Shown here in pieces: positions 1-64,000 of a stretch of 64,000 nucleotides of DNA. The notes beneath the pieces are model-generated. The model worked only from the letters and a program-made list of their open reading frames with translations. It was not told the DNA's origin and searched no databases. Position 1 is the stretch's first letter. Each line of letters opens with the position of its first letter. Origin of the DNA: Georgenia satyanarayanai. Its GTDB lineage: Bacteria; Actinomycetota; Actinomycetes; Actinomycetales; Actinomycetaceae. A program made the position numbers and the translations under genes. Location: assembly GCF_900116375.1 (NCBI RefSeq), contig NZ_UETB01000004.1, positions 62,001-126,000 on the forward strand, in the 5' to 3' direction.

Positions 1-164
1 AGCTTGCGCGGGTCGCGCGCCCCGGCGCGCACCGTGAAGCCGGCGGCGACGAGCTCGGGGACGAGCCGTCCGCCCACGTAGCCGCTCGCTCCGGTGACGA
101 GGATCCGCCGGCCACCGCCGTCGGGCAGGGACAGGTCGAGCGGCGAGGTCGGGTTGGAGCTCAT
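1..164 (-). CDS. NAD(P)-binding SDR/epimerase-like protein, partial
   Basis: Only the first 54 codons are inside the window; the gene runs off the left edge. After a 20-residue leader the protein has a beta strand and the glycine motif GASGYVGG (Rossmann GxxGxxG), then a helix and an R-x-x-x-R stretch after the second strand. This is the dinucleotide-binding start of extended short-chain dehydrogenases, nucleoside-diphosphate-sugar epimerases and NmrA-like proteins. An arginine in that place often favours NADP. The substrate cannot be told from this fragment. It is transcribed away from nadE. Confidence 0.7.
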   Translation of the reverse strand, partial: MSSNPTSPLDLSLPDGGGRRILVTGASGYVGGRLVPELVAAGFTVRAGARDPRK

Positions 165-257
165 CCGCCCACGCTAGAGGCGGGTCGCTCCAGGCACCCG
201 CCGAGAGTCCGGCCGTCCGGAATGACGACGAAACAATGCACCAGTAGATTCACGGGA

Positions 258-1100
258 ATGGACACGCAGCTGCAGTCGGAGATCATCGCCGCCCTCGAGG
301 TCATCGACCCCGACACCTTCGACGCCGCCGCCGAGGCAGAGCGTCGCATCGAGCTCCTCGCCCGCTACCTCCGGGACACCGGCGCCAAGGGCCTGGTCCT
401 CGGCATCAGCGGCGGCGTCGACTCGACGGTCGCCGGGCGTCTGTGCCAGCTCGCCTGCGAGCGGGTGCGAGAGGCAGGCGGGGAGGCGACGTTCGTGGCC
501 GTGCGCCTGCCCTACCGGGTGCAGAAGGACGAGCACGACGCCGTCGCCGCCATCGAGTTCATCGACGCCGACCTCGTGGAGACCATCGACATCGGGCCGG
601 CCACCGACGCCCTGTGGGACCAGGTCCTCGCCTCGCGCACGCCGGTCACCGACGACAAGGACGACTACCACAAGGGCAACGTCAAGGCCCGGATGCGGAT
701 GGTCAGCCAGTACGCCATCGCCGGCGCCCGCGGCATGCTCGTCGTCGGCACCGACCAGGCGGCCGAGGCGGTGGTCGGCTTCTACACCAAGTACGGCGAC
801 GGCGCCGCTGACATCACCCCGCTCTTCGGGCTGACCAAGCGCCGTGTGCGGGACATCGGGCGCCACCTCGGCACGCCCGAGGAGCTCGTCAACAAGGTCC
901 CCACGGCCGACCTCGAGTCGGACAAGCCGCTGCTGGCCGACGAGGAGGCGCTCGGCGTGCGCTACGAGGCCGTGGACGACTACCTCGAGGGCCGTGAGGT
1001 CTCGGCCGAGGACGAGGCGACCATCGTCGGCTGGTACCGCCGCACCGGCCACAAGCGCGCCCTGCCCGTGACGCCCGACGGCTACCTCGGCCGCCCCTGA
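258..1100 (+). CDS. nadE: NAD+ synthetase (ammonia-dependent type)
   Basis: Catalyses the last step of NAD+ synthesis, amidation of nicotinic acid adenine dinucleotide using ATP. From the chosen start the protein is 280 aa, the normal size for the short NH3-dependent family without a nitrilase domain. The PP-loop SGGVDS (residues 51-56) binds ATP pyrophosphate; downstream are the conserved blocks around GNVKARMRM, VGTDQAAEA and a C-terminal HKR that match NadE. I chose ATG 258 because MDTQLQSEII aligns with the usual N-terminus; an in-frame ATG at 222 would add 12 residues, and neither start has a clear Shine-Dalgarno. It is monocistronic and ends at a large inverted repeat. Confidence 0.95.
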   Translation: MDTQLQSEIIAALEVIDPDTFDAAAEAERRIELLARYLRDTGAKGLVLGISGGVDSTVAGRLCQLACERVREAGGEATFVAVRLPYRVQKDEHDAVAAIEFIDADLVETIDIGPATDALWDQVLASRTPVTDDKDDYHKGNVKARMRMVSQYAIAGARGMLVVGTDQAAEAVVGFYTKYGDGAADITPLFGLTKRRVRDIGRHLGTPEELVNKVPTADLESDKPLLADEEALGVRYEAVDDYLEGREVSAEDEATIVGWYRRTGHKRALPVTPDGYLGRP

Positions 1101-1116
1101 GGCTCACCGCCAGTCA

Positions 1117-1190
1117 CAGCTCAGCTCTCGGCGACAGGACGCCTGTCGTGTGCTGCGGCGACACATCCCCTGTCGCCGAGAGCTGAGCTG
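1117..1190. terminator. 22-bp perfect inverted repeat between convergent genes
   Basis: Arms 1117-1138 and 1169-1190 are exact reverse complements with a 30-nt spacer. The element lies between the ends of nadE (plus) and the DUF808 gene (minus), so it can end transcription from both sides. There is no T-run, and the spacer carries further copies of the GCGACA/TGTCG word, so it might instead be a dispersed palindromic repeat. Confidence 0.6.
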
Positions 1191-1197
1191 TTGCTCG

Positions 1198-2148
1198 TCA
1201 GTGGGCGGCGGCGTCCTTCTTCCTGCGCGGGACGAGGTGCATGACGGCGACGACGACGGCGCCGACGACGAGCCCGATGACCGCCGAGGACAGCGTGTTG
1301 ACGAGCCAGGTGACGAAGCCGGCCAGCGCGCCCAGCCCACCGGCCACGGCCTCCTCGAGGTGGTGGACCAGCTCGTAGGGCGCGTGCCAGCCGAGGTCGT
1401 CGACCCCGACGAGCAGGATGTGGCCACCGACCCACAGCATCGCGACCACGCCGACGACGGACAGCACCGCGAGCACCTTCGGCATCCCCTTGACGAGGAG
1501 CCGGCCCACCGTCTGGGCGGCGGCGGAGTCGCGCTTCGCGAGGCTCAGCCCGATGTCGTCCATCTTGACGATGAGCGCGACCATCCCGTAGACGAGCAGC
1601 GTGATCCCCAGGGCCACGACGACGAGGATGATCGCCCGGTTGAGGAGCGGCTCGTCGGCGACCTCGTTGAGCGCGATGACCATGATCTCGGCGGAGAGGA
1701 TGAAGTCGGTGCGGATCGCGCCGCTCACCATCGTCTTCTCGTGGTCCTCGCCCTTCGCGGCGGCGGGTGTCGCCGTCTTCTCCTTGTGGTGCCCCGTCAC
1801 GTACTCGTAGAGCTTCTCCGCGCCCTCGTAGCTGAGGTAGAGCCCGCCCACCATGAGGATCGGGGTGAGCAGCCAGGGGAGGAACTGGCTGAGCAGGAGG
1901 ATCGCCGGGAGGATGAAGACGAGCTTGTTGCGCAGCGAGCCGGTGGCGATCTTCCGGATCATCGGCAGCTCGCGGTTGGCGGTGAAGCCGTGGACGTAAC
2001 GCGGGGTCACCGCGGTGTCGTCGATGACGACGCCCACGGCCTTGGTACTGGCGCGACCCGCTGCGGCCCCGATGTCATCGACCGAGGCGGCGGCGATCTT
2101 GGCCAGGGCCGCGATGTCGTCGAGCAGGGCGGCAAGGCCACCGGCCAT
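1198..2148 (-). CDS. DUF808 family inner-membrane protein (YedI-like)
   Basis: A 316-aa polytopic membrane protein. The N-terminus (AGGLAALLDDIAALAK, then ASVDDIGAAAG and the VGVVIDDTAVTPRYV block) is the signature of the DUF808/YedI family, followed by hydrophobic segments near residues 75-110, 165-195, 215-245 and 275-305. The biochemical role of the family is unknown. The ATG at 2148 is preceded by GGAAGTGAG in the transcript. It is divergent from the dehydrogenase operon that starts at 2271, so the 122-bp gap holds both promoters. Confidence 0.88.
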   Translation of the reverse strand: MAGGLAALLDDIAALAKIAAASVDDIGAAAGRASTKAVGVVIDDTAVTPRYVHGFTANRELPMIRKIATGSLRNKLVFILPAILLLSQFLPWLLTPILMVGGLYLSYEGAEKLYEYVTGHHKEKTATPAAAKGEDHEKTMVSGAIRTDFILSAEIMVIALNEVADEPLLNRAIILVVVALGITLLVYGMVALIVKMDDIGLSLAKRDSAAAQTVGRLLVKGMPKVLAVLSVVGVVAMLWVGGHILLVGVDDLGWHAPYELVHHLEEAVAGGLGALAGFVTWLVNTLSSAVIGLVVGAVVVAVMHLVPRRKKDAAAH

Positions 2149-2270
2149 GAGTTCTCACTTCCGTTCACGAGGCGTTCGTGCCGTTGTCAGCGTGAGCATA
2201 GGGCGTGCGGGAACCGTCGGCGCGCGCGTGCCGTTCGCGCGGAGCCGCGCTCGGTGGGCAGGATGGGCAC

Positions 2271-3248
2271 GTGACGGCAGAGGCGTACTGGACGGTCGGG
2301 CCCGAGCAGGGAGAGATCCGGCAGGCGCCTCTCGCCCCTCCCGGCCCCGAGGAGGTGCTCGTCCGCGCCCTGTCCTCGGCGATCAGCCGGGGCACCGAGA
2401 CCCTCGTCCACCGCCACGCCGTGCCCGAGGCGGTCCGCCCGCTCATGCGGGCACCCTTCCAGGAGGGCGACCTGCCCGGTCCGGTGAAGTACGGCTACCT
2501 CTCGGTGGGCGTCGTCGAGGAGGGACCCGGTGAGCTGGTCGGCCGGCGGGTGTTCTGCCTGCACCCCCACCAGACCCGGTACGTCGTGCCCGCCTCCGCC
2601 GTCGTCCCCGTGCCCGACGACGTGCCCACCGGGCGCGCCCTGCTCGCCGGTGCGGTGGAGACCGCCGTCAACGCGCTGTGGGACGCCGCGCCGCGGCTGG
2701 GTGACCGGGTGGCCGTCGTCGGCCTGGGGATGATCGGCGCGTCCGTGGCCACCCTGCTGACCGGTTTCCCGCTGGAGCGGTTGCAGGTGGTCGACACCGA
2801 CCCCGCGCGCCGTGGGCTCGCCGACCGCCTCGGGCTGGAGCTCGTCGCGCCCGACGACGCCGCGGGGGACTGCGACGTCGTCCTCCACGCCTCCGCGAGC
2901 GAGGCCGGGCTCGCCACCGCCCTTCGTCTGGCCGGTGAGGAGGCGGAGGTGGTCGAGCTGTCCTGGTACGGCACCGACGCGCCGCGCGTCCCGCTGGGGG
3001 AGGCCTTCCACGCCCGGCGGCTGACCCTGCGCGCCAGCCAGGTCGGTGCGGTCAGCGCGGCACGCCGGACCCGCCGCACCACCACCGACCGGCTGGCGGT
3101 GGCCCTGGACGCACTGCGCGACCCGCGCTTCGACGCCCTCCTCACCGGCGCCAGCGACTTCGCCGAGCTGCCCGAGGTCATGGCCGACATCGCCTCCGGC
3201 CGGCTTCCCGCCCTGTGCCACGTCATCCGCTACCCCGAGGAGAGCTGA
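2271..3248 (+). CDS. Zinc-type (MDR) dehydrogenase
   Basis: A 325-aa medium-chain dehydrogenase/reductase with a GroES-like N-terminal half and a Rossmann half carrying GLGMIGAS near residue 145. The SRGTE segment near residue 40 and the VETAVNALWD segment fit the 'zinc-binding alcohol dehydrogenase' subfamily, but the usual catalytic Cys/His zinc ligands are not obvious, so it may be zinc-independent. I chose GTG 2271 because AGGA lies about 8 nt upstream; an ATG at 2205 would add 22 poorly conserved residues. Its stop directly abuts the start of the PTPS-like gene, so the two are co-translated. The substrate is unknown; the context points to a GTP-derived pyrimidine or pterin pathway. Confidence 0.85.
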   Translation: MTAEAYWTVGPEQGEIRQAPLAPPGPEEVLVRALSSAISRGTETLVHRHAVPEAVRPLMRAPFQEGDLPGPVKYGYLSVGVVEEGPGELVGRRVFCLHPHQTRYVVPASAVVPVPDDVPTGRALLAGAVETAVNALWDAAPRLGDRVAVVGLGMIGASVATLLTGFPLERLQVVDTDPARRGLADRLGLELVAPDDAAGDCDVVLHASASEAGLATALRLAGEEAEVVELSWYGTDAPRVPLGEAFHARRLTLRASQVGAVSAARRTRRTTTDRLAVALDALRDPRFDALLTGASDFAELPEVMADIASGRLPALCHVIRYPEES

Positions 3249-3635
3249 GTGTTCAGCGTGACGGTCCGCGACCACATGATGGTCGCCCACTCCCTGCCCG
3301 ACCCGTTCTTCGGGCCCGCGCAGGGTCTGCACGGCGTCACCTACGTCGTCGAGCTGACCTTCTACCGCCCCGAGCTCGACGAGCACGGTGTGGTCATCGA
3401 CATCGGCGCGGCCACCGAGCGGCTGGCCGAGGTGACCGGTGAGCTGCGGTACCGGAACCTCGACGACCTCGAGGTGTTCGCCGGCACGGTCACCACCACC
3501 GAGGTGGTGGCCCGGCACGTGGCCCACCGGGTGGTCGAGGGTCTGGACACGGCGCCGTTCACGGCGGTCGAGGTCACCCTCCACGAGCACCCCGACGCCT
3601 GGGCCACCTACCGCCTCGACCTCACCAGCCCGTAG
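3249..3635 (+). CDS. 6-pyruvoyl-tetrahydropterin synthase/QueD-like protein, diverged active site
   Basis: A 128-aa T-fold protein matching the PTPS/6-carboxytetrahydropterin synthase family in length and motif order: VAHSL (first zinc His, residue 13), LHGVTY in place of LHGHxY, GVVIDIG in place of GMVxDF, RYRNLDD in place of DHxxLN, and a C-terminal LHEHPD in place of the xxET motif. One zinc-ligand His is Val, the catalytic Cys before LHG is missing and the catalytic DH is RY. It is therefore unlikely to make standard PTPS or QueD products. GTG 3249 follows the dehydrogenase stop with no gap. It belongs to a three-gene operon with the dehydrogenase and glycosyltransferase. Confidence 0.82.
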   Translation: MFSVTVRDHMMVAHSLPDPFFGPAQGLHGVTYVVELTFYRPELDEHGVVIDIGAATERLAEVTGELRYRNLDDLEVFAGTVTTTEVVARHVAHRVVEGLDTAPFTAVEVTLHEHPDAWATYRLDLTSP

Positions 3636-3639
3636 CGCC

Positions 3640-4695
3640 GTGACGCCGCTGCGGTTCGTCGTCCCCGCCCGGGGAGCCGGGCCCAGCGGCGGTGACGTCT
3701 ACGACTCCCACCTGGCCCGCGCCTGGGACGCCGAGCACGGCCGGGTCGACGTCCTCGCGCTGCCCGGGACGTGGCCCCGGCCCGGCGCGACCGAGCGTCA
3801 CGCGCTGGCGCTCGCGCTGCGGACCACGGGCACGGTGCTGCTCGACGGCCTCGTCGGCAGCCCCTGTCCCGAGGAGGTGGAGCACGCCGTCGCCGCCGGC
3901 GCACGCGTCGTCCTGCTGGTGCACCTGCCCCTGCCCGCCGAGGCCGGGCTGCCCCCGCGGGAGGCCGAGCGGCTCGCCGGGCTCGAGTCGCGCACCGTCC
4001 GCGCCGCCTCCGTCGTCGTCACCACGAGCCACTGGGCGGCCGGCGACCTCGTGCGCCGCTACGGCCGCGACGACGTCGTCGTCGCCGTGCCGGGTGCCGT
4101 CCGCGGTCCGGCGGCGACGGGCAGCCGGCCACCGCACCTGCTCGTGCTCGGCGCGCTCACCGCGGTGAAGAACCACGCCGTCCTCGTCCCGGCGCTCGCC
4201 ACGCTGCGGGACCTGCCCTGGCAGGCGACCTTCGCCGGACCGACCGGTGCCCAGCCCGCCGTCGCCGGCGGTGTCGCCCGCGCGCTCGCGAAGGCTGGAC
4301 TGGCGGGCCGGGTGGACCTGCCGGGCTCGGTGACCGGCGCGGACCTGGAGGCGCTGTGGGTGCGCACCGACCTGCTGCTCGTGCCCTCGCTCGTCGAGAC
4401 CTACGGGCTCGTGGTCACCGAGGCGCTCGCCCGCACCGTCCCCGCCGTCGTCGCGGCCGGGACGGGCGCGGTGGAGGCGCTCACCGGCTCGCCCACCCCG
4501 CTCCCCACCGACGACGTCGGGCCCGGGGCTGCCGTGCCGCCCACCGACCCGGCCGCCTGGGAGCGGGTCCTGCACCGCTGGCTCACCACCCCGCAGCTGC
4601 GGGCGGGGTGGCGGGCGGCGGCCCAGGTGCGCCGGGAGCAGCTGCGCACCTGGGCCGACACCGCAGCGGACCTACGGCGCGGGCTCCTCGGCTGA
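3640..4695 (+). CDS. GT-B glycosyltransferase, family 4-like
   Basis: A 351-aa protein with two Rossmann-like halves. The C-terminal half has the nucleotide-sugar site typical of GT4 enzymes: a GALTAVKNH lysine segment, then LVPSLVETYGLVVTEALA with the E-x7-E pair. The N-terminal half starts with RFVVPARGAGPSGGDVYD, whose glycines sit where GT4 enzymes bind the acceptor and diphosphate. GTG 3640 lies 4 nt after the PTPS-like stop. The last 24 nt overlap, tail to tail, the end of the RibA/RibD gene on the other strand. From its operon the acceptor may be a pterin or pyrimidine; this is inference, and a lipid or protein acceptor is not excluded. Confidence 0.85.
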   Translation: MTPLRFVVPARGAGPSGGDVYDSHLARAWDAEHGRVDVLALPGTWPRPGATERHALALALRTTGTVLLDGLVGSPCPEEVEHAVAAGARVVLLVHLPLPAEAGLPPREAERLAGLESRTVRAASVVVTTSHWAAGDLVRRYGRDDVVVAVPGAVRGPAATGSRPPHLLVLGALTAVKNHAVLVPALATLRDLPWQATFAGPTGAQPAVAGGVARALAKAGLAGRVDLPGSVTGADLEALWVRTDLLLVPSLVETYGLVVTEALARTVPAVVAAGTGAVEALTGSPTPLPTDDVGPGAAVPPTDPAAWERVLHRWLTTPQLRAGWRAAAQVRREQLRTWADTAADLRRGLLG

Positions 4696-6081
4696 GCGCA
4701 GCGCGCGCAGGTCGAGCTCGGTGCACACGTCCTCACCGAGGAGGAACCGGCGTGACCCCGTGCGGATCGCGTCGGCCAGCAGGTCCGAGCCGGCGAACCG
4801 CAGGCCCGGGACGCCGTCGCCGATGAGCACCGGCGCGGTCGTGAGGTAGAGGCGGTCGAGCACCCCGGCGCGGAGGAAGGCCGAGACGACCCGCCCGCCG
4901 CCCTCGACGAGCACCCGTCCCAGGCCCCGTCCGCGCAGCAGCCCCAGCACGCGCACGGGATCGGCCGGGCCGTCGTCGTCCAGGCGGACGACGTCGACGT
5001 GCTCCGGCAGGTCCGTCGGTGCCGTGGCCCCTGGGCCGAGGAGCCACAGCGTGGGCGCGGCCCCGTCGGTGAGCAGGCGAGAGGTGAGCGGGGCGCGGCC
5101 CCGGGGGTCGAGCACCACCCGGACCGGGTTGTGCCCGGGGACCGCACGGACGGTGAGACGCGGGTCGTCCGCGGTCACCGTCCCCACCCCGACGACGACG
5201 GCGTCGACCAGTGCCCGCATCCGGTGCAGGTGCTCCCGGTCCGCCTCGCCGGTGACGAACTCCGCGTCACCGGTCCGCGAGGCGATGAACCCGTCCAGGC
5301 TCTGCCCGAGCTGACCGATGACGTAGTCCGTGCCGAGCGAGACGAGGGGGCCGTACCGGTCGACGAGCTCGTGGGCCGCGTCCTGCGGACCGACCACCGG
5401 GACGGCGCCGCCGAGCAGCGCCTGCCACGGGTCGTCGACGAGGGGGCGGTCGTGCCGCATCCGCTCCCGCTTGGTGGCGAGGTAGGTCTCGTTCTGCGGG
5501 TGGGCCGGGACGATGAGGCTGACCCGCTCGGTCACCTCGATCCCCAGGTCCGTCAGGGCCTCCTCCTTCGCCGGGTTGGAGGACAGCAGGCGGACCCGGC
5601 TGATCCCGAGGTCGCGCAGGATGTCGGCCGACTGGTCGTAGCTGCGGGCGTCGGCAGCGTGCCCCAGGGCCACGTTGGCGTCGACGGTGTCCGCCCCGAG
5701 GTCCTGCAGGGCGTAGGCCCGCAGCTTCTCCAGCAGCCCGATCCCGCGCCCCTCGTGGCCGCGGACGTAGACGACGGCCCCCTCGCCCTCGGCGGCCACC
5801 GCGGCGAGGGCGGCGTCCAGCTGCTCCCCGCAGTCACACCGCCACGAGCCGAACGCGTCACCGGTGAGGCACTCGGAGTGCACCCGTACGAGCGGGGTGG
5901 TCAGTGGGCCGGGGTCGGTCAGGCCGCGCACCAGCGCGACGTGGGTGGTGCCGTTGACGTCGCGGTACCCCAGCATGCGGAAGGGGCCGTGCCGGGTCGG
6001 CAGGACGGTCTCCACCTCCCGCTCGACGACAGGAGCGTCCGGGGGGAGGCGTCGGTGGGCGCGTTCCTCGAGCTGTGACAT
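4672..6081 (-). CDS. GTP cyclohydrolase II fused to RibD-type reductase domain
   Basis: A 469-aa two-domain enzyme. Residues about 20-215 are GTP cyclohydrolase II: SECLTGDAFGSWRCDCGEQL holds the three zinc cysteines, EGRGIGLLEKLRAYALQD the catalytic loop with its Tyr, followed by the DTVDAN block. Residues about 245-465 are a RibD C-terminal/dihydrofolate-reductase-like domain (GQLGQSLDGFIA, DPRLTVR, VEGGG). No DHBP synthase or deaminase domain is present, unlike housekeeping RibBA or full RibD. It could hydrolyse GTP and reduce the ribosyl chain. ATG 6081 is chosen; a TTG at 6117 has a good GGAG and is coupled to the HAD stop, so a 12-residue longer form is possible. Confidence 0.9.
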   Translation of the reverse strand: MSQLEERAHRRLPPDAPVVEREVETVLPTRHGPFRMLGYRDVNGTTHVALVRGLTDPGPLTTPLVRVHSECLTGDAFGSWRCDCGEQLDAALAAVAAEGEGAVVYVRGHEGRGIGLLEKLRAYALQDLGADTVDANVALGHAADARSYDQSADILRDLGISRVRLLSSNPAKEEALTDLGIEVTERVSLIVPAHPQNETYLATKRERMRHDRPLVDDPWQALLGGAVPVVGPQDAAHELVDRYGPLVSLGTDYVIGQLGQSLDGFIASRTGDAEFVTGEADREHLHRMRALVDAVVVGVGTVTADDPRLTVRAVPGHNPVRVVLDPRGRAPLTSRLLTDGAAPTLWLLGPGATAPTDLPEHVDVVRLDDDGPADPVRVLGLLRGRGLGRVLVEGGGRVVSAFLRAGVLDRLYLTTAPVLIGDGVPGLRFAGSDLLADAIRTGSRRFLLGEDVCTELDLRALRSAEEPAP

Positions 6082-6117
6082 GGGGGTGATTCTGCCTTCG
6101 GAGGGGGGCCTGACCAA

Positions 6118-6801
6118 CTAGCGCTCCGGGAGGAGCGAGGCGAGGTCCGGGACGGCGACGGCGGCGCCGGCCGCGAGGAGCTCGGCGCGGCGAGCAGGGT
6201 CGGGGGACAGGCCGATGCAGGGCATCGCGGCCGCGGTCGCCGCGTGGACGTCGGAGGCGCTGTCGCCCACCATGACGGCCTCGCCCGGGCCGGTGCCGGC
6301 CTCGCGCGCGGCCGCGAGCAGCATGCTGGGGGAGGGCTTGAGCCGCTCGAGCGCGTCGGGCGTGCGGCCGTGGACGGGCAGCGCGGTGAGCGGTGGCCCG
6401 CCGTGGGCGAGGACCGCCGTGACCGCTCCCGCTGCGTTGTTCGTGACGACGGCGACGCCGGTGCCCCGCTCGTGGCACGCCCGGACGAAGGCGCCGGCCG
6501 CTGCGACGGGGCGAGCCGCGGCGGCCGCCTCGAGCTCCCGCTCGGTGCACCACCGCTCGACGGCCCGCGCGGTGGCGGCGTCCCGCCGGGAGACGAGCCG
6601 CAGGAGCTGGACGTGGTCGGTCTGCCGCGCCAGCTCGTCGTCGAGGACGACACCGAGCGACACCGCCAGCTCGCGTGCCCCCGCCGCGACCCGGAGGAAC
6701 TTCTCGCCGGGCAGCAGCCGGGCGAGGGGGCCGTCGAAGTCGAGCACCACCAGCCGGCAGCGGTGCAGCAGCGCCCGTACGGCGTCCACGGAGTCGGTCA
6801 C
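6118..6801 (-). CDS. HAD-superfamily phosphatase
   Basis: A 227-aa HAD hydrolase with all four motifs: LDFDGPLA (nucleophile and acid Asp, residues 20-23), VVTNN (motif II), LKPSP (motif III Lys) and GDSASDV (motif IV). The cap between motifs I and II is alpha-helical (C1 type), as in phosphoglycolate-phosphatase-like enzymes. Its stop is adjacent to an alternative start of the cyclohydrolase gene, so the two form an operon. A reasonable role is to dephosphorylate the ribosyl or ribitylaminopyrimidine phosphate made by the neighbouring enzyme, a step that HAD phosphatases perform in riboflavin synthesis; this is inferred from context. Confidence 0.85.
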   Translation of the reverse strand: MTDSVDAVRALLHRCRLVVLDFDGPLARLLPGEKFLRVAAGARELAVSLGVVLDDELARQTDHVQLLRLVSRRDAATARAVERWCTERELEAAAAARPVAAAGAFVRACHERGTGVAVVTNNAAGAVTAVLAHGGPPLTALPVHGRTPDALERLKPSPSMLLAAAREAGTGPGEAVMVGDSASDVHAATAAAMPCIGLSPDPARRAELLAAGAAVAVPDLASLLPER

Positions 6802-6879
6802 GGCGCGATCGTACGGGGCGGGACGGACGGCGGCCCGTCCCGGTGGTGCCGGGACGGGCCGCCGCGTGGTGGGCAGGGT

Positions 6880-8553
6880 CTACGCGGACGACTTCGCCCG
6901 CGTCGCGGGGTAGCGGATGGACTCGACCATCTCCTGCACGTGCTCCGACGGTGGGCGGGTCAGCGTCGAGACCGTGACGGTCACGACGAAGTTGACCAGG
7001 GCGCCGATGGCGCCGATGCCCTCGGGCGAGACTCCGAGGACGTGCTCGTTCGCGCTGAGGCCGAACACCTCGAGCGTGTAGAGCATGTAGCCGCCGGTGA
7101 ACAGCAGACCGGTGAGCATGCCCGCGGCCGCGCCGGTGGCGTTGGCCTTCTTCCAGAAGATGCCCAGGATGAGGATCGGGAAGAACGTCGATGCCGCGAG
7201 CCCGAAGGCGAAGGCCACGACCTGTGCGACGAACGCGGGCGGGTTGAGGCCGCCGAAGATCGCGACGACCACGGCTCCGGCCATGGCGAGCCGGCCGACG
7301 AGCATCTGCTTCCTCTCCGACGCCCTCTCCTTGGAGACCATCCGGAAGTAGATGTCGTGCGAGGTGGCGGAGGAGATGACCAGCAGCAGCCCGGCAGCGG
7401 TGGAGAGTGCCGCCGCCATGCCGCCCGCGGCCATGAGCCCGATGATCGGCGCGGGAAGGCCGCCGATCTCGGGGGAGGCGAGGACGAGGATGTCGTTGGA
7501 GATGATGAGGTCCGCGCCCGACGCCGCCGAGTTGGAGACGCTCTCGATCAGCCCACCGCCGTTGTTGAGCGTGACGTAGCCGGCGTCCGCCCAGGGAGCG
7601 ATCCACTCCGGGAGGTCCTGCGCCGTGGCGCCGTCGACGTCACGCAGCAGGTTGAGGCTGGTGAAGGCGCCGACCGCCGGTGCCGTCAGGTAGAGCAGCG
7701 AGATGAAGAACAGCGCCCAGAAGGCCGAGAACCGGGCGCCACGCACCGTCTTGGTGGTGTAGAAGCGGATGATGACGTGCGGCAGCCCGGCGGTGCCGAG
7801 CATGAGGGAGGCGGTGACCAGGAAGACGTCGAGCTGCCCACCGGGACGTCCGACGAACGCCTCGGTGAACTGGTCGAGCCCGAACTCCACCCGCAGGGCG
7901 TCGAGCTCGGCGAGGATCGACCCGTAGGAGATCTGCGGGATCGGGATGTTCGTCATCTTCTGGGCCACGGCCACCGCCGGGATCAGGTAGGCGGTGATGA
8001 GGACGACGTACTGCGCCACCTGGGTGTAGGTGATGCCCTTCATGCCGCCGAGCACGGCGTAGAAGAAGATGACGGCGGCCGCGACGACCACCGCCCACTC
8101 GGCGCTCAGCCCGAGGAACCGGGCGAAGACCACGCCACCACCGGTCATCTGGCCGACGACGTAGGTGAAGGACACGACGACGGCGGCCACCGCCGCCACG
8201 AACCGCACCGTGTCGCTGTAGCGCTCGCCGACGAACTCGGGAACGGTGAACTTGCCCCACTTGCGCAGGTACGGCGCCAGCAGGAGGGCGAGCAGCACGT
8301 AGCCGCCGGTCCAGCCCATGAGGTAGACCGAGCCGTCGGAGCCGAGGAAGGCGAGCATGCCCGCCATGCCGATGAAGCTCGCCGCGGACATCCAGTCGGC
8401 CGCGATGGCCGCACCGTTGGCGATGGTCGGCACACCCTGGGAGGCGACGTAGAACTCCCGGGTCTCCTTCACCCGGGAGCGCCAGGCGATGTAGAGGTAG
8501 ATGCCGAACGTGAGGATGAGGAAGAAGGCGGTCCAGAACTGCATGTCGCTCAC
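6880..8553 (-). CDS. actP: Sodium:solute symporter, cation/acetate (ActP-like)
   Basis: A 557-aa transporter of the SSS family with about 13-14 membrane segments. ADWMSAASFIGMAG, GLPHVIIRFYTT and the AALSTAAGLLLVISSATSHD block match ActP/MctC-type carriers of acetate, pyruvate and similar monocarboxylates. The second residue block, DMQFWTAFFLILTFGIYL, is the first membrane segment. The start overlaps the end of the DUF485 gene by 4 nt, the usual yjcH-actP arrangement. The exact substrate cannot be told from sequence. Confidence 0.92.
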   Translation of the reverse strand: MSDMQFWTAFFLILTFGIYLYIAWRSRVKETREFYVASQGVPTIANGAAIAADWMSAASFIGMAGMLAFLGSDGSVYLMGWTGGYVLLALLLAPYLRKWGKFTVPEFVGERYSDTVRFVAAVAAVVVSFTYVVGQMTGGGVVFARFLGLSAEWAVVVAAAVIFFYAVLGGMKGITYTQVAQYVVLITAYLIPAVAVAQKMTNIPIPQISYGSILAELDALRVEFGLDQFTEAFVGRPGGQLDVFLVTASLMLGTAGLPHVIIRFYTTKTVRGARFSAFWALFFISLLYLTAPAVGAFTSLNLLRDVDGATAQDLPEWIAPWADAGYVTLNNGGGLIESVSNSAASGADLIISNDILVLASPEIGGLPAPIIGLMAAGGMAAALSTAAGLLLVISSATSHDIYFRMVSKERASERKQMLVGRLAMAGAVVVAIFGGLNPPAFVAQVVAFAFGLAASTFFPILILGIFWKKANATGAAAGMLTGLLFTGGYMLYTLEVFGLSANEHVLGVSPEGIGAIGALVNFVVTVTVSTLTRPPSEHVQEMVESIRYPATRAKSSA

Positions 8554-8870
8554 AGCCGCTCACCGTCCCCGTTCCGCTCCGAGACGCCGAACTCGTCATC
8601 GATCCGGTCCATCCGCAGTGCGTAGACGAGGATGATGAGGAGGAACGTGAGGATCGACCCCTGCTGGGCGAACCACAGGCCCAGGGGGAAGCCGGCGATC
8701 ACGATCGTGTTGAGCTGCTCGATCAGCAGGATGCCGAAGCCGAACGAGACCGTGAACCAGACGGCCAGCAGGACGAGCATCAGCCGCAGGTTCTTCTTCC
8801 AGTACCGGCGTCGCCAGTCGTTCTCCGCCGGAGGCGCGGTGCCTCCGCTGTCGCGCGTCACCTCGGACAT
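8550..8870 (-). CDS. DUF485 family membrane protein (YjcH-like)
   Basis: A 106-aa protein with two membrane segments (about residues 29-50 and 60-83) and the family pattern WRRRYWKKNLRL before the first and a charged tail after the second. DUF485 proteins are encoded just ahead of ActP-type symporters and are presumed partners of them. ATG 8870 has a GGGAG sequence 5 nt upstream. It is the first gene of a two-gene operon and is divergent from 9130. Confidence 0.88.
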   Translation of the reverse strand: MSEVTRDSGGTAPPAENDWRRRYWKKNLRLMLVLLAVWFTVSFGFGILLIEQLNTIVIAGFPLGLWFAQQGSILTFLLIILVYALRMDRIDDEFGVSERNGDGERL

Positions 8871-9023
8871 TGAGGCTCCCTTCGTTGGTACGCGAGTCGC
8901 CCCCAACAAACTCCACGAGCGGGCGCACCACAACGACATGGGCCCTGCGACTTCACGGACGGTGCCGGCGCGTCGCCGGGCGGCGCCTTCCGGGCCGCGA
9001 GCGGTCACGGCGTGGCGCGAGGC

Positions 9024-9074
9024 CCGCTCGTCGGCCCGAGCGGACCGCTCGTCGGGCGGAACGGCCCGCTCGTC
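9024..9074. promoter_or_regulatory. Three 9-bp direct repeats with exact 21-bp spacing
   Basis: CCGCTCGTC occurs at 9024, 9045 and 9066, so each copy is two helical turns from the next. The repeats lie in the 259-bp gap between the divergent symporter operons, about 55-105 bp ahead of the gene at 9130. LytTR regulators bind pairs of imperfect direct repeats on one face of DNA, and such a regulator is encoded at the end of the rightward locus, so this is a candidate target. No experimental link is visible. Confidence 0.5.
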
Positions 9075-9129
9075 CGCCTGGGCGACGGGGGAGGTGACGC
9101 GTGAGCCGGGTCACTCCTAGCATGGGCCC

Positions 9130-9633
9130 ATGATGACTACGGCGTCACAGCGGACCATCCCCAAGGGCCTTGCCGGTGTCGCGCTCCGGCTGCGCGAGGG
9201 GAAGGCCACCGGGTGGGGGGTCTTCCACCCGGGCAGCTGGTCGATGGCGACCGGCGGGATGATGCTGGTCATCGCCGCGTTCCTGCCCTGGGTGTACGTG
9301 AGCCTGACGCAGGGGATCACCGGGGAGGCGTTCGTGCTGCGCGGCACGGACGGGCCAGGGGTCGTCACCCTCGCCCTGGGGTTCCTCGCCTTCGCCGGGG
9401 CCTTCGTGCCGCGGCGCAGGCTCGCGATCGTCCACGCGGCCCTCCCCGGAGCCCTGACGGCGCTGATCGTGCTCGCCCAGGCCTGGAACATCGTCAGCGC
9501 CTCGGTGCAGACGGCGTGGGGTGCCTTCCTGCCCGGGATGGGGGTCGTGCTCGCCGGTGGCGGGGCCGTGGTCCTGGTCAAGGCCGCCTGGACGATGGCC
9601 CGGCAGTGGGCGCAGGCACCGCGCACGGCGTGA
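9130..9633 (+). CDS. Four-segment membrane protein, unknown function
   Basis: A 167-aa protein with four hydrophobic stretches (about residues 38-58, 78-95, 102-122 and 132-152) and a basic N-terminus. I do not recognise a family. It opens the operon membrane protein - DUF485-like - symporter - LytS, with stop/start overlaps at 9630 and 9944, so it is probably expressed with the transporter. TAGCAT just upstream of the ATG pair at 9130/9133 may be a -10 box of a near-leaderless transcript. Confidence 0.65.
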   Translation: MMTTASQRTIPKGLAGVALRLREGKATGWGVFHPGSWSMATGGMMLVIAAFLPWVYVSLTQGITGEAFVLRGTDGPGVVTLALGFLAFAGAFVPRRRLAIVHAALPGALTALIVLAQAWNIVSASVQTAWGAFLPGMGVVLAGGGAVVLVKAAWTMARQWAQAPRTA

Positions 9634-9947
9634 GCGGCGATCCGGAGGTCCAGGACACCCCCGCCGAGGTCGACGCCGCCTTCCGCACCCTGCGCCGGAT
9701 CGCGGTCACCTACTTCATCCTCTTCGTCGTCGTGCTCGCCTCGTTCCCGGTCCTCACGATGACGCTGGGCTGGTGGACCGAGTCGCGGCTCGGGGGCCTC
9801 AGCCCCGCCTACCTCACGGCCGCCGTCGGGCTCTACGTCGTGTTCGCCGTGATCGGGATCGCCGCCGCCACCCTCAGCTCCTCGGTCGAGACCCGCATGC
9901 TCGGGGGGACACCGGCCGAGCCGGACGCGGTGGCGGAGGAGACGTGA
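9630..9947 (+). CDS. DUF485-like small membrane subunit of symporter
   Basis: A 105-aa protein with two membrane segments near residues 25-48 and 63-85, an acidic N-terminus with an AFRTLRRIAVTYF lead-in and a charged tail. This is the layout of DUF485 proteins, although the sequence is more diverged than the one at 8550. GTG 9630 overlaps the previous stop, and its own stop overlaps the GTG of the symporter at 9944, which supports a tight translational unit. Confidence 0.75.
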   Translation: MSGDPEVQDTPAEVDAAFRTLRRIAVTYFILFVVVLASFPVLTMTLGWWTESRLGGLSPAYLTAAVGLYVVFAVIGIAAATLSSSVETRMLGGTPAEPDAVAEET

Positions 9948-11563
9948 GTCCCACGGCGGTGGTCACCCTGACGGCCGTCGTGGTCGTCGTGCTCGGCGTC
10001 TCGGTCGCCACCCGGCCCCGCAGCTCCTCCACGGTGGACTTCTACCTCGCCGGGCAGCGGGTGGGGGTGGTCACCAACTCCTGGGCGATCTGCGGGGACT
10101 ACCTCTCGGCCGCCTCGTTCCTCGGGGTCGCGGCCGCGGTCTACGTCTCCGGCCTCGACGGCGCCTGGTACGCCGTCGGCTTCGCGGCGGGGTTCGTCCC
10201 GGTGCTGCTCTTCGTCGCCGCCCCCCTCCGGCGGTTCGGTGAGTTCTCCCTGGCGGACTTCCTCGGCCGCCGCCTCGAGTCCGACGCCGTGCGGCTCAGC
10301 GCCGTCGGCGTGGTCCAGCTGGTCATCCTGTGCTACCTCGTCCCGCAGTCGGTGGGGGGCGGGATCACCTGGGAGCTGCTCGTGGGCCACGGCCTGTTCG
10401 GGTTCTCGCCCTACGCGACCGGGGTGCTGCTCTCCACGGCCGTGGTGGCCGTCGTCGTCGCCTACGGCGGGATGCGGGGGACGACCTGGAACCAGGCGGT
10501 CCAGTTCCTCCTCCTGTTCTCCGCGCTGCTGTGGCTGGCGGTGACGGTGACGGCGGACGGGTTCCACCTCACCGACGTGGCGCCGCTGGAGACCGTCGGC
10601 ACCCCGGACGGCCTCGCGGTGGCGGGTGGGCCGGCGGTGCGCGAGGGACGCCTCGGCCAGGTCGCGCTGGTGGTGACGCTGGCGCTGGGGACCGCCGGGC
10701 TGCCGCACGTGATGAACCGCTACTTCACCTCGCCCACCGGCCGCGCGGCGCGCACCACCACGCTGTGGGTGCTCGTCCTCGTCGGCGCGTTCTACGCGCT
10801 CGCGGTCGTGCTCGGCACCGCGGCCCGGGACGTCATCCCGGCGGCGGTCGCGGAGCACGCGTGGCTCGAGGAGCTCACCGAGGGCGGCGTGCTCCTCGTC
10901 CCCGAGCACGCCCTGCCGGTGCTGGGGCGCATCTACGGCGGAGAGGCGGGGCTGGGGCTGGTCGCGGCGGCGGCCCTCATCGCCGCGCTGTCCACCGTGG
11001 CGGGCCTGCTCCTGGCCTCCGCGGCGACGTGGGGGCACGACGTGTACGAGCGCTACCTCAACCCACGAGCCACCCAGCGCCAGGCGGTCCGTGCCGGCCG
11101 GGTGACCACGCTCGTGGGGGCGTGCCTGGCCGCGGGGCTGGCCGTCCTCATGCGGCCCGACGGCTTCACCCCCACCGCGCCCTCCCTCGTGGCCACCATG
11201 GTCACCTGGGCCTTCGCCGTCGCCGGCTCGGCGCTCACCCCCGTGGTGGTGCTGTCCATCTGGTGGCGGGGCATGACCGCCGCTGCCGCGGCGGCGGGGA
11301 TGCTCACCGGTGCCACGCTGGCCGTCACCCTGTTCATCACCGCCGAGCTCATGCCCGCCTCCCCGGTCCGCGACCTCGTGTCCGCGCCGACCCCGGTCGC
11401 AGCGTCGGTGGCCGTCGTCGTCATCGTCCTCGTCTCCCGGCGCTCGGCCCGGCCCGCGGGCACGGGTGCGGCGTGGCTCACCATGCACGGGACGGCGGCG
11501 GACCGGCAGGCCGAGCGGCTGGCGCGGATGATGGTGGACCGCGGCCGTGGGCGGCGGCGCTGA
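9944..11563 (+). CDS. Sodium:solute symporter, cation/acetate-like
   Basis: A 539-aa SSS transporter, clearly related to the one at 6880 but with many differences. Shared marks are STVDFYLAGQ near the first loop, GDYLSAASFLGVA, GTAGLPHVMNRYFTS and AALSTVAGLLLASAATWGHD. About 13 membrane segments are visible. GTG 9944 overlaps the stop of the DUF485-like gene. The gene is followed directly, with a 1-nt overlap, by a LytS-type sensor kinase, so uptake of its substrate is probably coupled to sensing of that or a related carboxylate, as in pyruvate-sensing LytS/LytTR systems. Confidence 0.9.
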   Translation: MSPTAVVTLTAVVVVVLGVSVATRPRSSSTVDFYLAGQRVGVVTNSWAICGDYLSAASFLGVAAAVYVSGLDGAWYAVGFAAGFVPVLLFVAAPLRRFGEFSLADFLGRRLESDAVRLSAVGVVQLVILCYLVPQSVGGGITWELLVGHGLFGFSPYATGVLLSTAVVAVVVAYGGMRGTTWNQAVQFLLLFSALLWLAVTVTADGFHLTDVAPLETVGTPDGLAVAGGPAVREGRLGQVALVVTLALGTAGLPHVMNRYFTSPTGRAARTTTLWVLVLVGAFYALAVVLGTAARDVIPAAVAEHAWLEELTEGGVLLVPEHALPVLGRIYGGEAGLGLVAAAALIAALSTVAGLLLASAATWGHDVYERYLNPRATQRQAVRAGRVTTLVGACLAAGLAVLMRPDGFTPTAPSLVATMVTWAFAVAGSALTPVVVLSIWWRGMTAAAAAAGMLTGATLAVTLFITAELMPASPVRDLVSAPTPVAASVAVVVIVLVSRRSARPAGTGAAWLTMHGTAADRQAERLARMMVDRGRGRRR

Positions 11564-12876
11564 TGCGGGGCAGCATGGTCCTGGCCGGCGTCGTCGTCGC
11601 GGTCTGGGTGGTCCTGTACGTCGTCACCCAGCTGCTCGTCGACCCGCCGCTGACCACGCTGCCCACGGTGGCCGCGGGTGTCGCGGTCACCGTGGCCGTC
11701 GTCCTGGGCTACCCCTCGGTGCTGCGCGGCCCGCGCGACGGCGTGTGGGGCCGGGGGACCACCCGGAGCACCGACCCCGAGCGGGGTGTCCGCGACCTCG
11801 CAGCCGCCGGCCGTTCGGTCCCGCTGCGCGCCGGGCTCACCCCCGACGCCGCCCGCCGCACCTGCGAGCTCCTTCGCCCGATGCTGTCCGGGGACGCCGT
11901 CTCCATCACCGACACCGAGGCCATCCTCGCCTACGTCGGCCCCGGCCAGGACCACCACATCGCCGGGGAGGTGATGCAGACCTCGGCGGCGCCGCGCACC
12001 GTGCGGCAGGGCCGCACCCAGGTGGTCCGCGACCGCGCCGGGGTCGGGTGCCGGCAGCCGGACTGCGAGGTGGTCTCCGCCGTCATCGCCCCGCTGCGCA
12101 TCGGTCAGCGCGTGGTCGGGACCCTGGGGGTGTACCAGGCGCGCACCGACCCCCCGCCCAAGCGGCTCGTGGAGGACATGGCCAACATGCTCTCCCTCCA
12201 CCTCGAGCTCGCCGAGCTCGACCGGGAGCGGAACCTGGCCACCGACGCGCGTCTGGACGCGCTACGCGCCCAGATCAACCCCCACTTCCTGTTCAACATC
12301 CTCAACACCATCGCCTCCAAGGCCCGCACCCGGCCCGAGGAGGCCCGCGAGCTCGTGCTGCGGCTGAGCGAGTTCTTCCGGTACGCCGTGCGCCAGGAGG
12401 GGCACTTCGCCGAGTTCGCGCAGGAATACTTCTTCGTCCGCACCTACCTGTCCCTGGAGCAGGCACGCTTCGGGGAACGCCTGGACATCCGGTACGACAT
12501 CGACCCGCAGGTGCTCACCTCCCGGGTGCCGGTGCTCACCATCCAGCCCCTCGTGGAGAACGCGGTCAAGCACGGGGTGGCCGGCAAGGTCGAGGGCGGC
12601 ACCGTGCGGCTGCGCGCCCGGGTGGACCCCCTCACCCGGACGGTGTTCATCCGGGTGAGCGACGACGGCGTGGGGATCGACCCGGCGGTGCTCGCCGGGC
12701 TCGCGGACCACCGCGGCCAGGGGCACGAGCCCGACGGCACGGGGGCGCACGCGGGCGTGGGCCTGCGGAACATCTTCGAGCGCCTCGACGCGCTCTTCGG
12801 GGACCGGTACGACATGCGGATCTCCACGCCGCGGTCCGGGGGGACCGTCGTCGACCTCACGGTCCCGCTGAGGTAG
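11563..12876 (+). CDS. LytS-type sensor histidine kinase
   Basis: A 437-aa kinase. Two membrane segments lie near residues 5-25 and 32-50, followed by a GAF-like sensor region (about 85-215) containing CRQPDCEVVSAVIAPL. A HisK_2/His_kinase domain then has the phosphoacceptor motif QINPHFLFN (about residue 242) and a GHKL ATPase domain with ENAVKHG (N box), DDGVGI (G1) and GVGLRNI (G2). This order is typical of LytS/YpdA-like kinases without the 5TM-LYT domain. ATG 11563 overlaps the symporter stop by one nt. Two cysteines in the GAF-like region (C-x4-C) could bind metal; this is a guess. Confidence 0.9.
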   Translation: MRGSMVLAGVVVAVWVVLYVVTQLLVDPPLTTLPTVAAGVAVTVAVVLGYPSVLRGPRDGVWGRGTTRSTDPERGVRDLAAAGRSVPLRAGLTPDAARRTCELLRPMLSGDAVSITDTEAILAYVGPGQDHHIAGEVMQTSAAPRTVRQGRTQVVRDRAGVGCRQPDCEVVSAVIAPLRIGQRVVGTLGVYQARTDPPPKRLVEDMANMLSLHLELAELDRERNLATDARLDALRAQINPHFLFNILNTIASKARTRPEEARELVLRLSEFFRYAVRQEGHFAEFAQEYFFVRTYLSLEQARFGERLDIRYDIDPQVLTSRVPVLTIQPLVENAVKHGVAGKVEGGTVRLRARVDPLTRTVFIRVSDDGVGIDPAVLAGLADHRGQGHEPDGTGAHAGVGLRNIFERLDALFGDRYDMRISTPRSGGTVVDLTVPLR

Positions 12877-12923
12877 GGAGAAGCAGCAGACCGAGGGCGT
12901 CCCCCGTGCGGGCGGCTCGCCCT

Positions 12924-13733
12924 ATGCTGGGCCGGGTGCCGCCCCGTGCCCTCATCGTCGACGACGAGGCTCCCGCCCGCGAGGAGCTGCGCTACCTCCT
13001 GCAGGAGATTGGGCCCGTCGCGCAGGGCGCACCGGTCCAGGTGGTGGGGGAGGCGACGAACGGCGAGGAGGCCCTCGTCCTGCTCGGGTCCCTGGAGTAC
13101 GACCTCGTCCTCCTGGACATCCGCATGCCGGGCCTCACCGGCCTGGAGGTGGCCCGCGCGATCACCGGGCTGGTCCACCGGCCCCAGGTCATCTTCACCA
13201 CCGCCTACCCGGACCACGCCGTCGACGCCTTCGACCTCGCCGCTGCCGACTACCTCGTCAAGCCCTTCGACGCGGAGCGGCTCAGGCGGGCCGTGGAGCG
13301 GGCGCTGTCCGCCGGGCCGGAGCGCACCGGGGAGGACGCCGCGTCCGCCGAGGCGCGGCGGCCGGGGGAGGGGAACGGCGCCGCCGGCCGTGAACCGCCG
13401 AACCTCGTGCGCATCCCGGTCCAGAAGGACGGGCGGACCGTCCTCGTCGCGGGGGACGCGATCGTCTACGCGGCCGCCGCCCGCGGGTACGCCTCCCTCA
13501 AGCTGCCCGACGAGCGGGTGCTCGTCTCCTTCTCCCTCAACGAGCTCGAGCGACGGCTCCAGGGGCACTTCCTGCGGGTGCACCGGTCCTACCTGGTCAA
13601 CCTGCGCCACGTCCGCGAGCTCGTGCCGGACTTCCAGGGTGGCCTCGCCCTGGTGATGAACGACCGCCAGCGCAGCCGGGTGGAGGTCTCCCGCCGTCAC
13701 GCCCGCGAGCTGCGCCGGCGTCTGGGGATCTGA
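12924..13733 (+). CDS. LytTR-family response regulator
   Basis: A 269-aa regulator. Residues about 6-125 are a receiver domain: the VDDEAPAREEL acidic pocket, phosphoacceptor Asp in LLDIRMPG, FTTAYPDHA and the Lys in YLVKPFD. A 45-residue hydrophilic linker follows, then a LytTR DNA-binding domain (about 170-268) with FSLNELERRL, RVHRSYLVNL and the final RRHARELRRRLG. It is the partner of the kinase at 11563, separated by 47 nt. The start is either ATG 12924 or GTG 12936; neither has a strong Shine-Dalgarno. The likely target is the symporter promoter region near 9024-9074. Confidence 0.9.
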   Translation: MLGRVPPRALIVDDEAPAREELRYLLQEIGPVAQGAPVQVVGEATNGEEALVLLGSLEYDLVLLDIRMPGLTGLEVARAITGLVHRPQVIFTTAYPDHAVDAFDLAAADYLVKPFDAERLRRAVERALSAGPERTGEDAASAEARRPGEGNGAAGREPPNLVRIPVQKDGRTVLVAGDAIVYAAAARGYASLKLPDERVLVSFSLNELERRLQGHFLRVHRSYLVNLRHVRELVPDFQGGLALVMNDRQRSRVEVSRRHARELRRRLGI

Positions 13734-13754
13734 GGCCCGGCCGGCCGCACGCGA

Positions 13755-13782
13755 AACGGCCCCGGCGAGTGCCGGGGCCGTT
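13755..13782. terminator. Bidirectional hairpin terminator; original terminator of tRNA-His
   Basis: A 12-bp perfect stem (13755-13766 with 13771-13782) and a GAGT loop, with AAA before and TT after. It ends the lytTR gene. It also lies just outside attL, where the 3' end of tRNA-His lay before the prophage inserted, so it was probably the tRNA terminator as well. Confidence 0.85.
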
Positions 13783-13788
13783 CCTCTC

Positions 13789-13810
13789 GGGGTGAGTGAC
13801 GGGACTTGAA
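13789..13810. repeat. attL, 22-bp core
   Basis: Identical to 61099-61120. It matches the tRNA-His sequence from the T loop to the first two bases of CCA. Here the base after CC on the tRNA strand is G, so the bacterial tRNA gene did not encode a full CCA before integration. Confidence 0.95.
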
Positions 13811-13907
13811 AGCGTCCAACACTCGCCCGGTTGGGGCCGTAGCTCGCGGAATGTCGCGGGACGGTGGTCGTGCTCGATGCCCTCAGAGTAGGCCGAATGC
13901 CCCTCAC

Positions 13908-13925
13908 GCGTTACCTAGGTAACGC
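13908..13925. promoter_or_regulatory. 18-bp perfect palindrome near attL, possible integrase arm site
   Basis: The palindrome contains GTTACC and its complement GGTAAC about 110 bp inside attL. GTTACC also occurs twice near attR (61032 and 61045), so these may be arm-type integrase or excisionase sites. The rest of the 428-bp stretch 13811-14238 shows no convincing gene. Confidence 0.5.
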
Positions 13926-14238
13926 CGTGAGTCGCGCTCCCGACGGGGAGCCATGCGCCGATGGCCTGCCGGGCATACAGGAGACGCCGTCCCGGCCGGG
14001 TCCGTCGGCCGGGGGGAGCCGTGGGACTCGGGCCGCAGGACGGCGCCTCACCCTCCACCATCGGCACAGCGCGCCGCGACGTGAGTAGTTCACCCCAACC
14101 TCCGGAGGGGGGCACCTCCTACGTAGGGCGGAACTTGCTGCCGGTCCCGGCTCTGGCGCCCAGGCCCGGGCTACGTTGGGGTCAGCTGTTGATCGGCGCC
14201 ACGGGCGGTGGCGTCGGCACCCAACGGGAGGGAACCCC

Positions 14239-14391
14239 ATGGGCAGGCAACCGATCACGTCGACAACCAAGCAGACCGCGACCACGCGCACGTCGTCCTG
14301 GCGTGACATCGTCGCTGCACAGTACGAGCTCCAGCAGGCGCGGCTCCGCATCACCATCGAGGACGACGGCGACACCGAAGAGCACCTGTAG
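14239..14391 (+). CDS. Small 50-aa protein, unknown
   Basis: A Thr/Ser-rich first half (ITSTTKQTATTRTSSW) is followed by a helical segment DIVAAQYELQQARLRI and an acidic tail. A strong GGGAGGG lies 7 nt before ATG 14239, which is the best support for a real gene. It is on the plus strand, facing into the prophage and away from attL, and converges with the two-gene module at 14592-15427. No family is recognised. Confidence 0.5.
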   Translation: MGRQPITSTTKQTATTRTSSWRDIVAAQYELQQARLRITIEDDGDTEEHL

Positions 14392-14542
14392 GAGTCGCCG
14401 GCATCGGCAGGCCGGCGGTGACCTGCGCGCGGCGTGGCGGGATCGGCACCTCGTTGAGCAGCCGCTGCCACTGGTCGCGGTCGGCGTCCCACGCGAGCCG
14501 CTCCTGACTCATGCCACCCAGTGTGGACCCCGGGTACGACGA

Positions 14543-14581
14543 AAGGCCCCGCTCCACCCTGAGTGGGTGGGGCGGGGCCTT
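14543..14581. terminator. GC-rich hairpin between convergent genes
   Basis: A 10-bp outer stem (14543-14552 with 14572-14581) ending in AA and TT, extended by an inner pyrimidine/purine stem. It separates the gene at 14239 (plus) from that at 14592 (minus) and can serve both. Confidence 0.7.
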
Positions 14582-14591
14582 GGAGCGTTCG

Positions 14592-14999
14592 TTACGCGAA
14601 CACGGCCATGCGGCCGACGTTCATCCGCTCGAACTCCGGGTCGCCGACGCGGAACGTGAAGTGGCTGCCATCGCGGCGCTCGAGGTAGTCAGCGAGCATG
14701 CCAATCGTCGACGTCCCACCCACGTGGTCGTCACGCTCGGCGTTGCTCGGATCCCCTGGTGTGAGGGCGAGGTAGCGCAGGCTGTCGCGACCAGGGTGGT
14801 AAAGAGCCACCAGGACCGGCGGACGGTGCTTCATCACCTGGTCCATGACGTCCTCGAGGCGATCTTCCTCGAGGACAACGACGATCTGCTCGCCAGACTT
14901 GTAGCCGTTCCTCGCATAGAGGCGCCGGACGTCTGGGTCGGCGTAGGCACGGGCAATGGCTCGCCCAGCGCGCAGACGATCGTTGCGATCTCCACTCAC
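14592..14999 (-). CDS. Hypothetical protein, second gene of attL-proximal pair
   Basis: A 135-aa soluble protein. It opens with a basic helix (RNDRLRAGRAIARAYADP), then an alternating strand/helix pattern including QIVVVLEEDRLEDVMDQV and VLVALYHPG. I do not recognise a family. GTG 14999 overlaps the TGA of the gene at 14996 (GTGA), so the two are translated together; an ATG at 15029 would overlap more. It lies at the attL end, beyond the tail-fibre operon terminator, where lysogeny-expressed cargo is common. Base composition is a little less GC-rich than in the structural genes. Confidence 0.6.
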   Translation of the reverse strand: MSGDRNDRLRAGRAIARAYADPDVRRLYARNGYKSGEQIVVVLEEDRLEDVMDQVMKHRPPVLVALYHPGRDSLRYLALTPGDPSNAERDDHVGGTSTIGMLADYLERRDGSHFTFRVGDPEFERMNVGRMAVFA

Positions 15000-15427
15000 T
15001 GTCGCCACCTCCTCAGGTTCTCTTCCCACTCATTGAACATCGTCTCGGATGCTTCTGCATAGGCAGCATCCACTACTTCCCACCCGTCTGTGGCAGGAAT
15101 CGCAACGATCTCTCGTCGCTCGTACACATCCCGACCGCGCCTGTCGTACTGGTGTCGGTGCACCGTGCCGTGGCAGCAATCGATCCTAGCCACGTGAACT
15201 TCTTCGCCGTCGTCGCGGACGGACAACTGCATGATCGCGAAGTCCACGATCTTCCCCCGATAGATCGCCATCCGGATGTGCAGGCGATCCGTCTCGGTCA
15301 ACTCGATCGGCAGCACCTGCACGTCGCACGCCGACTCCGGGGGAGGCTTGTACTGAGCTTCCGGTGTCGTCTGCCCGCTCATGTCTACGAGCCGTCGGCG
15401 CGCCGCTCGCGCAGGAATCTTCCCCAT
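14996..15427 (-). CDS. Hypothetical protein, first gene of attL-proximal pair
   Basis: A 143-aa protein. An N-terminal basic stretch (KIPARAARRRLVD) is followed by a beta-rich domain (DVQVLPIELTETDRLHIRM, IVDFAIMQLSV, VARIDCCHGTVHRHQYDRRG) and a helical C-terminus ending in EWEENLRRWRQ. The CC-H-x3-H-x-H cluster could bind metal. GGGAG precedes ATG 15427; other in-frame ATGs exist at 15466 and 15382. It is cotranscribed with the gene at 14592. No function is assigned; a toxin-antitoxin-like or exclusion role is only a possibility raised by the two-gene layout. Confidence 0.6.
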   Translation of the reverse strand: MGKIPARAARRRLVDMSGQTTPEAQYKPPPESACDVQVLPIELTETDRLHIRMAIYRGKIVDFAIMQLSVRDDGEEVHVARIDCCHGTVHRHQYDRRGRDVYERREIVAIPATDGWEVVDAAYAEASETMFNEWEENLRRWRQ

Positions 15428-15541
15428 CGGCTCCCTATCGTCACTGATGAGGATCGAGGCTAACACTCGCCACCGGGACGGCGGGACCCTCCACGTCCGA
15501 CATCGTCATCGTGCTGGGCTATCGGCGATCGGTCCCCGAAC

Positions 15542-15583
15542 GCAAGAAAGGGCCCCGCCCCACCCGTGAGGGTGAGGCGGGGC
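15542..15583 (-). terminator. Terminator of the tail-fibre/late operon
   Basis: On the minus strand a 14-bp stem (15583-15570 with 15565-15552, one mismatch, TCAC loop) is followed by CCTTTCTT. It sits 17 nt past the last fibre-operon gene. Confidence 0.8.
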
Positions 15584-15599
15584 TTCATCGTGCGTGGCG

Positions 15600-15899
15600 C
15601 TACAGCGGGACGAGTTCGGTCGGTCGCCAGACCGAGTCATCGCCGATCGAGTACAGCGACGCGTCGGCGTCGGGAGGCGGCTCCCATGGGGACCCGATGA
15701 CGCCCAGTGCGCTGATCTGCACCCGAGCCGGCAGCGGGGACCATGGGACGGCGGCGACGGTCAGGGCGGCGATCTGCACCCGCGGCGGCTGAGCCGCACG
15801 TGGCGAGCCCACGACCCCGACCATGGCGACCTGCACGACCGCGGGGTAGACGATGGGGTCTCCCATCGCTCCCGCGGCGCTGATCTCAACGGTGGCCAT
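15600..15899 (-). CDS. Small beta-repeat protein at end of tail operon
   Basis: A 99-aa protein built of four short imperfect repeats of about 20 residues: VEISAAGAMGDP, VQVAMVGVVGSP, VQIAALTVAAVP and VQISALGVIGSP. The pattern suggests a stacked beta structure, as found in fibre-associated proteins. It ends the operon of receptor-binding genes. Its start lies 11 nt from the preceding stop. No family is recognised. Confidence 0.6.
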   Translation of the reverse strand: MATVEISAAGAMGDPIVYPAVVQVAMVGVVGSPRAAQPPRVQIAALTVAAVPWSPLPARVQISALGVIGSPWEPPPDADASLYSIGDDSVWRPTELVPL

Positions 15900-15909
15900 C
15901 AGGCTCCCC

Positions 15910-17244
15910 TCACGCGGCGGTGACCGAGAAGGTGGCGCGGACGCCGGCCTCCCAGTCGGCGGGGGAGATCGCGGCGAGCGCCGACAGCGGGAAGGTCACG
16001 TCGACCTGCCCGAAGGTGTCGTAGATGGACACCGGGTCGCTCGTCGCCCGCAGCGTGGCGCCCGTGTAGAGCCGAGCGACCACGCTGGCCGAGCCCGCGT
16101 TGAGCGCGCGGGCCCGGAGGCGGAGCTGCACGGGCTGGTCGGGCACGGACATCGGCGGGAGGCGCACGTCGAGGATCTGGTTGGTCGGGTTCTCGCTCGA
16201 CGTGATGAGGGTGGCGTCGTCGCTGTCGGACAGGACGTCGAGGACCGTGCCCCCGGTGGGCGCCCACCCGGTCGAGGCGTTGACCGCCGCGAACGGGAGG
16301 TAGGTGAGGGTGCGGAGCACGGTGAGCGTGAGGGTGTCGCTCGCCGTGCCGCTGCCGTCCGTCACCGTGCAGCGCAGCTCGTAGACGCCGGGGGTGCTCC
16401 CGGGGTCGAAGGTCGCGTTCGGCGCCGTCGGGTCGACGAACGTCCCACCGCCGGACGGGCCCGACACGATGGTCCAGGCGAAGGTCTTCGTGCCCGTGCC
16501 GCCCGTCGCGGAGGCCGAGAGCTGGACGGGGGCGTCGACGTTGATGGTGCGGTCGGCACCCACGTCGACGGCCAGGGGCTGCGGTCCCTCGCCCTGCACG
16601 ATCGTGGCCGTGAGCTGGACGAGGGTGGTGCTGCTGTTGCCTGCCGCGAGGTCCCACGCGGGCCCGGTTGTCTCCGGGGACGCGCCGACGACACGGAACG
16701 CGGAGACGGAGTGGACGCCCGACGCCTTGTGGTTCCCGATCTCGACGAAGCCCGTCCCCTGGAGGATGAGGGTGCGGTTGGTGACGCCCGTGCTACCGGC
16801 ACCGACGACGAGAGCGCCAGCCGGCGCCTCGACGGTTCGGGCCGGGTAGGTGGTGGCGTCGGCCGAGACACCCGGGTTGCTGGCCCCGATCTTGAGGGAC
16901 GAGGGGACACCGGCGAACTCGTAGACGTGGAGGTGGATCTGGCTCGTGCCGGGCACGGTCGCGGTCACCGAGGTCACGCCGCCGGCCGGGGCGGTCCGGA
17001 CCGCGACCGCCAGGCGGGTCGAGGAACTCTCACTGCCCGCGAGGGGCGAGATGTCCCAGGTCCCGCCGTGGCTGTCGGTGACGGTCACCGGGGGGTTCGG
17101 CCCGGGGGTCGTGGTCGGTCGCACCGCGACGACCGCGACCAGGCCAGAGCCGGCGGCCGCGGGCACCGCCGTGTTCGTGCTCGAGATGAAGCCGCTGGAT
17201 CCGGCGGTGACAAGCGGCCACGCGCGGGTGGGGACGATAGCCAT
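15910..17244 (-). CDS. Tail fibre/appendage protein with PKD/Ig-like domain
   Basis: A 444-aa, mostly beta protein. Residues about 1-215 form a jelly-roll-like region with a repeated hydrophobic Thr/Val pattern. Residues about 225-315 match a PKD/Ig-like fold (ADRTINVDAPVQLSASATGG, FAWTIVSGPSGGG, GVYELRCTVTDGSG). The last 120 residues form a further beta domain (LRLRARALNAGSASV). Ig-like domains decorate phage tails and capsids and bind carbohydrate weakly. ATG 17244 has AGGAGAG 7 nt upstream. Downstream of the beta-helix protein, it is likely part of the adsorption apparatus. Confidence 0.75.
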   Translation of the reverse strand: MAIVPTRAWPLVTAGSSGFISSTNTAVPAAAGSGLVAVVAVRPTTTPGPNPPVTVTDSHGGTWDISPLAGSESSSTRLAVAVRTAPAGGVTSVTATVPGTSQIHLHVYEFAGVPSSLKIGASNPGVSADATTYPARTVEAPAGALVVGAGSTGVTNRTLILQGTGFVEIGNHKASGVHSVSAFRVVGASPETTGPAWDLAAGNSSTTLVQLTATIVQGEGPQPLAVDVGADRTINVDAPVQLSASATGGTGTKTFAWTIVSGPSGGGTFVDPTAPNATFDPGSTPGVYELRCTVTDGSGTASDTLTLTVLRTLTYLPFAAVNASTGWAPTGGTVLDVLSDSDDATLITSSENPTNQILDVRLPPMSVPDQPVQLRLRARALNAGSASVVARLYTGATLRATSDPVSIYDTFGQVDVTFPLSALAAISPADWEAGVRATFSVTAA

Positions 17245-17258
17245 GGGGAGGCTCTCCT

Positions 17259-18323
17259 CTACTGGTCGTTGAAGGGCAGGAGCTCGCCTGCCAGGTAGGT
17301 CCGCTCGTTGCTGGCGCTGCCGGGCTGCACCGTGAAGGTCTGCAGCGCTCGGTTCCCTGAGCGGACGTTGCCGTCGACGCCCCACGGGATGTTCCCGGAG
17401 GTGAGGCCGAACTGGTAGCCGCCGTACCAGTAGTTATCGAGGATCTTGAGGTCGTAGGGCTCGAGCGTCGACCCGTCCCCCATCCCGAGGATCATCCCGT
17501 AGGACGGAGAGGCCTGCGGGGAGATCACCCGGCCGTCGGGCATGGTGATGGTCCCGCCGACGATGTTGCCCTCGTAGGTGACCGAGTGCATGAACCCCTG
17601 GTCGAGGTACATCCCGAGGTTGGAGCTCGAGGAGTCGGTGAGCAGGTTGCGGCGAGCGATGCCGTGGGCACCCATGAACCGGATGCCGGAGGCGTGCCCG
17701 CCCGGGGGGTGACCGAAGTCGTGGAAGAAGTTGTACTCGGCCACGCACCGGTTCTCGAGGCGGCCCCCGGTGATCGTCCCGAAGACGTCGTTGTGGCGGA
17801 CCGTCACGGCGGTGGAGTCGGTGAGGGCCGGGCGCAGCATGAAGGGTGCCGCCTCCGTGTTGCTCGCCGCGACGGTGCAGAACTCCACCACGCACCCGGT
17901 GAAGGTCGTTCCCGTCGTCGGGTAGAGCTGAACGGCGTAGATCGTCGTCGGGGACGGCACGATGCGGCACCGGCGGATGGTCACGTTGTTGTGCCGGATC
18001 CGGAAGCGGCTCGCGACCTTCCCCTCGATGACCTCGCCGTCGTACTGGCTGTCAATCCCAGCCCCCGTGCCGGTGAGGTCCTGGACCTGCAGCGGCATGT
18101 CGAACGGGTCGGCCGGGTTGATGCCGTCGTGGCCGCTGTAGGCCTCGTACCAGAGCACGGCCTGGGTGACGTCCATCGCGTCGACAGCGGCCTGCCACGA
18201 CGCCGGCGCCGGGGGCGGATCCTCCGGGTCGGGGTCGGGTGGCGGGGTGGCGACGTAGGGGATCAGCGGCTGCCCCCGTGCCGCCCAGCCGAGGTCCTCG
18301 GCGAGGTAGAGCAGCGCGGTCAC
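17259..18323 (-). CDS. Right-handed beta-helix tailspike-like protein
   Basis: A 354-aa protein. After a short N-terminal part with a Pro/Asp-rich linker (PPPDPDPEDPPP, residues 27-38), residues about 100-330 show the repeating N-x-V/I rungs of a parallel beta helix: NNVTIRRCRI, FTGCVVEFCTV, VTVRHNDVFG, CVAEYNFFHDF, IARRNLLTD, VTYEGNIVGG and LKILDNYWYGG. Such folds act in tailspikes that cut or bind surface polysaccharide; no catalytic pair can be named. GTG 18323 overlaps the upstream stop by 4 nt (GTGA). Confidence 0.8.
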   Translation of the reverse strand: MTALLYLAEDLGWAARGQPLIPYVATPPPDPDPEDPPPAPASWQAAVDAMDVTQAVLWYEAYSGHDGINPADPFDMPLQVQDLTGTGAGIDSQYDGEVIEGKVASRFRIRHNNVTIRRCRIVPSPTTIYAVQLYPTTGTTFTGCVVEFCTVAASNTEAAPFMLRPALTDSTAVTVRHNDVFGTITGGRLENRCVAEYNFFHDFGHPPGGHASGIRFMGAHGIARRNLLTDSSSSNLGMYLDQGFMHSVTYEGNIVGGTITMPDGRVISPQASPSYGMILGMGDGSTLEPYDLKILDNYWYGGYQFGLTSGNIPWGVDGNVRSGNRALQTFTVQPGSASNERTYLAGELLPFNDQ

Positions 18324-19378
18324 TGGAGCGCTCCCGGGGCCCAGTAGTCCTTACCCGGCAGGCAAGTGGGCGGCACGGGCGGCTGGGCGCCGCCCCGGAA
18401 GATGAAGTTGATGTCGGTGCGCGAGCTGGGTCGCTGCGCGGGCCACGCGGTGCCGTTCCACGCGACCGAGAAGGTCGAGCCGGTGGGGACGTCGTCGTAG
18501 TCGACGGGCCCGCCGCCGCCGGCGGGCGGGTCCGTCCACTCGAGGTCGTGGTTGAGCACCGTCTTCTTTCGGAGCACCTGGCCCTGCAGTCCACCGGTGG
18601 GCACGGCGGCTGCCGCTGCCGCTGCCGCGATCGCCGACCGAGCTGCGGCCTGGGTCGTGCCTGCGGCGACGACGGGGGGCTTGCCGGTGAGGCCGTCCCA
18701 CGTGGCCTTGACCGCGTCGGGGTTCTGCTCGATGAAGGTCTCGACGGCGGTCGCGACCTGGGCGGGGCCGACGTCGCCGACGACGTTGCCGTCCGCGTCG
18801 ACGACCTTGCCGTCGTCGTTCAGCGGGGCGATGCCGCCGGGCGACCCCTTCTCCGTCAGGATCGCTTCGACCTGACGGATGGCGTACTCGTTGACGACCC
18901 ACCGCTCGACCGGCGTGGGCGACATCGCCGCGTGCTCACGCACCCACATGGGGTTCTCGCGCGTGAACTCCTCGGTGACGTGGAGGTTCTGGATCTGGCC
19001 GATGGCCTGCACGCCGCCGGTCAGGCGGTACGTCACCGTCCACACGCCCGTGATGAGGGCGTGCGGGGACACCTTCCCGGTCTGGTCCGAGACGAGCAGT
19101 CCCTTGAGCTGGGACTTCGTCATCCCCGCGGGTAGCTCGGTGCCGGGCGGCTCGTCGTCGCCCTGGTGGATGTGGAAGACGTGGTCCTCGCGCAGGACCG
19201 TGGTCTTGCCCTCGCCGGCGGCCATGACCTTCACCGCGGGCGTGAACGTGACGGTGCCCTGCGCGGGGATGCCGTCGGGCAGGTCGTCGCTGTCGCGGTC
19301 GGTGTCCATGACCCCACGCAGGATCCGGTCAGCGACGTACCCGTAGGTGACGTCAGGGGGCAGCGCGGTCGGGCTCAT
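18320..19378 (-). CDS. Tail fibre protein
   Basis: A 352-aa protein. The N-terminal 130 residues (TVTFTPAVKVM, HVFHIHQGDDEPPGTELPA) form a beta-rich domain often seen at the start of actinophage fibres. Residues 160-250 hold a helical or coiled segment and an Ala run (AIAAAAAAAAV). The C-terminal 90 residues contain LRKKTVLNHDLEWTDPPAGGGG and a final FIFRGGAQPP-type segment. It follows the lysis genes and precedes the beta-helix protein, consistent with the receptor-binding set. It has no recognised enzymatic motif. Confidence 0.7.
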   Translation of the reverse strand: MSPTALPPDVTYGYVADRILRGVMDTDRDSDDLPDGIPAQGTVTFTPAVKVMAAGEGKTTVLREDHVFHIHQGDDEPPGTELPAGMTKSQLKGLLVSDQTGKVSPHALITGVWTVTYRLTGGVQAIGQIQNLHVTEEFTRENPMWVREHAAMSPTPVERWVVNEYAIRQVEAILTEKGSPGGIAPLNDDGKVVDADGNVVGDVGPAQVATAVETFIEQNPDAVKATWDGLTGKPPVVAAGTTQAAARSAIAAAAAAAAVPTGGLQGQVLRKKTVLNHDLEWTDPPAGGGGPVDYDDVPTGSTFSVAWNGTAWPAQRPSSRTDINFIFRGGAQPPVPPTCLPGKDYWAPGALQ

Positions 19379-19399
19379 CGTGCTCCAATCGGGGTCGTC

Positions 19400-19516
19400 T
19401 CAGCGGCGTGCACGGGCGCGTTCCTGCCGGTCCTCACGCTCGTGCTGGTCCTCGCAGCGCTCCCACGCCCGCAGGGAGCCGTAGCTGCGCCCGCAGCTGC
19501 ACACGTGCTTGGACAT
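19400..19516 (-). CDS. 38-aa Cys/His protein (mini zinc-finger candidate)
   Basis: The sequence starts MSKHVCSCGRSYGSL, continues with RAWERCEDQH and ends in a highly charged tail. H4, C6, C8, C21 and H25 could form one zinc site. It lies between the holin-like gene and the fibre gene with short gaps on both sides (9 and 21 nt), so it fits the operon. The start is ATG 19516; the ribosome site is weak (GACCGAG). Similar tiny zinc-finger proteins are common in actinophages, but I cannot name this one. Confidence 0.5.
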   Translation of the reverse strand: MSKHVCSCGRSYGSLRAWERCEDQHEREDRQERARARR

Positions 19517-19525
19517 CGGACTCGG

Positions 19526-20038
19526 TCAGTCCGTGTGGGGCGGGTAGCCGTCGTCGTCGTCCGGGCGCACGATGCTCGCGGACGTACTCGAGCCGCCGTA
19601 GTAGATGCCGTGACCGCCGTGGTCGACGCGCAGGTTGGTGACGGAGAACGAGCCGTCGGTGTTCCTGGTCGCGGGCACGGGCTGCGTGTTCGGCACGACG
19701 CCGACAGCGAGCGCGCCGATGCCGGCGAGGAGGACGAGGAGCCACTGTGCGGGGGCGACGTGGCCCTCGACGAGGAACGGCACCAGAGCCTGCAGGGCGG
19801 TACCCAGGACGGCGACGACGGCCTTCGCGTACTGCCGCCACCCCTCGGGGGCGTTGGGCACCCAGTAGACCGCGACGGCGGTCAGGAACGCGAGACCGAC
19901 GTTCGCGAGCTCGACGGAGTCCACGACGGTGTCGGTGAGCGCCGCTGACAGGACGGTGACGACGGCGACGAGGGTCGCGACGATGGCCTTCGAGTACCGC
20001 GAGGGCAGCTCGACGGGCTCGAACGGGGTAGTGGTCAT
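19526..20038 (-). CDS. Putative holin, membrane protein next to endolysin
   Basis: A 170-aa protein with a short hydrophilic N-terminus, then membrane segments near residues 18-38, 46-62, 70-88 and 98-116, and a hydrophilic 55-residue tail rich in Gly, Ser and Asp. It is encoded 4 nt after the endolysin gene, the typical position of a holin. No sequence motif proves the function. The membrane proteins at 21267 and 21541 are alternative or accessory candidates. Confidence 0.65.
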   Translation of the reverse strand: MTTTPFEPVELPSRYSKAIVATLVAVVTVLSAALTDTVVDSVELANVGLAFLTAVAVYWVPNAPEGWRQYAKAVVAVLGTALQALVPFLVEGHVAPAQWLLVLLAGIGALAVGVVPNTQPVPATRNTDGSFSVTNLRVDHGGHGIYYGGSSTSASIVRPDDDDGYPPHTD

Positions 20039-20042
20039 GAGG

Positions 20043-21035
20043 TCATGCCTCCTGGGGGTTGGCGGCGTCAGCGAAGACGCTGCGGACGGCGTCCTTCACG
20101 ACCTCGCTGCTGATCGAGCCCTCGAGCTTCTCGGCGAGCTCCTCCGCGAGCGCCGCGGCGAGGGTGTCGGTGTTGACGGGCGCGCCGACCCGCGCGGCGA
20201 TGCCGGGCAGGGCGGCGTTGGTGGCTGCTGCGGCGTGGTAGCCGAAGCGGGCCAGGGAGAAGAGCGAGAACTTCTCGCTCTTGGTCGTGTAGTTCGCGAC
20301 GGCGTCGGCGACGAGACCCGGCAGGGTCTCCTTGATGTCCGCGTGGATGTTCTCGATCCAGCGGTTGATCTCGTCCATCTGTGCCTTGGTGGTCACGTCG
20401 TCCTCCTGGACGGTCGGGGTGGTGCCGCGGCGTGCGGCCTTGATCTCGGCGATGCCGTCGGCCCGGGAGTAGCCACGGCGGTCGGACTTGCGGCCCTTGG
20501 GTCGTGCCCAGGTCGAGTGCTCCATGTGGGCGTCGTCGGTGACGCGGCCGCCGTGACGCTCGGACAGCCAGTCGATGATTCCGGCGTTGGCGGCGCCCAT
20601 CTTGGCGCGGAAGCCCGGGGGCCAGTCCGCGTCGTCGAGGCCGCCCTCGAACTCGGTGCCCCACGTGTAGTAGCGGCCGTCGTCGCGGGGGATGGTGATG
20701 CCGTCGACGGTGATCGGTCCGCCCGGGCCGGGGTGGTTCGCCAGGCCCATCGTGATGATGCGGTAGACGCCGTCGAAGCCCATGTAGCCGTTGCAAAGCG
20801 GGCCGGGCACGTCGGGGCGGCCCTTCTTCACCAGGAACAGCAGCGGGGTGGTGCCCTGTGAGCGCCGGGAGACGACGTGGTGGGACATCTCGGCGCGGTG
20901 CCAGTCGTGGCCCCAGTAGCCGGAGTCACCGGCGCCGCGCTGTAGCTCGATCGACACCTTCACGCCGTGGCGCTCGAGGTGCTTCTTGAGGCGACGGGCC
21001 TCGGCGACGGCCTGGTCCTTGGTCAGCCAGCCCAT
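20043..21035 (-). CDS. Endolysin, N-acetylmuramoyl-L-alanine amidase (PGRP/amidase_2 type)
   Basis: A 330-aa lysis enzyme that would cleave the amide bond between MurNAc and L-Ala. The zinc-amidase fold covers residues about 35-190: EMSHHVVSRRSQG near the first His ligand, then YRIITMGLANHPG, GTEFEGG and the second site MEHSTWARPKGRKSD, which is the typical H...PGRKxD end of amidase_2/PGRP enzymes. Residues about 225-330 form a helical tail with an Ala-rich LAAALAEELAEKLEG segment, perhaps an oligomerisation or wall-targeting part. ATG 21035 overlaps the TGA of the preceding gene. No signal peptide is seen, so a holin is needed. Confidence 0.88.
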   Translation of the reverse strand: MGWLTKDQAVAEARRLKKHLERHGVKVSIELQRGAGDSGYWGHDWHRAEMSHHVVSRRSQGTTPLLFLVKKGRPDVPGPLCNGYMGFDGVYRIITMGLANHPGPGGPITVDGITIPRDDGRYYTWGTEFEGGLDDADWPPGFRAKMGAANAGIIDWLSERHGGRVTDDAHMEHSTWARPKGRKSDRRGYSRADGIAEIKAARRGTTPTVQEDDVTTKAQMDEINRWIENIHADIKETLPGLVADAVANYTTKSEKFSLFSLARFGYHAAAATNAALPGIAARVGAPVNTDTLAAALAEELAEKLEGSISSEVVKDAVRSVFADAANPQEA

Positions 21036-21205
21036 CAGTCCAGGCCTCCGTTGTCGTCGTCGTCGTCCGGGTCGATCGCGACGCCGAGCTCGTTGCCGGC
21101 GGCGACCTCCTCGGGCGTGGGCTCGAGCTCGGCGAGCTCGGGCGCGAAGGTGCCGCTCTTGGGCGGCGTGTCGAGCACGGGCAGCTCGACGGGGGTGTCG
21201 CTCAC
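21035..21205 (-). CDS. 56-aa acidic protein upstream of endolysin
   Basis: A small acidic protein (pattern LAELEPTPEEVAAGNELG, ending in a run of five Asp). GAGGAG lies 8 nt before GTG 21205, and its TGA shares a base with the endolysin ATG, so the two are coupled. No family is recognised. Confidence 0.6.
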   Translation of the reverse strand: MSDTPVELPVLDTPPKSGTFAPELAELEPTPEEVAAGNELGVAIDPDDDDDNGGLD

Positions 21206-21227
21206 AGGGGTTTCTCCTCACATGCGT

Positions 21228-21251
21228 GAGCCCCGCGCGAAGGCGGGGCTC
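21228..21251 (-). terminator. Hairpin within lysis cassette
   Basis: A 9-bp perfect stem (21228-21236 with 21243-21251), between the genes at 21267 and 21205, without a T-run. It may attenuate transcription ahead of the endolysin. Confidence 0.5.
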
Positions 21252-21266
21252 GGAGTGGGCTGGGGT

Positions 21267-21524
21267 CTACTGCGGTGGAGCGGTGCGGGACGGCCACGTC
21301 GGCATGTCGTCGTAGTCGACGCCGTGGTCGGCGAGCATCTGCCGGGTCTCGTGGAGTGCCTCCTCGAGGCGGCGGCGCTGCCGGGCCTCCGCGTCGCGCT
21401 GCTCCCATGCGGTCTGCTCGTCCTGGATGCGTCCCTTGCGGCGGTCCAGGAGCCGATCGACGAGCTTCGTCAAGATGGTGCCGAGGCCGAATGCTGTCGC
21501 GAGGACCGCGATCTCTCCGAGCAC
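21267..21524 (-). CDS. Small membrane-anchored coiled-coil protein
   Basis: An 85-aa protein. Residues 4-22 are hydrophobic (IAVLATAFGLGTILTKL), followed by a long charged helix (RRKGRIQDEQTAWEQRDAEARQRRRLEEALHETRQ) and a short Pro-rich tail. GTG 21524 has GGGGGT upstream. This one-anchor-plus-coil layout resembles small holin-like or tail-lysis proteins of actinophages. It is likely to act in lysis from its position only. Confidence 0.6.
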   Translation of the reverse strand: MLGEIAVLATAFGLGTILTKLVDRLLDRRKGRIQDEQTAWEQRDAEARQRRRLEEALHETRQMLADHGVDYDDMPTWPSRTAPPQ

Positions 21525-21540
21525 GAGCTACCCCCGTAGG

Positions 21541-21984
21541 TCAGTCGGTGGGGGTGGAAGTCACCCGGTCCGGGTCGTAGGGCCGTTGCTTCACGCGATG
21601 CCAGCGCACGAAGTGGAGGGCGCCCATGCCGAACACGAAGCCCGCCTGCAGGAGCCGGTTCGAGGACGGGTCACCGGTCACCTGCAGCGAGAGGATGATC
21701 GCGAGGTAGACCGCGCTCGAGAGGATGACCAAGGTCACGGCGGTGCGTTCCAGCCACCAGATGCCCGCGAGCGCTGTCGGGACCCCGAGGGCGCCACCGA
21801 CGGCGAGCGTCGCTGCGAGGAGCCGCATCGAGAAGGTCCCGACGGCGCCCTCCACTGTCGTCGGGGGGACGACGAGGGAGTAGAGCGCGACTGCCGTGAG
21901 GACGGCGTAGACGAGGGCGTGGGTGACGGAGATGGTCCGCGGCTCGTTGATGTGGCGCCACAGGCGCACCGCGAGGCCGATCAC
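21541..21984 (-). CDS. Four-segment membrane protein in lysis region
   Basis: A 147-aa protein with hydrophobic segments near residues 20-40, 52-75, 80-98 and 102-125, and short hydrophilic ends (a basic WHRVKQRPYDPDR tail). Its GTG start overlaps the previous stop (GTGA). It may be a holin or antiholin, judged by position and topology. It has no sequence family that I recognise. Confidence 0.6.
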   Translation of the reverse strand: MIGLAVRLWRHINEPRTISVTHALVYAVLTAVALYSLVVPPTTVEGAVGTFSMRLLAATLAVGGALGVPTALAGIWWLERTAVTLVILSSAVYLAIILSLQVTGDPSSNRLLQAGFVFGMGALHFVRWHRVKQRPYDPDRVTSTPTD

Positions 21985-22175
21985 GTCGCCTGCCCGCCGT
22001 CGGCAGGCTGCTCGGTCGGGGCGGTTGCGTCGGCGAGCTGCTGGCGCAGCTGGCCGATCTCGGCCTTCGCGGCCTCGAGCTCGGTGCGCGTGGCCGCGAG
22101 CGTCACCTCGAGGTCGATGGCACGACCACCCATCGACTGTGTGAGGTGCGTGAGCATCGCGTTGGGGTCGAGCAT
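21981..22175 (-). CDS. 64-aa coiled-coil protein
   Basis: Mainly one helix (AIDLEVTLAATRTELEAAKAEIGQL as heptads) with a Pro/Gly tail. ATG 22175 shares a base with the stop of the large S74 fibre gene, and its own stop overlaps the next GTG. Probably a small tail- or lysis-associated protein; no family is recognised. Confidence 0.6.
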   Translation of the reverse strand: MLDPNAMLTHLTQSMGGRAIDLEVTLAATRTELEAAKAEIGQLRQQLADATAPTEQPADGGQAT

Positions 22176-24886
22176 CAGGGGCGTCCTTCCAGGGAGGTGA
22201 CTCGGTCGCGGAGGTCGCGGACGAGGGGGATGAGCAGGGTCCACAGCCGCCCGTAGGCCAGGCCTTCGACCTGGCCGTCGTCGCCGTAGGTGACGAACTC
22301 GGTCAGGCCGGCGGCCTCGACGTCCTCGGCGATGAGACCGGGGATGCGTCGCAGGGGCTGGATGGCGTCGAGCTCGGCCGGATTCGGCTCGGGCCCGAAC
22401 GCCGTGCTGCGGGAGATGTAGTCCGCGAGGCGCTCGGCGTCGCCGTGGTCGAACCACGTGACCGGGTCGACGTCGAGGAGCCGGGCGGGCACGTCGGTGT
22501 CGACGGGCTCGATGACGTCCTTGTAGCGGCGGGCCGAGGTGGACCGGGCGAGGGTGCCGTTGGACGGGGCAACGAACATGTTCGGGTCCGTCGTCGTCGT
22601 CGTGTTCGCCGCGCCGGGTGCGCGGACGCGGCCGCCGCCGATGTTCTCGAAGTAGAACCGGGTGTCGGTGTTCGCGGTCAGGCCGATCGAGTCCGCGTTG
22701 ATGCGCCCGTTGATGTCGAGCGCGGAGAAGGTCCCAAGCCCGTCCGGCTGGATCAGCCAGCGCCCCACCGAGTACAGCGTCCCGGCGGGCATGCCGGTGA
22801 TGCCGCCGTCGACGCGGATGTAGCCGCCCGTCCTCGCCGAGAGCATGAGGTCCCACTGCGGGTAGCCGTCCCAGTTGAAGCCGGCCGTGATGTACGCGTC
22901 GGACCAGTACCCCTCCCCGGACTCGGAGAAGACGAGGATCGGGTACCCGCGGTTCGACTGCGTCGCGAGCATCCCGGAGGACCCCGGCCGGGCGGTGCGG
23001 AACTCGCCGGCGAGCCAGTTGCTCACGCCGTCGATGTTCACGGTCTGCTGCAGGCCCGCGTTCCATGCCCGCAAGCCCACGGTGTCCAGCTGGGTGCGTT
23101 GCCCGGTCGCCGCGGTGCGGAAGGTCCCGCCGGTGAAGGTGCCGCCGATGAAGGTGCGGCCCTGGAACAGGTCCGCGGTGACGAACACGGAGCGGAGGTC
23201 GACGAGGTCGATCTGCAGCGCCTTGATCGAGTCGGTCTCGATGCGGCCGCCGTCGATCCTCGTCGTCCCGGTTGCTGTCCACGCCGTGACCCGCTCGCGG
23301 ATCTCGTCGTACAGGCCCAGGCGCCCGGGCAGGCCGTTGACCTTCGACTGCTGCAGCACCGGGATGCGGGCATCCGCGAGGGTGCCCGACCCGATCTTCG
23401 ACGCCGGCAGACTGCCGACCTCCGACGCCTGCCACGGGCCCCCGACGACGAGCGTCGCCGTGCGCAGCGAGCCGACGAAGCCCTCGTCGGCGGCGAACGA
23501 TCCCAGGTCAGCGTGGACGGCGGTGACCTTGTTGGCCGCGAAGATGTTCGTGAAGATCTTCTTGGCGACGGCCTCGTTGAGGTTCGTCGTCCCCGTCACC
23601 CGCAGCTGGCCGACGTCGAGCTCGACGAACTGGCCGGCCGCCGCGGCGATCTTCCGGGCGACGACCTCGATGATGTCGGCCGCGCCCGCGGTGAGCTTGC
23701 CGATATCGACGTTCGCGATCGCCTCGGAGCGGATCGGGGTCGCGACCCACGTGCTGTTCGACCGGGTCCACTGGCCGACGACCTGCCCCGAGACCGTGCC
23801 GATGTGCTGGAAGTACACCGAGCCGTTGGGTGCCTGCAGCTGCTGTGAGGGCGCCGTGGTGCCGTGGAGGACCTTCGGCAGGTTGTCGGCGTGCGCCTTC
23901 GCCGCGTCGAGCGCGGCCTGGATCGCGGCCGGGTCCGACAGCGGCACCCACTCGGTTCCGTCGTGGTACTTCGGCACCGGCGCCTCACCGGTGGTGTCGA
24001 TCCAGATGTCCGCGTCCGCCGGCGCCGGGGCCGTCGTGCCGACCTTGATGCGCTGCCCCGAGCCCGTGACGATCGAGGAGACCTGCTGCTGGATCGCCTG
24101 CACGTCATCCGTCAGCCACGCGAGCGTCGTCGGGAAGGTGACGTTGACGAGCTGCTCCGCCGAGGCGAGACGGTCGCGCGCGTCAGCGAGCTGGGTCTCG
24201 TTGTCCTGCAGACGCTCATCCAGCTCGGCGACGACGGCCGAGTCGAGCACCGAAAGGACCGTGCCCGTAGCGATGCCCGAGGGCGCCGACCGGCGGCCCG
24301 GGATGCTCTTGGTGACGAGCACGACCATCCACGACCCCAGCGTCAGAGTCGCCGTCGTCGTCCCGCCCGACGCCGGGAACGTCGCCACCAGGCGCGCGCC
24401 CTCGAGGTTCGGGAAGGGGTCGTCGACGTCGTCGAGGTCTGGCACCGGCTCCGGCGGGGTCGGGTCGTCCGGGTCGTCCTCGGGGTCGGGGACCGGCTCC
24501 GTCTCCACCTCGGCGGGCTCGCCGACGTCGGACGCCGGCAGCGGCCGCACCCACGCCTCCACGCCCTCCCCATCCATCGGGAAGCGGTCCTCGTCCGAGG
24601 CCATGCGCCCGTCGTAGGAGATGACCAGGCGCCCGACGCCGTCCTGGACGACCGGCGCCGACGGCACCGGAGGGATCGGCCCGTCGATCGGGTACGCACC
24701 CCACGTGCCGTCGTGCTGGTCGCCGATGACGACGACCGGCGAGCCAGTCTCCGGGTCTACGACGTCCAGGGACGAGCCCGGCGTCGCGGGGATCGAGGAG
24801 TAGGGCAGCCGGGGGGTGTTCTCGAGCACGGAGAGGCGACGGCCCTGCTGGAGGAGCAGCCCGGCAACGTTCTCGATCGCACCCAT
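22175..24886 (-). CDS. Tail fibre/baseplate protein with C-terminal S74 chaperone domain
   Basis: A 903-aa minor tail protein. The N-terminal third contains a Pro/Asp-rich linker (PVPDPEDDPDDPTPPEPVPD), the middle has helical coils (LDERLQDNETQLADARDRLASAEQLV) and phage-fibre triple-helix-like repeats (AIANVDIGKLTAGAADIIEVVARKI). The last roughly 120 residues match the peptidase S74/intramolecular chaperone domain: SARRYKDVI with the Ser-x4-Lys dyad, IPGLIAEDVEAAG, and YGRLWTLLIPLVRDL. Such domains trimerise a fibre and cut themselves off. The start at 24886 overlaps the stop of the upstream gene. Confidence 0.85.
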   Translation of the reverse strand: MGAIENVAGLLLQQGRRLSVLENTPRLPYSSIPATPGSSLDVVDPETGSPVVVIGDQHDGTWGAYPIDGPIPPVPSAPVVQDGVGRLVISYDGRMASDEDRFPMDGEGVEAWVRPLPASDVGEPAEVETEPVPDPEDDPDDPTPPEPVPDLDDVDDPFPNLEGARLVATFPASGGTTTATLTLGSWMVVLVTKSIPGRRSAPSGIATGTVLSVLDSAVVAELDERLQDNETQLADARDRLASAEQLVNVTFPTTLAWLTDDVQAIQQQVSSIVTGSGQRIKVGTTAPAPADADIWIDTTGEAPVPKYHDGTEWVPLSDPAAIQAALDAAKAHADNLPKVLHGTTAPSQQLQAPNGSVYFQHIGTVSGQVVGQWTRSNSTWVATPIRSEAIANVDIGKLTAGAADIIEVVARKIAAAAGQFVELDVGQLRVTGTTNLNEAVAKKIFTNIFAANKVTAVHADLGSFAADEGFVGSLRTATLVVGGPWQASEVGSLPASKIGSGTLADARIPVLQQSKVNGLPGRLGLYDEIRERVTAWTATGTTRIDGGRIETDSIKALQIDLVDLRSVFVTADLFQGRTFIGGTFTGGTFRTAATGQRTQLDTVGLRAWNAGLQQTVNIDGVSNWLAGEFRTARPGSSGMLATQSNRGYPILVFSESGEGYWSDAYITAGFNWDGYPQWDLMLSARTGGYIRVDGGITGMPAGTLYSVGRWLIQPDGLGTFSALDINGRINADSIGLTANTDTRFYFENIGGGRVRAPGAANTTTTTDPNMFVAPSNGTLARSTSARRYKDVIEPVDTDVPARLLDVDPVTWFDHGDAERLADYISRSTAFGPEPNPAELDAIQPLRRIPGLIAEDVEAAGLTEFVTYGDDGQVEGLAYGRLWTLLIPLVRDLRDRVTSLEGRP

Positions 24887-26376
24887 CAGGCTCCCTCCGT
24901 GCTCGGGGTCACCCGGAGCTTGATCACCGCCGGTCCGTCCGGCGTGTACGTGATGGCCATGACCCGCAGCCACATGTCGACCTCGGCCCAGTCCAGGCGA
25001 CCCATGAGTCGGATCTCGTCGCCCAGCTGGACCGCACCGACCGGTGCGTGCGGGTGGTCGTAGACGGTCAGCTCGGTGATCCGCAGCCCGCCGCGTAGCG
25101 TCGGCGCCAGGACCCGGGCACGCTGGTCGGCGGCCGCGGCCGTGGTGACCGTCTTGTCGGTGTGGGTGTGCACTCGCCGCATGCCCGTGGCGGCCGTGGA
25201 CTGCATCGAGCGGACCATCTTGTGGCCCTCGCCGGCGCCGAAGACCTGCACGTCGGAGGCGTAGTCGTCACCCCACGCGGCCTCTCGCGGGACGGCGACG
25301 TTCTCGCCGATGACGTAGCGCAGGTCGTTGCGGCGTGCCCCTCGTCGCGGGTAGGCCAGCTCGAGCCGGTGGACGAGCTGGTCACCGACCCACTCGGTGT
25401 GCTCGACCATGTCGAACGGGGTGTCGGTGGCGAGGTCGTCGACCACCTTCCCCAGGTCGTGCGTGGACCACGAGTTGATGAGGAACGGGTCCTCGTCCTG
25501 CCGGTCCTGCACGTCCTGGAACGCCTTACGGGTCTTGTCGTTGACGGTCTTCGCGGCGTCGTAGGCCTTGTCCGCCTGGTCGTGCGCCGTCGTCGCTGCG
25601 GCCGCCTTCCGTGCATCCGCGAGCGCCGCGGGGACGCTCACCCACGCGGCGGGGGTGCCTGCGACCTTGTGGGCCCGGTTCTTCGACGGCCGGTACCAGA
25701 GGTTCTTCTTCGTCTTCGACGGCTCCTTGCCGTCCTTGTCGAGCTCGGCGACGACGACCTTCCCGGTCATGTCGGTCAGGCCGGCCGCACGCAGCGCGGC
25801 CTTCGTGGTGGTGTCGAGGAGCGCCTTGGCCTTATCGAGCGTGGTCTTGGCCTCGTCGAGGGTCGCCTTGGTCTCCTCGGCCCGCAGGCGTGCTGCCCGG
25901 CGGCCCGGGTCCTCGGGGACGCCGACGGTGACGGGACTGGTGGTGTCGTCGACAACGAGCCCCAGGGCCCCGGCGGGGAAGGACTGCACGTGGGCGAAGA
26001 TGTCGCGCACGATGTCGAGCGGGTCGGTCTGCAGGTAGCGGCGGTAGGTCGCCGTCCATGGCGTCCTGGCGATGAGCGCACCGGACAGGCCGGTGCACCG
26101 GACCTGCAGCGCCTGCCCGTCGTCGGTGAGCGGGGTGCTCGTGACGATGCCGCCGCCGCGGATCTGGCCGCCGGCCTCCGCCCAGATGGCCGTGTGCCAG
26201 GGCTTGATGAGGGGCTGGCCGTCCTCGCCGAGGAGCGCGGCCACCGCGAAGGGGATCGAGCCCCCGAGACCGCCGGGGGCGTTGAGTGCCGGTGTGACCT
26301 GCACGTCGGTGAGGGGCAGGTCCCAGTGGAGGAACTCACCCGACGGGATCCGCTGGGCAATGTACCGCCAGGTCAC
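24886..26376 (-). CDS. Minor tail protein, Gp37-like
   Basis: A 496-aa protein. The N-terminal 150 residues are beta-rich (TWRYIAQRIPSGEFL, VQVTPALNAPGGLGG), then a charged coiled coil from about 170 to 310 (EETKATLDEAKTTLDKAKALLD), and a C-terminal domain with VEHTEWVGDQLVHRLELAYPRRG, RRNDLRYVIGENV and ASDVQVFGAGEG. The last blocks match the ReqiPepy6 Gp37-like domain found in baseplate hub proteins of actinophages. GTG 26376 overlaps the next stop by 4 nt. It probably forms part of the tail tip between Dit and the fibres. Confidence 0.75.
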   Translation of the reverse strand: MTWRYIAQRIPSGEFLHWDLPLTDVQVTPALNAPGGLGGSIPFAVAALLGEDGQPLIKPWHTAIWAEAGGQIRGGGIVTSTPLTDDGQALQVRCTGLSGALIARTPWTATYRRYLQTDPLDIVRDIFAHVQSFPAGALGLVVDDTTSPVTVGVPEDPGRRAARLRAEETKATLDEAKTTLDKAKALLDTTTKAALRAAGLTDMTGKVVVAELDKDGKEPSKTKKNLWYRPSKNRAHKVAGTPAAWVSVPAALADARKAAAATTAHDQADKAYDAAKTVNDKTRKAFQDVQDRQDEDPFLINSWSTHDLGKVVDDLATDTPFDMVEHTEWVGDQLVHRLELAYPRRGARRNDLRYVIGENVAVPREAAWGDDYASDVQVFGAGEGHKMVRSMQSTAATGMRRVHTHTDKTVTTAAAADQRARVLAPTLRGGLRITELTVYDHPHAPVGAVQLGDEIRLMGRLDWAEVDMWLRVMAITYTPDGPAVIKLRVTPSTEGA

Positions 26377-27383
26377 GCCGGCCCCTCGGTGAACTGGACG
26401 TCGACCATGATGGAGGACGCGTTGTCCATGCGGGGCGGGCCGCCGTTGACGAGCCTGGTCCCGACGAGCCGGATCGGCTGGCGGGTGCCGCGCATGGCGG
26501 CGGGGATGGTGACGTCGTCGGACACGCCCCACGTCTCGCGCATCTCGACGCCGTCGGCGGCCGTCGGGTCGAGCGCCCACTTCACGTCCTGGGTGCGGAC
26601 GTTACCCTCACCCCAGTCGCCCGGGCGGCCGATGCGCGCCCAGATGGTGCCCTGAGCGGCGGAGCGGGACACGCGCACACCGCCCCAGGTGGCGACGATG
26701 TTCGCGTGCGTCGCCCACTCGGGGACGTCGATCTCCCAGATGGCCTCGGCGAAGTCGGGCCAGTACTCCGAGGACGGGGACGCGGTGTCGAGCGCGTGGA
26801 CCGTGGAGCCCTCGAGGTTGTGCGTGAACAGGCGCCGGTAGGTCTTCGGCTGGGCGACCTCACGGAGGTCAGTGATGTGCTCCGCAAGGACGTCCCCACG
26901 GTTGGCGGGGCGCGTGATCTTCGCGAGCGCGATCGCCGGGTAGTTGAGGCCAAGCTCGCGGATCGACCGGATGCTCGAGGAGACGTTCTGGATGACCGCG
27001 AGGCGCCGGTACTCGAAGCCGTTCGGGTTCGCCGGCGCGTTCCCCTCGTACTGGGGGTCGAGGATCCGCGCGATGACGAGGTCGGTGCGTCCGCTGCCCG
27101 ACGGCGTGGGCGGCAGGACGGTGGGGCCGTTGAGGATCTGCTCGGAGAACCAGCGCGCTGAGTACGTCTGCAGGGTCCCGCCCGGGTAGCGGTTGAGGAG
27201 CAGGCACCCGCCCGGTGCGACGCGCACGCCGTTGCCCGTGGGTGTCATCGGCAGCACCCGCAGCGACTGCGGCGAGGAGATGCCCTCCGCGCCACCCGTC
27301 GAGTCGTACAGCTCACCGCGGGCCACCTCGGGCGAGTGCTCCGCCCCGCCACCCACGAACCACGGAGTCGAGTCCGCTGCCAT
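26373..27383 (-). CDS. Minor tail protein
   Basis: A 336-aa protein. The first half contains the pattern GISSPQSLRVLPMTPTGNGVRVAPG and SGRTDLVIARILDPQYEG, typical of actinophage minor tail proteins next to the Gp37-like gene; the second half is a beta-sandwich-like domain (ANIVATWGGVRVSRSAAQG, QPIRLVGTRLV). Start ATG 27383 is 22 nt downstream of the Dit-like gene stop. No enzymatic motif is visible. Confidence 0.7.
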   Translation of the reverse strand: MAADSTPWFVGGGAEHSPEVARGELYDSTGGAEGISSPQSLRVLPMTPTGNGVRVAPGGCLLLNRYPGGTLQTYSARWFSEQILNGPTVLPPTPSGSGRTDLVIARILDPQYEGNAPANPNGFEYRRLAVIQNVSSSIRSIRELGLNYPAIALAKITRPANRGDVLAEHITDLREVAQPKTYRRLFTHNLEGSTVHALDTASPSSEYWPDFAEAIWEIDVPEWATHANIVATWGGVRVSRSAAQGTIWARIGRPGDWGEGNVRTQDVKWALDPTAADGVEMRETWGVSDDVTIPAAMRGTRQPIRLVGTRLVNGGPPRMDNASSIMVDVQFTEGPA

Positions 27384-27405
27384 CAGGCCCTCCTAGAAGT
27401 CGTCA

Positions 27406-28263
27406 TCACAGGGACCACCAGGCGTCGCGCCAGGTGACCGTCGCGGTCGCCGTACCGGTCCCGTCCGTGCCGCCGAAGGTGATCTCCTGCTGGCCGGGCT
27501 GCAGAGCTGCGTCACGCAGCCGGGTGCGGCGGGTGAGGCGGCCCCCCACCGACGCGCCGTCCGACCGCAGGGCCGTCGTCGTGAGTGCGTCGACGGTCAC
27601 GGTCTCGTCGTAGGCGATGTGCCCGGCGACGCCGATCTCCCAGCCGAGGGCGCGCACGAACGGGTCGCTGATCGGCCCGCGGAACGTCACGGCCACCGGG
27701 GCTGGCGCGTCACCGGCGGCGGTCACGAACCCCGCGCGCGGCGCGCTGGAGCGCACCGTGGACAGGGGCGCCGCCAGTGGTGCCATGAGGCCCCCCACGG
27801 ACGCCGGCACGATCGACAGCGTCACCGACTTCGCCACGTCGTTGAAGTGCCGCGGGTCGGCCAGCTGGAACGTCGCCAGGACCGGCGCCCGGCCGTGGTG
27901 CCAGGCGTGCCGCACCGCCTCACCCGCGGGGGTGAAGCGGCGCGGCCGCCCGTACACACGGCGCTGGCGACCCGGCAGCCCGTACCGCAGCACCGACAGG
28001 GCTCCCGGGGTGTCCGGGCCCTGCCATGTACGGCGCAGACGCCCGAGAGCGTTCAACGTTTGCCCCTCGGCGCGGACCCGCAGGTCGAACGTCCACTCGG
28101 GAGCGTCCTCACTGTCGCGGCCCATGAGCCGGCCGAGCGTCCCGGCGATGTGCTCGTCCGCGGTGACCCGCGCACGGGTGCCGAGGTCGAGCTCCTGGAC
28201 CCACACGTCGTGGTCCTCGGTGCCGAAGGAGTAGCCGTCGAGGATGAACTCTCCGTCGATCAC
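27406..28263 (-). CDS. Distal tail protein (Dit-like)
   Basis: A 285-aa protein directly after the tape measure gene, the usual place of the distal tail protein. The N-terminus (DGEFILDGYSFGTEDHDVWVQEL) and the GRRLRRTWQGPDT to YGRPRRFTP blocks follow the phage tail family of SPP1 gp19.1/Dit type; the C-terminal half is a galectin-like beta domain (VAVTFRGPISDPFVRALGWEIGV). GTG 28263 overlaps the TGA of the tape measure gene (GTGA). Confidence 0.8.
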   Translation of the reverse strand: MIDGEFILDGYSFGTEDHDVWVQELDLGTRARVTADEHIAGTLGRLMGRDSEDAPEWTFDLRVRAEGQTLNALGRLRRTWQGPDTPGALSVLRYGLPGRQRRVYGRPRRFTPAGEAVRHAWHHGRAPVLATFQLADPRHFNDVAKSVTLSIVPASVGGLMAPLAAPLSTVRSSAPRAGFVTAAGDAPAPVAVTFRGPISDPFVRALGWEIGVAGHIAYDETVTVDALTTTALRSDGASVGGRLTRRTRLRDAALQPGQQEITFGGTDGTGTATATVTWRDAWWSL

Positions 28264-31200
28264 AGGTCGATCCCCCCTCCGAAGCCGGACGTCAGGCCAG
28301 CTGCGTGGAGCGCGTGGACGAGGGTCTTGCCGGTCTCGTTCGCGACGTCCATCGGGACGGCGTTGAGGTAGATCTGGACGGGCGGCGGGGTGGATCCTGT
28401 CCAGGCTGGCTGGTAGGCGCGCGGCGCGACGAGGGACCCGGTGCCGTTCGCGAGGCCGGGCAGGCGCGGGAACGTGCCTGCGTGGATCGCCTCGAGGATC
28501 GGCCGGTACTCGGCCGTCCGCTCCTTGGTGGTGACCCACTCGCCGCGGTGGACGACGCCGGCGGGCTCAAACTTGCCGCCGTCACCGGTGTACCCGCCGG
28601 ACCAGAACTCGCCCTGTCCCATCTGCACGGTCCGCTGGTATGTCGTGACGGAGCGGCCGTTGTTCCGGGCGACGAACTGGTCGAGCTGCGACTGTGCCGT
28701 GCCGGTGTTCGCGGTGATGTTGACCGCCGCGGACGAGGACCGGATGGTGTGAAGCAGGCTCGACAGCTCACGTTGCGCCTGGGCGTCGTTCCCGGCGATG
28801 TCCGCGACGCCCCGGCTGCCGTTGATGGCGGCGATGAGGTCGTCGAGGGTCATGTCGGCGGGGACGCGGTTGCCCAGGAGGGTGACCGTCCCATCGGACT
28901 CGTTGACGTTCCCGAGGAGCTCCCCGAGGGTCGAGTCGGCCGGGACCCGGTTGCCGTTGATGGACACGGTGCCGGTGGCGTTGTCGACCTCGACGAGGTA
29001 GCCGCCGAGGTCGATGAGGGCCTGCTCGGTGTTCGCGCTGATGTGCGTGCCGTAGGTCTCCTCGTCGACCTGCTGCCCGAACCGGGCCAGGTCGTTGAGG
29101 GCCGGCTCCGTGTCGGCCTCGATGCCCAGGTGGACGGGCTGCTCGTTGAACGCCGCGTCGACGTCCGCCGCGACCTCCGCCGCGACAGCATCACCCGTGC
29201 CGGTGTACGCCTCGATGAGCTCGCGGCGCTGCTCGGGGGCGGCGTCGATGAACGCCTGCAGCATCGGGGCGCCCTCCGCGCCGGCCGCGAGGAGGTCGTT
29301 GACCATCTGCTCACCGGCGGCCTGCAGCTCCCGGGGCATCTCCTCACGGACCAGGCGCGCGGCCGCGACCGCGTTCTCACCCCAGTTCGCGAGCGCCTCG
29401 CCCTGCTCCTTGAGCTGGGCGATCCAGTCGGCCATGGACACGTCCTGGCCGTTGTAGAAGTCATCCCACGAGTCATCCGCCGTCTCCGTGGCGGCGGCCT
29501 GCTCCTCGGCCCACTCCCGGGTCTTGTCGATGACGGCCTGGTAGGCGTCGGTTACTCCACCGAACGACCCGCCCGCCTCGAGCATCATGTCGAACCACTT
29601 CTCGAAGGCCTCAGATGCGGCCTCGAGTTCCTCGGCGGACTGCCCGACCTGACCGGAGAACTCGCCGGTCGCCGCGGTCGTGGCCGCGGTCGCGTCAGCG
29701 GTGAGGACCTGCTCGGCCTTCATCGCGGCGAGCGCGTCCACGTAGCCAGGGACGAGCTCGCGGAGGTCCTCGATGTCCCCGCCGCCGGCCTCCCACGCCT
29801 CACGGAGGGTCTCGAACTGGGCGCGGGCCTCCTCGGCGTGACCGGACTGGACCATGCTGGCGAGGGACTGGCCGATGGCGTCGAACTGCTTGACGATCGC
29901 GTCGCGCTCGACGGACCCCTCACGGTCACCGAGGGACCAGATCTCACCGCCGAAGTCGTTGAGCCGGTCCATGATGCTCGGCGACGTGAGCCGTTCGATG
30001 GCTCCCTGGAGGCCGTCGATCTTCCGGAAGTTGATGTTTGAGCCGAGGTTGCTGAACATCGCGTCGATGTCCCCGGCGGCCGTATCCAGGCCCAGGAGCG
30101 CCGCGGTGGTCTCGTCGACCGACGCCGCGCCCTCGGACATCGATGTGAGGACGCCGTCGATGATCGTGAGCGTCGCGAGCGCTGCGGCGGTGGCCCCGGC
30201 CGCGCGCGTCACGCGACCGAGCCCGGTCGCGAGACCGGGTGCCATGGTGCGCAGGTCACGGAACGCCTTGACGGTGTCGATGACGCGGGGGAACAGGAGC
30301 AGGAATCCGCCCGCGGCGAGGGACGCCACACCGGCTACGGACCCGAGGGTGACGAACGTGTTCTGCAGCGGGTCGGGCAGGTCGGAGATCCACCCGAAGA
30401 AGTCGGAGACGGCCTCGGACGCGCCCACGATCGCGGGCAGGAACGTCTCCCCGAGGCTGATGCCGGCGTCGACGATGTTGTTCTTCGCGATGTCGAGCTG
30501 TGCGGCGGTCGTCTCGAGGCGCTTGCCGAACTCATCCTGCAGGGCGGTGTTCGACTGCCACGCGGCGGCGCCCATGTCGAGGGACTCGGTGAGGAGGTCC
30601 CCGGACTCGGCCATCGTGAGGAGCGCCTGGGATACGCGGATGTCGGACATGCCGAGCTCGGACAGGACACCGAAGACGTCCCCGCCGGCGGCGGAGATGC
30701 CGCCGAGGCCCTCGATGAAGGTCGCGACCGCGCGGGCCGGGTCCTCCTCGAAGGCGGCGGCGAAGTCCTGCGCGGACATGCCCGCGACGTCGGAGAACGC
30801 GGTCAGGTCGTCGCCGCCCTGGGAGACCGCCGAGGCGATGTCCATGAACACGCGGCTGATGGCGGTGCCACCGGCCTCAGCGTTGATGCCGACGGAGGCG
30901 AGGGCGTTGGCGTAGCCGAGGACGTCGGCCTCGGACATGCCGATGACGGACGCGGTGGAGGAGATCCGCTGCGCCATGTTGAGGATCTCGGCCTCGGTCG
31001 ACGCGCCGTTGTTCCCCAGCTGGACGAGGGTGGCGCCGAAGCGCTCGACGCCGGCGGAGCCCTCGCGGTCGAGGGTGCCCATGACGTTGGAGATCTGGGC
31101 GATGTTGGTGGCGGCCTCGTCGGCGGTGAGGTTCGTCGTCTCACCGAGGGCGATCATCGTCTGCGTGAAGCCCTGGACGTCCTCGGTCTTCACACCGAGC

Positions 31201-31607
31201 GCGCCGGCGGCCTCGGCGACGGCAGCGATCTCGCCGTGCGCGGCGGGCAGCTCGCGGGCCATGCCCCGCAGGCCCGTCTCGAGGCCGGCGAGCTGGGTCT
31301 CGGTGCCGTCGACGGTCTTCGTGACCCCGGCCCACTGGGACTCCCAGTTGACCGCGGCTGCTGCGGAGGCGCCGAGCCCGGCGACCGTGGCCGTCCCGAA
31401 CCCCACCATGGTGGCGCCGGCGAGGTCCCACGACTCGCGCTGCAGGTCGGCGGACTGGACCAGGCGGCCCATGCCGGTCTGCGCGACGGTCGAGGACTGG
31501 TCGGCCTTCTTCGCGAGCTGCTCGAGGGACTGTGCGCCGGAGTCGATCTGGCGCTTGAAGTCGGCGACGTTCGCGCGGAGGGTGACGGAGACGGAGCGGT
31601 TCGTCAC
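28260..31607 (-). CDS. Tail tape measure protein
   Basis: A 1115-aa protein, the largest in the prophage. The N-terminus (VSVTLRANVADFKRQIDSGAQSLEQL) and the VNWESQWAGVTKTVDGT, AAVAEAAGALGV and GMSEADVLGYANALASVGI blocks match the phage tail tape measure core. A hydrophobic region near residues 415-440 and 460-480 may enter the host membrane. The repeats around 860-960 (VNGNRVPADSTLGELL-like units) stand out. By the usual 0.15 nm per residue this predicts a tail of roughly 165 nm. Start is GTG 31607 with GGGAGGTG upstream. Confidence 0.93.
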   Translation of the reverse strand: MTNRSVSVTLRANVADFKRQIDSGAQSLEQLAKKADQSSTVAQTGMGRLVQSADLQRESWDLAGATMVGFGTATVAGLGASAAAAVNWESQWAGVTKTVDGTETQLAGLETGLRGMARELPAAHGEIAAVAEAAGALGVKTEDVQGFTQTMIALGETTNLTADEAATNIAQISNVMGTLDREGSAGVERFGATLVQLGNNGASTEAEILNMAQRISSTASVIGMSEADVLGYANALASVGINAEAGGTAISRVFMDIASAVSQGGDDLTAFSDVAGMSAQDFAAAFEEDPARAVATFIEGLGGISAAGGDVFGVLSELGMSDIRVSQALLTMAESGDLLTESLDMGAAAWQSNTALQDEFGKRLETTAAQLDIAKNNIVDAGISLGETFLPAIVGASEAVSDFFGWISDLPDPLQNTFVTLGSVAGVASLAAGGFLLLFPRVIDTVKAFRDLRTMAPGLATGLGRVTRAAGATAAALATLTIIDGVLTSMSEGAASVDETTAALLGLDTAAGDIDAMFSNLGSNINFRKIDGLQGAIERLTSPSIMDRLNDFGGEIWSLGDREGSVERDAIVKQFDAIGQSLASMVQSGHAEEARAQFETLREAWEAGGGDIEDLRELVPGYVDALAAMKAEQVLTADATAATTAATGEFSGQVGQSAEELEAASEAFEKWFDMMLEAGGSFGGVTDAYQAVIDKTREWAEEQAAATETADDSWDDFYNGQDVSMADWIAQLKEQGEALANWGENAVAAARLVREEMPRELQAAGEQMVNDLLAAGAEGAPMLQAFIDAAPEQRRELIEAYTGTGDAVAAEVAADVDAAFNEQPVHLGIEADTEPALNDLARFGQQVDEETYGTHISANTEQALIDLGGYLVEVDNATGTVSINGNRVPADSTLGELLGNVNESDGTVTLLGNRVPADMTLDDLIAAINGSRGVADIAGNDAQAQRELSSLLHTIRSSSAAVNITANTGTAQSQLDQFVARNNGRSVTTYQRTVQMGQGEFWSGGYTGDGGKFEPAGVVHRGEWVTTKERTAEYRPILEAIHAGTFPRLPGLANGTGSLVAPRAYQPAWTGSTPPPVQIYLNAVPMDVANETGKTLVHALHAAGLTSGFGGGIDL

Positions 31608-31651
31608 GAAGACACCTCCCGGGCGGTATGAAGTTGGGGCACACTGGGTCG

Positions 31652-31834
31652 ATGGACACGACCCGTGAGCAGGGCAAGGCCCGCTGGGTGACGGTGGCGC
31701 TCGTGGTGGCGCTTCTCGTGGCGGGGTGGGGGATCGGCGCGTTCGCGGTCGACCGGTCGGAGTTCGGTCTGCTCGTGGCGATCCCAGCGGTCGTGGTGGC
31801 CGTGCTCGCCTACCAGCGCCGCGGCCGCGCCTAG
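31652..31834 (+). CDS. Small membrane protein on opposite strand (moron candidate)
   Basis: A 60-aa protein with two hydrophobic stretches (WVTVALVVALLVAGWGIGAF and FGLLVAIPAVVVAVLAY) and a basic tail. It sits on the plus strand between the tape measure and chaperone genes and converges with the latter, sharing the palindrome CTAG as stop codon at 31831-31834. Start ATG 31652 has GGGG about 12 nt upstream; ATG 31628 is an alternative. Position and strand suggest expression separate from the late operon, perhaps in the lysogen. Confidence 0.5.
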   Translation: MDTTREQGKARWVTVALVVALLVAGWGIGAFAVDRSEFGLLVAIPAVVVAVLAYQRRGRA

Positions 31835-32214
31835 CCCCGCCGCCCCTTCTTCGGGGCGCGCTTGGTGAGCTTCTGCACCCACGTCAGCGTCCCGGGCGTC
31901 GGCCGGGAGTCCTTCCCGGAGTGGGCCTCCTGCCACTGCTCCCGCACCGCGCAGGCGTGACAGGTGACTTCCTGTACCTCGAAGCCGCCGCTGTGCGCGC
32001 CGTCGTGGGCCTCGTCGATGTAGTGGCCGCACCCGCCGGCACACTTCGACCGCTCGTGGATGACGTGCGCCTCGGCGAGGAGGGTGTCGGTGGTGGACCA
32101 TCCGCCGTCGCTGATCCGCATGACCTGCAACGGCGGACGGCCTCCCCACGCCTTGGCGGTCTCTACCGCGAGGAGGATCCCCGCCCACCGCTCTTGGCGG
32201 TAGAGCCGCGCAAG
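31831..32214 (-). CDS. Tail assembly chaperone, -1 frameshift extension (GT-like)
   Basis: This is the second frame of the chaperone pair. It is joined to the 5' ORF (32163-32762) by a -1 shift at 32214-32220 to make a 310-aa fusion. The frame reads LARLYRQERWAGILLAVETA right after the slip, with no stop before 31831. It has a Cys/His site (CAGGCGHYIDEAHDG and VTCHACAVREQW) and a basic KLTKRAPKKG end, the pattern of the long chaperone in actinophages. A TTG near 32130 could give a short stand-alone form, but there is no good ribosome site. Confidence 0.85.
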   Translation of the reverse strand, partial: LARLYRQERWAGILLAVETAKAWGGRPPLQVMRISDGGWSTTDTLLAEAHVIHERSKCAGGCGHYIDEAHDGAHSGGFEVQEVTCHACAVREQWQEAHSGKDSRPTPGTLTWVQKLTKRAPKKGRRG

Positions 32215-32762
32215 AAAGGGGCGTCCACGCTCACCGGCTGCGTGTTGGCCAGGGTGGCGGCGACGACGACCTTCTTGACCTGCGGCTCGGACACGCGGCG
32301 GAACTGCTCGAGGAGCTCGTAGGTGACGCCGGCGGGCTCGACGATCTGGGCGGCGACCCTGCGGAGGACCTTCTCGGTGGCGTCGGTGACGCCCTGCTCG
32401 TCGAGGTCGGCCTCGACGCGCGCGATCCAGTCGTCGGAGCGGCCCTCGACGACGACGTCGATGACAGCGCCGGGGGCGGTCATCTGCTCGACGATGCCCT
32501 CGGCCTGCTTGCGGAGGGTGAGGACCTTCTTCTGGTTGCCGGCGCGGGCGGCGAGCTCGATGTCCTCGCCGATGCGGTCGAGCTGGGCCTTGAGGTCGGC
32601 GCGCGCGTAGAGGGTGACGGCGCGGCGGGTCGGCTTCGCGCCGGTGACGAACGCGGCGAAGTCGAACGTCTCGGCGGACAGGGACGCGTCGGGGCCGACG
32701 TCACGGATGCCGTCGGTGAGGGGGGTGCTGGCGGGCTTGGTGCCCAGGGTCTCGTCGGTCAC
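32163..32762 (-). CDS. Tail assembly chaperone, short form (G-like)
   Basis: A 199-aa protein upstream of the tape measure gene. It has a helical core (LYARADLKAQLDRIGEDIELAARAG, LRKQAEGIVEQM) and ends in a Gly/Ser/Arg-rich tail. In the lambda G/GT scheme the short form and a frameshifted long form together bind the tape measure protein. ATG 32762 begins MTDETLGTKPAS. A terminator-like hairpin lies between this gene and the tail tube gene. Confidence 0.88.
   Translation of the reverse strand: MTDETLGTKPASTPLTDGIRDVGPDASLSAETFDFAAFVTGAKPTRRAVTLYARADLKAQLDRIGEDIELAARAGNQKKVLTLRKQAEGIVEQMTAPGAVIDVVVEGRSDDWIARVEADLDEQGVTDATEKVLRRVAAQIVEPAGVTYELLEQFRRVSEPQVKKVVVAATLANTQPVSVDAPFLRGSTAKSGGRGSSSR
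32214..32220 (-). other. Slippery heptamer for programmed -1 frameshift
   Basis: Read on the minus strand, C CCT TTC matches X XXY YYZ in the zero frame of the upstream gene. Slippage re-pairs on CCC TTT and enters the chaperone extension frame. The overlap of the two frames spans 32163-32214, and the site is right before it. Confidence 0.85.
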
Positions 32763-32828
32763 TTCGGGCCTCCACGGCTCTCGTCACTGCTGGATGGGTG
32801 GGTCCACGGCTCGTGTGGTGGTTGGGGG

Positions 32829-32872
32829 CCGGTGGGGGCGCGGAGCCGTGGATGAACACGCGCCCCCACCGG
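32829..32872 (-). terminator. 14-bp hairpin after tail tube gene
   Basis: Arms 32829-32842 and 32859-32872 are perfect complements with a 16-nt loop, starting 7 nt after the tail tube stop codon. No T-run follows on the minus strand, so a partial terminator or 3'-end stabiliser is more likely than a full stop. Confidence 0.65.
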
Positions 32873-32878
32873 GGTCTG

Positions 32879-33394
32879 TCAGCCCGCGGCGGCGATCTTC
32901 TGGAAGCGGAAGAACTCGCCGACCGCGAGGGGGGTGACGTACTTGATGAAGCCGCCACCGTCGGACGGGTCCTGCATGTCGTCGGGGCGGACCGTGTAGA
33001 TCGAGTACTCGTCGGCCGCGGTCCACTCCTCGTCGGGGTCGGGACCGAGGCGGTCCATGACCCACATCTCCTGGCCCTTCTCCTTGAAGAGCGCGAACAC
33101 GGTCTCCGTGTCGGAGTCGGTGAGGGGCCGGCCGTTGGCGTCGAGGTCCCGGAACGGGGTGACGTTCCCCGAGGCCTGCGACTGCGCGAAGTGGGAGTGC
33201 TGCCCCTTCGCGCCGAGCGGCGTGTCGTTGTGGGTCGTGGACCCCGTCGGGGACAGCCGGTAGTCCGACTTGAGGACGTGGTCGTGGATGTCGATGCCGG
33301 CGTTGGCCTCGGTGGCCGTGACGGCCTGGAGGTTCGCGGGCTTGGTGGTGAGGACGGTGACCTTGCGGCCCCCGTCGGCGGCGGTGAACGGCAT
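32879..33394 (-). CDS. Major tail (tube) protein
   Basis: A 171-aa protein. The N-terminal VTVLTTKPANLQAVTATEANAGIDI and the C-terminal VTPLAVGEFFRFQKIAAAG are typical of actinophage tail tube proteins, and the position between the tail terminator gene and the chaperone pair fits. It starts at ATG 33394, 5 nt after the stop of the 59-aa gene. A strong hairpin downstream may raise the level of this abundant protein. Confidence 0.82.
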   Translation of the reverse strand: MPFTAADGGRKVTVLTTKPANLQAVTATEANAGIDIHDHVLKSDYRLSPTGSTTHNDTPLGAKGQHSHFAQSQASGNVTPFRDLDANGRPLTDSDTETVFALFKEKGQEMWVMDRLGPDPDEEWTAADEYSIYTVRPDDMQDPSDGGGFIKYVTPLAVGEFFRFQKIAAAG

Positions 33395-33398
33395 GGGC

Positions 33399-33578
33399 TC
33401 AGCCCTCCTGTCGGTCGGTGGCGGAGCCCGTGACGGGCGGCGCCTTGGGGGTGGGCCCGCCCGAGGGCGGGGTCTTGCGGAACGGCTTGGACAGGCGCGG
33501 GTGCTCCATCCACGCCTCGGGGACGGAGACCCGCGCCCCGGTGTCCTTGCGGTAGACCAGGACCTTGCTCGTGGCCAT
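33399..33578 (-). CDS. 59-aa basic protein upstream of tail tube gene
   Basis: Starts MATSKVLVYRKDTGARVSV with the KPFRKTPPSGG middle and a Pro/Thr-rich tail. A GAGGAGG ribosome site lies before ATG 33578. Small genes of this size are common just before the tail tube gene in actinophages. The function is unknown. Confidence 0.65.
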   Translation of the reverse strand: MATSKVLVYRKDTGARVSVPEAWMEHPRLSKPFRKTPPSGGPTPKAPPVTGSATDRQEG

Positions 33579-33588
33579 GGGTGCCTCC

Positions 33589-33993
33589 TCAGGCGGTGGT
33601 CGAGTAGTACAGCGGCAGGAAGTACCTGGCCGGCGTGGTGTCGGGGTCCTTCTGGACGGGGACCTCGGTGTCGGTGCGCTCCCGCAGCCGCACCCACGGC
33701 GTCAGTGCGGCGCCCTCGAGGCGTTCCCGGACGACGCCGATCGCGGCGAGGAGCCAGCTGGTGGTGCCGGCGACGACGGTGACCTGCGGGTTCCAGGTGA
33801 GGTGCCCGCCCGGGTCGTCGGAGACGGGCCGCTCGACGGTGGGGCGGCCGGCGGTGGCCCACACGACGACGTAGGGGTAGACGCGGCCCTGTGGGTCGGC
33901 GGGTGGGTGCGGGGGGACCTCGCCGTCGTACAAGGTGACCGTGGCCCCGGTGAGCCGCGCGAGGAGCGCAGCGTGGAGGTCGGCCGCGGTCAC
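33589..33993 (-). CDS. Tail terminator-like protein
   Basis: A 134-aa protein of alpha/beta type (DLHAALLARLTGATVTLYDGEVP, YPYVVVWATAGRPTVERPV, VTVVAGTTSWLLAAIGVVRERLEG). Length, motif order and position between the gp10-like gene and the tail tube gene match the tail completion/terminator proteins. GTG 33993 overlaps the preceding stop by 4 nt. Confidence 0.7.
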   Translation of the reverse strand: MTAADLHAALLARLTGATVTLYDGEVPPHPPADPQGRVYPYVVVWATAGRPTVERPVSDDPGGHLTWNPQVTVVAGTTSWLLAAIGVVRERLEGAALTPWVRLRERTDTEVPVQKDPDTTPARYFLPLYYSTTA

Positions 33994-34352
33994 AGGACGC
34001 TCCCGCCGAGCTGCGCGATGGCCTCGATGAAGACGGGCTCGTGGCGGTCGGCGGCGGGGAACAGGAACGGCTGCGCCGCCATCTTCGAGGTGCCCAGCTC
34101 CTGCCAGAGGCCATAGGACGCGGTAGGGCCCACCTCGGCGGACATCTCGCCGTGGCGACCGTCGCCGGTCACGGTGGTGGAGATGGAGGACTGCAGGTTG
34201 CCGAACTCATAGGGCGCGGCGATCTGCGCGTCCCGCTGAATGTCGAGTGCGGTCTTGCGGACCGCCTTGGAGGCCTTGGCGCCGACGTGGCCGGCAGCGT
34301 TGGTGAGGGTGGCGGCGAGCTCGCGGACCTCGGAGGTGTCGAAGTCGATCAC
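33990..34352 (-). CDS. HK97 gp10-like neck protein
   Basis: A 120-aa protein with an N-terminal helix (SEVRELAATLTNAAGHVGAKASKAVRKTA), the APYEFGNLQSSI segment typical of HK97 gp10-like proteins (the A-P-x-x-x-G-x-L-x-x-S signature) and a closing TASYGLWQELGTSKMAAQPFL. This family joins head and tail. GTG 34352 overlaps the upstream TGA. Confidence 0.82.
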   Translation of the reverse strand: MIDFDTSEVRELAATLTNAAGHVGAKASKAVRKTALDIQRDAQIAAPYEFGNLQSSISTTVTGDGRHGEMSAEVGPTASYGLWQELGTSKMAAQPFLFPAADRHEPVFIEAIAQLGGSVL

Positions 34353-34810
34353 GGCTCCTCCTGGGCGGGCTGGTTCGTCAGGTCGAGGTCGCAGTACAGG
34401 TCCCGCTCGAACCGGTGCGAGGCGTGCGTGACACCGGTGACGGTGAGGACCTTCCCGACCAGCTGGGGGTCGTCGGGGCACTCGTCGACGCGGACCCTGG
34501 CGCCGACGGGTGTCTCGGCGGCGTCGGCGGCGACGGCGAAGAGGTAGGCGCGGGGGGAGACGTCCTGCCCGGCCGCGTCGCGGGACTGCTCGCGGGTGGT
34601 GAGCGCCTGCGCACGGAAGGCGCCGACGTGGACCTGTGCGCCCGGGCCTGGGTCGGCGGGGGTGGTGGGCCCGGTCTGGGGGTCCCAGCCACCGGCGGCC
34701 GCGGCCGTGGGGGCGGTGATGGTGCACCGCCCGGTGAGGGTGCCGGTCGCGACGGGCTGGTGGTGGGCGGACCAGTCGGGGTGGATGACCCTGGTGGACG
34801 GGAAGGGCAT
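34349..34810 (-). CDS. Head-tail stopper-like protein (DUF6093-type)
   Basis: A 153-aa beta-rich protein with a loop of Ala/Pro/Gly (PTAAAAGGWDPQTGPTTP) and an ARVRVDECPDDPQLVGKVLTVTGV core, which is the pattern of actinophage head-to-tail stopper proteins. It lies between the connector and gp10-like genes, which supports the role. ATG 34810. Confidence 0.7.
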   Translation of the reverse strand: MPFPSTRVIHPDWSAHHQPVATGTLTGRCTITAPTAAAAGGWDPQTGPTTPADPGPGAQVHVGAFRAQALTTREQSRDAAGQDVSPRAYLFAVAADAAETPVGARVRVDECPDDPQLVGKVLTVTGVTHASHRFERDLYCDLDLTNQPAQEEP

Positions 34811-34813
34811 GGG

Positions 34814-35185
34814 TCACCGCCAGGGGTGGAACTCGAGGACGCCGATGCTGTCGCCGTCGTCTTCGTCGGTCTCGGCGCGTTCCTGGGCGGCGCGGGCACG
34901 GTGGCCGGCGGCTTGGGCGCGGAGCTCGGCGGCGACCTTGACGCCGTCGGTGGTGAGGTCCTGGGTGCGGATGACCTTCCCGACGAGCGCCTCGGACACG
35001 GCGATGGCGTCGAGGGCGTCAGCTGCGGCGAGGCGGACCCGCCATCTGTCCGTGGTATCGATCTCGAGCTGCGGGTCGGGGATGTCGTTGAGGGCGAGGT
35101 AGCCGGTGAGGTGGTCATCGGTGAGGACCTGGCGGTCGGGGTCGACGTCAGCGAGGAGGAGTCGGAGCGTGTCGAGCGGGACCAT
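34814..35185 (-). CDS. Head-tail connector protein
   Basis: A 123-aa, mainly helical protein (LDTLRLLLADVDPDRQVLTDDHLTGYLAL, RVRLAAADALDAIAVSEALVGKV) with an acidic tail. The phage connector gp6-type fold is all-helical and begins this way. It is the first gene after the capsid gene and its large inverted repeat. ATG 35185. Confidence 0.72.
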   Translation of the reverse strand: MVPLDTLRLLLADVDPDRQVLTDDHLTGYLALNDIPDPQLEIDTTDRWRVRLAAADALDAIAVSEALVGKVIRTQDLTTDGVKVAAELRAQAAGHRARAAQERAETDEDDGDSIGVLEFHPWR

Positions 35186-35203
35186 CTGTCCTCCTCAGGG
35201 AGT

Positions 35204-35318
35204 GGGTGGTTGGGGCGCAGGTCGGTGTGTGCGGGAGAGAAAGGAACCCGGCATGGCTCCCCCTGAACCGCCTTCACGCAACAGTGCGGCCGGGGACGTG
35301 TTGACGCCCCAACCACCC
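35204..35318 (-). repeat. 14-bp inverted repeat between capsid and connector genes
   Basis: Arms 35204-35217 and 35305-35318 are perfect complements separated by 87 nt, and fill the only long gap of the head operon (148 nt). In the mRNA it would form a large stem just after the capsid gene, so it may limit read-through or stabilise the capsid message. No gene is seen in the loop. Confidence 0.6.
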
Positions 35319-35333
35319 GGGGTGGCGGCCTGG

Positions 35334-36461
35334 TCAGGCCTGGCCGGTGGCGGCGTAGGTGTGGATCGGGTCCACGTTCGCCGAGCCGACGACGTGACGG
35401 ACGCGGTAGAACACGCCGTCCTCGTTGAACGACCCCTCGGTCGGGTCGATCGACCCGCCGCCCGGACGGTTGCCGGCGTCGTTCTTGATGCGGATGTCCG
35501 GCGTCTCGTGCCCGCGGAGGAACGCGACCGCGATGGCCGGGCGGGGCCCGTTCGGCTCGGGGAGCACGAACCAGGCGAGGCCCTTGATGCGGCGGTTGAC
35601 CTCGAGGCGGATGCTGACGTTCCGCAGCGGGTTCGGCTCCACGACCGTCTTGTTGCCGGTGACGGTGCGGATCTCGGTCGCGTTGAGGATCTGACGGGCC
35701 GTCATCTCCTGCGCCGGGCCGACGACGAGCACGAGGCCACCGTCCGGCGGCACGAGGTTGCCCTCGTCGTCCTCCCGGGTGGAGACCTTCGTGATGGCCG
35801 CGCCGAGGTTCGCGTGGTCGAGGACCTTCGCCTCGGGCGCGTTCCCGTTGTCCGCCTTGAAGAACTCCGGGTTGGGGGCGCCCGTGGCCGGGACGACGAG
35901 CCGCTCGAGCGCGGTGACGTCCTCGGTGATGCCGGCGGCGGCGGCGAAGTTCGACGGGATGCGCTGCAGCTCGTCGAGGTCGTCGTTGATGCTGGCCTCC
36001 CACGAGAACCCGAACCGGCGGCCGAACTTGGCGACCTCGATCTGGTACTCGCGGGTGTCGTGCACAGCCTCGGGGTACTCGGTGAGCTCGGGGACGCGCT
36101 CGAGGGCCGTGCGGCCACCGAGGAGATCGACGAGCTTCTTCGGCTTGAAGTTCCGGACCGTGGTGCGGGTCGCGAACCCGGCCCACTGGGGGGTCTGGGC
36201 GCGGTAGGCCGCGAGGAGCTCACGGTCGAGGACGTCGCCGGTGACCGACCGGAACAGGTCGGACGTGGACAGGGCCTCGCGGACGAGGAGCGCGGCGCGC
36301 TCGGAGCCGTCCCAGGCGCGGCCCCACATGGCGGCGGCCTCGACGATGGCCTGCGCGCGCTTGGGGGAGTACTGGCGGCGCTGGGTGGGGGAGGCACCGA
36401 GGAGGGTGCCCGCGTCGGTGAGCCCGAACGACTCGCCGACGTTGATGATGCTGCTGCTCAT
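35334..36461 (-). CDS. Major capsid protein
   Basis: A 375-aa protein of HK97-fold type by size and order. Marks are a helical N-terminal region (KRAQAIVEAAAMWGRAWDG), the KPKKLVDLLGGRTALERVPELTEYPE segment, the Phe-rich GRRFGFSWEASINDDL strand, and a C-terminal WFVLPEPNGPRPAIAVAFLRGHE with the domain that follows. I can match it to Mu gpT-like/phage major head families in outline only. It starts at ATG 36461, 10 nt after the decoration gene stop. Confidence 0.85.
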   Translation of the reverse strand: MSSSIINVGESFGLTDAGTLLGASPTQRRQYSPKRAQAIVEAAAMWGRAWDGSERAALLVREALSTSDLFRSVTGDVLDRELLAAYRAQTPQWAGFATRTTVRNFKPKKLVDLLGGRTALERVPELTEYPEAVHDTREYQIEVAKFGRRFGFSWEASINDDLDELQRIPSNFAAAAGITEDVTALERLVVPATGAPNPEFFKADNGNAPEAKVLDHANLGAAITKVSTREDDEGNLVPPDGGLVLVVGPAQEMTARQILNATEIRTVTGNKTVVEPNPLRNVSIRLEVNRRIKGLAWFVLPEPNGPRPAIAVAFLRGHETPDIRIKNDAGNRPGGGSIDPTEGSFNEDGVFYRVRHVVGSANVDPIHTYAATGQA

Positions 36462-36471
36462 GGGGGCCTCC

Positions 36472-36810
36472 TCAGACCTGGGCGAGAGCGACGCGGATGA
36501 CGCCGGCGCCGGAGCCCTTGGTCTCCAGCGCGTAGCCGAACAGGGTGTTGTCCGTGGCGGTCGCCGTGAGGGCGTTGCCGGACGTGATGTAGACGGGCGT
36601 GCCGACCGAGGCGATGGCGCCGGTGACGGGCAGGTCGTAGGCGCCGTGGCGCCACACCGAGGCGTAGCCCTCCGGGTTGCCGCCCTGGCCCTCCTTGGTG
36701 ACGGTGACACCGATGAGGGAGCCGACCTTGACGGGGGCGCCGGACTCGGTGTTGTTGGGGACGGGGAGGGACACCTTGAGGCCCTCGTGGAACGCGACGT
36801 TCTTGGCCAT
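36472..36810 (-). CDS. Capsid decoration protein (DUF2190-like)
   Basis: A 112-aa beta protein. VSLPVPNNTESGAPVKVGSL, GVTVTKEG, DLPVTGAIASVGTPVYIT and LFGYALETKGSGAGVIRVAL follow the DUF2190 family, beta-barrel decoration proteins that stabilise heads. It lies between the protease-scaffold and major capsid genes. ATG 36810, two nt from the previous stop. Confidence 0.83.
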   Translation of the reverse strand: MAKNVAFHEGLKVSLPVPNNTESGAPVKVGSLIGVTVTKEGQGGNPEGYASVWRHGAYDLPVTGAIASVGTPVYITSGNALTATATDNTLFGYALETKGSGAGVIRVALAQV

Positions 36811-36811
36811 G

Positions 36812-38098
36812 TCAGGCCTCCTTCACGGTGCGGCCGAACGCGCCGCCGACGGCGGCGTCGATGGCGGACTCCGACACGGCGGTGTCGCCGCCGGTGAACT
36901 GGGTGTCGCCGCCGAGGCCACGGACGCGGCCGGTGCCGGCCGCCTCCTGGGCGGCGGCAGCGGCCTCGGTGACCGCAGTGGTGAACGCGGCCTGGTCGAG
37001 GCGCCCGTCCTCCCCGAGGGGCAGGTCGGCGAGGAGGCCACGGGCCTCCAGGGCGTTGAAGTCGTGGTCGGCCTCGGCGATGATCCGGGCCGCGCGCTCA
37101 CGGTCGGTCTCGCGGTGGGCCTCGGTGACGGCGGTGCGGGCCTCGTCACGTTCGCGGGTGAGGGTGTCGCGCTCGGACTCGAGCGCGGTGGCCCGGCCGG
37201 CGTCCGTCTCGAGCTGACGCAGTCGCGTCTCCTCGATCTGGATGGATGCCATGGTGTCCTCCTTGAGGGACTCGGTGGCGGTGGACTGCCCGGCCGGACG
37301 GCTCGGGACACTTTCGGTGACGGGCACGTAGGTCACGACCCGCTGCACTTCGACGGGGGTGCCGTCGAGGGCGGTCGCGACGTCGTTCGTCACGGTGTAC
37401 GTCTGCGTGTAGGTGCCGCTGTTGCCGCCGTTCTCGACCTCGAACGTGACGGTGCGGGCGGTCTCGTCGTAGTCGATGACGTAGGCGTACTGGCCCGAGC
37501 CGGTGGCGTGCGCGTCACGGACGAGTTGGCGGAGCTCCTCGGACCGCTGCTGGTTCGACGCCTCGACGACGGTCGCCTCGGTGACGATCAGTGGGGACCG
37601 TTCCCGGGCGGACTCGTAGACCTCGCGGATGCGGCCACCGCGACCGGCCTTCGTGACGAAGTCGACCGAGATGGCCTGGTCGATGGACTCGATGATCGGC
37701 TTGCCGGTCGCTGGGTCCGCGGACTCGGACACGGTGGCGCCGGCACGGATGCTGCAGCCGATGGCGTCCTTCATCTCGTGGAGGACCTCGCGCCAGGGGC
37801 CGAAGGGCTTGGCCTCGGCGACGAGCTCTCCGCCGTCCCAGCGGGCGTCCTCGACGGTGACGGCGGCGAGGTCCTTGATGGACCGCTCGGGGCGGTCGTA
37901 CATCTCGGTCTCGCCGGGGTGGTCGGCGAACATGGGGGTGCCGGCGGGGAAGACCTTGTTGGTGGCGGCGGCCTCGAGGACCTCGGCCGGGTAGACGCCG
38001 GAGGAGCCGACGCCGGGGGTGATGAGGGTGATGAGCATGTTGCCGGACGTGCCGGTCCCGGTGAGGGTGGCGGACTCGCGAATGGTGCTGGTAGCCAC
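36812..38098 (-). CDS. Prohead protease fused to scaffold-like region
   Basis: A 428-aa protein. Residues about 10-165 look like a head maturation protease (GTPMFADHPGETEM, SIKDLAAVTVEDARWDGG, AIGCSIRAGATV); His in ADHP and Ser in GCSIR are candidate catalytic residues. Residues about 180-260 are beta-rich, and from 265 a long charged coiled coil (QIEETRLRQLETDAGRATAL, then RDTLTRERDEART) of scaffold type ends in a Gly-rich tail. Such fusions help capsid assembly. GTG 38098 has AAGGGAG 6 nt upstream. Confidence 0.75.
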   Translation of the reverse strand: MATSTIRESATLTGTGTSGNMLITLITPGVGSSGVYPAEVLEAAATNKVFPAGTPMFADHPGETEMYDRPERSIKDLAAVTVEDARWDGGELVAEAKPFGPWREVLHEMKDAIGCSIRAGATVSESADPATGKPIIESIDQAISVDFVTKAGRGGRIREVYESARERSPLIVTEATVVEASNQQRSEELRQLVRDAHATGSGQYAYVIDYDETARTVTFEVENGGNSGTYTQTYTVTNDVATALDGTPVEVQRVVTYVPVTESVPSRPAGQSTATESLKEDTMASIQIEETRLRQLETDAGRATALESERDTLTRERDEARTAVTEAHRETDRERAARIIAEADHDFNALEARGLLADLPLGEDGRLDQAAFTTAVTEAAAAAQEAAGTGRVRGLGGDTQFTGGDTAVSESAIDAAVGGAFGRTVKEA

Positions 38099-38115
38099 GG
38101 TGGCTCCCTTCCGGG

Positions 38116-38322
38116 ATGCTGGGGGGCGTGGGGCTGGATGACGCGAACGACGCGCGCGGTGAGCCTGGGGCGTGCCCTGGGCACGACTTCGTGCTGCAGT
38201 CGATGAAGGCGACGGCCGCGGGGACCGAGATGGTGCACGAGTGCACGCTGTGCGGGGCCGTGACGTTCCGGGCGCCAGGCTGGTCGACGAGGGGGGAGAC
38301 CTCGCCCGGGCTGTCGTTCTAG
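38116..38322 (+). CDS. Small zinc-binding protein on opposite strand
   Basis: A 68-aa protein with CPGHDF followed, after 21 residues, by ECTLCGAVTF, a likely C-x2-H...C-x2-C zinc knuckle. It lies on the plus strand between the protease-scaffold and MuF genes and shares CTAG (38319-38322) with the MuF stop. The start is ATG 38116 or GTG 38128; the ribosome site is weak. Zinc-knuckle mini-genes in the same place are common in actinophages, so a real gene is likely. Confidence 0.55.
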   Translation: MLGGVGLDDANDARGEPGACPGHDFVLQSMKATAAGTEMVHECTLCGAVTFRAPGWSTRGETSPGLSF

Positions 38323-39365
38323 GCCGCCCTCGGAGCCTTGCTGGGCACCATGCTGTCGCGCCACCCGTCCGTGGTGCGGCGGGTCGTCCACGCCTCGCGC
38401 GGGTAGTCACCGCGGAGCCACGCGGCGTGGCCCTTGTCGCCGAGGATGCCCCGCTGCTGGTCGACGGTCAGGCTGTCGAACCATGCGTCGGCGTCCGGGG
38501 TGGAGTCGGACGGGTCGGTGATTCCGGTGAAGCCGAGCTCGGCCCACGTCTTCGTCTTCGGCACCCGCGCGCACCGGCCCTGCTGGTGGTCGAGCGGGCC
38601 GGGCTCGTTGAGCGCGTGGACGGTGCCGTGGTTCGCGACGCACGACCGGCACGTGGAGGGGTCGAGGTGCGCGACCCACGTCCACCCGGTGAGGACGTCG
38701 GCGTTCGCCTGGTCCGTGACCTGCTGGGCGGTGCGGGCGGCGTCGAGCATCTCCGTGCGGGAGATGGTGAGCGCCCGGGTGAGGCCCCCGTTGAACCGGT
38801 CCTCGAGGCCGCGGACCATGCGCCGTGCGGCGGCCCTGGGGTTCTCGCCGACGGCGATGCCGCGGAGGAGCTCGCGGCGGATCGCGGCGGCCGCCTCGGT
38901 GCCGATGGGGCGGGACTGGGCGGTGATCCGCTGCGTGGCCCGCTCGACCATGGCCGCGATCTGCACGGGGTCGGCGCGGACGAGCGTGGCCTGCAGCTCG
39001 GCGCGGCGGATCCCGGTGAGCTGGGAGGCGATCATGTCGTGCTCGGCGCGGGCGGCGTAGTCGATGACGACCTGCACGTCCTGGCCGATGGTGATGCCGG
39101 TGCCCTCGGCGAGCCGGTCGAGGGCCTGCGCGGTGGCCTCCATGGCAGCCTGCGCGCGCTGGGAGCGGATCACCATGGTGCGGGTGACGCGGCCGCGCTG
39201 GGCGCCGAGGGCGAGGTCGGTGACGGCGGCGTCGAGCTCGCCGACCACCTGCTCCCACGCCAGTCCCCAGGCCTCGACGAGGCGGCGGGTGCGGGTGTCG
39301 GTGACGCCGGTGAGGAGCTGGTTGAGCTCGTTCTCGATGCGGAGGGTGTCGCGGTTGATGGCCAC
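38319..39365 (-). CDS. MuF-like minor head protein (SPP1 gp7 family)
   Basis: A 348-aa protein. It begins with an alpha-helical region (INRDTLRIENELNQLLTGVTDTRTRRLVEAW) and has the gp7/MuF core at about 205-275 (LTISRTEMLDAARTAQQ, WVAHLDPSTCRSCVANHG, GRCARVPKTKT), with the Cys-x2-Cys and His of the family. These proteins bind the portal and enter the prohead. GTG 39365 has GGGGGGA upstream. The stop is shared with the plus-strand gene at 38116. Confidence 0.85.
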   Translation of the reverse strand: MAINRDTLRIENELNQLLTGVTDTRTRRLVEAWGLAWEQVVGELDAAVTDLALGAQRGRVTRTMVIRSQRAQAAMEATAQALDRLAEGTGITIGQDVQVVIDYAARAEHDMIASQLTGIRRAELQATLVRADPVQIAAMVERATQRITAQSRPIGTEAAAAIRRELLRGIAVGENPRAAARRMVRGLEDRFNGGLTRALTISRTEMLDAARTAQQVTDQANADVLTGWTWVAHLDPSTCRSCVANHGTVHALNEPGPLDHQQGRCARVPKTKTWAELGFTGITDPSDSTPDADAWFDSLTVDQQRGILGDKGHAAWLRGDYPREAWTTRRTTDGWRDSMVPSKAPRAA

Positions 39366-39367
39366 GG

Positions 39368-39556
39368 TCAGTCCCCCCGCACCTCGACGGTGCCGTCCTC
39401 CTTCGCGGGGCGACGGCACTGGCAGGAACGGCGGGCGCAGTAGGTGCGCGGCTCCTTCTCGCCGAGCACGTGATCCACGACGAGGATGCAGGGCTCGACC
39501 GCGTCTGCGGGGACGACGTACTCACCCGCGCGGAGTGTCCCCTTGATGTCCGTCAT
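39368..39556 (-). CDS. 62-aa Cys-rich protein between portal and MuF
   Basis: A small protein with a beta-rich start (DIKGTLRAGEYVVPADAVEP) and Cys residues in CARRSCQCRRP. ATG 39556 and GTG 39559 both overlap the portal stop. It may be a head-tail accessory protein; no family is recognised. Confidence 0.6.
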   Translation of the reverse strand: MTDIKGTLRAGEYVVPADAVEPCILVVDHVLGEKEPRTYCARRSCQCRRPAKEDGTVEVRGD

Positions 39557-41166
39557 CACTGCCCTCCCCTCAGCGCCTCGGCCGGGTCCCGGCCCTCACG
39601 CCACGCGTCGACCGCGGCCCGGCCGGCCGTCGCCTCCGGGTCGACCCAGTTCCCGTCGTCGTCGGTGGCCTGGTCTACGAGCTCGTCGATGTCCCGGACC
39701 CCGAGCGCCGACAGCATCAGCTTCAGGGTCTGCACCGGCGGCATCTTGCCGGTGCCGTCCGCGTCGACGATCGCCTTCATGATCGTCTCGAGCGGGGTGT
39801 CGTCCAGCGCCGGCCACACGACCTCGATGGTGTCGTCGTCCGCGTTCGCATCCCCGGCCAGGGACACGACCTCGCGGGGCGCGTGCGGGTCGCGGATGAC
39901 GGTGCCCTTGAGCGGCCCGCCTGGCGCTTTCACGGCTTGCCGGATCACGTACTGGGCGAGGGCCCGGTACGTGTCGGTCCACAGGGCCTGCCGCTGCATC
40001 ATGGCGAGCCGGGTGGGGAGGTTGAGGGTCTCGGCGACCGCGCGCGCACCGGTCTGGCCGGGGTCGGACAGGAGGGTGGTGACGGGGATGTCGAGGGCGG
40101 CGGCGACCATGGTGGCGAGCGGCCGCCCGGACTCGGCGTCGATGGTGGCGCCGGTCTTCGGGATGGCCTCGAGGGTGACGTCCTCGGGGCCGTGGAACGT
40201 GGCGCCCGCGTTGGTGTCGTTCCCGGTCGGGGTGGTGCCGGCGGGGCGTCGGGAGAGGGCCTGGCGGAGCTTCGCGGACTTCGAGCCCTTGGAGGTGGCC
40301 CGCCACGCGAACTGCGACAGCGACTTGACGAGGGTGGCCCAGTCGGCGAGGAAGTCGCGGTACGCGCGGGCCCAGGCGAGGGCGGCGTAGGCGTCTCCGA
40401 TGCCGAACTGCCACCCGTCGAGGTGGTTGACCTTCACGTGGTGGACCGGGGCGTCCCAGTGGACGGGGTGGCTCTGCTCGCCGTGCTCTATGAAGCGGGG
40501 CCGGCGTGCGGGCCAGTAGTCGAGCGCCGGGTAGAAGTCGGTGCGGATCGTGGACACGACCCGGCCCTGCTCGTTCACCCCGCGGGCGGTCCACTGGCGG
40601 CGGTAGAACCACGGCTCGGACCGGTCCTCGGGGTTCGTGATGACCTCGGCGACCTCGTCGAACGGGATGGTGCGCAGCTGCACGTGCCCGGTGCGGGGGT
40701 TCGTGAAGCACGCGATGAACAGGTTCCCGTCCGTTCCGAGGCCCCGCTCGAGGGTCTCCTGCGCCTGCCCGCCGGTGACGGCGGCCTGGTTGCCGGGGTC
40801 GCCCCACCATGCCTGGATGACGGCGTTGACGTCCTGCTGCCCGTCCTCGCCCTGCCCGTTGGCGCGCGCGGAGATCTCGACGCCCTGCCCGAACACGTAG
40901 GCCTGCCGCACGGCGAGGCCGCGCTTGATGAGGGGGTTGCCGATGGCGAAGACGCGGGCGTTGCGGGCCATCGAGCGCAGGCCCTCGCGGGAGAACTCCT
41001 GCTCCATGCCGGCGGTGAGCTTCGTCCAGCCGGCGTCGTCCATGGCGAGCTCGAGGTCAGCGAGGGACTCGCGCAGGACCTCGACCTCGTTGCGGTAGCG
41101 GGCGGTCTCTTCGACGGCGTGCTCGATGAGCGTGGAGCGGGTGAGGAGGTTGCCGAGCAGGGCCAC
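39556..41166 (-). CDS. Portal protein
   Basis: A 536-aa portal of the SPP1/HK97 type. The region GNPLIKRGLAVRQAYVFGQGVEI (residues 75-97), the NLFIACFTNPRTGHVQLRTIPFDEVAEV block and the long stem helix (DWATLVKSLSQFAWRATS) with the ALDIPVTTLLSDPGQTG loop are typical. It forms the 12-mer ring at the DNA entry vertex and binds terminase. GTG 41166 has GGAGAGGAGA upstream; the gap to terminase is 21 nt. Confidence 0.93.
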   Translation of the reverse strand: MALLGNLLTRSTLIEHAVEETARYRNEVEVLRESLADLELAMDDAGWTKLTAGMEQEFSREGLRSMARNARVFAIGNPLIKRGLAVRQAYVFGQGVEISARANGQGEDGQQDVNAVIQAWWGDPGNQAAVTGGQAQETLERGLGTDGNLFIACFTNPRTGHVQLRTIPFDEVAEVITNPEDRSEPWFYRRQWTARGVNEQGRVVSTIRTDFYPALDYWPARRPRFIEHGEQSHPVHWDAPVHHVKVNHLDGWQFGIGDAYAALAWARAYRDFLADWATLVKSLSQFAWRATSKGSKSAKLRQALSRRPAGTTPTGNDTNAGATFHGPEDVTLEAIPKTGATIDAESGRPLATMVAAALDIPVTTLLSDPGQTGARAVAETLNLPTRLAMMQRQALWTDTYRALAQYVIRQAVKAPGGPLKGTVIRDPHAPREVVSLAGDANADDDTIEVVWPALDDTPLETIMKAIVDADGTGKMPPVQTLKLMLSALGVRDIDELVDQATDDDGNWVDPEATAGRAAVDAWREGRDPAEALRGGQ

Positions 41167-41187
41167 GGTGTCTCCTCTCCGCGGGGG

Positions 41188-42714
41188 TCAGTACGTGCCG
41201 AGGTAGGTGTGCGGGTCCATGTCCTCGACGAGGTCGTCGCTGGTGACCATGTCCTCACCGGCGATGAGCGGGTGGAGGAGCAGCTGGTTGATGGCCTGCG
41301 ACAGGGCGTCGATGGTGTCGTCGTGGGAGCCGTTGGGGAACGCGCGTGCTTCCTCGAGGAGGTCCTCGACGTTCGGGAGGAGTGCCGCCTCGGGGATGTG
41401 CACGTTGCGGGAGTGCACGAACGGGGAGATGGCGGCGGCGCGCGCGTACTTGCTGCCCTCGGGTTCGACGGGGATGAGGCCGGGGACCTGCCGGGCGAGC
41501 GCGTTGATGACCGCGGGCCCGTTGGCCTTGTCCTCGACGAACTTCGCGGACGCCTGCGGCCACCTGGCGGTCATGGCCTTCACGGCGGCGATCGACTTCG
41601 TGAACGAGAGCCGGTCACGGACCTGGTCGAGGAGCCACACGTCGACGCCCTGCCGGAGCCACACCTGCCCGACGACGTAGTCGCTGGACTTCGTGTCCTT
41701 GAACGCCATGTCCCACGACTGGACGAGCTCGAAGTCGTGCCCGGGGATGATCCTGGCGCCGTCACCGCGGTCGTACCAGAGGGGCTGGTCGTAGCGGGAC
41801 CACTCGGCGGGGAACAGGTCGCCGGAGTCGGGGGAGGGGCGGCCCTGGTAGAGGCTGGCCCAGGTGCGGGGTCCGGCCTGCCGTTTGCGGCGCTCCCACT
41901 GTGCGCGGGTGCGGGGCACGAGGCGGCCGGTCTTGCGGTCCTTGTAGGTGCGGGCCGACTCCATGAACTCGCCGGGCTGACGGCCGAGGGGGTCGGTCTC
42001 GCCCTTTTCGGGGCGGTGGTCGGCCTGGGCGGGGATGTTGACGACGCGCCACTGGTCGCCGTCGTCGGACTTGAGGAGGCGGCCGGCGAGGTCGTCGTGG
42101 TGCCACCGGGTGAGGATGAGGATGACCGGGGCGCCGGGGGCGAGACGCGCGGACGCGACGTCGGTCCACCACTCCCACACGCGCTCACGGAACGTCTCGG
42201 AGTCGGCCTGCTCACGGTTCGACAGGGGGTCGTCGATGAGCATGACGTCCGCGGGCCTCGAGGTGAGGCCACCGCCGATGCCGACGGAGTAGACGCCGCC
42301 GACGTGGCCGGCGAGCTCGAACTCGTTCTGCGCACCGACGTCGTCGGCGATGCGGATGCCGAGCTCGTCGGCGTGGGTGGTGATCTCGCCGCGGATGAGG
42401 CGGCCCATGCGGCGGGCGGGCCCGGCGGCGTAGGACGCGACGACGATGCGGTCGTCGGGGTGGGTGGCGAGCCGGTGGACCGGGGTCCACTTCGTGGTGA
42501 GCGTGCTCTTGCCCTCCTGCGGGGGCATGGACACGATGAGGCGCCCGTCGAGGGTGTCGAGGGTTTCGGCGATGGCCTCGTTGATGAGGTCGATGGCGGG
42601 GGTGCGCCGGAACTTCGGGTCGAGGGCGCCGGCCATGTCCGCTGGGGTGGCCCAGCGGGGGGCGGCGGGGGGCTCGAAGGAGCGGGCGGCGTGCTCGAGG
42701 AAGGCGAGGTCCAT
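41188..42714 (-). CDS. terL: Terminase large subunit
   Basis: A 508-aa packaging motor. The ATPase has Walker A SMPPQEGKST (62-71) and Walker B VMLIDDPL (157-164), then an RWHHDDL segment. The C-terminal nuclease of RNase H fold has SWDMAFKDTKSSDYVVG, KFVEDKANG and HDDTIDALSQ with the acidic metal ligands. I start at ATG 42714, with AAGGAGG 10 nt upstream; an ATG at 42768 would add 18 residues. The gene is separated from terS by the plus-strand gene pair 42800-43688 and the gene at 43769. Confidence 0.96.
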   Translation of the reverse strand: MDLAFLEHAARSFEPPAAPRWATPADMAGALDPKFRRTPAIDLINEAIAETLDTLDGRLIVSMPPQEGKSTLTTKWTPVHRLATHPDDRIVVASYAAGPARRMGRLIRGEITTHADELGIRIADDVGAQNEFELAGHVGGVYSVGIGGGLTSRPADVMLIDDPLSNREQADSETFRERVWEWWTDVASARLAPGAPVILILTRWHHDDLAGRLLKSDDGDQWRVVNIPAQADHRPEKGETDPLGRQPGEFMESARTYKDRKTGRLVPRTRAQWERRKRQAGPRTWASLYQGRPSPDSGDLFPAEWSRYDQPLWYDRGDGARIIPGHDFELVQSWDMAFKDTKSSDYVVGQVWLRQGVDVWLLDQVRDRLSFTKSIAAVKAMTARWPQASAKFVEDKANGPAVINALARQVPGLIPVEPEGSKYARAAAISPFVHSRNVHIPEAALLPNVEDLLEEARAFPNGSHDDTIDALSQAINQLLLHPLIAGEDMVTSDDLVEDMDPHTYLGTY

Positions 42715-42799
42715 CGAAATTGAACCTCCTTGAGCCAACCTCCTGGGATGCTCCTGAGTGATCCCCACACCGGCGGGGAAACGAGACGAGGAGAAGTCG

Positions 42800-43078
42800 A
42801 TGACGACGTACTTGGTGACCTATGACCTGACCGCTCCCGGCCGCAACTACGACGACCTATATGAAGCGATCAAGTCCTACGGGACGTGGGCGCATGTCGT
42901 GGAATCGGTCTGGGAGATCTGCTCGGACACGACGACTGCCGCGCATGTCCGCGATCATCTCGGCCAGTTCCTGGACGGTAACGACAAGATTTTCGTGACC
43001 GTCGTCGGGAGAGAGTCGGCTTGGCGGGGACTGCGCGAGTCTCTAACGGCGTGGCTGAAAAAGAACCACGGCGAGTGA
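42800..43078 (+). CDS. Stand-alone Cas2-like/SinR-family protein
   Basis: A 92-aa ferredoxin-fold protein. TTYLVTYDLTAPGRNYDDLYEAIK (first strand with the YDL Asp, then helix), a VVESVWEICSD second strand and GNDKIFVTVVGRESAWRG match the family annotated as Cas2-like or SinR family. No cas1 gene or CRISPR array is in the window. GAGGAGAAG lies 4 nt before ATG 42800. It is on the plus strand, divergent from terL, and followed after 97 nt by the gene at 43176. RNA or DNA binding is plausible; nuclease activity is not established for the family. Confidence 0.75.
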   Translation: MTTYLVTYDLTAPGRNYDDLYEAIKSYGTWAHVVESVWEICSDTTTAAHVRDHLGQFLDGNDKIFVTVVGRESAWRGLRESLTAWLKKNHGE

Positions 43079-43175
43079 GTATGCGGCGAGGCGCGACGAT
43101 TCGAATGTCAGAGGTCCGTGCGACTCTCGGCTCGATCTCCACATCGGGTGGAGGCAGAGACCGAAGGAACGCCAG

Positions 43176-43688
43176 ATGAGTTTGACCTATGAGCAGCAAG
43201 AGCGTGCGCAGAAGCTGTACCAGGCCATGCTGACGACGCCGCACTGGGTGGGAGGTGACGGCAGAAGCCCTCTGTGGTGGGGGCACCTGGTGTCGTCGAT
43301 CCTCGTCGTGACGGGTGAGGATGAGATCACCTACGTGACCCTGCGGAGCGAGGGCCGTGAGGATGAGGCCGGCGCCTTCGACCTCGAGGGGGTCATCTTC
43401 ACTGATCGGGTCGCCGTTCACTTCACCGGTGTTGCGGTGGACCGCAATGACTACCTCAGGGAGCCGGCCGTCCAGGCCGTGCCGCTGAGCGAGCTCACGT
43501 CGGTCGACGTCTGGTCTGAGGCGGACACTCAGGATCAGCTCACGGGGATGACGTGGCCGGGGAACGTAAAGGCGACGTTGCTGTTCCGGTCAGGGAAGTC
43601 GGTCGCCATTCCGCTGCGGCGACCTCAGAACCAGGACGAGCGCACACCGCTGCAGAGGGTGGTGGTTGGGCTGTCGCGCCACCTGTGA
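43176..43688 (+). CDS. Hypothetical protein downstream of Cas2-like gene
   Basis: A 170-aa soluble protein. A helix (TYEQQERAQKLYQAM) precedes a beta-rich domain with alternating strands (VSSILVVTGEDEITYVTL, VIFTDRVAVHFTGVAV, VKATLLFRSGKSVAIPL), suggesting a PH-like or beta-sandwich fold. GAAGGAACG lies before ATG 43176. With the Cas2-like gene it forms a plus-strand two-gene module, ended by the hairpin at 43695. I do not recognise the family. Confidence 0.65.
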   Translation: MSLTYEQQERAQKLYQAMLTTPHWVGGDGRSPLWWGHLVSSILVVTGEDEITYVTLRSEGREDEAGAFDLEGVIFTDRVAVHFTGVAVDRNDYLREPAVQAVPLSELTSVDVWSEADTQDQLTGMTWPGNVKATLLFRSGKSVAIPLRRPQNQDERTPLQRVVVGLSRHL

Positions 43689-43694
43689 GGACCG

Positions 43695-43733
43695 CGAACG
43701 CCCCTCGGCCGCCGGGGGCGGGAGGGGCGTTCG
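43695..43733. terminator. 12-bp perfect hairpin between convergent genes
   Basis: Arms 43695-43706 and 43722-43733 (CGAACGCCCCTC and its complement) with a 15-nt loop. It lies after the plus-strand gene at 43176 and downstream of the minus-strand gene 43769, so it may end both. Confidence 0.8.
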
Positions 43734-43768
43734 ACCCGGTGTCTAGAGACACCTGTCCGAGGCGAACG

Positions 43769-44737
43769 TTACGAGACTCTGTCCCGCGGCGCAACCATCG
43801 ACACGCCGAGGGCGTCGCGGAGGTCGCCGAGGCGGAACAGGGGCCGACCGGACCGGTCCTTGCCGCGCATCGGCACGGGTGCGGTGGTCGTGCCTTCCGC
43901 GTGGTCGCGCTTGGCCCGGTGTGCCCACACGCGCAGGGTGCCGGGCCGGGCGTCGGGGAGGGCGGCCTCGGCGTCCTTGACGGTGACGAGGGTGTCGGGG
44001 TCGAGGCGTGCGGCGTCGGCGAGACGGATCCGCGCGGCCATCCGGTAGGCGGCGTCGCTGTAGTGCATGCCGCAGGTCTCACAGGTGATGTCGTCCCCGA
44101 GGCCGTCGCGGCGCCACTCGCGGACGAGGTGGCCGCCGCACTCGATGCAGGACTCTCCGGTGCGCTGGGGCCGGTAGGGGTCGAAGGCCTGGGCGGTGTG
44201 GAGGAGCTCGCGCATCTCGGTGCGGTAGTCGTCCCAGGCGGCGGGGCCGGGGTGGTTGGCGGCCCAGATGAGGTGGGCGCTGAGGTAGTTCGCGGGGGCG
44301 GTGGTGCTGGCGCCCGGGTCACCGGACTTCTCGGCCCAGGCGTCGGCCCACTCGGTGAGGACGTCGTCGACGCCGGCGGGGGAGCGAACGCCGCGGGCCT
44401 GGTAGTACCAGTCGTCGATGTCGCGGCCGAGGTCGTGGGGGATGGTGGCCTCAGAGGGGCTGCCGCCGACGTTCGTGGGGTCGTAGGCGATGGCGCGCAC
44501 CGGGGATGGCGGGTCATGGGCGATGCGGTCGCGGGCGGTGACGATGTCGGTGAGGAGCTGCTGCTCCTGCTCGAGGCAGCGGGCGCAGATGGGGAGGGAG
44601 GTGCCGGTGGGGTGGCCCTCGTCGGGCTCGTCGGATGGGCGGTGGACGATGCAGGTGGGGGAGGTTTCGGGGCAGGTGGCGCAGGTCCAGGTGCCGTGCT
44701 CGTCGGGGACGGTCCAGATGTGCAGGTGCTCGGTCAT
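43769..44737 (-). CDS. Phage protein with zinc motifs and HTH-like C-terminus
   Basis: A 322-aa protein. Near the N-terminus, TWTCATCPETSPTC and PICARCLEQ give two Cys-x2-Cys units; a zinc-ribbon (SCIECGGHLVREW and ITCETCGMHY) lies near residues 215-245. The C-terminal 75 residues hold TVKDAEAALPDARPGTLRVWAHRAKR and PLFRLGDLRDALG, a MerR/excisionase-like winged HTH. The N-terminal start is ATG 44737. It lies between the terminase subunit genes and may be a DNA-binding regulator of packaging or late expression. The family is not recognised. Confidence 0.65.
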   Translation of the reverse strand: MTEHLHIWTVPDEHGTWTCATCPETSPTCIVHRPSDEPDEGHPTGTSLPICARCLEQEQQLLTDIVTARDRIAHDPPSPVRAIAYDPTNVGGSPSEATIPHDLGRDIDDWYYQARGVRSPAGVDDVLTEWADAWAEKSGDPGASTTAPANYLSAHLIWAANHPGPAAWDDYRTEMRELLHTAQAFDPYRPQRTGESCIECGGHLVREWRRDGLGDDITCETCGMHYSDAAYRMAARIRLADAARLDPDTLVTVKDAEAALPDARPGTLRVWAHRAKRDHAEGTTTAPVPMRGKDRSGRPLFRLGDLRDALGVSMVAPRDRVS

Positions 44738-44742
44738 GTGGG

Positions 44743-44868
44743 TCAGTCCCCTTCGCGGTCGTGGTGCTGGTGTTCGGTGGCGATGTCGTGGGCGATGGCG
44801 GCGGCGACGATCGCGATGAGGCCGGCGTAGATGCCGAGCGCCCAGTCGAGGAACTCGTGCGCGGTCAC
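44743..44868 (-). CDS. 41-aa small membrane protein
   Basis: One hydrophobic segment (LDWALGIYAGLIAIVAAAIA) and a His/Asp-rich tail (HDIATEHQHHDREGD). GTG 44868 overlaps the stop of the terS gene (GTGA), and its own stop lies 6 nt before the next start. Function is unknown. Confidence 0.5.
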   Translation of the reverse strand: MTAHEFLDWALGIYAGLIAIVAAAIAHDIATEHQHHDREGD

Positions 44869-45548
44869 GGCGCCCCACCTCCCGCGGCCAACGCCCGAAG
44901 CTCGCGCGGCACGATCTCCACCACGGACTCCTGCCACACGTCCCGCATCCCCGGCGCCATGCCGGCGGCGAGGAGCTGCTCGAGCATGCCGTCCAGGACC
45001 CGGCGAATCACACCGGCGACGAGAGCGCCCTGCGACTCGGCGAGCCGCACCCTGCGCTCCTCCACACCGGCCTTCAACGCCGCGGAGGCGACGGTGACGA
45101 GGTGCTTCCGCTCCCGCTCGTACAGCACGTACCAGATGGACGGGGCGGCCTCCTGCGTCGTGCCACGATCATCACCGCCGGTCTTCTCCCGGGTGACACC
45201 CCACACGAGCGAGTGCTGGCCACCCAGGTCGGCGAGCTCACCGTCGGAGTCCTCGACCTCACGCGACGGCTGCTGCTCGAGTTCCTGCACCTTCCCGCGC
45301 AGCCACTGCACGTGACCCGCCGTCCACCGCACCTCCTCGAGCAGCGCCTCCGTCGGGCTGATGTCACGCGGCAGCCCCAACGTCGTCACCGCCGCGAGCG
45401 CCTGCTGCTCCGCCACACGCCGCGCCGCAGCGGCCCTCGCACGCTGCGTGGCCCCGCCATGGACGCGGCACACGGTGCCCCCGGCGATGGCCTGACGGGC
45501 GCACTGCTGCCCGGTGGACTTCGCGGTCGCGCTGCACTGCTGCGCCAT
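44865..45548 (-). CDS. Terminase small subunit-like protein
   Basis: A 227-aa protein. An N-terminal zinc motif CSATAKSTGQQCARQAIAGGTVC with RVHGG, as found in many phage small terminases (HGGA pattern), is followed by a helical region (RVAEQQALAAVTTLGLPR, TEALLEEVRWTAGHVQWLRGKVQELEQQ). The C-terminal part is helical with a basic/Ala-rich end. It would recognise DNA for packaging with TerL. ATG 45548 is chosen; GTG 45554 overlaps the preceding stop. Confidence 0.78.
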   Translation of the reverse strand: MAQQCSATAKSTGQQCARQAIAGGTVCRVHGGATQRARAAAARRVAEQQALAAVTTLGLPRDISPTEALLEEVRWTAGHVQWLRGKVQELEQQPSREVEDSDGELADLGGQHSLVWGVTREKTGGDDRGTTQEAAPSIWYVLYERERKHLVTVASAALKAGVEERRVRLAESQGALVAGVIRRVLDGMLEQLLAAGMAPGMRDVWQESVVEIVPRELRALAAGGGAP

Positions 45549-45550
45549 GG

Positions 45551-45847
45551 TCACACCCGCCCTTCATGAGGATGGTTCTCGGCGGGGGGCTCCATGAGGG
45601 TCGCCAGCGGGTTGGCCTCCATCTCGGCGAGCTGCTCACCGAGAGCGGCCAGGCTGGTCGCCACCTCTGCCTGACTGATGCCGCAGTCGCGGGCCAGGCT
45701 GTCGAACGCGTGGGCGGCGTTGATGACGGCCTGGTCGTGGGCCTCGAGCCAGGTGTTGAACACGGCTTCGGGGTCGACGAGCCTGCCGAAGCGGGCGCGG
45801 ATGCCCTGGGTGACCATGGTGTGGACGTCGCTGGTGGTGAGCATCAT
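45551..45847 (-). CDS. 98-aa helical protein, unknown
   Basis: An amphipathic helical protein (VHTMVTQGIRARFGRLVDPEAVFNTWLEAHDQAV, LARDCGISQAEVATSLAALGEQLAEM). ATG 45847 overlaps the TGA of the resolvase gene. Its stop overlaps the GTG in front of terS. Its place between resolvase and small terminase suggests a role in late DNA handling; this is inference. Confidence 0.6.
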   Translation of the reverse strand: MMLTTSDVHTMVTQGIRARFGRLVDPEAVFNTWLEAHDQAVINAAHAFDSLARDCGISQAEVATSLAALGEQLAEMEANPLATLMEPPAENHPHEGRV

Positions 45848-46383
45848 GGCTGCTCCTGGGTGGGCCAGTGGGCGGCGTCGAGGGCCGCGGTGTGGGTGAG
45901 GGGCATGTCGTCGATGGGGTGGCCGAGGTGTCGGGTGCCCATGGCGGCGAGTACGAGCGCGTCGGCCTCGTTGTTGTTCACGACCTCGACGGTCGGGTAG
46001 CGGCGGGCGACGGCGAGGAGGACGGCGTCCTTGGGGGCGTTGCCCTTGCCGGTGGCGTACTTGGCGCGACCGGCGGGGGTGACGGTGGCGGTGGGGTAGC
46101 CACGGCGGTGGAGGGCGTGCGCGACGAGCCACCACAGGCCGTGGCGGTCGAGCTGGCCGCCTTGGCGTGCCTGGCCGAGGGAGGGGGACTCGAGGACGAC
46201 GAGCTGGGCGTCGCCGAGGTTGTCGAGGATGGTGGTGGTGAGGCGGTCGAGACGGGCGGCGCGGGCGGGGAGGGTGGCGTCGGCGGTGCCCTTGCTGGTG
46301 ATGGTGTCGACGGTGGTGCCGCCGGTGTACGCGTGGGCGATGCCGGTGGCGGTGAGGGAGAGGTCTATTCCGACGACGTGCAT
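45844..46383 (-). CDS. RuvC-like Holliday junction resolvase
   Basis: A 179-aa RNase-H-fold endonuclease. GIDLSLTATGIA (Asp 6), VVLESPSL (Glu about 65) and the C-terminal NNNEADALVLA (acidic pair) are the metal ligands of RuvC-type enzymes, with KDAVLLAVARRYP between. It probably resolves branched phage DNA before packaging. ATG 46383 is 11 nt from the preceding stop. Confidence 0.85.
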   Translation of the reverse strand: MHVVGIDLSLTATGIAHAYTGGTTVDTITSKGTADATLPARAARLDRLTTTILDNLGDAQLVVLESPSLGQARQGGQLDRHGLWWLVAHALHRRGYPTATVTPAGRAKYATGKGNAPKDAVLLAVARRYPTVEVVNNNEADALVLAAMGTRHLGHPIDDMPLTHTAALDAAHWPTQEQP

Positions 46384-46394
46384 TTCGGGGCCTT

Positions 46395-46820
46395 TCAGTA
46401 CGGGGGGTTTTCGGGGAATCCGTGGTTAGTGGTATTTGTCGTGGGAATGGGTGGGCCGGTGGCGAGTGGGCGAAAGCCGCACCGGTGCTTTATGACGACG
46501 ACGCATTCGGTGGCGGGTCGGTGGCGGGTGATGGGGCGGATGCCGGGCCAGGTGCGGCCGGAGAGCTGGTGGCGGCCGGGGGTGCCGTGGAGCTGCCAGG
46601 TGGGGAGGCCGAGGATGATCGCGGCGGCTTCCTCGAGGGGGGTGGCGGGGTGGGGGTCGACGATGGCGAGGGTGGCGATGGCGGGGGCGTCGTAGCCGGC
46701 GATGACGGCGCGGCCGCAGCGGGGGCACCAGCCGGGCTTGGCGTAGCCGGCGGCGAGGCCGAGGGGGAGGCCTAGGCGGGTCTCGATGGCGGTCTGGACG
46801 TAGGTGGGGAGGCGGCTCAT
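46395..46820 (-). CDS. Hypothetical protein with zinc-ribbon motif
   Basis: A 141-aa protein with an N-terminal helix and the CPRCGRAVIAGYDAPAIATLAIVD zinc-ribbon-like region, a PTWQLHGTPGRHQL middle and a Cys-x-x-Phe-containing end (IKHRCGFRP). ATG 46820 has GGAG 8 nt upstream. It lies between the primase and the resolvase. No function is assigned. Confidence 0.6.
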   Translation of the reverse strand: MSRLPTYVQTAIETRLGLPLGLAAGYAKPGWCPRCGRAVIAGYDAPAIATLAIVDPHPATPLEEAAAIILGLPTWQLHGTPGRHQLSGRTWPGIRPITRHRPATECVVVIKHRCGFRPLATGPPIPTTNTTNHGFPENPPY

Positions 46821-46851
46821 CGGTCCGCTCCGGATGACGGATGACACTTCT

Positions 46852-47096
46852 TGTGAAGTCGGTTGCCGCCACACCCGTGTGTATGCGCGCGCGTTAGGGG
46901 CTTTGGGGTGTGAAGAAGTGTCACAAGCGTCATAAGCGTCACGACATAGGGGCTGACCTGCGGCGATGCGAGGTGACACTTGGGTGACACTTCTCCGGGA
47001 ATGACACTTAGGTGGAGGCTCATGGGGGTCACCAGCCGTACTCGGAGCCGGGTGATGACACTTCGGGTGACGGATCGTCGTCGTCGGATGACGCTT
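46852..47096. repeat. Cluster of TGACACTT/TGACGCTT octamers, possible origin iterons
   Basis: TGACACTT occurs at 46852, 46974, 46985, 47002 and 47056; its inverse AAGTGTCA at 46916; the variant AAGCGTCA at 46925 and 46934, and TGACGCTT at 47089. Nine copies fall in 245 bp that cover the 3' end of the primase-helicase gene and the gap after it. Clustered repeats next to the replication gene suggest a replication origin or a binding array. The gap 46821-47028 contains no clear gene. Confidence 0.6.
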
Positions 47097-49659
47097 CGGT
47101 GAGGCGGATGCCGTCGTAGAAGCGGGCCTGGCTGGAGCGGCTGGAGGCGACGCTGTAGCGGGCCTTGAGCTGCTGGGTGAGTGAGCGGGCGGAGACAGGC
47201 TCGAGGCCCTCGGCGTGGCACCAGGTCTCGTAGGCCTGGCGGAGGGTGGTGGTTCGCACGTGCATGTGCTGTGCGTTCGCTGGGCCGGTCTCGCAGCGTT
47301 CCTCGACGAACTGGGCGACGGTGTCGGTCTCGTGCTGGTAGCTGGCGGTGGCGGCGGTGACGGAGGCGGGGGTGGTGATGCCGTGGGTGAAGTAGTCGGC
47401 GGCGCCGGTGAGGATCCAGGAGAGGATGCCGGGGCCTTCTTCGTTGACGAGGATTTCGCGGAGGTTCTTGACGCGCTTTTCTTCGGGGACGGTGTGGAGG
47501 AATGGAATTTGGCGGATTCGGCGCCAGAATGCTTCGCCGCCGGCGCGTACTTCTGGTTCGTGGTTGGCGTGGAGCCAGAGGGTGTGGGTGGGGACGAACG
47601 TGAAGGGGTTCTTTCCCATGAAGCGGGCGTTGATGGGGTCGCCGCCGGTGAGCTGCTTGACCTTGGCCTCGGCGAAGCGGGCGCCCTGTTCGAGTTCGCC
47701 GCCGATGGCGATGCGGACGCCTGCGAGCTGGGCGATGGTGGCGGGGTGGTCTTCGCGGGCGCGGGCGACGAGCATGTCGGCGGGGATGGAGGCGGCGTAG
47801 CCGCTGTCGCCGATGCCGGCGAGGTCTTGGACGGTCTCGAAGAGGACGCTCTTGCCGTTGGCGCCGGGGCCGAAGGCGAAGGGGAGGAGCTGTTCGAGGA
47901 CGGTTCCGACGAGGGAGACGCCGAGGAGGCGCTGGACGTAGACGATGGTGTCGGGGTCGCCGGCGAAGGTGTCGGCGAGGTACTGGGTCCAGCGTGGGGT
48001 GGGCTGGTGGGGGTCGGGGGCGACGGTGGTGGTGCGGGTGTGGAGTGCGGCGGGGTCTGGTGGGTGGAGGTGGCCGGTGCGGAGGTTGACGACGCCGGCG
48101 GGGGTGTTGAGCTCGTAGGGGCGGGCGTCGAGGGCTGCGAGGTGGGTGACGGCGCGTGGGTCGCTCTGTGCGAGGGCGGTCATGGCTTCGATGCCGCGGC
48201 GGGAGAGGCTGTACTTGCGGTGCTTCTCGGCGGGCTTGTCGTCGTCGGGGAGGGTGCGGGCGATGTTGCGTGCGAGCTCGCGGACGTGGCCGGCGTCGTC
48301 CCAGGTCCAGCGGTGGCCGTGCCAGGTGAGCCACTGTCCGCGCTGGGGGATGTAGCGGATGTGGTCGTGGTGGGTGTCGATGAGGCGTAGGGCGTTGCCG
48401 TCGTCGGTCTCGGTGTAGGTGGTGGGCTGGACGACGGTGAGCTGGGGCCGCGGGGACTGTTCGGTGTGTGGGGCGAGGGCGGTGGCGCCGTCGGTGGCTG
48501 GGGTGGTGGGGAGGAGGATGCCGTCGAGGTCGTCGGTGGGCTGGGTTGGTCGTGGTCGTTCGGCGCGGCGGCCGTAGCCCTGGCGTGCGAGTTCGCGGGC
48601 GGCGGTGGGGTAGTCGCCGCCGTGCTCGAGGAGGGTGTAGGCGGCGAACTTGGAGTAGGGGCGGCCTTCTTCGAAGACGGTGGAGGTGGTGAAGACGTAG
48701 AGGTTGTCGCCGTCGTTCTGGCCGGTGGTGGCTGAGATTCCGTCGCGGGGGCTCTTGCCGGGGCGGGTCCATCCGTGGCCGGGGCCGAGGCGGTGGCCCT
48801 TGGTCCAGCCGTGGGGGGTGAGGATGTCGTCCCAGGTGGCGCGGGCGTTGTAGTCGTCGCCGGGCCGGAGGGTGTCGCCGTCGTCGGGGCGCGGGGAAGT
48901 GGTTGCGGTGCGCGCGACCGGTGCCGGGGTGTCGTCGGGGGGCATCTGGTCGAACATGGCGGCGACGGCGTGGAGGGCTTCGCGCTCGTCGAGGGTGATG
49001 GTGGGCAGGGTGTCGGGGCCGCCGATGAGGTGGGTCCAGGCCTTGCCGGTGGGGTGGGTGCGTCCGGAGCTGGGGGCGAGGACGGTGAAGCCGCCTTCGC
49101 CGCGGGTCTCGATGAGGACTTGGGGGACGCGGGCGGGGGTGAGGCGGTCGATGGTGGCGAGGCGGCGGGCGCGGACGTCGTCGTTGGGGTCGGTCTGGGC
49201 GTCGGCGCGCAGGCGTGCGATGTGCTCGTCGAACTCTTGGGGGGTGGAGGGGCGGCGGGCGAGCTTGGTGTTGCCGGGGATCTGGCCGTCGACACGGTAG
49301 AGCCAGTGGTAGCCGCCGGAAGGGGTGGTCTCGAGGTAGCCGGCGGTGACGCGTCGCCAGAGGTCGGCGAGGCCGTTGTCGGTCATGGCGGTGGCGAGTT
49401 CGGCGGCGAGGTGGGTGGCGCGGCCTTCGATCTCGAGCATCTCGATGTTGCCGGACACCACGCCGGTGATGATGCCGAAGCCGTCGTAGTCGCCGGACGC
49501 GAACCAGGTGCGGAGCTGCTGCTCGTCGGGGCGTTGCTGCTGGTACTGGGCCCAGAACGCGGCGGGGGCTTTGGAGCCATCGGTGCGGGTGGGTACGACG
49601 GAAGCGCCGGCGGCGTGCCAGGCGAGGGCGGTGTCGAGGAGAGCTGGTGGGGTGGTCAT
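47029..49659 (-). CDS. Bifunctional primase-polymerase/D5-type helicase
   Basis: An 876-aa replication protein. Residues about 5-215 are a Prim-Pol domain (GASVVPTRTDGSKAPAAFW, GFGIITGVVSGNIEMLEIEG with the acidic pair, SGGYHWLYRVDG with His). Residues about 470-780 are a D5-type primase-helicase: a D5_N-like part, then Walker A in FAFGPGANGKSVLFETV and downstream RIAIGGELEQG. The C-terminal part is a winged-helix-like region (SYQHETDTVAQFVEERC). It would unwind and prime phage DNA. ATG 49659 is only 15 bp from the start of the opposite gene 49675. Confidence 0.9.
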   Translation of the reverse strand: MTTPPALLDTALAWHAAGASVVPTRTDGSKAPAAFWAQYQQQRPDEQQLRTWFASGDYDGFGIITGVVSGNIEMLEIEGRATHLAAELATAMTDNGLADLWRRVTAGYLETTPSGGYHWLYRVDGQIPGNTKLARRPSTPQEFDEHIARLRADAQTDPNDDVRARRLATIDRLTPARVPQVLIETRGEGGFTVLAPSSGRTHPTGKAWTHLIGGPDTLPTITLDEREALHAVAAMFDQMPPDDTPAPVARTATTSPRPDDGDTLRPGDDYNARATWDDILTPHGWTKGHRLGPGHGWTRPGKSPRDGISATTGQNDGDNLYVFTTSTVFEEGRPYSKFAAYTLLEHGGDYPTAARELARQGYGRRAERPRPTQPTDDLDGILLPTTPATDGATALAPHTEQSPRPQLTVVQPTTYTETDDGNALRLIDTHHDHIRYIPQRGQWLTWHGHRWTWDDAGHVRELARNIARTLPDDDKPAEKHRKYSLSRRGIEAMTALAQSDPRAVTHLAALDARPYELNTPAGVVNLRTGHLHPPDPAALHTRTTTVAPDPHQPTPRWTQYLADTFAGDPDTIVYVQRLLGVSLVGTVLEQLLPFAFGPGANGKSVLFETVQDLAGIGDSGYAASIPADMLVARAREDHPATIAQLAGVRIAIGGELEQGARFAEAKVKQLTGGDPINARFMGKNPFTFVPTHTLWLHANHEPEVRAGGEAFWRRIRQIPFLHTVPEEKRVKNLREILVNEEGPGILSWILTGAADYFTHGITTPASVTAATASYQHETDTVAQFVEERCETGPANAQHMHVRTTTLRQAYETWCHAEGLEPVSARSLTQQLKARYSVASSRSSQARFYDGIRLTEASSDDDDPSPEVSSPGSEYGW

Positions 49660-49674
49660 CGGTAGCCTCCGGGC

Positions 49675-50175
49675 ATGACTGAACTGGTGACCGTCTGGAT
49701 CCCTGTGGCGGCTGTGGTGATCTCGCTGGCTTCCGGAGCAGCTGCATGGGTCGCAGTGGCGTACTCGCGGGGGCAAAAGGACGCCACGGAACGGCAAGCG
49801 GACGCCGCTGAGGCGCAGGTGGAATACATGCGGCGGCAGGTCGAACTGATGGAGACGAAAGCGACGCCAGGCGCGATCGCTGTCGTCGACGTCCGCAATC
49901 GCGTGGCGCCGTGGTCGGTGTCGCACTTCCGAGGGGACACGTACAGCCTGATCAACGGCGCGACGCAGCCTGTGTACGACGTCGTCTTGGAGGCCCCGGA
50001 GAATTCAATCCACCGAGGGCCATACCGCTGGGACCGACTCGACCCTCGTGCGTCGGTCACCTTCTTTCTGGCGTTCGGCTTCGGTGGTTCCGGCAGACAG
50101 GTGACGATCCGTTGGAAGTGGGACCCGGAGGGGGCCGAAGAGTCGTGGACGACTGCCATGCCCGCGAAGGGCTGA
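49675..50175 (+). CDS. Membrane-anchored coiled-coil protein (moron candidate)
   Basis: A 166-aa protein. Residues 8-28 form one membrane segment (IPVAAVVISLASGAAAWVAV); a charged helix (KDATERQADAAEAQVEYMRRQVELMET) follows, then a beta-rich domain of about 95 residues (AIAVVDVRNRVAPWSVSHF, VTIRWKWDPEG). It is on the plus strand, divergent from the primase and convergent with the methyltransferase, and its base composition is less GC-rich than its neighbours. This layout suggests a lysogeny-expressed membrane protein. The family is not recognised. Confidence 0.6.
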   Translation: MTELVTVWIPVAAVVISLASGAAAWVAVAYSRGQKDATERQADAAEAQVEYMRRQVELMETKATPGAIAVVDVRNRVAPWSVSHFRGDTYSLINGATQPVYDVVLEAPENSIHRGPYRWDRLDPRASVTFFLAFGFGGSGRQVTIRWKWDPEGAEESWTTAMPAKG

Positions 50176-50203
50176 GGGGACCTGTAGCTGCTGCCCGCGC
50201 ACA

Positions 50204-51748
50204 TCAAGCGGCCTGCCCGGTGATGGCGGAGACGACGGTGGCGATGAGGTCGCGGGCGGCGGGTGGGGTGACGGCGTTGCCGGAGAGCTTGACCTGCTCA
50301 CGGCGGTTGCCGCGCATGACGTAGTCGGCGGGGAAGGCCATGGCCTGCTTGATCTCGTGGGGCTCGAGCATCCGGAAGTAGACGTCGTCGACGTTCACGG
50401 TCGGGCGCTGGGCGGTGAGCACGGACTGGTGGCCGGCGGTGGTGACGGTGCGGACGGGCTCGGTGGCCGGGGTCGTCATCTCGGCGCCGCCGCCGTTGTT
50501 CCGGTGGATGAGAGCGTGATGGTTGCCGGAGGCGGTGACGGTCGCGAGCGCCTCGGAGGCTGGTCGGGCGACGGAGCCACCGCCGCGGAGCTCGGCGAAG
50601 AACGGCGGGAACGCCAGGCCCTCGGTCTCGCGGGTCGTGCGGGTGCGTGCGACCTCGTTGGTCGGGCGGGCGTCGTCATTCCAGGTGCCGCCAGCAGGGA
50701 CCATCAGCGGGTCGTAGGCGATGCCCTTGGAGACGGTGGTGTGGACGGCGCGCAGCGGGTCGCTGGCCGGCCACGCGCGGATGTATCCGTCCTCGCGGCC
50801 GTAGGCGGGGTGGCGGGGGTTGGTGGCGTCGTAGGTGTTCCCCGCCGCCTCGACGGTGAGGGGCGCCCAGTAGCGGTCGATGCCCATCTGGATGCGGCGC
50901 ATCGTCTTCTCCGCGAGCGGGCGGCCGCGGTCCCCGATGCGGGTGCCGGGGAGTGACCAGTCGATGATCGAGGACGCGGGGAGCCAGCCGGGCTCGACCT
51001 GCTGGCCGCGGCAGGAGACCTTGGGGCAGCGGTAGACGTACTGGGTGCGGTACCGGCCGGTGCGGGTCCCTGGACGCTTCCACGCCTGCATGGCGTCGAC
51101 GACCTCGTCACAGCTGGGGCAGTACGCGCGGGGGCGCTGCATGCGCTCGAAGTCGGGGGCCCGCTCGCCCTTGCGCCAGAACGCGATGTACACCCGGTCG
51201 CGAGACTGCGGCGCGGGGAGGCCCATCACCTGCGCGTGCATGCTGTTGAGGCTGATGATCCGGTGCTGGTAGTCCATCGAGTGCATCGCGGCGAGCCACG
51301 AGTCGAAGAGCCCGCCGCGGATGCCGTGGGCGCTCGACCAGTCGACGACCTCGACGACGTTCTCCACCAGGATCGCCCGGTACTCGTGGGCCTCAGTGAA
51401 ACGCACGACGTCCCACATCGTCGCCCGCGAGCGCTCAGCGGCCTCGTCGGGCAGGACCTCACCGAAGATGTCGGGCTGGCGGTGGAGCTTGCGGCCCTTC
51501 GCGCGGGAGTGGTTCGTGCACTCGGGGCTGGCCCAGAGCAGATCGGTCGCCGGGACGTAGCGCGGGTCGGTCTGGGAGATGTCGGCCTGCAGGTGGTCGG
51601 TGTCTGGGTGGTTCGCGTTGTGGGTCTCGATGGCGAGGTCCCAGTGGTTCGCGGCGAGGCGGACGGTGACTCCGGGGACGCCGATGGCGCCGGTGGAGGA
51701 GCCGCCTGCTCCGCAGAACAGGTCGGTCATGGTGAGGTTCGCGCTCAA
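50204..51748 (-). CDS. C5-cytosine DNA methyltransferase
   Basis: A 514-aa (TTG start) modification enzyme. Motif I TMTDLFCGAGGSSTG binds SAM; motif IV is ASPECTNHS, with Glu instead of the Gln of GPPCQ; motif VI ENVVEVV, motif VIII QSRDRVY and the C-terminal motif IX/X KLSGNAVTPPAARDL follow. The insert with CPSC and CPKVSC (residues about 215-270) looks like a zinc-binding target-recognition part. The start is TTG 51748 (GAAGGGA 8 nt upstream) or ATG 51730. It may protect phage DNA from host restriction; no matching nuclease is nearby. Confidence 0.88.
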   Translation of the reverse strand: MSANLTMTDLFCGAGGSSTGAIGVPGVTVRLAANHWDLAIETHNANHPDTDHLQADISQTDPRYVPATDLLWASPECTNHSRAKGRKLHRQPDIFGEVLPDEAAERSRATMWDVVRFTEAHEYRAILVENVVEVVDWSSAHGIRGGLFDSWLAAMHSMDYQHRIISLNSMHAQVMGLPAPQSRDRVYIAFWRKGERAPDFERMQRPRAYCPSCDEVVDAMQAWKRPGTRTGRYRTQYVYRCPKVSCRGQQVEPGWLPASSIIDWSLPGTRIGDRGRPLAEKTMRRIQMGIDRYWAPLTVEAAGNTYDATNPRHPAYGREDGYIRAWPASDPLRAVHTTVSKGIAYDPLMVPAGGTWNDDARPTNEVARTRTTRETEGLAFPPFFAELRGGGSVARPASEALATVTASGNHHALIHRNNGGGAEMTTPATEPVRTVTTAGHQSVLTAQRPTVNVDDVYFRMLEPHEIKQAMAFPADYVMRGNRREQVKLSGNAVTPPAARDLIATVVSAITGQAA

Positions 51749-51854
51749 GGCCGCGGTCCCTTCGTCGTCGTGATCGTGGGTGGTCGGTGGGTGGTGCCCC
51801 GCCCTCGACTCGCACGAGGGGTGTGGCTGCTTCGGGGCGGACGTGCCGTGAGGT

Positions 51855-52736
51855 TCAGGCGGGCCAGCCGCGGAACAGCGGCGCGGTGATGCCGCCCTCG
51901 ACCTCGTCGACGACGTCGTTGAACGCCTCCTCGAGGACGTCCTCAGGGCGGTCGAGGGCGTAGCCGAGGAGCAGGTGGCCGTCGTTGATGCGATACCGCA
52001 GCCGGGCGGTGACCTTGTAGCCGGCGGAGCCGTCGTAGGGCTGCAGGCCGAGGGTGAACCGCTCGGGGATGGTGAGCTGCCCCTTCTTCCCGGCCTGGGC
52101 GTTGACGGTCTCGCGGTACTCGAGGACGACCTCGCCGGAGGAGAGCCGCTGGCTGGACTCGAAGTCGACCTTCTTCGCGGCCTTGAAGGTCTGGACGACC
52201 TCGAGCATGTCGGCGGGCTTCGGATCGACGATGTCGATCTGCCGGTCCTCGATGTGCTCGGCGAACTGCGCCTGGCCGAGCATCTTGCCGTTGAGCTGCT
52301 CCCACGCCTGCCAGGAAGGGGTCTTGCGCAGCGCGAGGGTGACGCGGTGGTCGCCATGCCCGGGGTTGCCGTCGGCCTTCGGGGCGTGCCCGTTGATGAC
52401 GCCGACGATCTGGCCGCGCTCGCGGTCGGCCCAGACCTCGGTGTGGACGGTGGAGTGGCGGTCGAGGTAGGCGTTGAAGGAGTCGGCGTCGCGCACGGTG
52501 ACGATGCCGCGCTTGCGCGACGGGTACGGGTTGAGGGGCTCGCGGAGCTCGTCGAGGTCGACGACGTTGGTGGTGCCACCGAGCGGGGTCGTGATGGCGT
52601 AGAACCGGTTCTCGTCCGGCTCACCGATGGGCTGCGGGGTGGTGGCGGCCTGCGCGAGCTCGGCGACGACGTCGCCCTCGACCCGCTCGTCGGTGCTGCC
52701 GAGGGCGCGGTCGCGGTTGTCGGTCGTGGTGGTCAT
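51855..52736 (-). CDS. DUF2303 family phage protein
   Basis: A 293-aa protein. The blocks NRFYAITTPLGGTTNVVDLD, SRKRGIVTVRDADSFNAYLDRH, VWADRERGQIVGVINGHAP and GHGDHRVTLALRKTPSWQAW, then DFESSQRLSSGEVVLEYRETV, define DUF2303, a conserved phage family of unknown function near replication and recombination genes. ATG 52736 overlaps the stop of the gene at 52733. Confidence 0.88.
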   Translation of the reverse strand: MTTTTDNRDRALGSTDERVEGDVVAELAQAATTPQPIGEPDENRFYAITTPLGGTTNVVDLDELREPLNPYPSRKRGIVTVRDADSFNAYLDRHSTVHTEVWADRERGQIVGVINGHAPKADGNPGHGDHRVTLALRKTPSWQAWEQLNGKMLGQAQFAEHIEDRQIDIVDPKPADMLEVVQTFKAAKKVDFESSQRLSSGEVVLEYRETVNAQAGKKGQLTIPERFTLGLQPYDGSAGYKVTARLRYRINDGHLLLGYALDRPEDVLEEAFNDVVDEVEGGITAPLFRGWPA

Positions 52737-53107
52737 GCGTGCTGCTCCTTCGGGTGGGCCTCGGTGTCGGTGAGGCGGGGGGCTGGGACCTCGCGGAGGG
52801 AGTCGAACGGCAGGGCCGCGGGGTCGTCCTTGGTGAGGTTGTGGTGCTTGTCGGCGTGGAAGATCGACTTGCGGCGGTCGTGCTGCGGGAGGGAGAGCTT
52901 CACGGCGTCGGAGACGATGAGGGCGTCGCCCTCGGCGCGGTCGAACGGGGCGACCGTGATCTGGAGCGTGAGGGTGCCCTTCTTGCCGGTGTCGACGACG
53001 GCGCTGACGAGGTCGCGGAGGTTCTGGGAGAGCTCGTCGTGGGTGCGGCCGGACTGCTGTTCGCGGAGCCAGTCGGCGAAGGGGCGGATGACGGGGTCGT
53101 CGATCAT
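52733..53107 (-). CDS. Conserved phage protein, unknown (with DUF2303)
   Basis: A 124-aa protein with the helical start VIRPFADWLREQQSGRTHDELSQNLRDLV and a beta part (GTLTLQITVAPFDRA, ALIVSDAVKLSLPQHDRRKSIFH). It is the direct upstream partner of DUF2303, and the two overlap by 4 nt. I cannot assign a function. Confidence 0.7.
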   Translation of the reverse strand: MIDDPVIRPFADWLREQQSGRTHDELSQNLRDLVSAVVDTGKKGTLTLQITVAPFDRAEGDALIVSDAVKLSLPQHDRRKSIFHADKHHNLTKDDPAALPFDSLREVPAPRLTDTEAHPKEQHA

Positions 53108-53132
53108 GGGGTGGTGCTCCTTCCGGGGTGGT

Positions 53133-53167
53133 GGGGGCGGTGCCGCGGGGAAGTCGGCACCGCCCCC
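53133..53167 (-). terminator. 13-bp perfect hairpin in early operon
   Basis: Arms 53133-53145 and 53155-53167 with a 9-nt loop, in the gap between the genes at 53179 and 52733. No T-run is present, so it may attenuate rather than end transcription. Confidence 0.5.
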
Positions 53168-53178
53168 GGGAAACGGGG

Positions 53179-53865
53179 TCAGGCGGCGTTGCGGATGGCC
53201 TGGACGACGGAGAGGTCCAGGCCGGTGGCGGCGGCGATCTGGTCGTCGCCGAGGCCGACGGCGATGAGCTGCTGCGCCTGGGCGGCCGGGTTTGCCGCCG
53301 GGGGCGCGGCGGCCGCCGGCGGGGCGGCCGGTGCCGGGGTGGCGGGCTGCTGGGCCGGTGCCGCGGGGGCAGCGGCCGGCGGCGGCGTGGTCGCGGTCGG
53401 CTGGTCGGCCATGAGGGCGGCGTTCCCGGCCGGCGTGTACCGGATCTGCCAGAACTTCCGGGACCGCTTGTCCATCGGGTCCTCGCGGTGCGTGAACTCG
53501 ACGTGCAGCTGGCCGCCGACCTCGAGGCCGGGGGCGCCGGCCTCGCGGATGGCGCCGCGGACGGCCTCCTTGAGGTAGCGGCCCTCGATGTAAAAGGTCC
53601 GCTTCCCGTCGTCCTCGGCGTTGTCGCGCTCGTTGGTCTGGACGGTGACGAGGATCCCCATGATGGGGTCGCCCGACGGGTAGAACTTCGGGGAGCCGGC
53701 CCCGGGGTTGTTCTTGTCGTAGTCGCGCTCCTGGCGGGCCTGCGGCGGTTCGGTGATGGTGCCGACGCGGGGCTGGCCGGGGTTGGGCTGGTCGAACTTC
53801 CAGGCGGGGTTGCCGGCGCCGCCGCCCATGAGGATCGCGTTGGCGTCGTAGGTCGTCTGAGACAT
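53179..53865 (-). CDS. Phage protein with Pro/Ala-rich linker, possible ssDNA-binding/recombination role
   Basis: A 228-aa protein. The first 140 residues form a beta-rich domain with GKRTFYIEGRYLKEAVRGAIREAGA and LHVEFTHREDPMD, followed by a roughly 45-residue low-complexity Pro/Ala region, and a C-terminal helix-turn-helix-like end (LIAVGLGDDQIAAATGLDLSVVQAIR). It lies between DUF2303 and the PD-(D/E)XK nuclease genes, where SSB- or annealing-type proteins are often found. This role is inferred. Confidence 0.65.
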   Translation of the reverse strand: MSQTTYDANAILMGGGAGNPAWKFDQPNPGQPRVGTITEPPQARQERDYDKNNPGAGSPKFYPSGDPIMGILVTVQTNERDNAEDDGKRTFYIEGRYLKEAVRGAIREAGAPGLEVGGQLHVEFTHREDPMDKRSRKFWQIRYTPAGNAALMADQPTATTPPPAAAPAAPAQQPATPAPAAPPAAAAPPAANPAAQAQQLIAVGLGDDQIAAATGLDLSVVQAIRNAA

Positions 53866-53896
53866 CTCGGGTGCTTCTTTCTGGTGTGGTGCCGCG

Positions 53897-54757
53897 TCAG
53901 GCGGCGGGGGTGGCCCCGGCCGCGGGCGCGGTCGGGGAGATGAGGAGTCCGGCGAGGTCGTCGCCGGGGGGTCGGTGGCCGGGCTTGGGGATGCCGGCGC
54001 CGTCGGGGAAGCGCGAGCAGTCATGGCAGCCGGGGTCGCGCGGCAGGGCGGTGATCCACGCATCCCGCGCCTCGACGGAGATGGACGCGAGGGCGGTGAG
54101 GTTGGTGTGGAGCCGGTTCGCGCGCTCGAGCGCGGCCTCGGCGCGGGCCCGGTCGTGGGGGGCGGTCCACCAGATCGCGTCGTTGAGGGAGACGGCGTTG
54201 CGGGGCAGGTAGGCGATGGCGACGTGGTCGACGCGGATGCCGGCGTCGTTCCAGCCCTTGGCGTAGAGGTCGGCCTGTGTGCGGTAGACGGGGGAGGGGC
54301 CGCGCTTGGCGGCGCGGAGGGTGGTGACGCCGACGAGCTTCCAGTCGACGGTCATGCCGACGTGCAGGTCGAGGAGGTCGGTGGAGCCCCAGATCTCTTC
54401 GCCGCCGATGTGGCCGACCATGACGGGTTGCTCGGCGAGGTACCGGCGGCCGGTGGTGTGGACGGCGTTGCGGTCGTTCTCGGAGCGGATGAACAGCTCC
54501 TCGAGCTGGGCGTGCATGGCGGTCCCGACGTAGGGGAGCCAGGGGACGCCGTCGTCGGTGCGGGTCCAGCCGGCGAGCTTGGCGGCGAGGCAGTGGTCGC
54601 AGGGGGTGCCGAGCTCGCTCGGGCCGATGCGCTTCTGCAGGGAGCGGGGCTGGTTGACGATCTCGTGCTCGATCGTCTGCCGGAGCTCGCGCAGCGCGGC
54701 GGCCGGGTCGCCGCCGACGTAGGGGGCGTGGATCGGGGGCAGCGTCGCGGCGGTCAT
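53897..54757 (-). CDS. PD-(D/E)XK nuclease, Cas4/RecB-like
   Basis: A 286-aa nuclease. GTAMHAQLEELF (residues 79-90), STDLLDLHVGMTVDWK (the catalytic D...DxK, residues 125-140) and YRTQADLYAKGW are the motifs of PD-(D/E)XK exonucleases. Cys 53 and Cys 56 (LGTPCDHC) together with a C-terminal GCHDC could form an Fe-S cluster, as in Cas4 and AddB. It probably works in phage recombination. ATG 54757 overlaps the previous stop by 4 nt (ATGA). Confidence 0.82.
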   Translation of the reverse strand: MTAATLPPIHAPYVGGDPAAALRELRQTIEHEIVNQPRSLQKRIGPSELGTPCDHCLAAKLAGWTRTDDGVPWLPYVGTAMHAQLEELFIRSENDRNAVHTTGRRYLAEQPVMVGHIGGEEIWGSTDLLDLHVGMTVDWKLVGVTTLRAAKRGPSPVYRTQADLYAKGWNDAGIRVDHVAIAYLPRNAVSLNDAIWWTAPHDRARAEAALERANRLHTNLTALASISVEARDAWITALPRDPGCHDCSRFPDGAGIPKPGHRPPGDDLAGLLISPTAPAAGATPAA

Positions 54758-55233
54758 CGGTGCTCGCCTCCGTTCATGGCGAGGCGGTCGATCTCGGCGG
54801 CGATGAGGGCGCCGGCCTTGACGAGCTCGCGGACGCGGTCGTTCGGCGTCGGCTTCCAGTAGTGCCACGGCCACGGCCATACGGGCGCGACCCGGGTGCG
54901 GACCGGGCCCTCGGGGGCCGCGTAGCGCACCGCGGCGCGAGCGAGCACGCCGTCGGGGTGCTCGGCGTCATGCTCGGGCGTCCAGCCCTCCTCTTCGACC
55001 TGACGGCGACGCTCGGCTGCGATGAGAGCTGCGCCGTCGGTCGTCGGGGTTGCCTCGAGCGCGGTGCGCGCGAGGGCCTCGAGGTCGCGGGCGTACAGGG
55101 CGTTCCCGTCGACCTCGTCGATGCGGCCGTCGCCCCACGCGCTGATGAACTCGCGGACGCGCTCGGCGGCCTCGGTCGGGTCAGGCACCTCGTAGTCGTC
55201 GGGGTCGATGCCGCGGGGCTGGTCGGTGGTCAC
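54754..55233 (-). CDS. Conserved phage protein, unknown
   Basis: A 159-aa protein. Helical throughout with TEAAERVREFISAWGDGRID and AALIAAERRRQVEEEGWTPEHDAEHPDG, the latter common in a family of phage/prophage proteins of unknown function. The C-terminal half carries a Trp/Pro-rich segment (VWPWPWHYWKP) and NDRVRELVKAGAL. GTG 55233 overlaps the next gene's stop. Confidence 0.65.
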   Translation of the reverse strand: MTTDQPRGIDPDDYEVPDPTEAAERVREFISAWGDGRIDEVDGNALYARDLEALARTALEATPTTDGAALIAAERRRQVEEEGWTPEHDAEHPDGVLARAAVRYAAPEGPVRTRVAPVWPWPWHYWKPTPNDRVRELVKAGALIAAEIDRLAMNGGEHR

Positions 55234-55580
55234 TGGACCTTCACCACCGGTGCGCCCTCGACCATGAACGGCTCGAGGTTGACCTCGGCGATGTGCTTGC
55301 GCACCGCGGTCGTGTTGATGGCGGGCCGGTACAGCTCGGGCCGCTGGGTGACGGGGAACGCGGCCTCGATGGCCTTCGCGTCGAGCCGGCGGGGCCGGGT
55401 GACCGTGACCTTGTAGTCCCCGACCGAGCCGCCGCCGGGGAGGAGCTCGACGAGGAGTGCCTTGATCTGGTCCTGGCGGTCCTTGATGTGGTCGGCCTGC
55501 TCGGCGAGCTGGGTGTACTCGTCGGCGAGGATCTTGGCGCGCACGTCGGGCGCGAGGGTGGGGTCGTCGGTGGTGGTCAT
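55230..55580 (-). CDS. 116-aa early phage protein
   Basis: An N-terminal coiled coil (ILADEYTQLAEQADHIKDRQDQIKALLVE) is followed by a beta part (GDYKVTVTRPRRLDAKAIEAAFPVT). The layout resembles phage recombination-accessory proteins, but I do not recognise the family. ATG 55580; 4-nt overlaps on both sides. Confidence 0.65.
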   Translation of the reverse strand: MTTTDDPTLAPDVRAKILADEYTQLAEQADHIKDRQDQIKALLVELLPGGGSVGDYKVTVTRPRRLDAKAIEAAFPVTQRPELYRPAINTTAVRKHIAEVNLEPFMVEGAPVVKVQ

Positions 55581-55852
55581 GCTGCTGTCGTCTCCTTGGT
55601 CGGGGTGGGCGCTTCGATGAGGGCCATACGTAGGGCGGTGCGGCCGGCGTCCCCGGTGACGAGGAGGCGGGCGGTCACCTCGGGTCGGGCGCCGTGGGTG
55701 ACGCCCCACAGCACGTTCCCGATGGCGGTGAGCTGTTCGGCGGCGAGGGTGGCGCGAAGGTCCGCGAGGGCCTGGGCCTTGAGGTCGTCGAGGGACGTGT
55801 GGTGCACGTCGGTGATGGGCCAAGTGGCCTCGAGCTCGTAGGTGACGCTCAT
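55577..55852 (-). CDS. 91-aa early phage protein
   Basis: A mixed alpha/beta protein (TYELEATWPITDVHHTSLDDLKAQAL, NVLWGVTHGARPEVTARLLVTGD). ATG 55852 overlaps the stop of the gene at 55849. No family is recognised. Confidence 0.6.
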   Translation of the reverse strand: MSVTYELEATWPITDVHHTSLDDLKAQALADLRATLAAEQLTAIGNVLWGVTHGARPEVTARLLVTGDAGRTALRMALIEAPTPTKETTAA

Positions 55853-56199
55853 CGGACGGCCCTGGGGAACATGCCGCGGGTGCGTGCCCGCTGACGTGCG
55901 AGCCGGATCGCGGACGGCAGGTTGTTCCTGCGGCGGCCTTCGTTGAGCTGGTCGTCGGCGTCGAGGGTGTCGAGGGTGAGGCGGACTTCTGTGTGCTCGG
56001 CGAACCCGGCGCAGTCGCAGTGCTGGCATTCGGTGTCGGGGCCGGTGTGGTCATCGAGGGGGTGGTCGCAGTAGCAGGGCTCGATCTCGCGGTCCTCGGG
56101 CTCGGGCGCCACGTAGGTGCGGGGGCGCCGGTCGAGCTGGGAGACGAACGCGGCCACGTTGTTGTGGTGGGCGGTGACGGCGGGGTCGGTGGCGGTCAT
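55849..56199 (-). CDS. 116-aa Cys/His-rich early protein
   Basis: Contains CYCDHPLDDHTGP and CQHCDCAGF, which can form one or two zinc sites, after a helix with SQLDRRPRTYV. The C-terminus is basic. ATG 56199; tightly packed in the operon. The family is not recognised. Confidence 0.6.
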   Translation of the reverse strand: MTATDPAVTAHHNNVAAFVSQLDRRPRTYVAPEPEDREIEPCYCDHPLDDHTGPDTECQHCDCAGFAEHTEVRLTLDTLDADDQLNEGRRRNNLPSAIRLARQRARTRGMFPRAVR

Positions 56200-56426
56200 C
56201 GGTCGTTTTCCTTGGTGAAGGTCATGACGAGTGCGAGGCGTGCCACGAGTCCGATACCGGTCCCGGCGATGACGGCGGGCCAGATGGTGCCGTCGGCAGT
56301 GCAGATGCCGACCGTGCAGAGAGCAACGGCGACGGCGAGGGTGATGAGGCGGCCGAGCATGGGGGCCTCGGGGGCGGGGCGGCCGTAGAGGCTGTCAGGT
56401 GCGTGCCCGAACTCGGTGTCAGCCAC
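56196..56426 (-). CDS. 76-aa membrane protein
   Basis: Two hydrophobic segments (LGRLITLAVAVALCTVGI and WPAVIAGTGIGLVARLAL) after a hydrophilic start. GTG 56426 overlaps the preceding stop by 8 nt. Small membrane proteins of this type occur among early genes; function unknown. Confidence 0.55.
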   Translation of the reverse strand: MADTEFGHAPDSLYGRPAPEAPMLGRLITLAVAVALCTVGICTADGTIWPAVIAGTGIGLVARLALVMTFTKENDR

Positions 56427-56568
56427 GACGGGCCTCCTCGGTGGTGTCGCGAGAGCGGGCGGGGAGGAGCTCGGCGAGGACGTCGGGGTCGATGTCGTCG
56501 AGGCCGGACAGGGCGCGGGGGTCGCCGTCACCGCGGTCGAGGTCGCGGATCGCGTGGAGGAGGCCCAT
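56419..56568 (-). CDS. 49-aa small early protein
   Basis: Acidic and helical (LLHAIRDLDRGDGD, DDIDPDVLAELLPAR). ATG 56568 overlaps the TGA of the upstream gene. No family is recognised; support comes from operon packing. Confidence 0.5.
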   Translation of the reverse strand: MGLLHAIRDLDRGDGDPRALSGLDDIDPDVLAELLPARSRDTTEEARRG

Positions 56569-56858
56569 CACGCACCACCCGTCGTGCTGCCGGCGCTGGC
56601 GGATGCGGCGGCCCACGCGGCGAGGACCTCACCGGTGAGGTCGGGGCGGCCCTGTTCGTACAGCCAGGCGGCATCGGCGAGCGTGAACTGCATGAGCGCC
56701 GGGATGTGGGGGTGGTCGGCGCTCTCGACGATGGCACGGAGTGCACTGTCGGCGACGCGCCGCAGCGGGTCATCGCTCGGGACGGGCACGGGACGGGACG
56801 CGCGGGGCGCGGCCGGATCGAAGCTGTGTGGCGTCGGCGACGTCTGTGTCGGGTTCAT
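56568..56858 (-). CDS. 96-aa early protein
   Basis: A Pro/Thr-rich N-terminus then a helical domain (DPLRRVADSALRAIVESADH, PALMQFTLADAAWLYEQGRPDLTGEVLAAW). ATG 56858 has GGAG 9 nt upstream. Unknown function. Confidence 0.55.
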   Translation of the reverse strand: MNPTQTSPTPHSFDPAAPRASRPVPVPSDDPLRRVADSALRAIVESADHPHIPALMQFTLADAAWLYEQGRPDLTGEVLAAWAAASASAGSTTGGA

Positions 56859-56935
56859 GGGAGGCTTCTCCTTGTCTGGTGGCCCGTCGCTCGGCTGTGG
56901 TGGTTGTGGCGAGCGGGCCACTGGTCTGTCTCGGG

Positions 56936-57160
56936 TCAGGCGGGGCGGCGTCCGCGCCGGCGCCTGTCAGTGGCGAGGCGGTCCCCGCCGGTCTGCTGCT
57001 TCTTCCACTGCTCGATGTCGGCGCGGGAGAACCGGCGGTAGCGGCCCGCCTTCCACGAAGGGATACGTCCCTCGCGTGCTGCCTGCTCGACCCACGACTT
57101 CGGGACACGGAGCAGAAGCGCGACCTCGCCGCTGAGGAGCACGTCGTCGTTGGTAGCCAT
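56936..57160 (-). CDS. Excisionase/MerR-like HTH protein
   Basis: A 74-aa protein of the HTH_17/excisionase type: LLSGEVALLLRVPKSWVEQAAREGRIPSWKAGRYRRFSRADIEQW, where helix-turn-helix and the basic wing (GRYRRF) are clear, followed by a basic tail. It probably acts as excisionase or as an early regulator. It is placed soon after the Cro-like gene in the leftward operon. ATG 57160. Confidence 0.8.
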   Translation of the reverse strand: MATNDDVLLSGEVALLLRVPKSWVEQAAREGRIPSWKAGRYRRFSRADIEQWKKQQTGGDRLATDRRRRGRRPA

Positions 57161-57161
57161 G

Positions 57162-57206
57162 TCAGGCGATCCCCTGGCGAAACCACCCGCGCAGTGCGTC
57201 GGACAT
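57162..57206 (-). CDS. Possible 14-codon leader ORF
   Basis: ATG 57206 shares a base with the stop of the Cro-like gene and reads SDALRGWFRQGIA, ending 1 nt before the excisionase start. It may only couple translation of the two genes. Confidence 0.25.
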   Translation of the reverse strand: MSDALRGWFRQGIA

Positions 57207-57511
57207 CAGACAGCCTCCGTCCATGCGCGAGGCACGTAGTCGGTCGTGATGGATCCCGACGGGAGCCCGTAGGCGCCGGCGATGAGGTCGAGCATCTGCT
57301 GCGATGCGCCCCTGTGACCGTTCTCGATGGCAGAGATGCCTCCGCGGGTCGGGGGCTTGACCTCAGGAGGCAGTTCCTCCGAGATGCGATCGATCAGCTG
57401 ATCGATCGTGAGCCCGGCGACCGCGCGAAGGGCCGCAAGTGGGACATGGGGCGGTGTCACGCGCCGCCGTGCGGTTTCGTACTTCGATTGAAGCATCGAT
57501 GCTGTGGTCAT
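57206..57511 (-). CDS. XRE-family regulator, Cro-like
   Basis: A 101-aa DNA-binding protein. LAALRAVAGLTIDQLIDRISEELP, RGGISAIENGHRGASQQMLDLIAGAYGL are the helices of a lambda-repressor-type HTH. It is the first gene of the leftward early operon and is divergent from the CI-like gene across a 167-bp operator region. ATG 57511 is taken; in-frame upstream ATGs would extend into the operators. Confidence 0.82.
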   Translation of the reverse strand: MTTASMLQSKYETARRRVTPPHVPLAALRAVAGLTIDQLIDRISEELPPEVKPPTRGGISAIENGHRGASQQMLDLIAGAYGLPSGSITTDYVPRAWTEAV

Positions 57512-57678
57512 GCTTCGAAGATAGGGCAAACCCAAGTGCAACGCAAGGACGGTTGGGGGCAAACTTGCTCCGACCTGCAGAACCACAGCGCTGTAGTCCA
57601 AGGACGGCACTGCTCACGCTGGTGTCGTTTGCCTCGGAGCGCTTGGGTTTGCCAAAGATGTCGGGCAGGCTTTGGTGC
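57512..57678. promoter_or_regulatory. Divergent immunity promoters with GGCAAAC operators
   Basis: The region between the Cro-like and CI-like genes. GGCAAACCCAAG at 57525-57536 has its exact inverse at 57642-57653; further half-sites GGCAAAC (57558-57564) and GTTTGCC (57627-57633) lie between. Two copies per promoter arm, in opposite orientation, fit a repressor/Cro switch. Confidence 0.7.
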
Positions 57679-58533
57679 ATGTCATCCGACCTCAAGCGCT
57701 TCGCGCGGATCGTCCTCGACCGGCGCAACACTCTCGGCCTCTCGCAGGTCGACGTGTGGCGCGCCGGCGGGCCATCGAACAGCACCCTCACAAAGATCGA
57801 GGGTGGCCTTCCGCCTGAGCCTTCGAACGCCACACTTAGGAAACTCGACGTCGGCCTACAGTGGACGCCTGGCTCTGCACGGTCAGCCCTGTCGGGCGGG
57901 GACCCCACGCCCCTGATACAGGAGCCGCGGCCGTTCCGCGAGACGCCCCGACTGCCCGCCGACGAGGTGCAGGTTGATTACGCGGCGAGATGGCTGCACG
58001 AGCGCATGGCCGAACTGAGTCGATCCAGCCAGACCATGGACGACGCTCGAGCCATCGCGACTGAGATGTTGGAGCTCCAGACTGAGACTGAGTTGTTCGT
58101 GAAAGCGATCGAGCGAGCGATCGAACTCGAGACGCCTCGCGAAGACGTGGAGCAGGCGATCGTGGGCGCGATGGCGCTCTACATGGGAAGCGGCGCCTAC
58201 GGCGCGCTGTCTCGCACTGACTCCTCTGCGGCGATGCGCATCATCAACCGCCTCGGGGAACTGCGGTCGGTCAACGACCAGCGTCCAAACTCGCCGAGTG
58301 CGTTCGCAGTGCTCACAGGCCGAATCAATCGAAAAGAAGGTGAGTCCGGTGGCAACACCGCCCCCAGAACCGAGGCCGGCGGTGCCGGCAACGATGTCCA
58401 CACCCTGAGCCGGCACGATCAAGTGGCAACCCTTGACCTGTCACGGGTTGCACGCCCCGGCACTCCCGGGAACATGCCCGACACCATCACCGGTGAGGAG
58501 TCCCAGGACTCGGGGAACGACGACCCTGCATGA
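57679..58533 (+). CDS. CI-like repressor with XRE HTH
   Basis: A 284-aa protein. Residues about 5-65 are an XRE HTH (FARIVLDRRNTLGLSQVDVWRAGG, TLTKIEGG, TLRKLDVGLQW). The remainder is helical with a coiled region (MLELQTETELFVKAIERAIELE) and a hydrophilic Ser/Asn/Gly-rich tail. There is no LexA-type Ser/Lys peptidase, so cleavage would need another factor such as ImmA/IrrE. Start ATG 57679 has AGG about 12 nt upstream. The stop overlaps the DUF3800 ATG (ATGA). Confidence 0.75.
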   Translation: MSSDLKRFARIVLDRRNTLGLSQVDVWRAGGPSNSTLTKIEGGLPPEPSNATLRKLDVGLQWTPGSARSALSGGDPTPLIQEPRPFRETPRLPADEVQVDYAARWLHERMAELSRSSQTMDDARAIATEMLELQTETELFVKAIERAIELETPREDVEQAIVGAMALYMGSGAYGALSRTDSSAAMRIINRLGELRSVNDQRPNSPSAFAVLTGRINRKEGESGGNTAPRTEAGGAGNDVHTLSRHDQVATLDLSRVARPGTPGNMPDTITGEESQDSGNDDPA

Positions 58534-59189
58534 CCGGTCGCGACATCTTTGTCTACGCAGACGAGACGGGGAACCTCGACTACGGCGGAGCAGGCAAACA
58601 GGGCGCCAGCCCGTACTTCGGCTTCGGGACCGCCATCTTCGACGGCGACCACAGCGTGGAGATGTGGGACGGCCACGTCCTGCGGACCAGCCTCGCTGGT
58701 CGTGGTCACGACATGGCCAACGGGTTCCACGCGAAGGACGACCTGTGGGAGGTCCGCAATGGCATGTTCGCGCTCCTTCGCACGCAGGAGCCTCGGATCG
58801 ACACGACCTTCCTGTTGAAGGCGAACGCCTACCCCAACGTGAAGGCCGCCGGCGAGATGCGGCTGTACAAGATGGCCTGGTACCTCCACCTCAAGTACAT
58901 CTGCCAGAACGTCACCACGACCGACGATCGCCTCTACGTGATCGTCGGCTCGATGGGCACTAAGAAGCGCAAGGTCGCGGCTCAGGAGGCCGTCGCCGAC
59001 GTGTGCAACCAGATGCATCGCGACATCACCCTCTGTATCTGGCCCGCGGCCACAACCTGGGGCCTGCAGGTCGCCGACTACGCGCTATGGGCCGTTCACC
59101 GGCGACTCGTGGGAGGCAAGCTCACAAACTACGAGGAGGATGTGGAGCCGCTGGTGAAGTCGATCTTCCGACCATGGGGCACGGCATAA
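58530..59189 (+). CDS. DUF3800 domain protein, coupled to repressor
   Basis: A 219-aa protein. FVYADETGNLDY (the D-E-S/T-G signature), then GFHAKDDLWEVR, YVIVGSMGTKK and LQVADYALWAVHRR at the C-terminus, where the Gln/Asp pair is conserved, define DUF3800, which is predicted to have an RNase-H-like fold. Members are often found in phages and near defence genes. ATG 58530 overlaps the repressor stop, so it is made in the lysogen. It may be a nuclease that blocks other phages; this is inference. Confidence 0.8.
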   Translation: MTGRDIFVYADETGNLDYGGAGKQGASPYFGFGTAIFDGDHSVEMWDGHVLRTSLAGRGHDMANGFHAKDDLWEVRNGMFALLRTQEPRIDTTFLLKANAYPNVKAAGEMRLYKMAWYLHLKYICQNVTTTDDRLYVIVGSMGTKKRKVAAQEAVADVCNQMHRDITLCIWPAATTWGLQVADYALWAVHRRLVGGKLTNYEEDVEPLVKSIFRPWGTA

Positions 59190-59373
59190 AAATGGCCGGC
59201 TATCCACAAGGGGAAGAGATCACTCTGACCTCTTGTCGCCGGCAAGTCCAGCATGTCACAACTGGGCACCACTTGTCATGGCTTGGCGCCACTTGTCGCG
59301 ACACGGCGCTGCCCAGCCTGGCTTAGCGCTGCTCAGCGTTGCATGTCGGACCTCACGTCTACGGTTGCCGATC

Positions 59374-59784
59374 ATGTGGCATCCCTGGCGTCGGCTCCGT
59401 GCCCTCACGCACGTCGACCTGCATTAGCGCCCTCTTGACGGGCTCCTCGGCGCCACCAACGGCCGGGACCTCATCGTCATGGACCCGCGCCAGTCCCAGG
59501 TTCAGCGGCGTTGCACGATCGCCCACGAGGTCGCCCACATCGAGCTCGGCCACACCGGCGGGTGCACCCCGTTCGAGGAGGAAGCGGCACGCCGGCACGC
59601 GGCACGCCGGCTCATCGCCATGCCGGACCTCCTCGACGTCCTGTGCTGGACGGAGGAACTCGAGGAGGCCGCGGACGAGCTGTGGGTAGACCTCGACACG
59701 CTCAAGGCGCGCCTCGACGCGCTGACGGCGGGGGAGCGCGCCGCGCTGTGCGACCTCTACGAGCGATTGGACCGCGGGGCCTAG
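59374..59784 (+). pseudogene. ImmA/IrrE metallopeptidase interrupted by amber codon
   Basis: In-frame from ATG 59374 the protein reads MWHPWRRLRALTHVDLH, then TAG at 59425-59427, then RPLDGLLGATNGRD and the peptidase core CTIAHEVAHIELGH with HExxH. The part before the stop has the normal ImmA/IrrE N-terminus, so the gene is full length (about 135 codons) apart from one codon. Restart at ATG 59479 would make a 101-aa form with HExxH but without its first third. It shares the CTAG stop at 59781-59784 with the integrase. The 184-nt gap before it (59190-59373) has two CCACTTGTC repeats and no gene. Confidence 0.75.
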
Positions 59785-60974
59785 GCCTCGAGCTCGGGCA
59801 GGGCCCCGACCATCGACAGGGCAGCGGCGCGCGCGGCGCCCGCGTGCGCGTCCGGGGCGAGGTGCCCGTAGATGTCGCTGGTGGTCTTGATGGACTCGTG
59901 CCCCAGGCGGCGCTGCACGACCGTGAGCGGGATCCCGGCCCTGATGAGGTTCGAGGCGTGCGAGTGGCGCAGCGAGTGCAGGTCTGGGCGCTTCGTGATG
60001 CCCGACGCCTCCACGGCCCGCTGCCACACCCGGGGGCGGAACGCCTGCTCCCACACTCTGCCGCCGCCCTGTGCGGTGAATGCGAACTCCACCGGTCGGC
60101 GCCCGGCCAGATGGTCGCGCAGGAGGTCTACGAGGGGGCCCTCGATGGAGATGGTGCGTAACGCGCGCCTCGACTTCGGGGCGCCCAGGTAGTCGCCCTG
60201 CTCACCGCGCTTCCACGCCTGCCGCACGTGCACCAGGCCTTGGTCGCCATCGAGTTCGATGGACCCGACGAGGAGCGCGGTGGCCTCACCCCACCGCATG
60301 CCGGTGCCGTACAGGGTGGCGACGAGCGGCCGGTAGTGGTGGGGGATGTGGGCGTAGATGGCGGTGAACTCGTCCGGGAGGAGGAACACGCGGCCACGGT
60401 CGGCGTGGTCGGAGGGGACGCGGATGCCGCGGGCCACGTTCCCGGGCACGTGCCCGTCCTCGACGGCCGAGGCGAGCACGGCGGACAGGAGGGAGTGGGC
60501 GTTGCGGATCGACTTGGGGGAGTAGGTCACCGCGGCCGGCTCGGCGTGGCCTGCGCGGGAGGCGCGCACGCGGGCGCGGCGGGACCGGTCGGTCTCCTGG
60601 CCGCGCTGCCAGGTGATCCACTCGGTGACGTGGTCACGGGTGAGGGCGTCGAGGGGGTAGTCGCCCAGGCGGGGCAGCCAGGTGCGGGCGGCCTCGCGGC
60701 GGTACCCGGCGACGGTGCCGGGAGTGGCGTGGGCGGCGACCCGGCCAAGGTGGGTGTCCAGCTGCGTGGCGAGCGTGGGCGCGGTGGTGGTGCGGGAGCG
60801 GGCCTCGAGGATGGCGTACCCGGCGGCGGGGCCGTGGCGGTCGAGGATGTCTATGGCGTCCTGCGCTGCGGCGGCGGTGCCGTAGGTGAGGGGCTTCTGG
60901 CGGCCGTCTAGGCGGAAGACGACGCGGTAGGACGTCGATCCGTCGCGGTTGGTGCGGGTCTGTAGTGATGCCAT
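59781..60974 (-). CDS. int: Tyrosine integrase
   Basis: A 397-aa phage integrase. Residues about 5-60 form an arm-binding domain, 70-170 the SAM-like core-binding domain, and 195-385 the catalytic domain with Arg 227 (GTGMRWGE), Lys 267, His 333/Arg 336 (LHSLRHSH), His 359 (RRLGHES) and Tyr 369 (DIYGHL). It would recombine the 22-bp core in tRNA-His. It is placed next to attR, the normal place for this class. ATG 60974; its stop is shared with the ImmA gene. Confidence 0.96.
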   Translation of the reverse strand: MASLQTRTNRDGSTSYRVVFRLDGRQKPLTYGTAAAAQDAIDILDRHGPAAGYAILEARSRTTTAPTLATQLDTHLGRVAAHATPGTVAGYRREAARTWLPRLGDYPLDALTRDHVTEWITWQRGQETDRSRRARVRASRAGHAEPAAVTYSPKSIRNAHSLLSAVLASAVEDGHVPGNVARGIRVPSDHADRGRVFLLPDEFTAIYAHIPHHYRPLVATLYGTGMRWGEATALLVGSIELDGDQGLVHVRQAWKRGEQGDYLGAPKSRRALRTISIEGPLVDLLRDHLAGRRPVEFAFTAQGGGRVWEQAFRPRVWQRAVEASGITKRPDLHSLRHSHASNLIRAGIPLTVVQRRLGHESIKTTSDIYGHLAPDAHAGAARAAALSMVGALPELEA

Positions 60975-61031
60975 CGGGGCTCCTCCTGGGTGCTCCTGAC
61001 GGTCCTATCAGGCCCCTCAGACATCCCCGGT

Positions 61032-61050
61032 GTTACCCGGTGGTGTTACC
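61032..61050. promoter_or_regulatory. Two GTTACC direct repeats near attR
   Basis: GTTACC at 61032-61037 and 61045-61050 (each within GGTGTTACC, 13 bp apart), 50-65 bp inside attR and just ahead of int. The same hexamer makes up the palindrome near attL (13908-13925). Candidate integrase arm-type or excisionase sites. Confidence 0.5.
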
Positions 61051-61059
61051 TGAAAGAGA

Positions 61060-61095
61060 AGGACCGGCGGTTTCCCTTGGGATTCCGCCGGTCCT
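61060..61095. terminator. Hairpin just beyond attR, phage-supplied tRNA terminator
   Basis: An 11-bp perfect stem (61060-61070 with 61085-61095) with a 14-nt loop, directly downstream of tRNA-His. It replaces the original terminator at 13755-13782 that the prophage displaced. Confidence 0.75.
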
Positions 61096-61097
61096 AC

Positions 61098-61174
61098 TGG
61101 GGTGAGTGACGGGACTTGAACCCGCGACATCCGCGACCACAACGCGGCGCTCTACCAGCTGAGCTACACCCACC
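61098..61174 (-). tRNA. tRNA-His (GTG anticodon)
   Basis: A complete cloverleaf on the minus strand with acceptor stem GTGGGTG/CACTCAC, the extra G at -1 (61174) opposite discriminator C73 (61101), which marks tRNA-His, anticodon GTG at 61138-61140, and T-arm GGGTTCAAGTCCC. The 3' CCA is encoded (61100-61098). The 3' part, 61099-61120, lies inside the prophage core, so the functional gene is a host-phage hybrid. It is followed by the hairpin at 61060. Confidence 0.97.
61099..61120. repeat. attR, 22-bp core
   Basis: Identical to attL (13789-13810). It forms the 3' end of the intact tRNA-His gene, from the T loop to the CC of CCA. Confidence 0.95.
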
Positions 61175-61247
61175 ATGCACGCCTCAGCGAGGCGCAGCAG
61201 TCACCCACTGTAGCCGCTGGACCCCGGCGGTGTGGAATCCGGGTGGC

Positions 61248-61931
61248 TCAGGGGGCGGTGATGCGTGTCTCACCAGACCGCTCGGCCGCCTTCGCGGCCA
61301 GCGTCGCGACCTCGGCCGCGGTCGGGCTCGACGTCACCGCCTCGGCGGCAGCCTTGACCGTGGGCGTGTCCGGGCCCTCGCCCTGGGGCCACAGGACGGC
61401 GCGGTAGTAGCGCAGCTCGTCGATGCTCTCGAGGATGTCCGCCAGCGCCCGGTGACCACCGTGCTTCTGGGGGGAGTGGAAGTAGGCACGGGGGTACCAG
61501 CGGCGAGCCAGCTCCTTGATCGAGGACACGTCGATGATGCGGTAGTGCAGGTGCTCGACGAGCTGGGGCATGTCGCGCTCGAGGAAGGTGCGGTCGGTGC
61601 CCACCGAGTTGCCCGCCAGCGGTGCCTTGCGCGGCTCGGGCACCCAGCGGCGCACGTAGGCGAGGACCTGCTCCTGGGCGTCGGCCATCGTCAGCCCGGC
61701 GTCGAGCTCCTCGAGCAGACCGGAGGTCGTGTGCATCTCGCGCACGACGTCGCCCATCTGCTCCACGGCGCCGGCGGGCGGCGCGACGACGAGGTCGATC
61801 CCCGCGTCCACCGGCCGCAGCTCGGAGTCGGTGACGACGACGGCGACCTCGATGAGCGCGTCACGGCTGAGGTCCAGCCCGGTCATCTCGCAGTCGATCC
61901 AGACGATCGGGTCCTTGATGGTTGCAGGCAC
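61248..61931 (-). CDS. orn: Oligoribonuclease
   Basis: A 227-aa 3'-5' exoribonuclease of the DEDDh family that degrades short RNAs (2-5 nt). The motifs are WIDCEMTGLD (Exo I), AGNSVGTDRTFLERDMP (Exo II) and KHGGHRALADILESIDELRYY (Exo III with His). The C-terminal 45 residues are an extra helical tail. Located next to tRNA-His, as is common in actinobacteria. ATG 61931. Confidence 0.96.
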   Translation of the reverse strand: MPATIKDPIVWIDCEMTGLDLSRDALIEVAVVVTDSELRPVDAGIDLVVAPPAGAVEQMGDVVREMHTTSGLLEELDAGLTMADAQEQVLAYVRRWVPEPRKAPLAGNSVGTDRTFLERDMPQLVEHLHYRIIDVSSIKELARRWYPRAYFHSPQKHGGHRALADILESIDELRYYRAVLWPQGEGPDTPTVKAAAEAVTSSPTAAEVATLAAKAAERSGETRITAP

Positions 61932-61968
61932 CGTCCCACTCTAGGTGGACGTCTGCGAAAGCCACCCC

Positions 61969-61997
61969 TTGACCCGCATTGAACGAGCGTTTAATCA
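61969..61997 (+). promoter_or_regulatory. Promoter of the TetR/ABC operon, possibly autoregulated
   Basis: A -35-like TTGACC (61969-61974) and a -10-like TTTAATCA (61990-61997) directly ahead of the TetR ATGs. TTGAAC and GTTCAA half-sites around the start (61979 and 62010) could be the operator. Confidence 0.45.
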
Positions 61998-62005
61998 TGC
62001 TGAAC

Positions 62006-62662
62006 ATGAGTTCAACGCCCGGCGAGGAGCTCACCGCCCGCTCCCGGATCCTCCGTGCCGCCGTCCGCCGGTTCGCCGCGGACGGCATGGCGGCGCCACT
62101 GCGCGCGGTCGCCGCGGACGCCGGTGTGAGCGCGGGCCTGATCATCCACCACTTCGGCTCGCGCGACGGGCTGCGGGAGGCGTGCGACGCCCACGTCCTG
62201 GCGGTGGCCCGCGAGAACAAGGCCCCGGTGCTCGGCGGTGGCGGCGGAGCGGCGGCGATGCTCACGCAGCTGGCGCAGGTCGAGGGGTATGCGCCGGTGG
62301 TCGGTTACGTGCTGCGCCGGCTGCAGGCGGGCGGCCCACTGGCCACCCAGCTCGTCGACGGCTTCGTCGGCGACGCCGTCGAGTACCTCCGGCAGGGGGA
62401 GGCGGCCGGCGTCGTGCGGCCCAGCAGGTATCCCGAGGCCCGTGCGCGGGTCCTCACCGAGCAGGCGCTCGGCGCCCTGCTCCTCCAGCTGCCCGCCCAG
62501 CAGGAGCACCTCGACCTCGACGAGCTGCCCGCCTGGCTGCGCGCCTACTCCGAGCGCATCGTCGGCCCGCTCCTCGAGGTCTACACCGAGCCGTTGCTCA
62601 CCGACCGGTCCCTGCTCGACTCCTACGTCGAGAGCCGCACCGGCCACACACCCGAACCCTGA
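62006..62662 (+). CDS. TetR-family transcriptional regulator
   Basis: A 218-aa regulator. The N-terminal HTH (RSRILRAAVRRFAADGMAAPLRAVAADAGVSAGLIIHHFGSRDGLREACD) is typical; the C-terminal part is helical and binds an unknown ligand. It probably represses the ABC exporter genes 12 nt downstream. Starts at ATG 62006 or 61997, without a clear Shine-Dalgarno; the promoter just upstream suggests a leaderless mRNA. Confidence 0.88.
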   Translation: MSSTPGEELTARSRILRAAVRRFAADGMAAPLRAVAADAGVSAGLIIHHFGSRDGLREACDAHVLAVARENKAPVLGGGGGAAAMLTQLAQVEGYAPVVGYVLRRLQAGGPLATQLVDGFVGDAVEYLRQGEAAGVVRPSRYPEARARVLTEQALGALLLQLPAQQEHLDLDELPAWLRAYSERIVGPLLEVYTEPLLTDRSLLDSYVESRTGHTPEP

Positions 62663-62673
62663 CAGGAGACACG

Positions 62674-63600
62674 ATGTCGGACACCGCCATCCTCGCGCGG
62701 GACCTCGTCAAGACCTTCGGTCCCACCCGCGCCCTCGACGGCTTCTCGCTCCACGTCCCGGCGGGGCAGGTCACCGGCTTCCTCGGCCCCAACGGGTCGG
62801 GCAAGTCGACGACCATCCGCGTCCTGCTCGGCATGCTCCGCGCGGACTCGGGCACCGCGCAGGTCCTCGGCCGGGACCCGTGGAGCGACGCCGTCGCCGT
62901 CCACCGGCGCCTCGCCTACGTCCCGGGCGACACGAGCCTGTGGCCGAACCTCACGGGCGGCGAGGCGATCGACGTCCTCACCCGGCACGAGACGGGCACC
63001 GCCCACCGCCACCGGCGCGCCGAGCTGCTCGAGCGCTTCGAGCTCGACCCCACCAAGCGGACGCGCACCTACTCCAAGGGCAACCGTCAGAAGGTCGCGC
63101 TCGTCGCGGCACTGTCCCGCGACGCCGAGCTCTACCTGCTCGACGAGCCGACCTCCGGCCTGGACCCCCTCATGGAGGCCGTCTTCACCGAGGAGGTCCG
63201 ACGCCTGCGGGACCGGGGGCGCACCGTGCTCCTCTCCAGCCACATCCTCGCCGAGGTCGAGAAGCTCTGCGACACCGTGACGATCATCCGCGCGGGCCGC
63301 GACGTCGAGAGCGGCACCCTGGCCGAGCTGCGCCACCTCACCCGCTCCACCGTCACGGCCACGACGACGGCGGACCTCGACCGCGTCCGGCGGGCACCGG
63401 GGGTGCACGACCTCGCCGTCGACGGCGGCCGGCTCCGCTTCGACGTCGACGACACCGCCGTCCCGCAGCTGCTCCCCGTGCTCGCTGAGCTCGGCGTGCA
63501 CAACCTCACCATCACCCCGCCCTCGCTCGAGGACCAGTTCCTGCGCCACTACGGCGACGAGCCCGAGCACCAGACCACAGGGCGGAGGGCCGCACGATGA
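62674..63600 (+). CDS. ABC transporter ATP-binding protein
   Basis: A 308-aa ATPase of the DrrA-like exporter class: Walker A GPNGSGKST (residues 36-44), signature YSKGNRQKVAL (with the Asn-Arg-Gln form of LSGGQ), Walker B YLLDEPTSGLDP and the H-loop SSHILAEVE. A C-terminal extra domain of about 80 residues follows. AGGAG lies 6 nt before ATG 62674. Cotranscribed with TetR and the permease; the substrate is probably a hydrophobic compound or drug. Confidence 0.93.
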   Translation: MSDTAILARDLVKTFGPTRALDGFSLHVPAGQVTGFLGPNGSGKSTTIRVLLGMLRADSGTAQVLGRDPWSDAVAVHRRLAYVPGDTSLWPNLTGGEAIDVLTRHETGTAHRHRRAELLERFELDPTKRTRTYSKGNRQKVALVAALSRDAELYLLDEPTSGLDPLMEAVFTEEVRRLRDRGRTVLLSSHILAEVEKLCDTVTIIRAGRDVESGTLAELRHLTRSTVTATTTADLDRVRRAPGVHDLAVDGGRLRFDVDDTAVPQLLPVLAELGVHNLTITPPSLEDQFLRHYGDEPEHQTTGRRAAR

Positions 63601-64000
63601 CGACGACGAGCACCGCCCCGGCCACCACCGCGCACGCGAGGGCCGACGGCGGTGAGCTCCTCACCGGCACGGGCCGGCTGCTGCGCCTGTTCCTGCGGGT
63701 CTCGCGCCGGCAGATCGTCATCTGGGCGCTCGCCTTCGCCGCCCTCGTCGCCGGCTCGGTGGCCACGCTCGAGGACACCTACCCGGACGCGCAGGCGCTG
63801 CAGGCCCGCGCCGCCCTCATGGACAGCCCCGCCGCCGTGATGATGACCGGGCCCGCGTTCGCGCTGGACGACTACACCTTCGGCGCGATGCTCGCCAACG
63901 AGCTCTCGCTGTGGGTGTTCCTGCCGGCCGCGATCATGAGCGTGCTCCTCGTCGTGCGTCACACCCGCGGCGAGGAGGAGTCCGGCCGCCTGGAGATGCT
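63597..64000 (+). CDS. ABC transporter permease, partial
   Basis: The first 134 codons of a permease that runs off the right edge. A hydrophilic 25-residue lead is followed by hydrophobic segments near 42-60 and 105-122, with EESGRLEML at the end, characteristic of ABC-2/tetracycline-exporter-type permeases in actinobacteria. ATG 63597 overlaps the ATPase stop (ATGA). Confidence 0.85.
   Translation, partial: MTTTSTAPATTAHARADGGELLTGTGRLLRLFLRVSRRQIVIWALAFAALVAGSVATLEDTYPDAQALQARAALMDSPAAVMMTGPAFALDDYTFGAMLANELSLWVFLPAAIMSVLLVVRHTRGEEESGRLEM

Follow-up and report, generated by a model that had tools for sequence, protein, structure and literature searches.

The convergent gene set described here, found in a window of 64,000 nucleotides (the whole stretch of DNA analysed) from the genome of Georgenia satyanarayanai, is a widespread orphan biosynthetic cluster in its Georgenia-type form; the PTPS-like protein has SCO6650 of Streptomyces coelicolor as its relative, and the set probably encodes a dedicated pathway to a diaminopyrimidine or pterin glycoside. 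To our knowledge, the functions of SCO6650 and of the GTP cyclohydrolase II (GCHII) SCO6655 have been open since about 2006-2008. A search of literature lying mostly outside the subscription journals found no description of the cluster.

The locus and its proteins

On the plus strand, the genes for a dehydrogenase, a PTPS-like protein and a glycosyltransferase (2271-4695) converge with two minus-strand genes (4672-6801), one for a GCHII-RibD_C fusion and one for a HAD phosphatase (Table 1), and all five reading frames of the original prediction, along with the overlap between the two groups, were recovered in place. The overlap was rejected as a special feature, as the same-genus locus L074 repeats it, and it looks like packing. 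The glycosyltransferase gene starts with GTG, as read from the sequence, while for the fusion the ATG at 6081 looks likelier as a start than the TTG at 6117. The dehydrogenase misses every Pfam cut-off, and its label comes from sub-threshold MDR matches (BchC, 43.6 bits) and from the annotation of its plasmid homologues as "zinc-binding alcohol dehydrogenase." The deaminase of RibD had been predicted to be absent, and indeed a domain search found no deaminase domain in the fusion, the GCHII half of which keeps the equivalents of the zinc ligands Cys54, Cys65, and Cys67 and of Tyr105 (E. coli numbers).

Table 1. Features of the convergent locus (positions in the window).
Feature	Position	Strand	Remarks
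Medium-chain dehydrogenase, BchC-like	2271..3248	+	325 aa; sub-threshold MDR matches
PTPS/T-fold protein, SCO6650 type	3249..3635	+	128 aa; PF01242, 87 bits
Family 4 glycosyltransferase (GT4)	3640..4695	+	351 aa; PF00534, PF13692
Overlap of two convergent reading frames	4672..4695		24 bp
GCHII-RibD_C fusion	4672..6117	-	481 aa
RibD C-terminal (ribosyl-to-ribityl) reductase part of fusion	4675..5412	-	PF01872, 137 bits
GTP cyclohydrolase II part of fusion	5421..6117	-	domain match; zinc Cys and Tyr105 equivalents kept
HAD-family phosphatase	6118..6801	-	227 aa; domain match

As to the PTPS-like protein, its best solved relative is the structure of SCO6650 (3d7j, 196 bits with profile A1). When aligned with E. 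coli QueD, it does not keep Cys27, Asp70, His71, or the zinc ligand His33, and it retains two of the three zinc histidines, as well as the pterin-anchoring Glu110, the latter present in 14 of 14 alignment rows. An active QueD/PTPS enzyme was rejected on these grounds, the catalytic Cys, the Asp-His pair, and the third zinc His all being missing. PMC5041015 gives the QueD/PTPS signature as CxxxHGH and describes the PTPS-V subfamily of COG0720 as having an unclear function.

Conservation of the gene set

In the window, the gene for a 3d7j-family PTPS-like protein thus adjoins those for an MDR dehydrogenase and a GT4 enzyme and is accompanied by a GCHII and a deaminase-less RibD_C reductase, which is the SCO6650-type arrangement. 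The survey of such arrangements comprised 127 fetched PTPS loci from Actinobacteria and some Proteobacteria, some of them on plasmids; these include 80 named loci, the best 80 among at least 581. The 127 cannot be counted as independent loci (89% of 40-mers are common to L113 and L203), and 16 of them have less than 6 kb on one side. Near the PTPS-like gene, a dehydrogenase is found in 124 loci, a glycosyltransferase in 115, a RibD_C reductase in 74, and GCHII in 64. The last two are present together in 54 loci, and GCHII, a deaminase-less reductase, or both in 84; the remaining 43 have neither nearby, and in eight genomes of this kind the reductase matches were weak and at the level of RibD. 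Within 8 kb of the 37 order-level PTPS genes outside the window's genome, a dehydrogenase is found 37 times, a glycosyltransferase 33 times, RibD_C 24 times, and GCHII 19 times, and since the 34 genomes scanned for GCHII have only 0 to 3 copies each, this grouping is more than chance. Likewise, where a single match spans both halves of the fusion (16 genomes), the plus-strand trio accompanies it in 14, the exceptions (G052 and G123) having the fusion and no PTPS match. The two gene groups, whose co-occurrence was to be surveyed according to the original prediction, are therefore found together in many genomes.

The HAD gene was rejected as a core gene, being nearly confined to Georgenia-type loci. 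It was detected (tblastn, E 1e-6) in five of the 127 loci, all same-genus or Georgenia, and in the same place in each (L074, L113, L201-L203), with a weaker match in L076 and L114. Other partners are more frequent: a methyltransferase in 72 loci (in L186 forming one frame with the glycosyltransferase), a flippase-like membrane protein, LPG_synthase_TM, in 62, a CDP-alcohol phosphatidyltransferase in 52, a sulfatase-like gene in 26, and a creatininase in 14. The methyltransferase and LPG_synthase_TM are absent among the eight identified genes of the window, and none was seen in L113 or L201-L203. Genes for TadA, uracil phosphoribosyltransferase, and PAP2 adjoin an Arthrobacter-like trio and are taken as putative flanking genes.

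The cluster reductases separate from RibD in a tree whose bootstrap is not settled and from which the own-genome paralogues L007-L012 were dropped, having no usable reductase stretch. Cluster GCHIIs derive from more than one lineage, and in five f14 genomes GCHII and a cluster-type reductase adjoin each other elsewhere in the genome. One pattern concerns the switch residue Tyr105. Of the 15 cluster GCHIIs encoded near a creatininase, 14 have lost it, as against none of the 53 others, although the Fisher value overstates this association, as the Tyr-less proteins form one clade. The pattern suggests two routes to one diaminopyrimidine. A bacterial creatininase-family enzyme, BrbF, is a proven formamidase that converts the formylated product of GTP opening to the same diaminopyrimidine, in a study that concerns riboflavin and calls the partner enzyme that opens GTP undiscovered (PMC9478397). 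The two cluster creatininases scanned had MftE as the best model, below its cut-off. Ten of the 127 loci have GCHII and creatininase with no reductase found nearby, and the ribityl step may thus not be universal.

The link to riboflavin

The original prediction called for a check for a complete rib operon elsewhere in the genome. The rib operon on contig C24 has ribD, ribE, ribB, and ribH and lacks GCHII, and the fusion is the only GCHII that the genome encodes, so it probably has a second job in feeding riboflavin synthesis. The lack of any other ribA, which the original prediction had counted against itself, is thus what was found. Among the 15 other genomes in which one match spans both halves, the fusion is the sole GCHII in five; all six sole-GCHII genomes, the window's included, have ribH and ribB, and two of them are the PTPS-less G052 and G123, indicating that the fusion alone can be a plain riboflavin supply. 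In the same-genus genome G001, on the other hand, the rib operon contains another GCHII, making the fusion spare for riboflavin there.

Four relatives, three same-genus and one same-family (G002, G003, G004, and G012), keep the cluster and have exactly one GCHII, inside it, while searches of their genomes for RibB, riboflavin synthase, and RibH found nothing. A route other than riboflavin is therefore likely, and the product of the cluster is probably something other than vitamin B2, as some relatives that have apparently lost B2 synthesis retain the cluster. In the order sample, RibH is present in 38 of 38 PTPS-bearing genomes versus 154 of 210 others, with no PTPS genome without RibH among the 38; this link of the cluster to riboflavin prototrophy is broken by the four exceptions, which come from outside the order sample and on which the test of the cluster without riboflavin rests. 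In the same-family genome G007, RibH, RibB, GCHII, and the PTPS-like gene are all without a match. A plain riboflavin operon was rejected, as the rib genes lie elsewhere and the cluster persists where they are not found. The earlier view that this is unlikely to be the riboflavin operon holds in the light of the four relatives, but needs amending in that the fusion probably serves riboflavin in this genome.

A proposed pathway and its alternatives

In the dedicated pathway that we favor, the GCHII half, with its zinc cysteines and Tyr105 equivalent, would open GTP to yield 2,5-diamino-6-ribosylamino-4(3H)-pyrimidinone 5'-phosphate, and the fused RibD_C half, judging from domain content, would turn the ribosyl into a ribityl chain with no prior deamination, as the set has no deaminase domain. 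The HAD enzyme may then strip the phosphate. The PTPS-like T-fold protein, to which the zinc and Cys-Asp-His chemistry of QueD is closed by its residues, could bind the 2-amino-4-oxo pyrimidine, or a pterin derived from this compound, via the conserved Glu. By family, the dehydrogenase would oxidise or reduce an alcohol on the side chain, and the GT4 enzyme would add a sugar. Since roughly one in two related loci also has a methyltransferase and a flippase-like protein, methylation of the product may be frequent, as may its association with the membrane or its export. The original prediction of a dedicated, GTP-derived, glycosylated route thus stands as to a likely non-riboflavin route, and less so as to its members, given the near restriction of HAD to Georgenia-type loci and the two genomes with the fusion and no trio; the product remains one that we infer. 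That prediction did not include the further partners common in other loci (methyltransferase, flippase-like protein, CDP-alcohol phosphatidyltransferase, and creatininase), nor the residues that the PTPS-like protein has lost. A broader proposal, to which we would give an even chance, is that a widespread, sometimes plasmid-borne pathway diverts the first riboflavin intermediate into a glycosylated, often methylated, membrane-handled diaminopyrimidine or pterin, with a repurposed T-fold protein, with GCHII recruited more than once, and with two routes to the first intermediate, one needing just a Tyr-type GCHII and the other pairing a Tyr-less GCHII with a formamidase of the creatininase family.

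It is unlikely, in our estimate, that the fusion and HAD do no more than provide riboflavin synthesis with its housekeeping GCHII and phosphatase, lying beside an unrelated dehydrogenase-PTPS-glycosyltransferase operon. Such a view gains from the sole GCHII and the GCHII-less rib operon of this genome, from G052 and G123, from the universal RibH of the PTPS-bearing genomes in the order sample, and from the ability of HAD enzymes to dephosphorylate a riboflavin intermediate (PMC12051542), but it leaves unexplained the fusion kept inside the cluster in four relatives where RibB, riboflavin synthase, and RibH had no match, the 84 of 127 loci with GCHII and/or the deaminase-less reductase near the PTPS-like gene, with GCHIIs of more than one lineage, and the 14 of 16 genomes with trio and fusion together.

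The product might also be a lipid-linked or membrane redox cofactor: the CDP-alcohol phosphatidyltransferase would attach a lipid to its ribityl phosphate or sugar, and the flippase-like protein would move it. The frequencies of these two genes and of the sulfatase-like gene agree with this, as does a cytochrome b gene, which in L212, L213, and L223 is annotated next to the reductase and in L224 was found by similarity. However, no CDP-alcohol transferase or LPG_synthase_TM gene turned up next to the trio in the Georgenia loci L113 and L201-L203, these genes are absent among the eight identified window genes, the families are broad, and cytochrome b occurs in two of the 127 loci, so we consider this idea rather improbable. 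Pterin-glycoside logic combines a PTPS fold, an oxidoreductase, and a glycosyltransferase, and the trio fits it: GTP cyclohydrolase I would supply dihydroneopterin triphosphate, the PTPS-like protein and the dehydrogenase would make a tetrahydropterin, and the glycosyltransferase would add the sugar, GCHII being incidental. This we regard as very improbable, as the protein lacks the PTPS catalytic residues (Cys, Asp, His) and a zinc ligand, a RibD-type reductase recurs in the cluster, and SCO6650 itself reportedly lacks zinc, the catalytic triad, and PTPS activity.

The survey provides the SCO6650-type cluster with a defined gene set and partner genes. As the set outlives the riboflavin genes in some Georgenia relatives, a search for the product there would be free of a riboflavin background. 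The product of each cluster GCHII would be predicted by a single residue together with a single neighbouring gene. The labels "ribA" and "6-carboxytetrahydropterin synthase" mislead on such genes, and a cluster GCHII alone is no ground for calling riboflavin prototrophy.

Comparison with known systems

Among solved structures, a RibBA (4i14) comes closest to the GCHII half, with the zinc cysteines and the Tyr kept, but, unlike a riboflavin operon, the set has no RibB, RibE, RibH, or deaminase, fuses GCHII to a RibD_C reductase, and persists in genomes where RibB, riboflavin synthase, and RibH were searched for and gave no hit. The likeness to QueD (6-carboxytetrahydropterin synthase, COG0720) is one of domain family, pterin-anchoring Glu, and two zinc histidines, whereas Cys27, Asp70, His71, and His33 of QueD are absent. 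Some related clusters, though not that of the window, have a gene of the family of the BrbF formamidase of Sinorhizobium and Brucella (PMC9478397). The Streptomyces loci L175, L185, and L221 carry a CDP-alcohol transferase, dehydrogenase, PTPS, glycosyltransferase, methyltransferase, creatininase, and GCHII; no creatininase, methyltransferase, or membrane protein was found beside the window's cluster, in which the reductase is fused to GCHII. Where the window's GCHII has Tyr, Met stands in all six of the Streptomyces GCHIIs that were compared, and SCO6655 reportedly makes the formylated product through Met120.

Gene content of the locus

All five reading frames of the cluster were found where they had been noted, through ORF calling and domain scanning of the window.

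Genes of the Georgenia satyanarayanai locus and its flanks (window coordinates)
Feature	Position	Strand	Evidence
NAD synthase (flank)	222-1100		domain scan
DUF808 protein (flank)	1198-2148		domain scan
MDR-type dehydrogenase	2271-3248	+	ORF + domain scan
PTPS-domain protein	3249-3635	+	ORF + domain scan
GT4 glycosyltransferase	3640-4695	+	ORF + domain scan
GCHII-RibD_C fusion	4672-6117 (ATG alternative at 6081)	-	ORF + domain scan
HAD phosphatase	6118-6801	-	ORF + domain scan
Sodium/solute symporter (flank)	6880-8553		domain scan

The PTPS-like protein shares 87% identity with one from Georgenia satyanarayanai, and its best solved relative is SCO6650 (3d7j; 196 bits with our search profile A1, the runner-up scoring 35 bits). 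When aligned with E. coli QueD, in which Cys27, Asp70 and His71 are catalytic, His33 is a zinc ligand and Glu110 anchors the pterin, these proteins retain His16, His31 and Glu110, while near-invariant Gln (Ala under another gap placement) occupies the position of Cys27, Val or Ala that of the zinc ligand His33, variable residues that of Asp70, and Tyr that of His71. The residues kept and lost predict a protein that binds a 2-amino-4-oxo ring but does not perform QueD chemistry. SCO6650 itself reportedly lacks zinc, the triad and PTPS activity. PMC5041015 gives the QueD signature as CxxxHGH.

Conservation of the gene neighborhood

The PTPS-like protein is present in 38 of the 248 genomes of the order sample. 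In the phylum sample, 88 of 296 genomes match profile A1, 8 of them above 190 bits; the weaker relatives in other families of the phylum (family f34, for example), at approximately 65-98 bits, may represent a sister subfamily. Neighbors were counted within 8 kb in 127 loci (37 from the order, the window's own excluded; 80 from named genomes, chosen as the best among at least 581; four from genomes G002, G003, G004 and G012; and six from plasmids), with at least 6 kb available on both sides in 111 of these and with some redundancy, locus L113 and the locus of G004 sharing 89% of 40-mers. The dehydrogenase proved a nearly universal neighbor (124/127), and a glycosyltransferase was present in 115. 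Co-occurrence with both the reductase and GCHII was seen in 54 loci, the reductase of either type being found in 74 and GCHII in 64. Other neighbors are a methyltransferase (72), LPG_synthase_TM (62), a CDP-alcohol transferase (52), a sulfatase-like protein (26), a creatininase (14), HAD (5) and an inositol-phosphatase type (3). In Vreelandella populi a single 658-aa frame (L186:10396-12372) combines the glycosyltransferase and the methyltransferase, suggesting a further functional link between them.

Neither GCHII nor the reductase was found within 8 kb in 43 of the 127 loci, 18 from Arthrobacter, Pseudarthrobacter or Paenarthrobacter, seven from genus g12, whose flanking genes are common to the loci of these three genera, and the remainder mixed. 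In five genomes of family f14, a cluster-type reductase adjoins GCHII away from the PTPS locus (best pieces 57-71% identical); in the seven g12 genomes and in G081, the reductase search produced only weaker, RibD-level matches. In three Streptomyces loci (L172, L174, L211), no dehydrogenase accompanies the PTPS-like gene within 8 kb, and this lone type recurs in L219 and L220, among six extra plasmid loci (L219-L224) outside the 127. On the Streptomyces plasmids L211, L219 and L220, annotated neighbors of the lone gene include those for a cupin, an MBL-fold protein, a sigma-70 factor and a BTAD regulator. Further loci occur in Kushneria, Larsenimonas, Vreelandella, Rhizobium and Prosthecomicrobium, and plasmid-borne ones in Agrobacterium, Methylosinus, Peteryoungia, one Chromatiaceae member and one Rhodobacteraceae member. 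A cytochrome b gene is present in four proteobacterial plasmid loci (L212, L213, L223, L224) and, in the three of them that are annotated, adjoins the reductase; this may point to a function in redox reactions or at the membrane.

Two types of cluster reductase can be distinguished on the tree (37 and 18 rows), both separate from seven RibD sequences that form a fully supported clade. The larger type requires two changes on the tree, which neither shows nor excludes a single origin; for one protein scanned of the smaller type, the nearest model is the archaeal reductase TIGR01508, below cut-off. The cluster GCHIIs belong to several lineages with control GCHIIs interspersed, at least two changes being forced for the Tyr group (on a tree with long branches), and repeated recruitment of GCHII to the cluster appears likely from this topology.

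Relationship to riboflavin synthesis

The cluster had been proposed to be something other than the riboflavin operon. In this genome, ribD, ribE, ribB and ribH are grouped on contig C24 (locus L073, 3886-6800), and no GCHII domain was found among them. As a PF00925 search detected the fusion as the only GCHII of this genome, there is no other ribA, an outcome named beforehand as one that would refute the proposal, and riboflavin is probably supplied by the cluster fusion. The same may be compared across the order sample, where a single match spans both halves of the fusion in 16 genomes, six with no other GCHII, all six with ribH and ribB, and ten with two GCHIIs. In G017 (C21:16058-16623) the ribB match is split between two frames, which may reflect a broken gene or an assembly error. 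The same-genus G001 has, besides the fusion, a second GCHII between ribB and ribH, the domain not found in the window genome's operon.

The cluster is nevertheless not tied to riboflavin. In three genomes of the same genus (G002, G003, G004; each 99% complete) and one of the same family (G012; 98%), no match was obtained for RibH, RibB or riboflavin synthase, and the cluster persists, with dehydrogenase, PTPS-like and GT genes next to reductase and GCHII, the latter being the only GCHII of each genome. By these absences the four look like riboflavin auxotrophs, yet they encode GCHII. Some results run counter to such independence: RibH is present in 38/38 order-sample genomes with the PTPS-like protein versus 154/210 others; G007 has no match to RibH, RibB, GCHII or the PTPS-like gene; and G052 and G123 have the fusion with no PTPS match. 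G005, with riboflavin synthase but no match to RibH, RibB or GCHII, says little, being 57% complete.

GCHII position 105 and the creatininase

All 65 cluster GCHIIs, the window's own and those of 64 loci, retain the three zinc Cys. At the position equivalent to E. coli residue 105, the 13 GCHIIs from creatininase loci have Met (6), His (5), Gln (1) or Tyr (1), whereas the other 52, the window's among them, all have Tyr, as do 12/12 controls. With four later plasmid loci included and the window left out, non-Tyr residues occur in 14/15 GCHIIs with creatininase versus 0/53 without, and in 8/9 versus 0/23 once the sequences are thinned at 75% identity. Vreelandella L186, with both a creatininase and Tyr, is the one exception. 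The non-Tyr GCHIIs form one clade (support 96/80), and thus the loss of Tyr has one origin, followed by residue drift.

Owing to its Met120, SCO6655 reportedly yields the formylated product of GTP opening. For both cluster creatininases that were scanned, the best match is to MftE, at a score below cut-off, with a weak match to ArfB. PMC9478397 shows that a creatininase-family enzyme deformylates the formylated GTP-opening product to a diaminopyrimidine, and calls its GTP-opening partner undiscovered. Together with the Tyr/creatininase pattern, these data point to diaminopyrimidine as an intermediate common to both GCHII types, the window's cluster presumably taking the Tyr route. The ribityl step must account for ten loci with creatininase and GCHII in which the reductase was not found within 8 kb. 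The gene content, the co-occurrence, the persistence of the cluster in genomes without matches for riboflavin genes, the residue changes and the Tyr/creatininase pattern are direct observations; the substrate order, the roles of the reductase and the phosphatase, the sugar transfer and the product are what we infer.

Comparison with known clusters

The SCO6650 kind of cluster is already known as an orphan. What is new is the Georgenia-type form, differing from it in that the methyltransferase and the membrane protein were not found beside the cluster, in that GCHII and the reductase are fused, and in the probable double duty of this GCHII.
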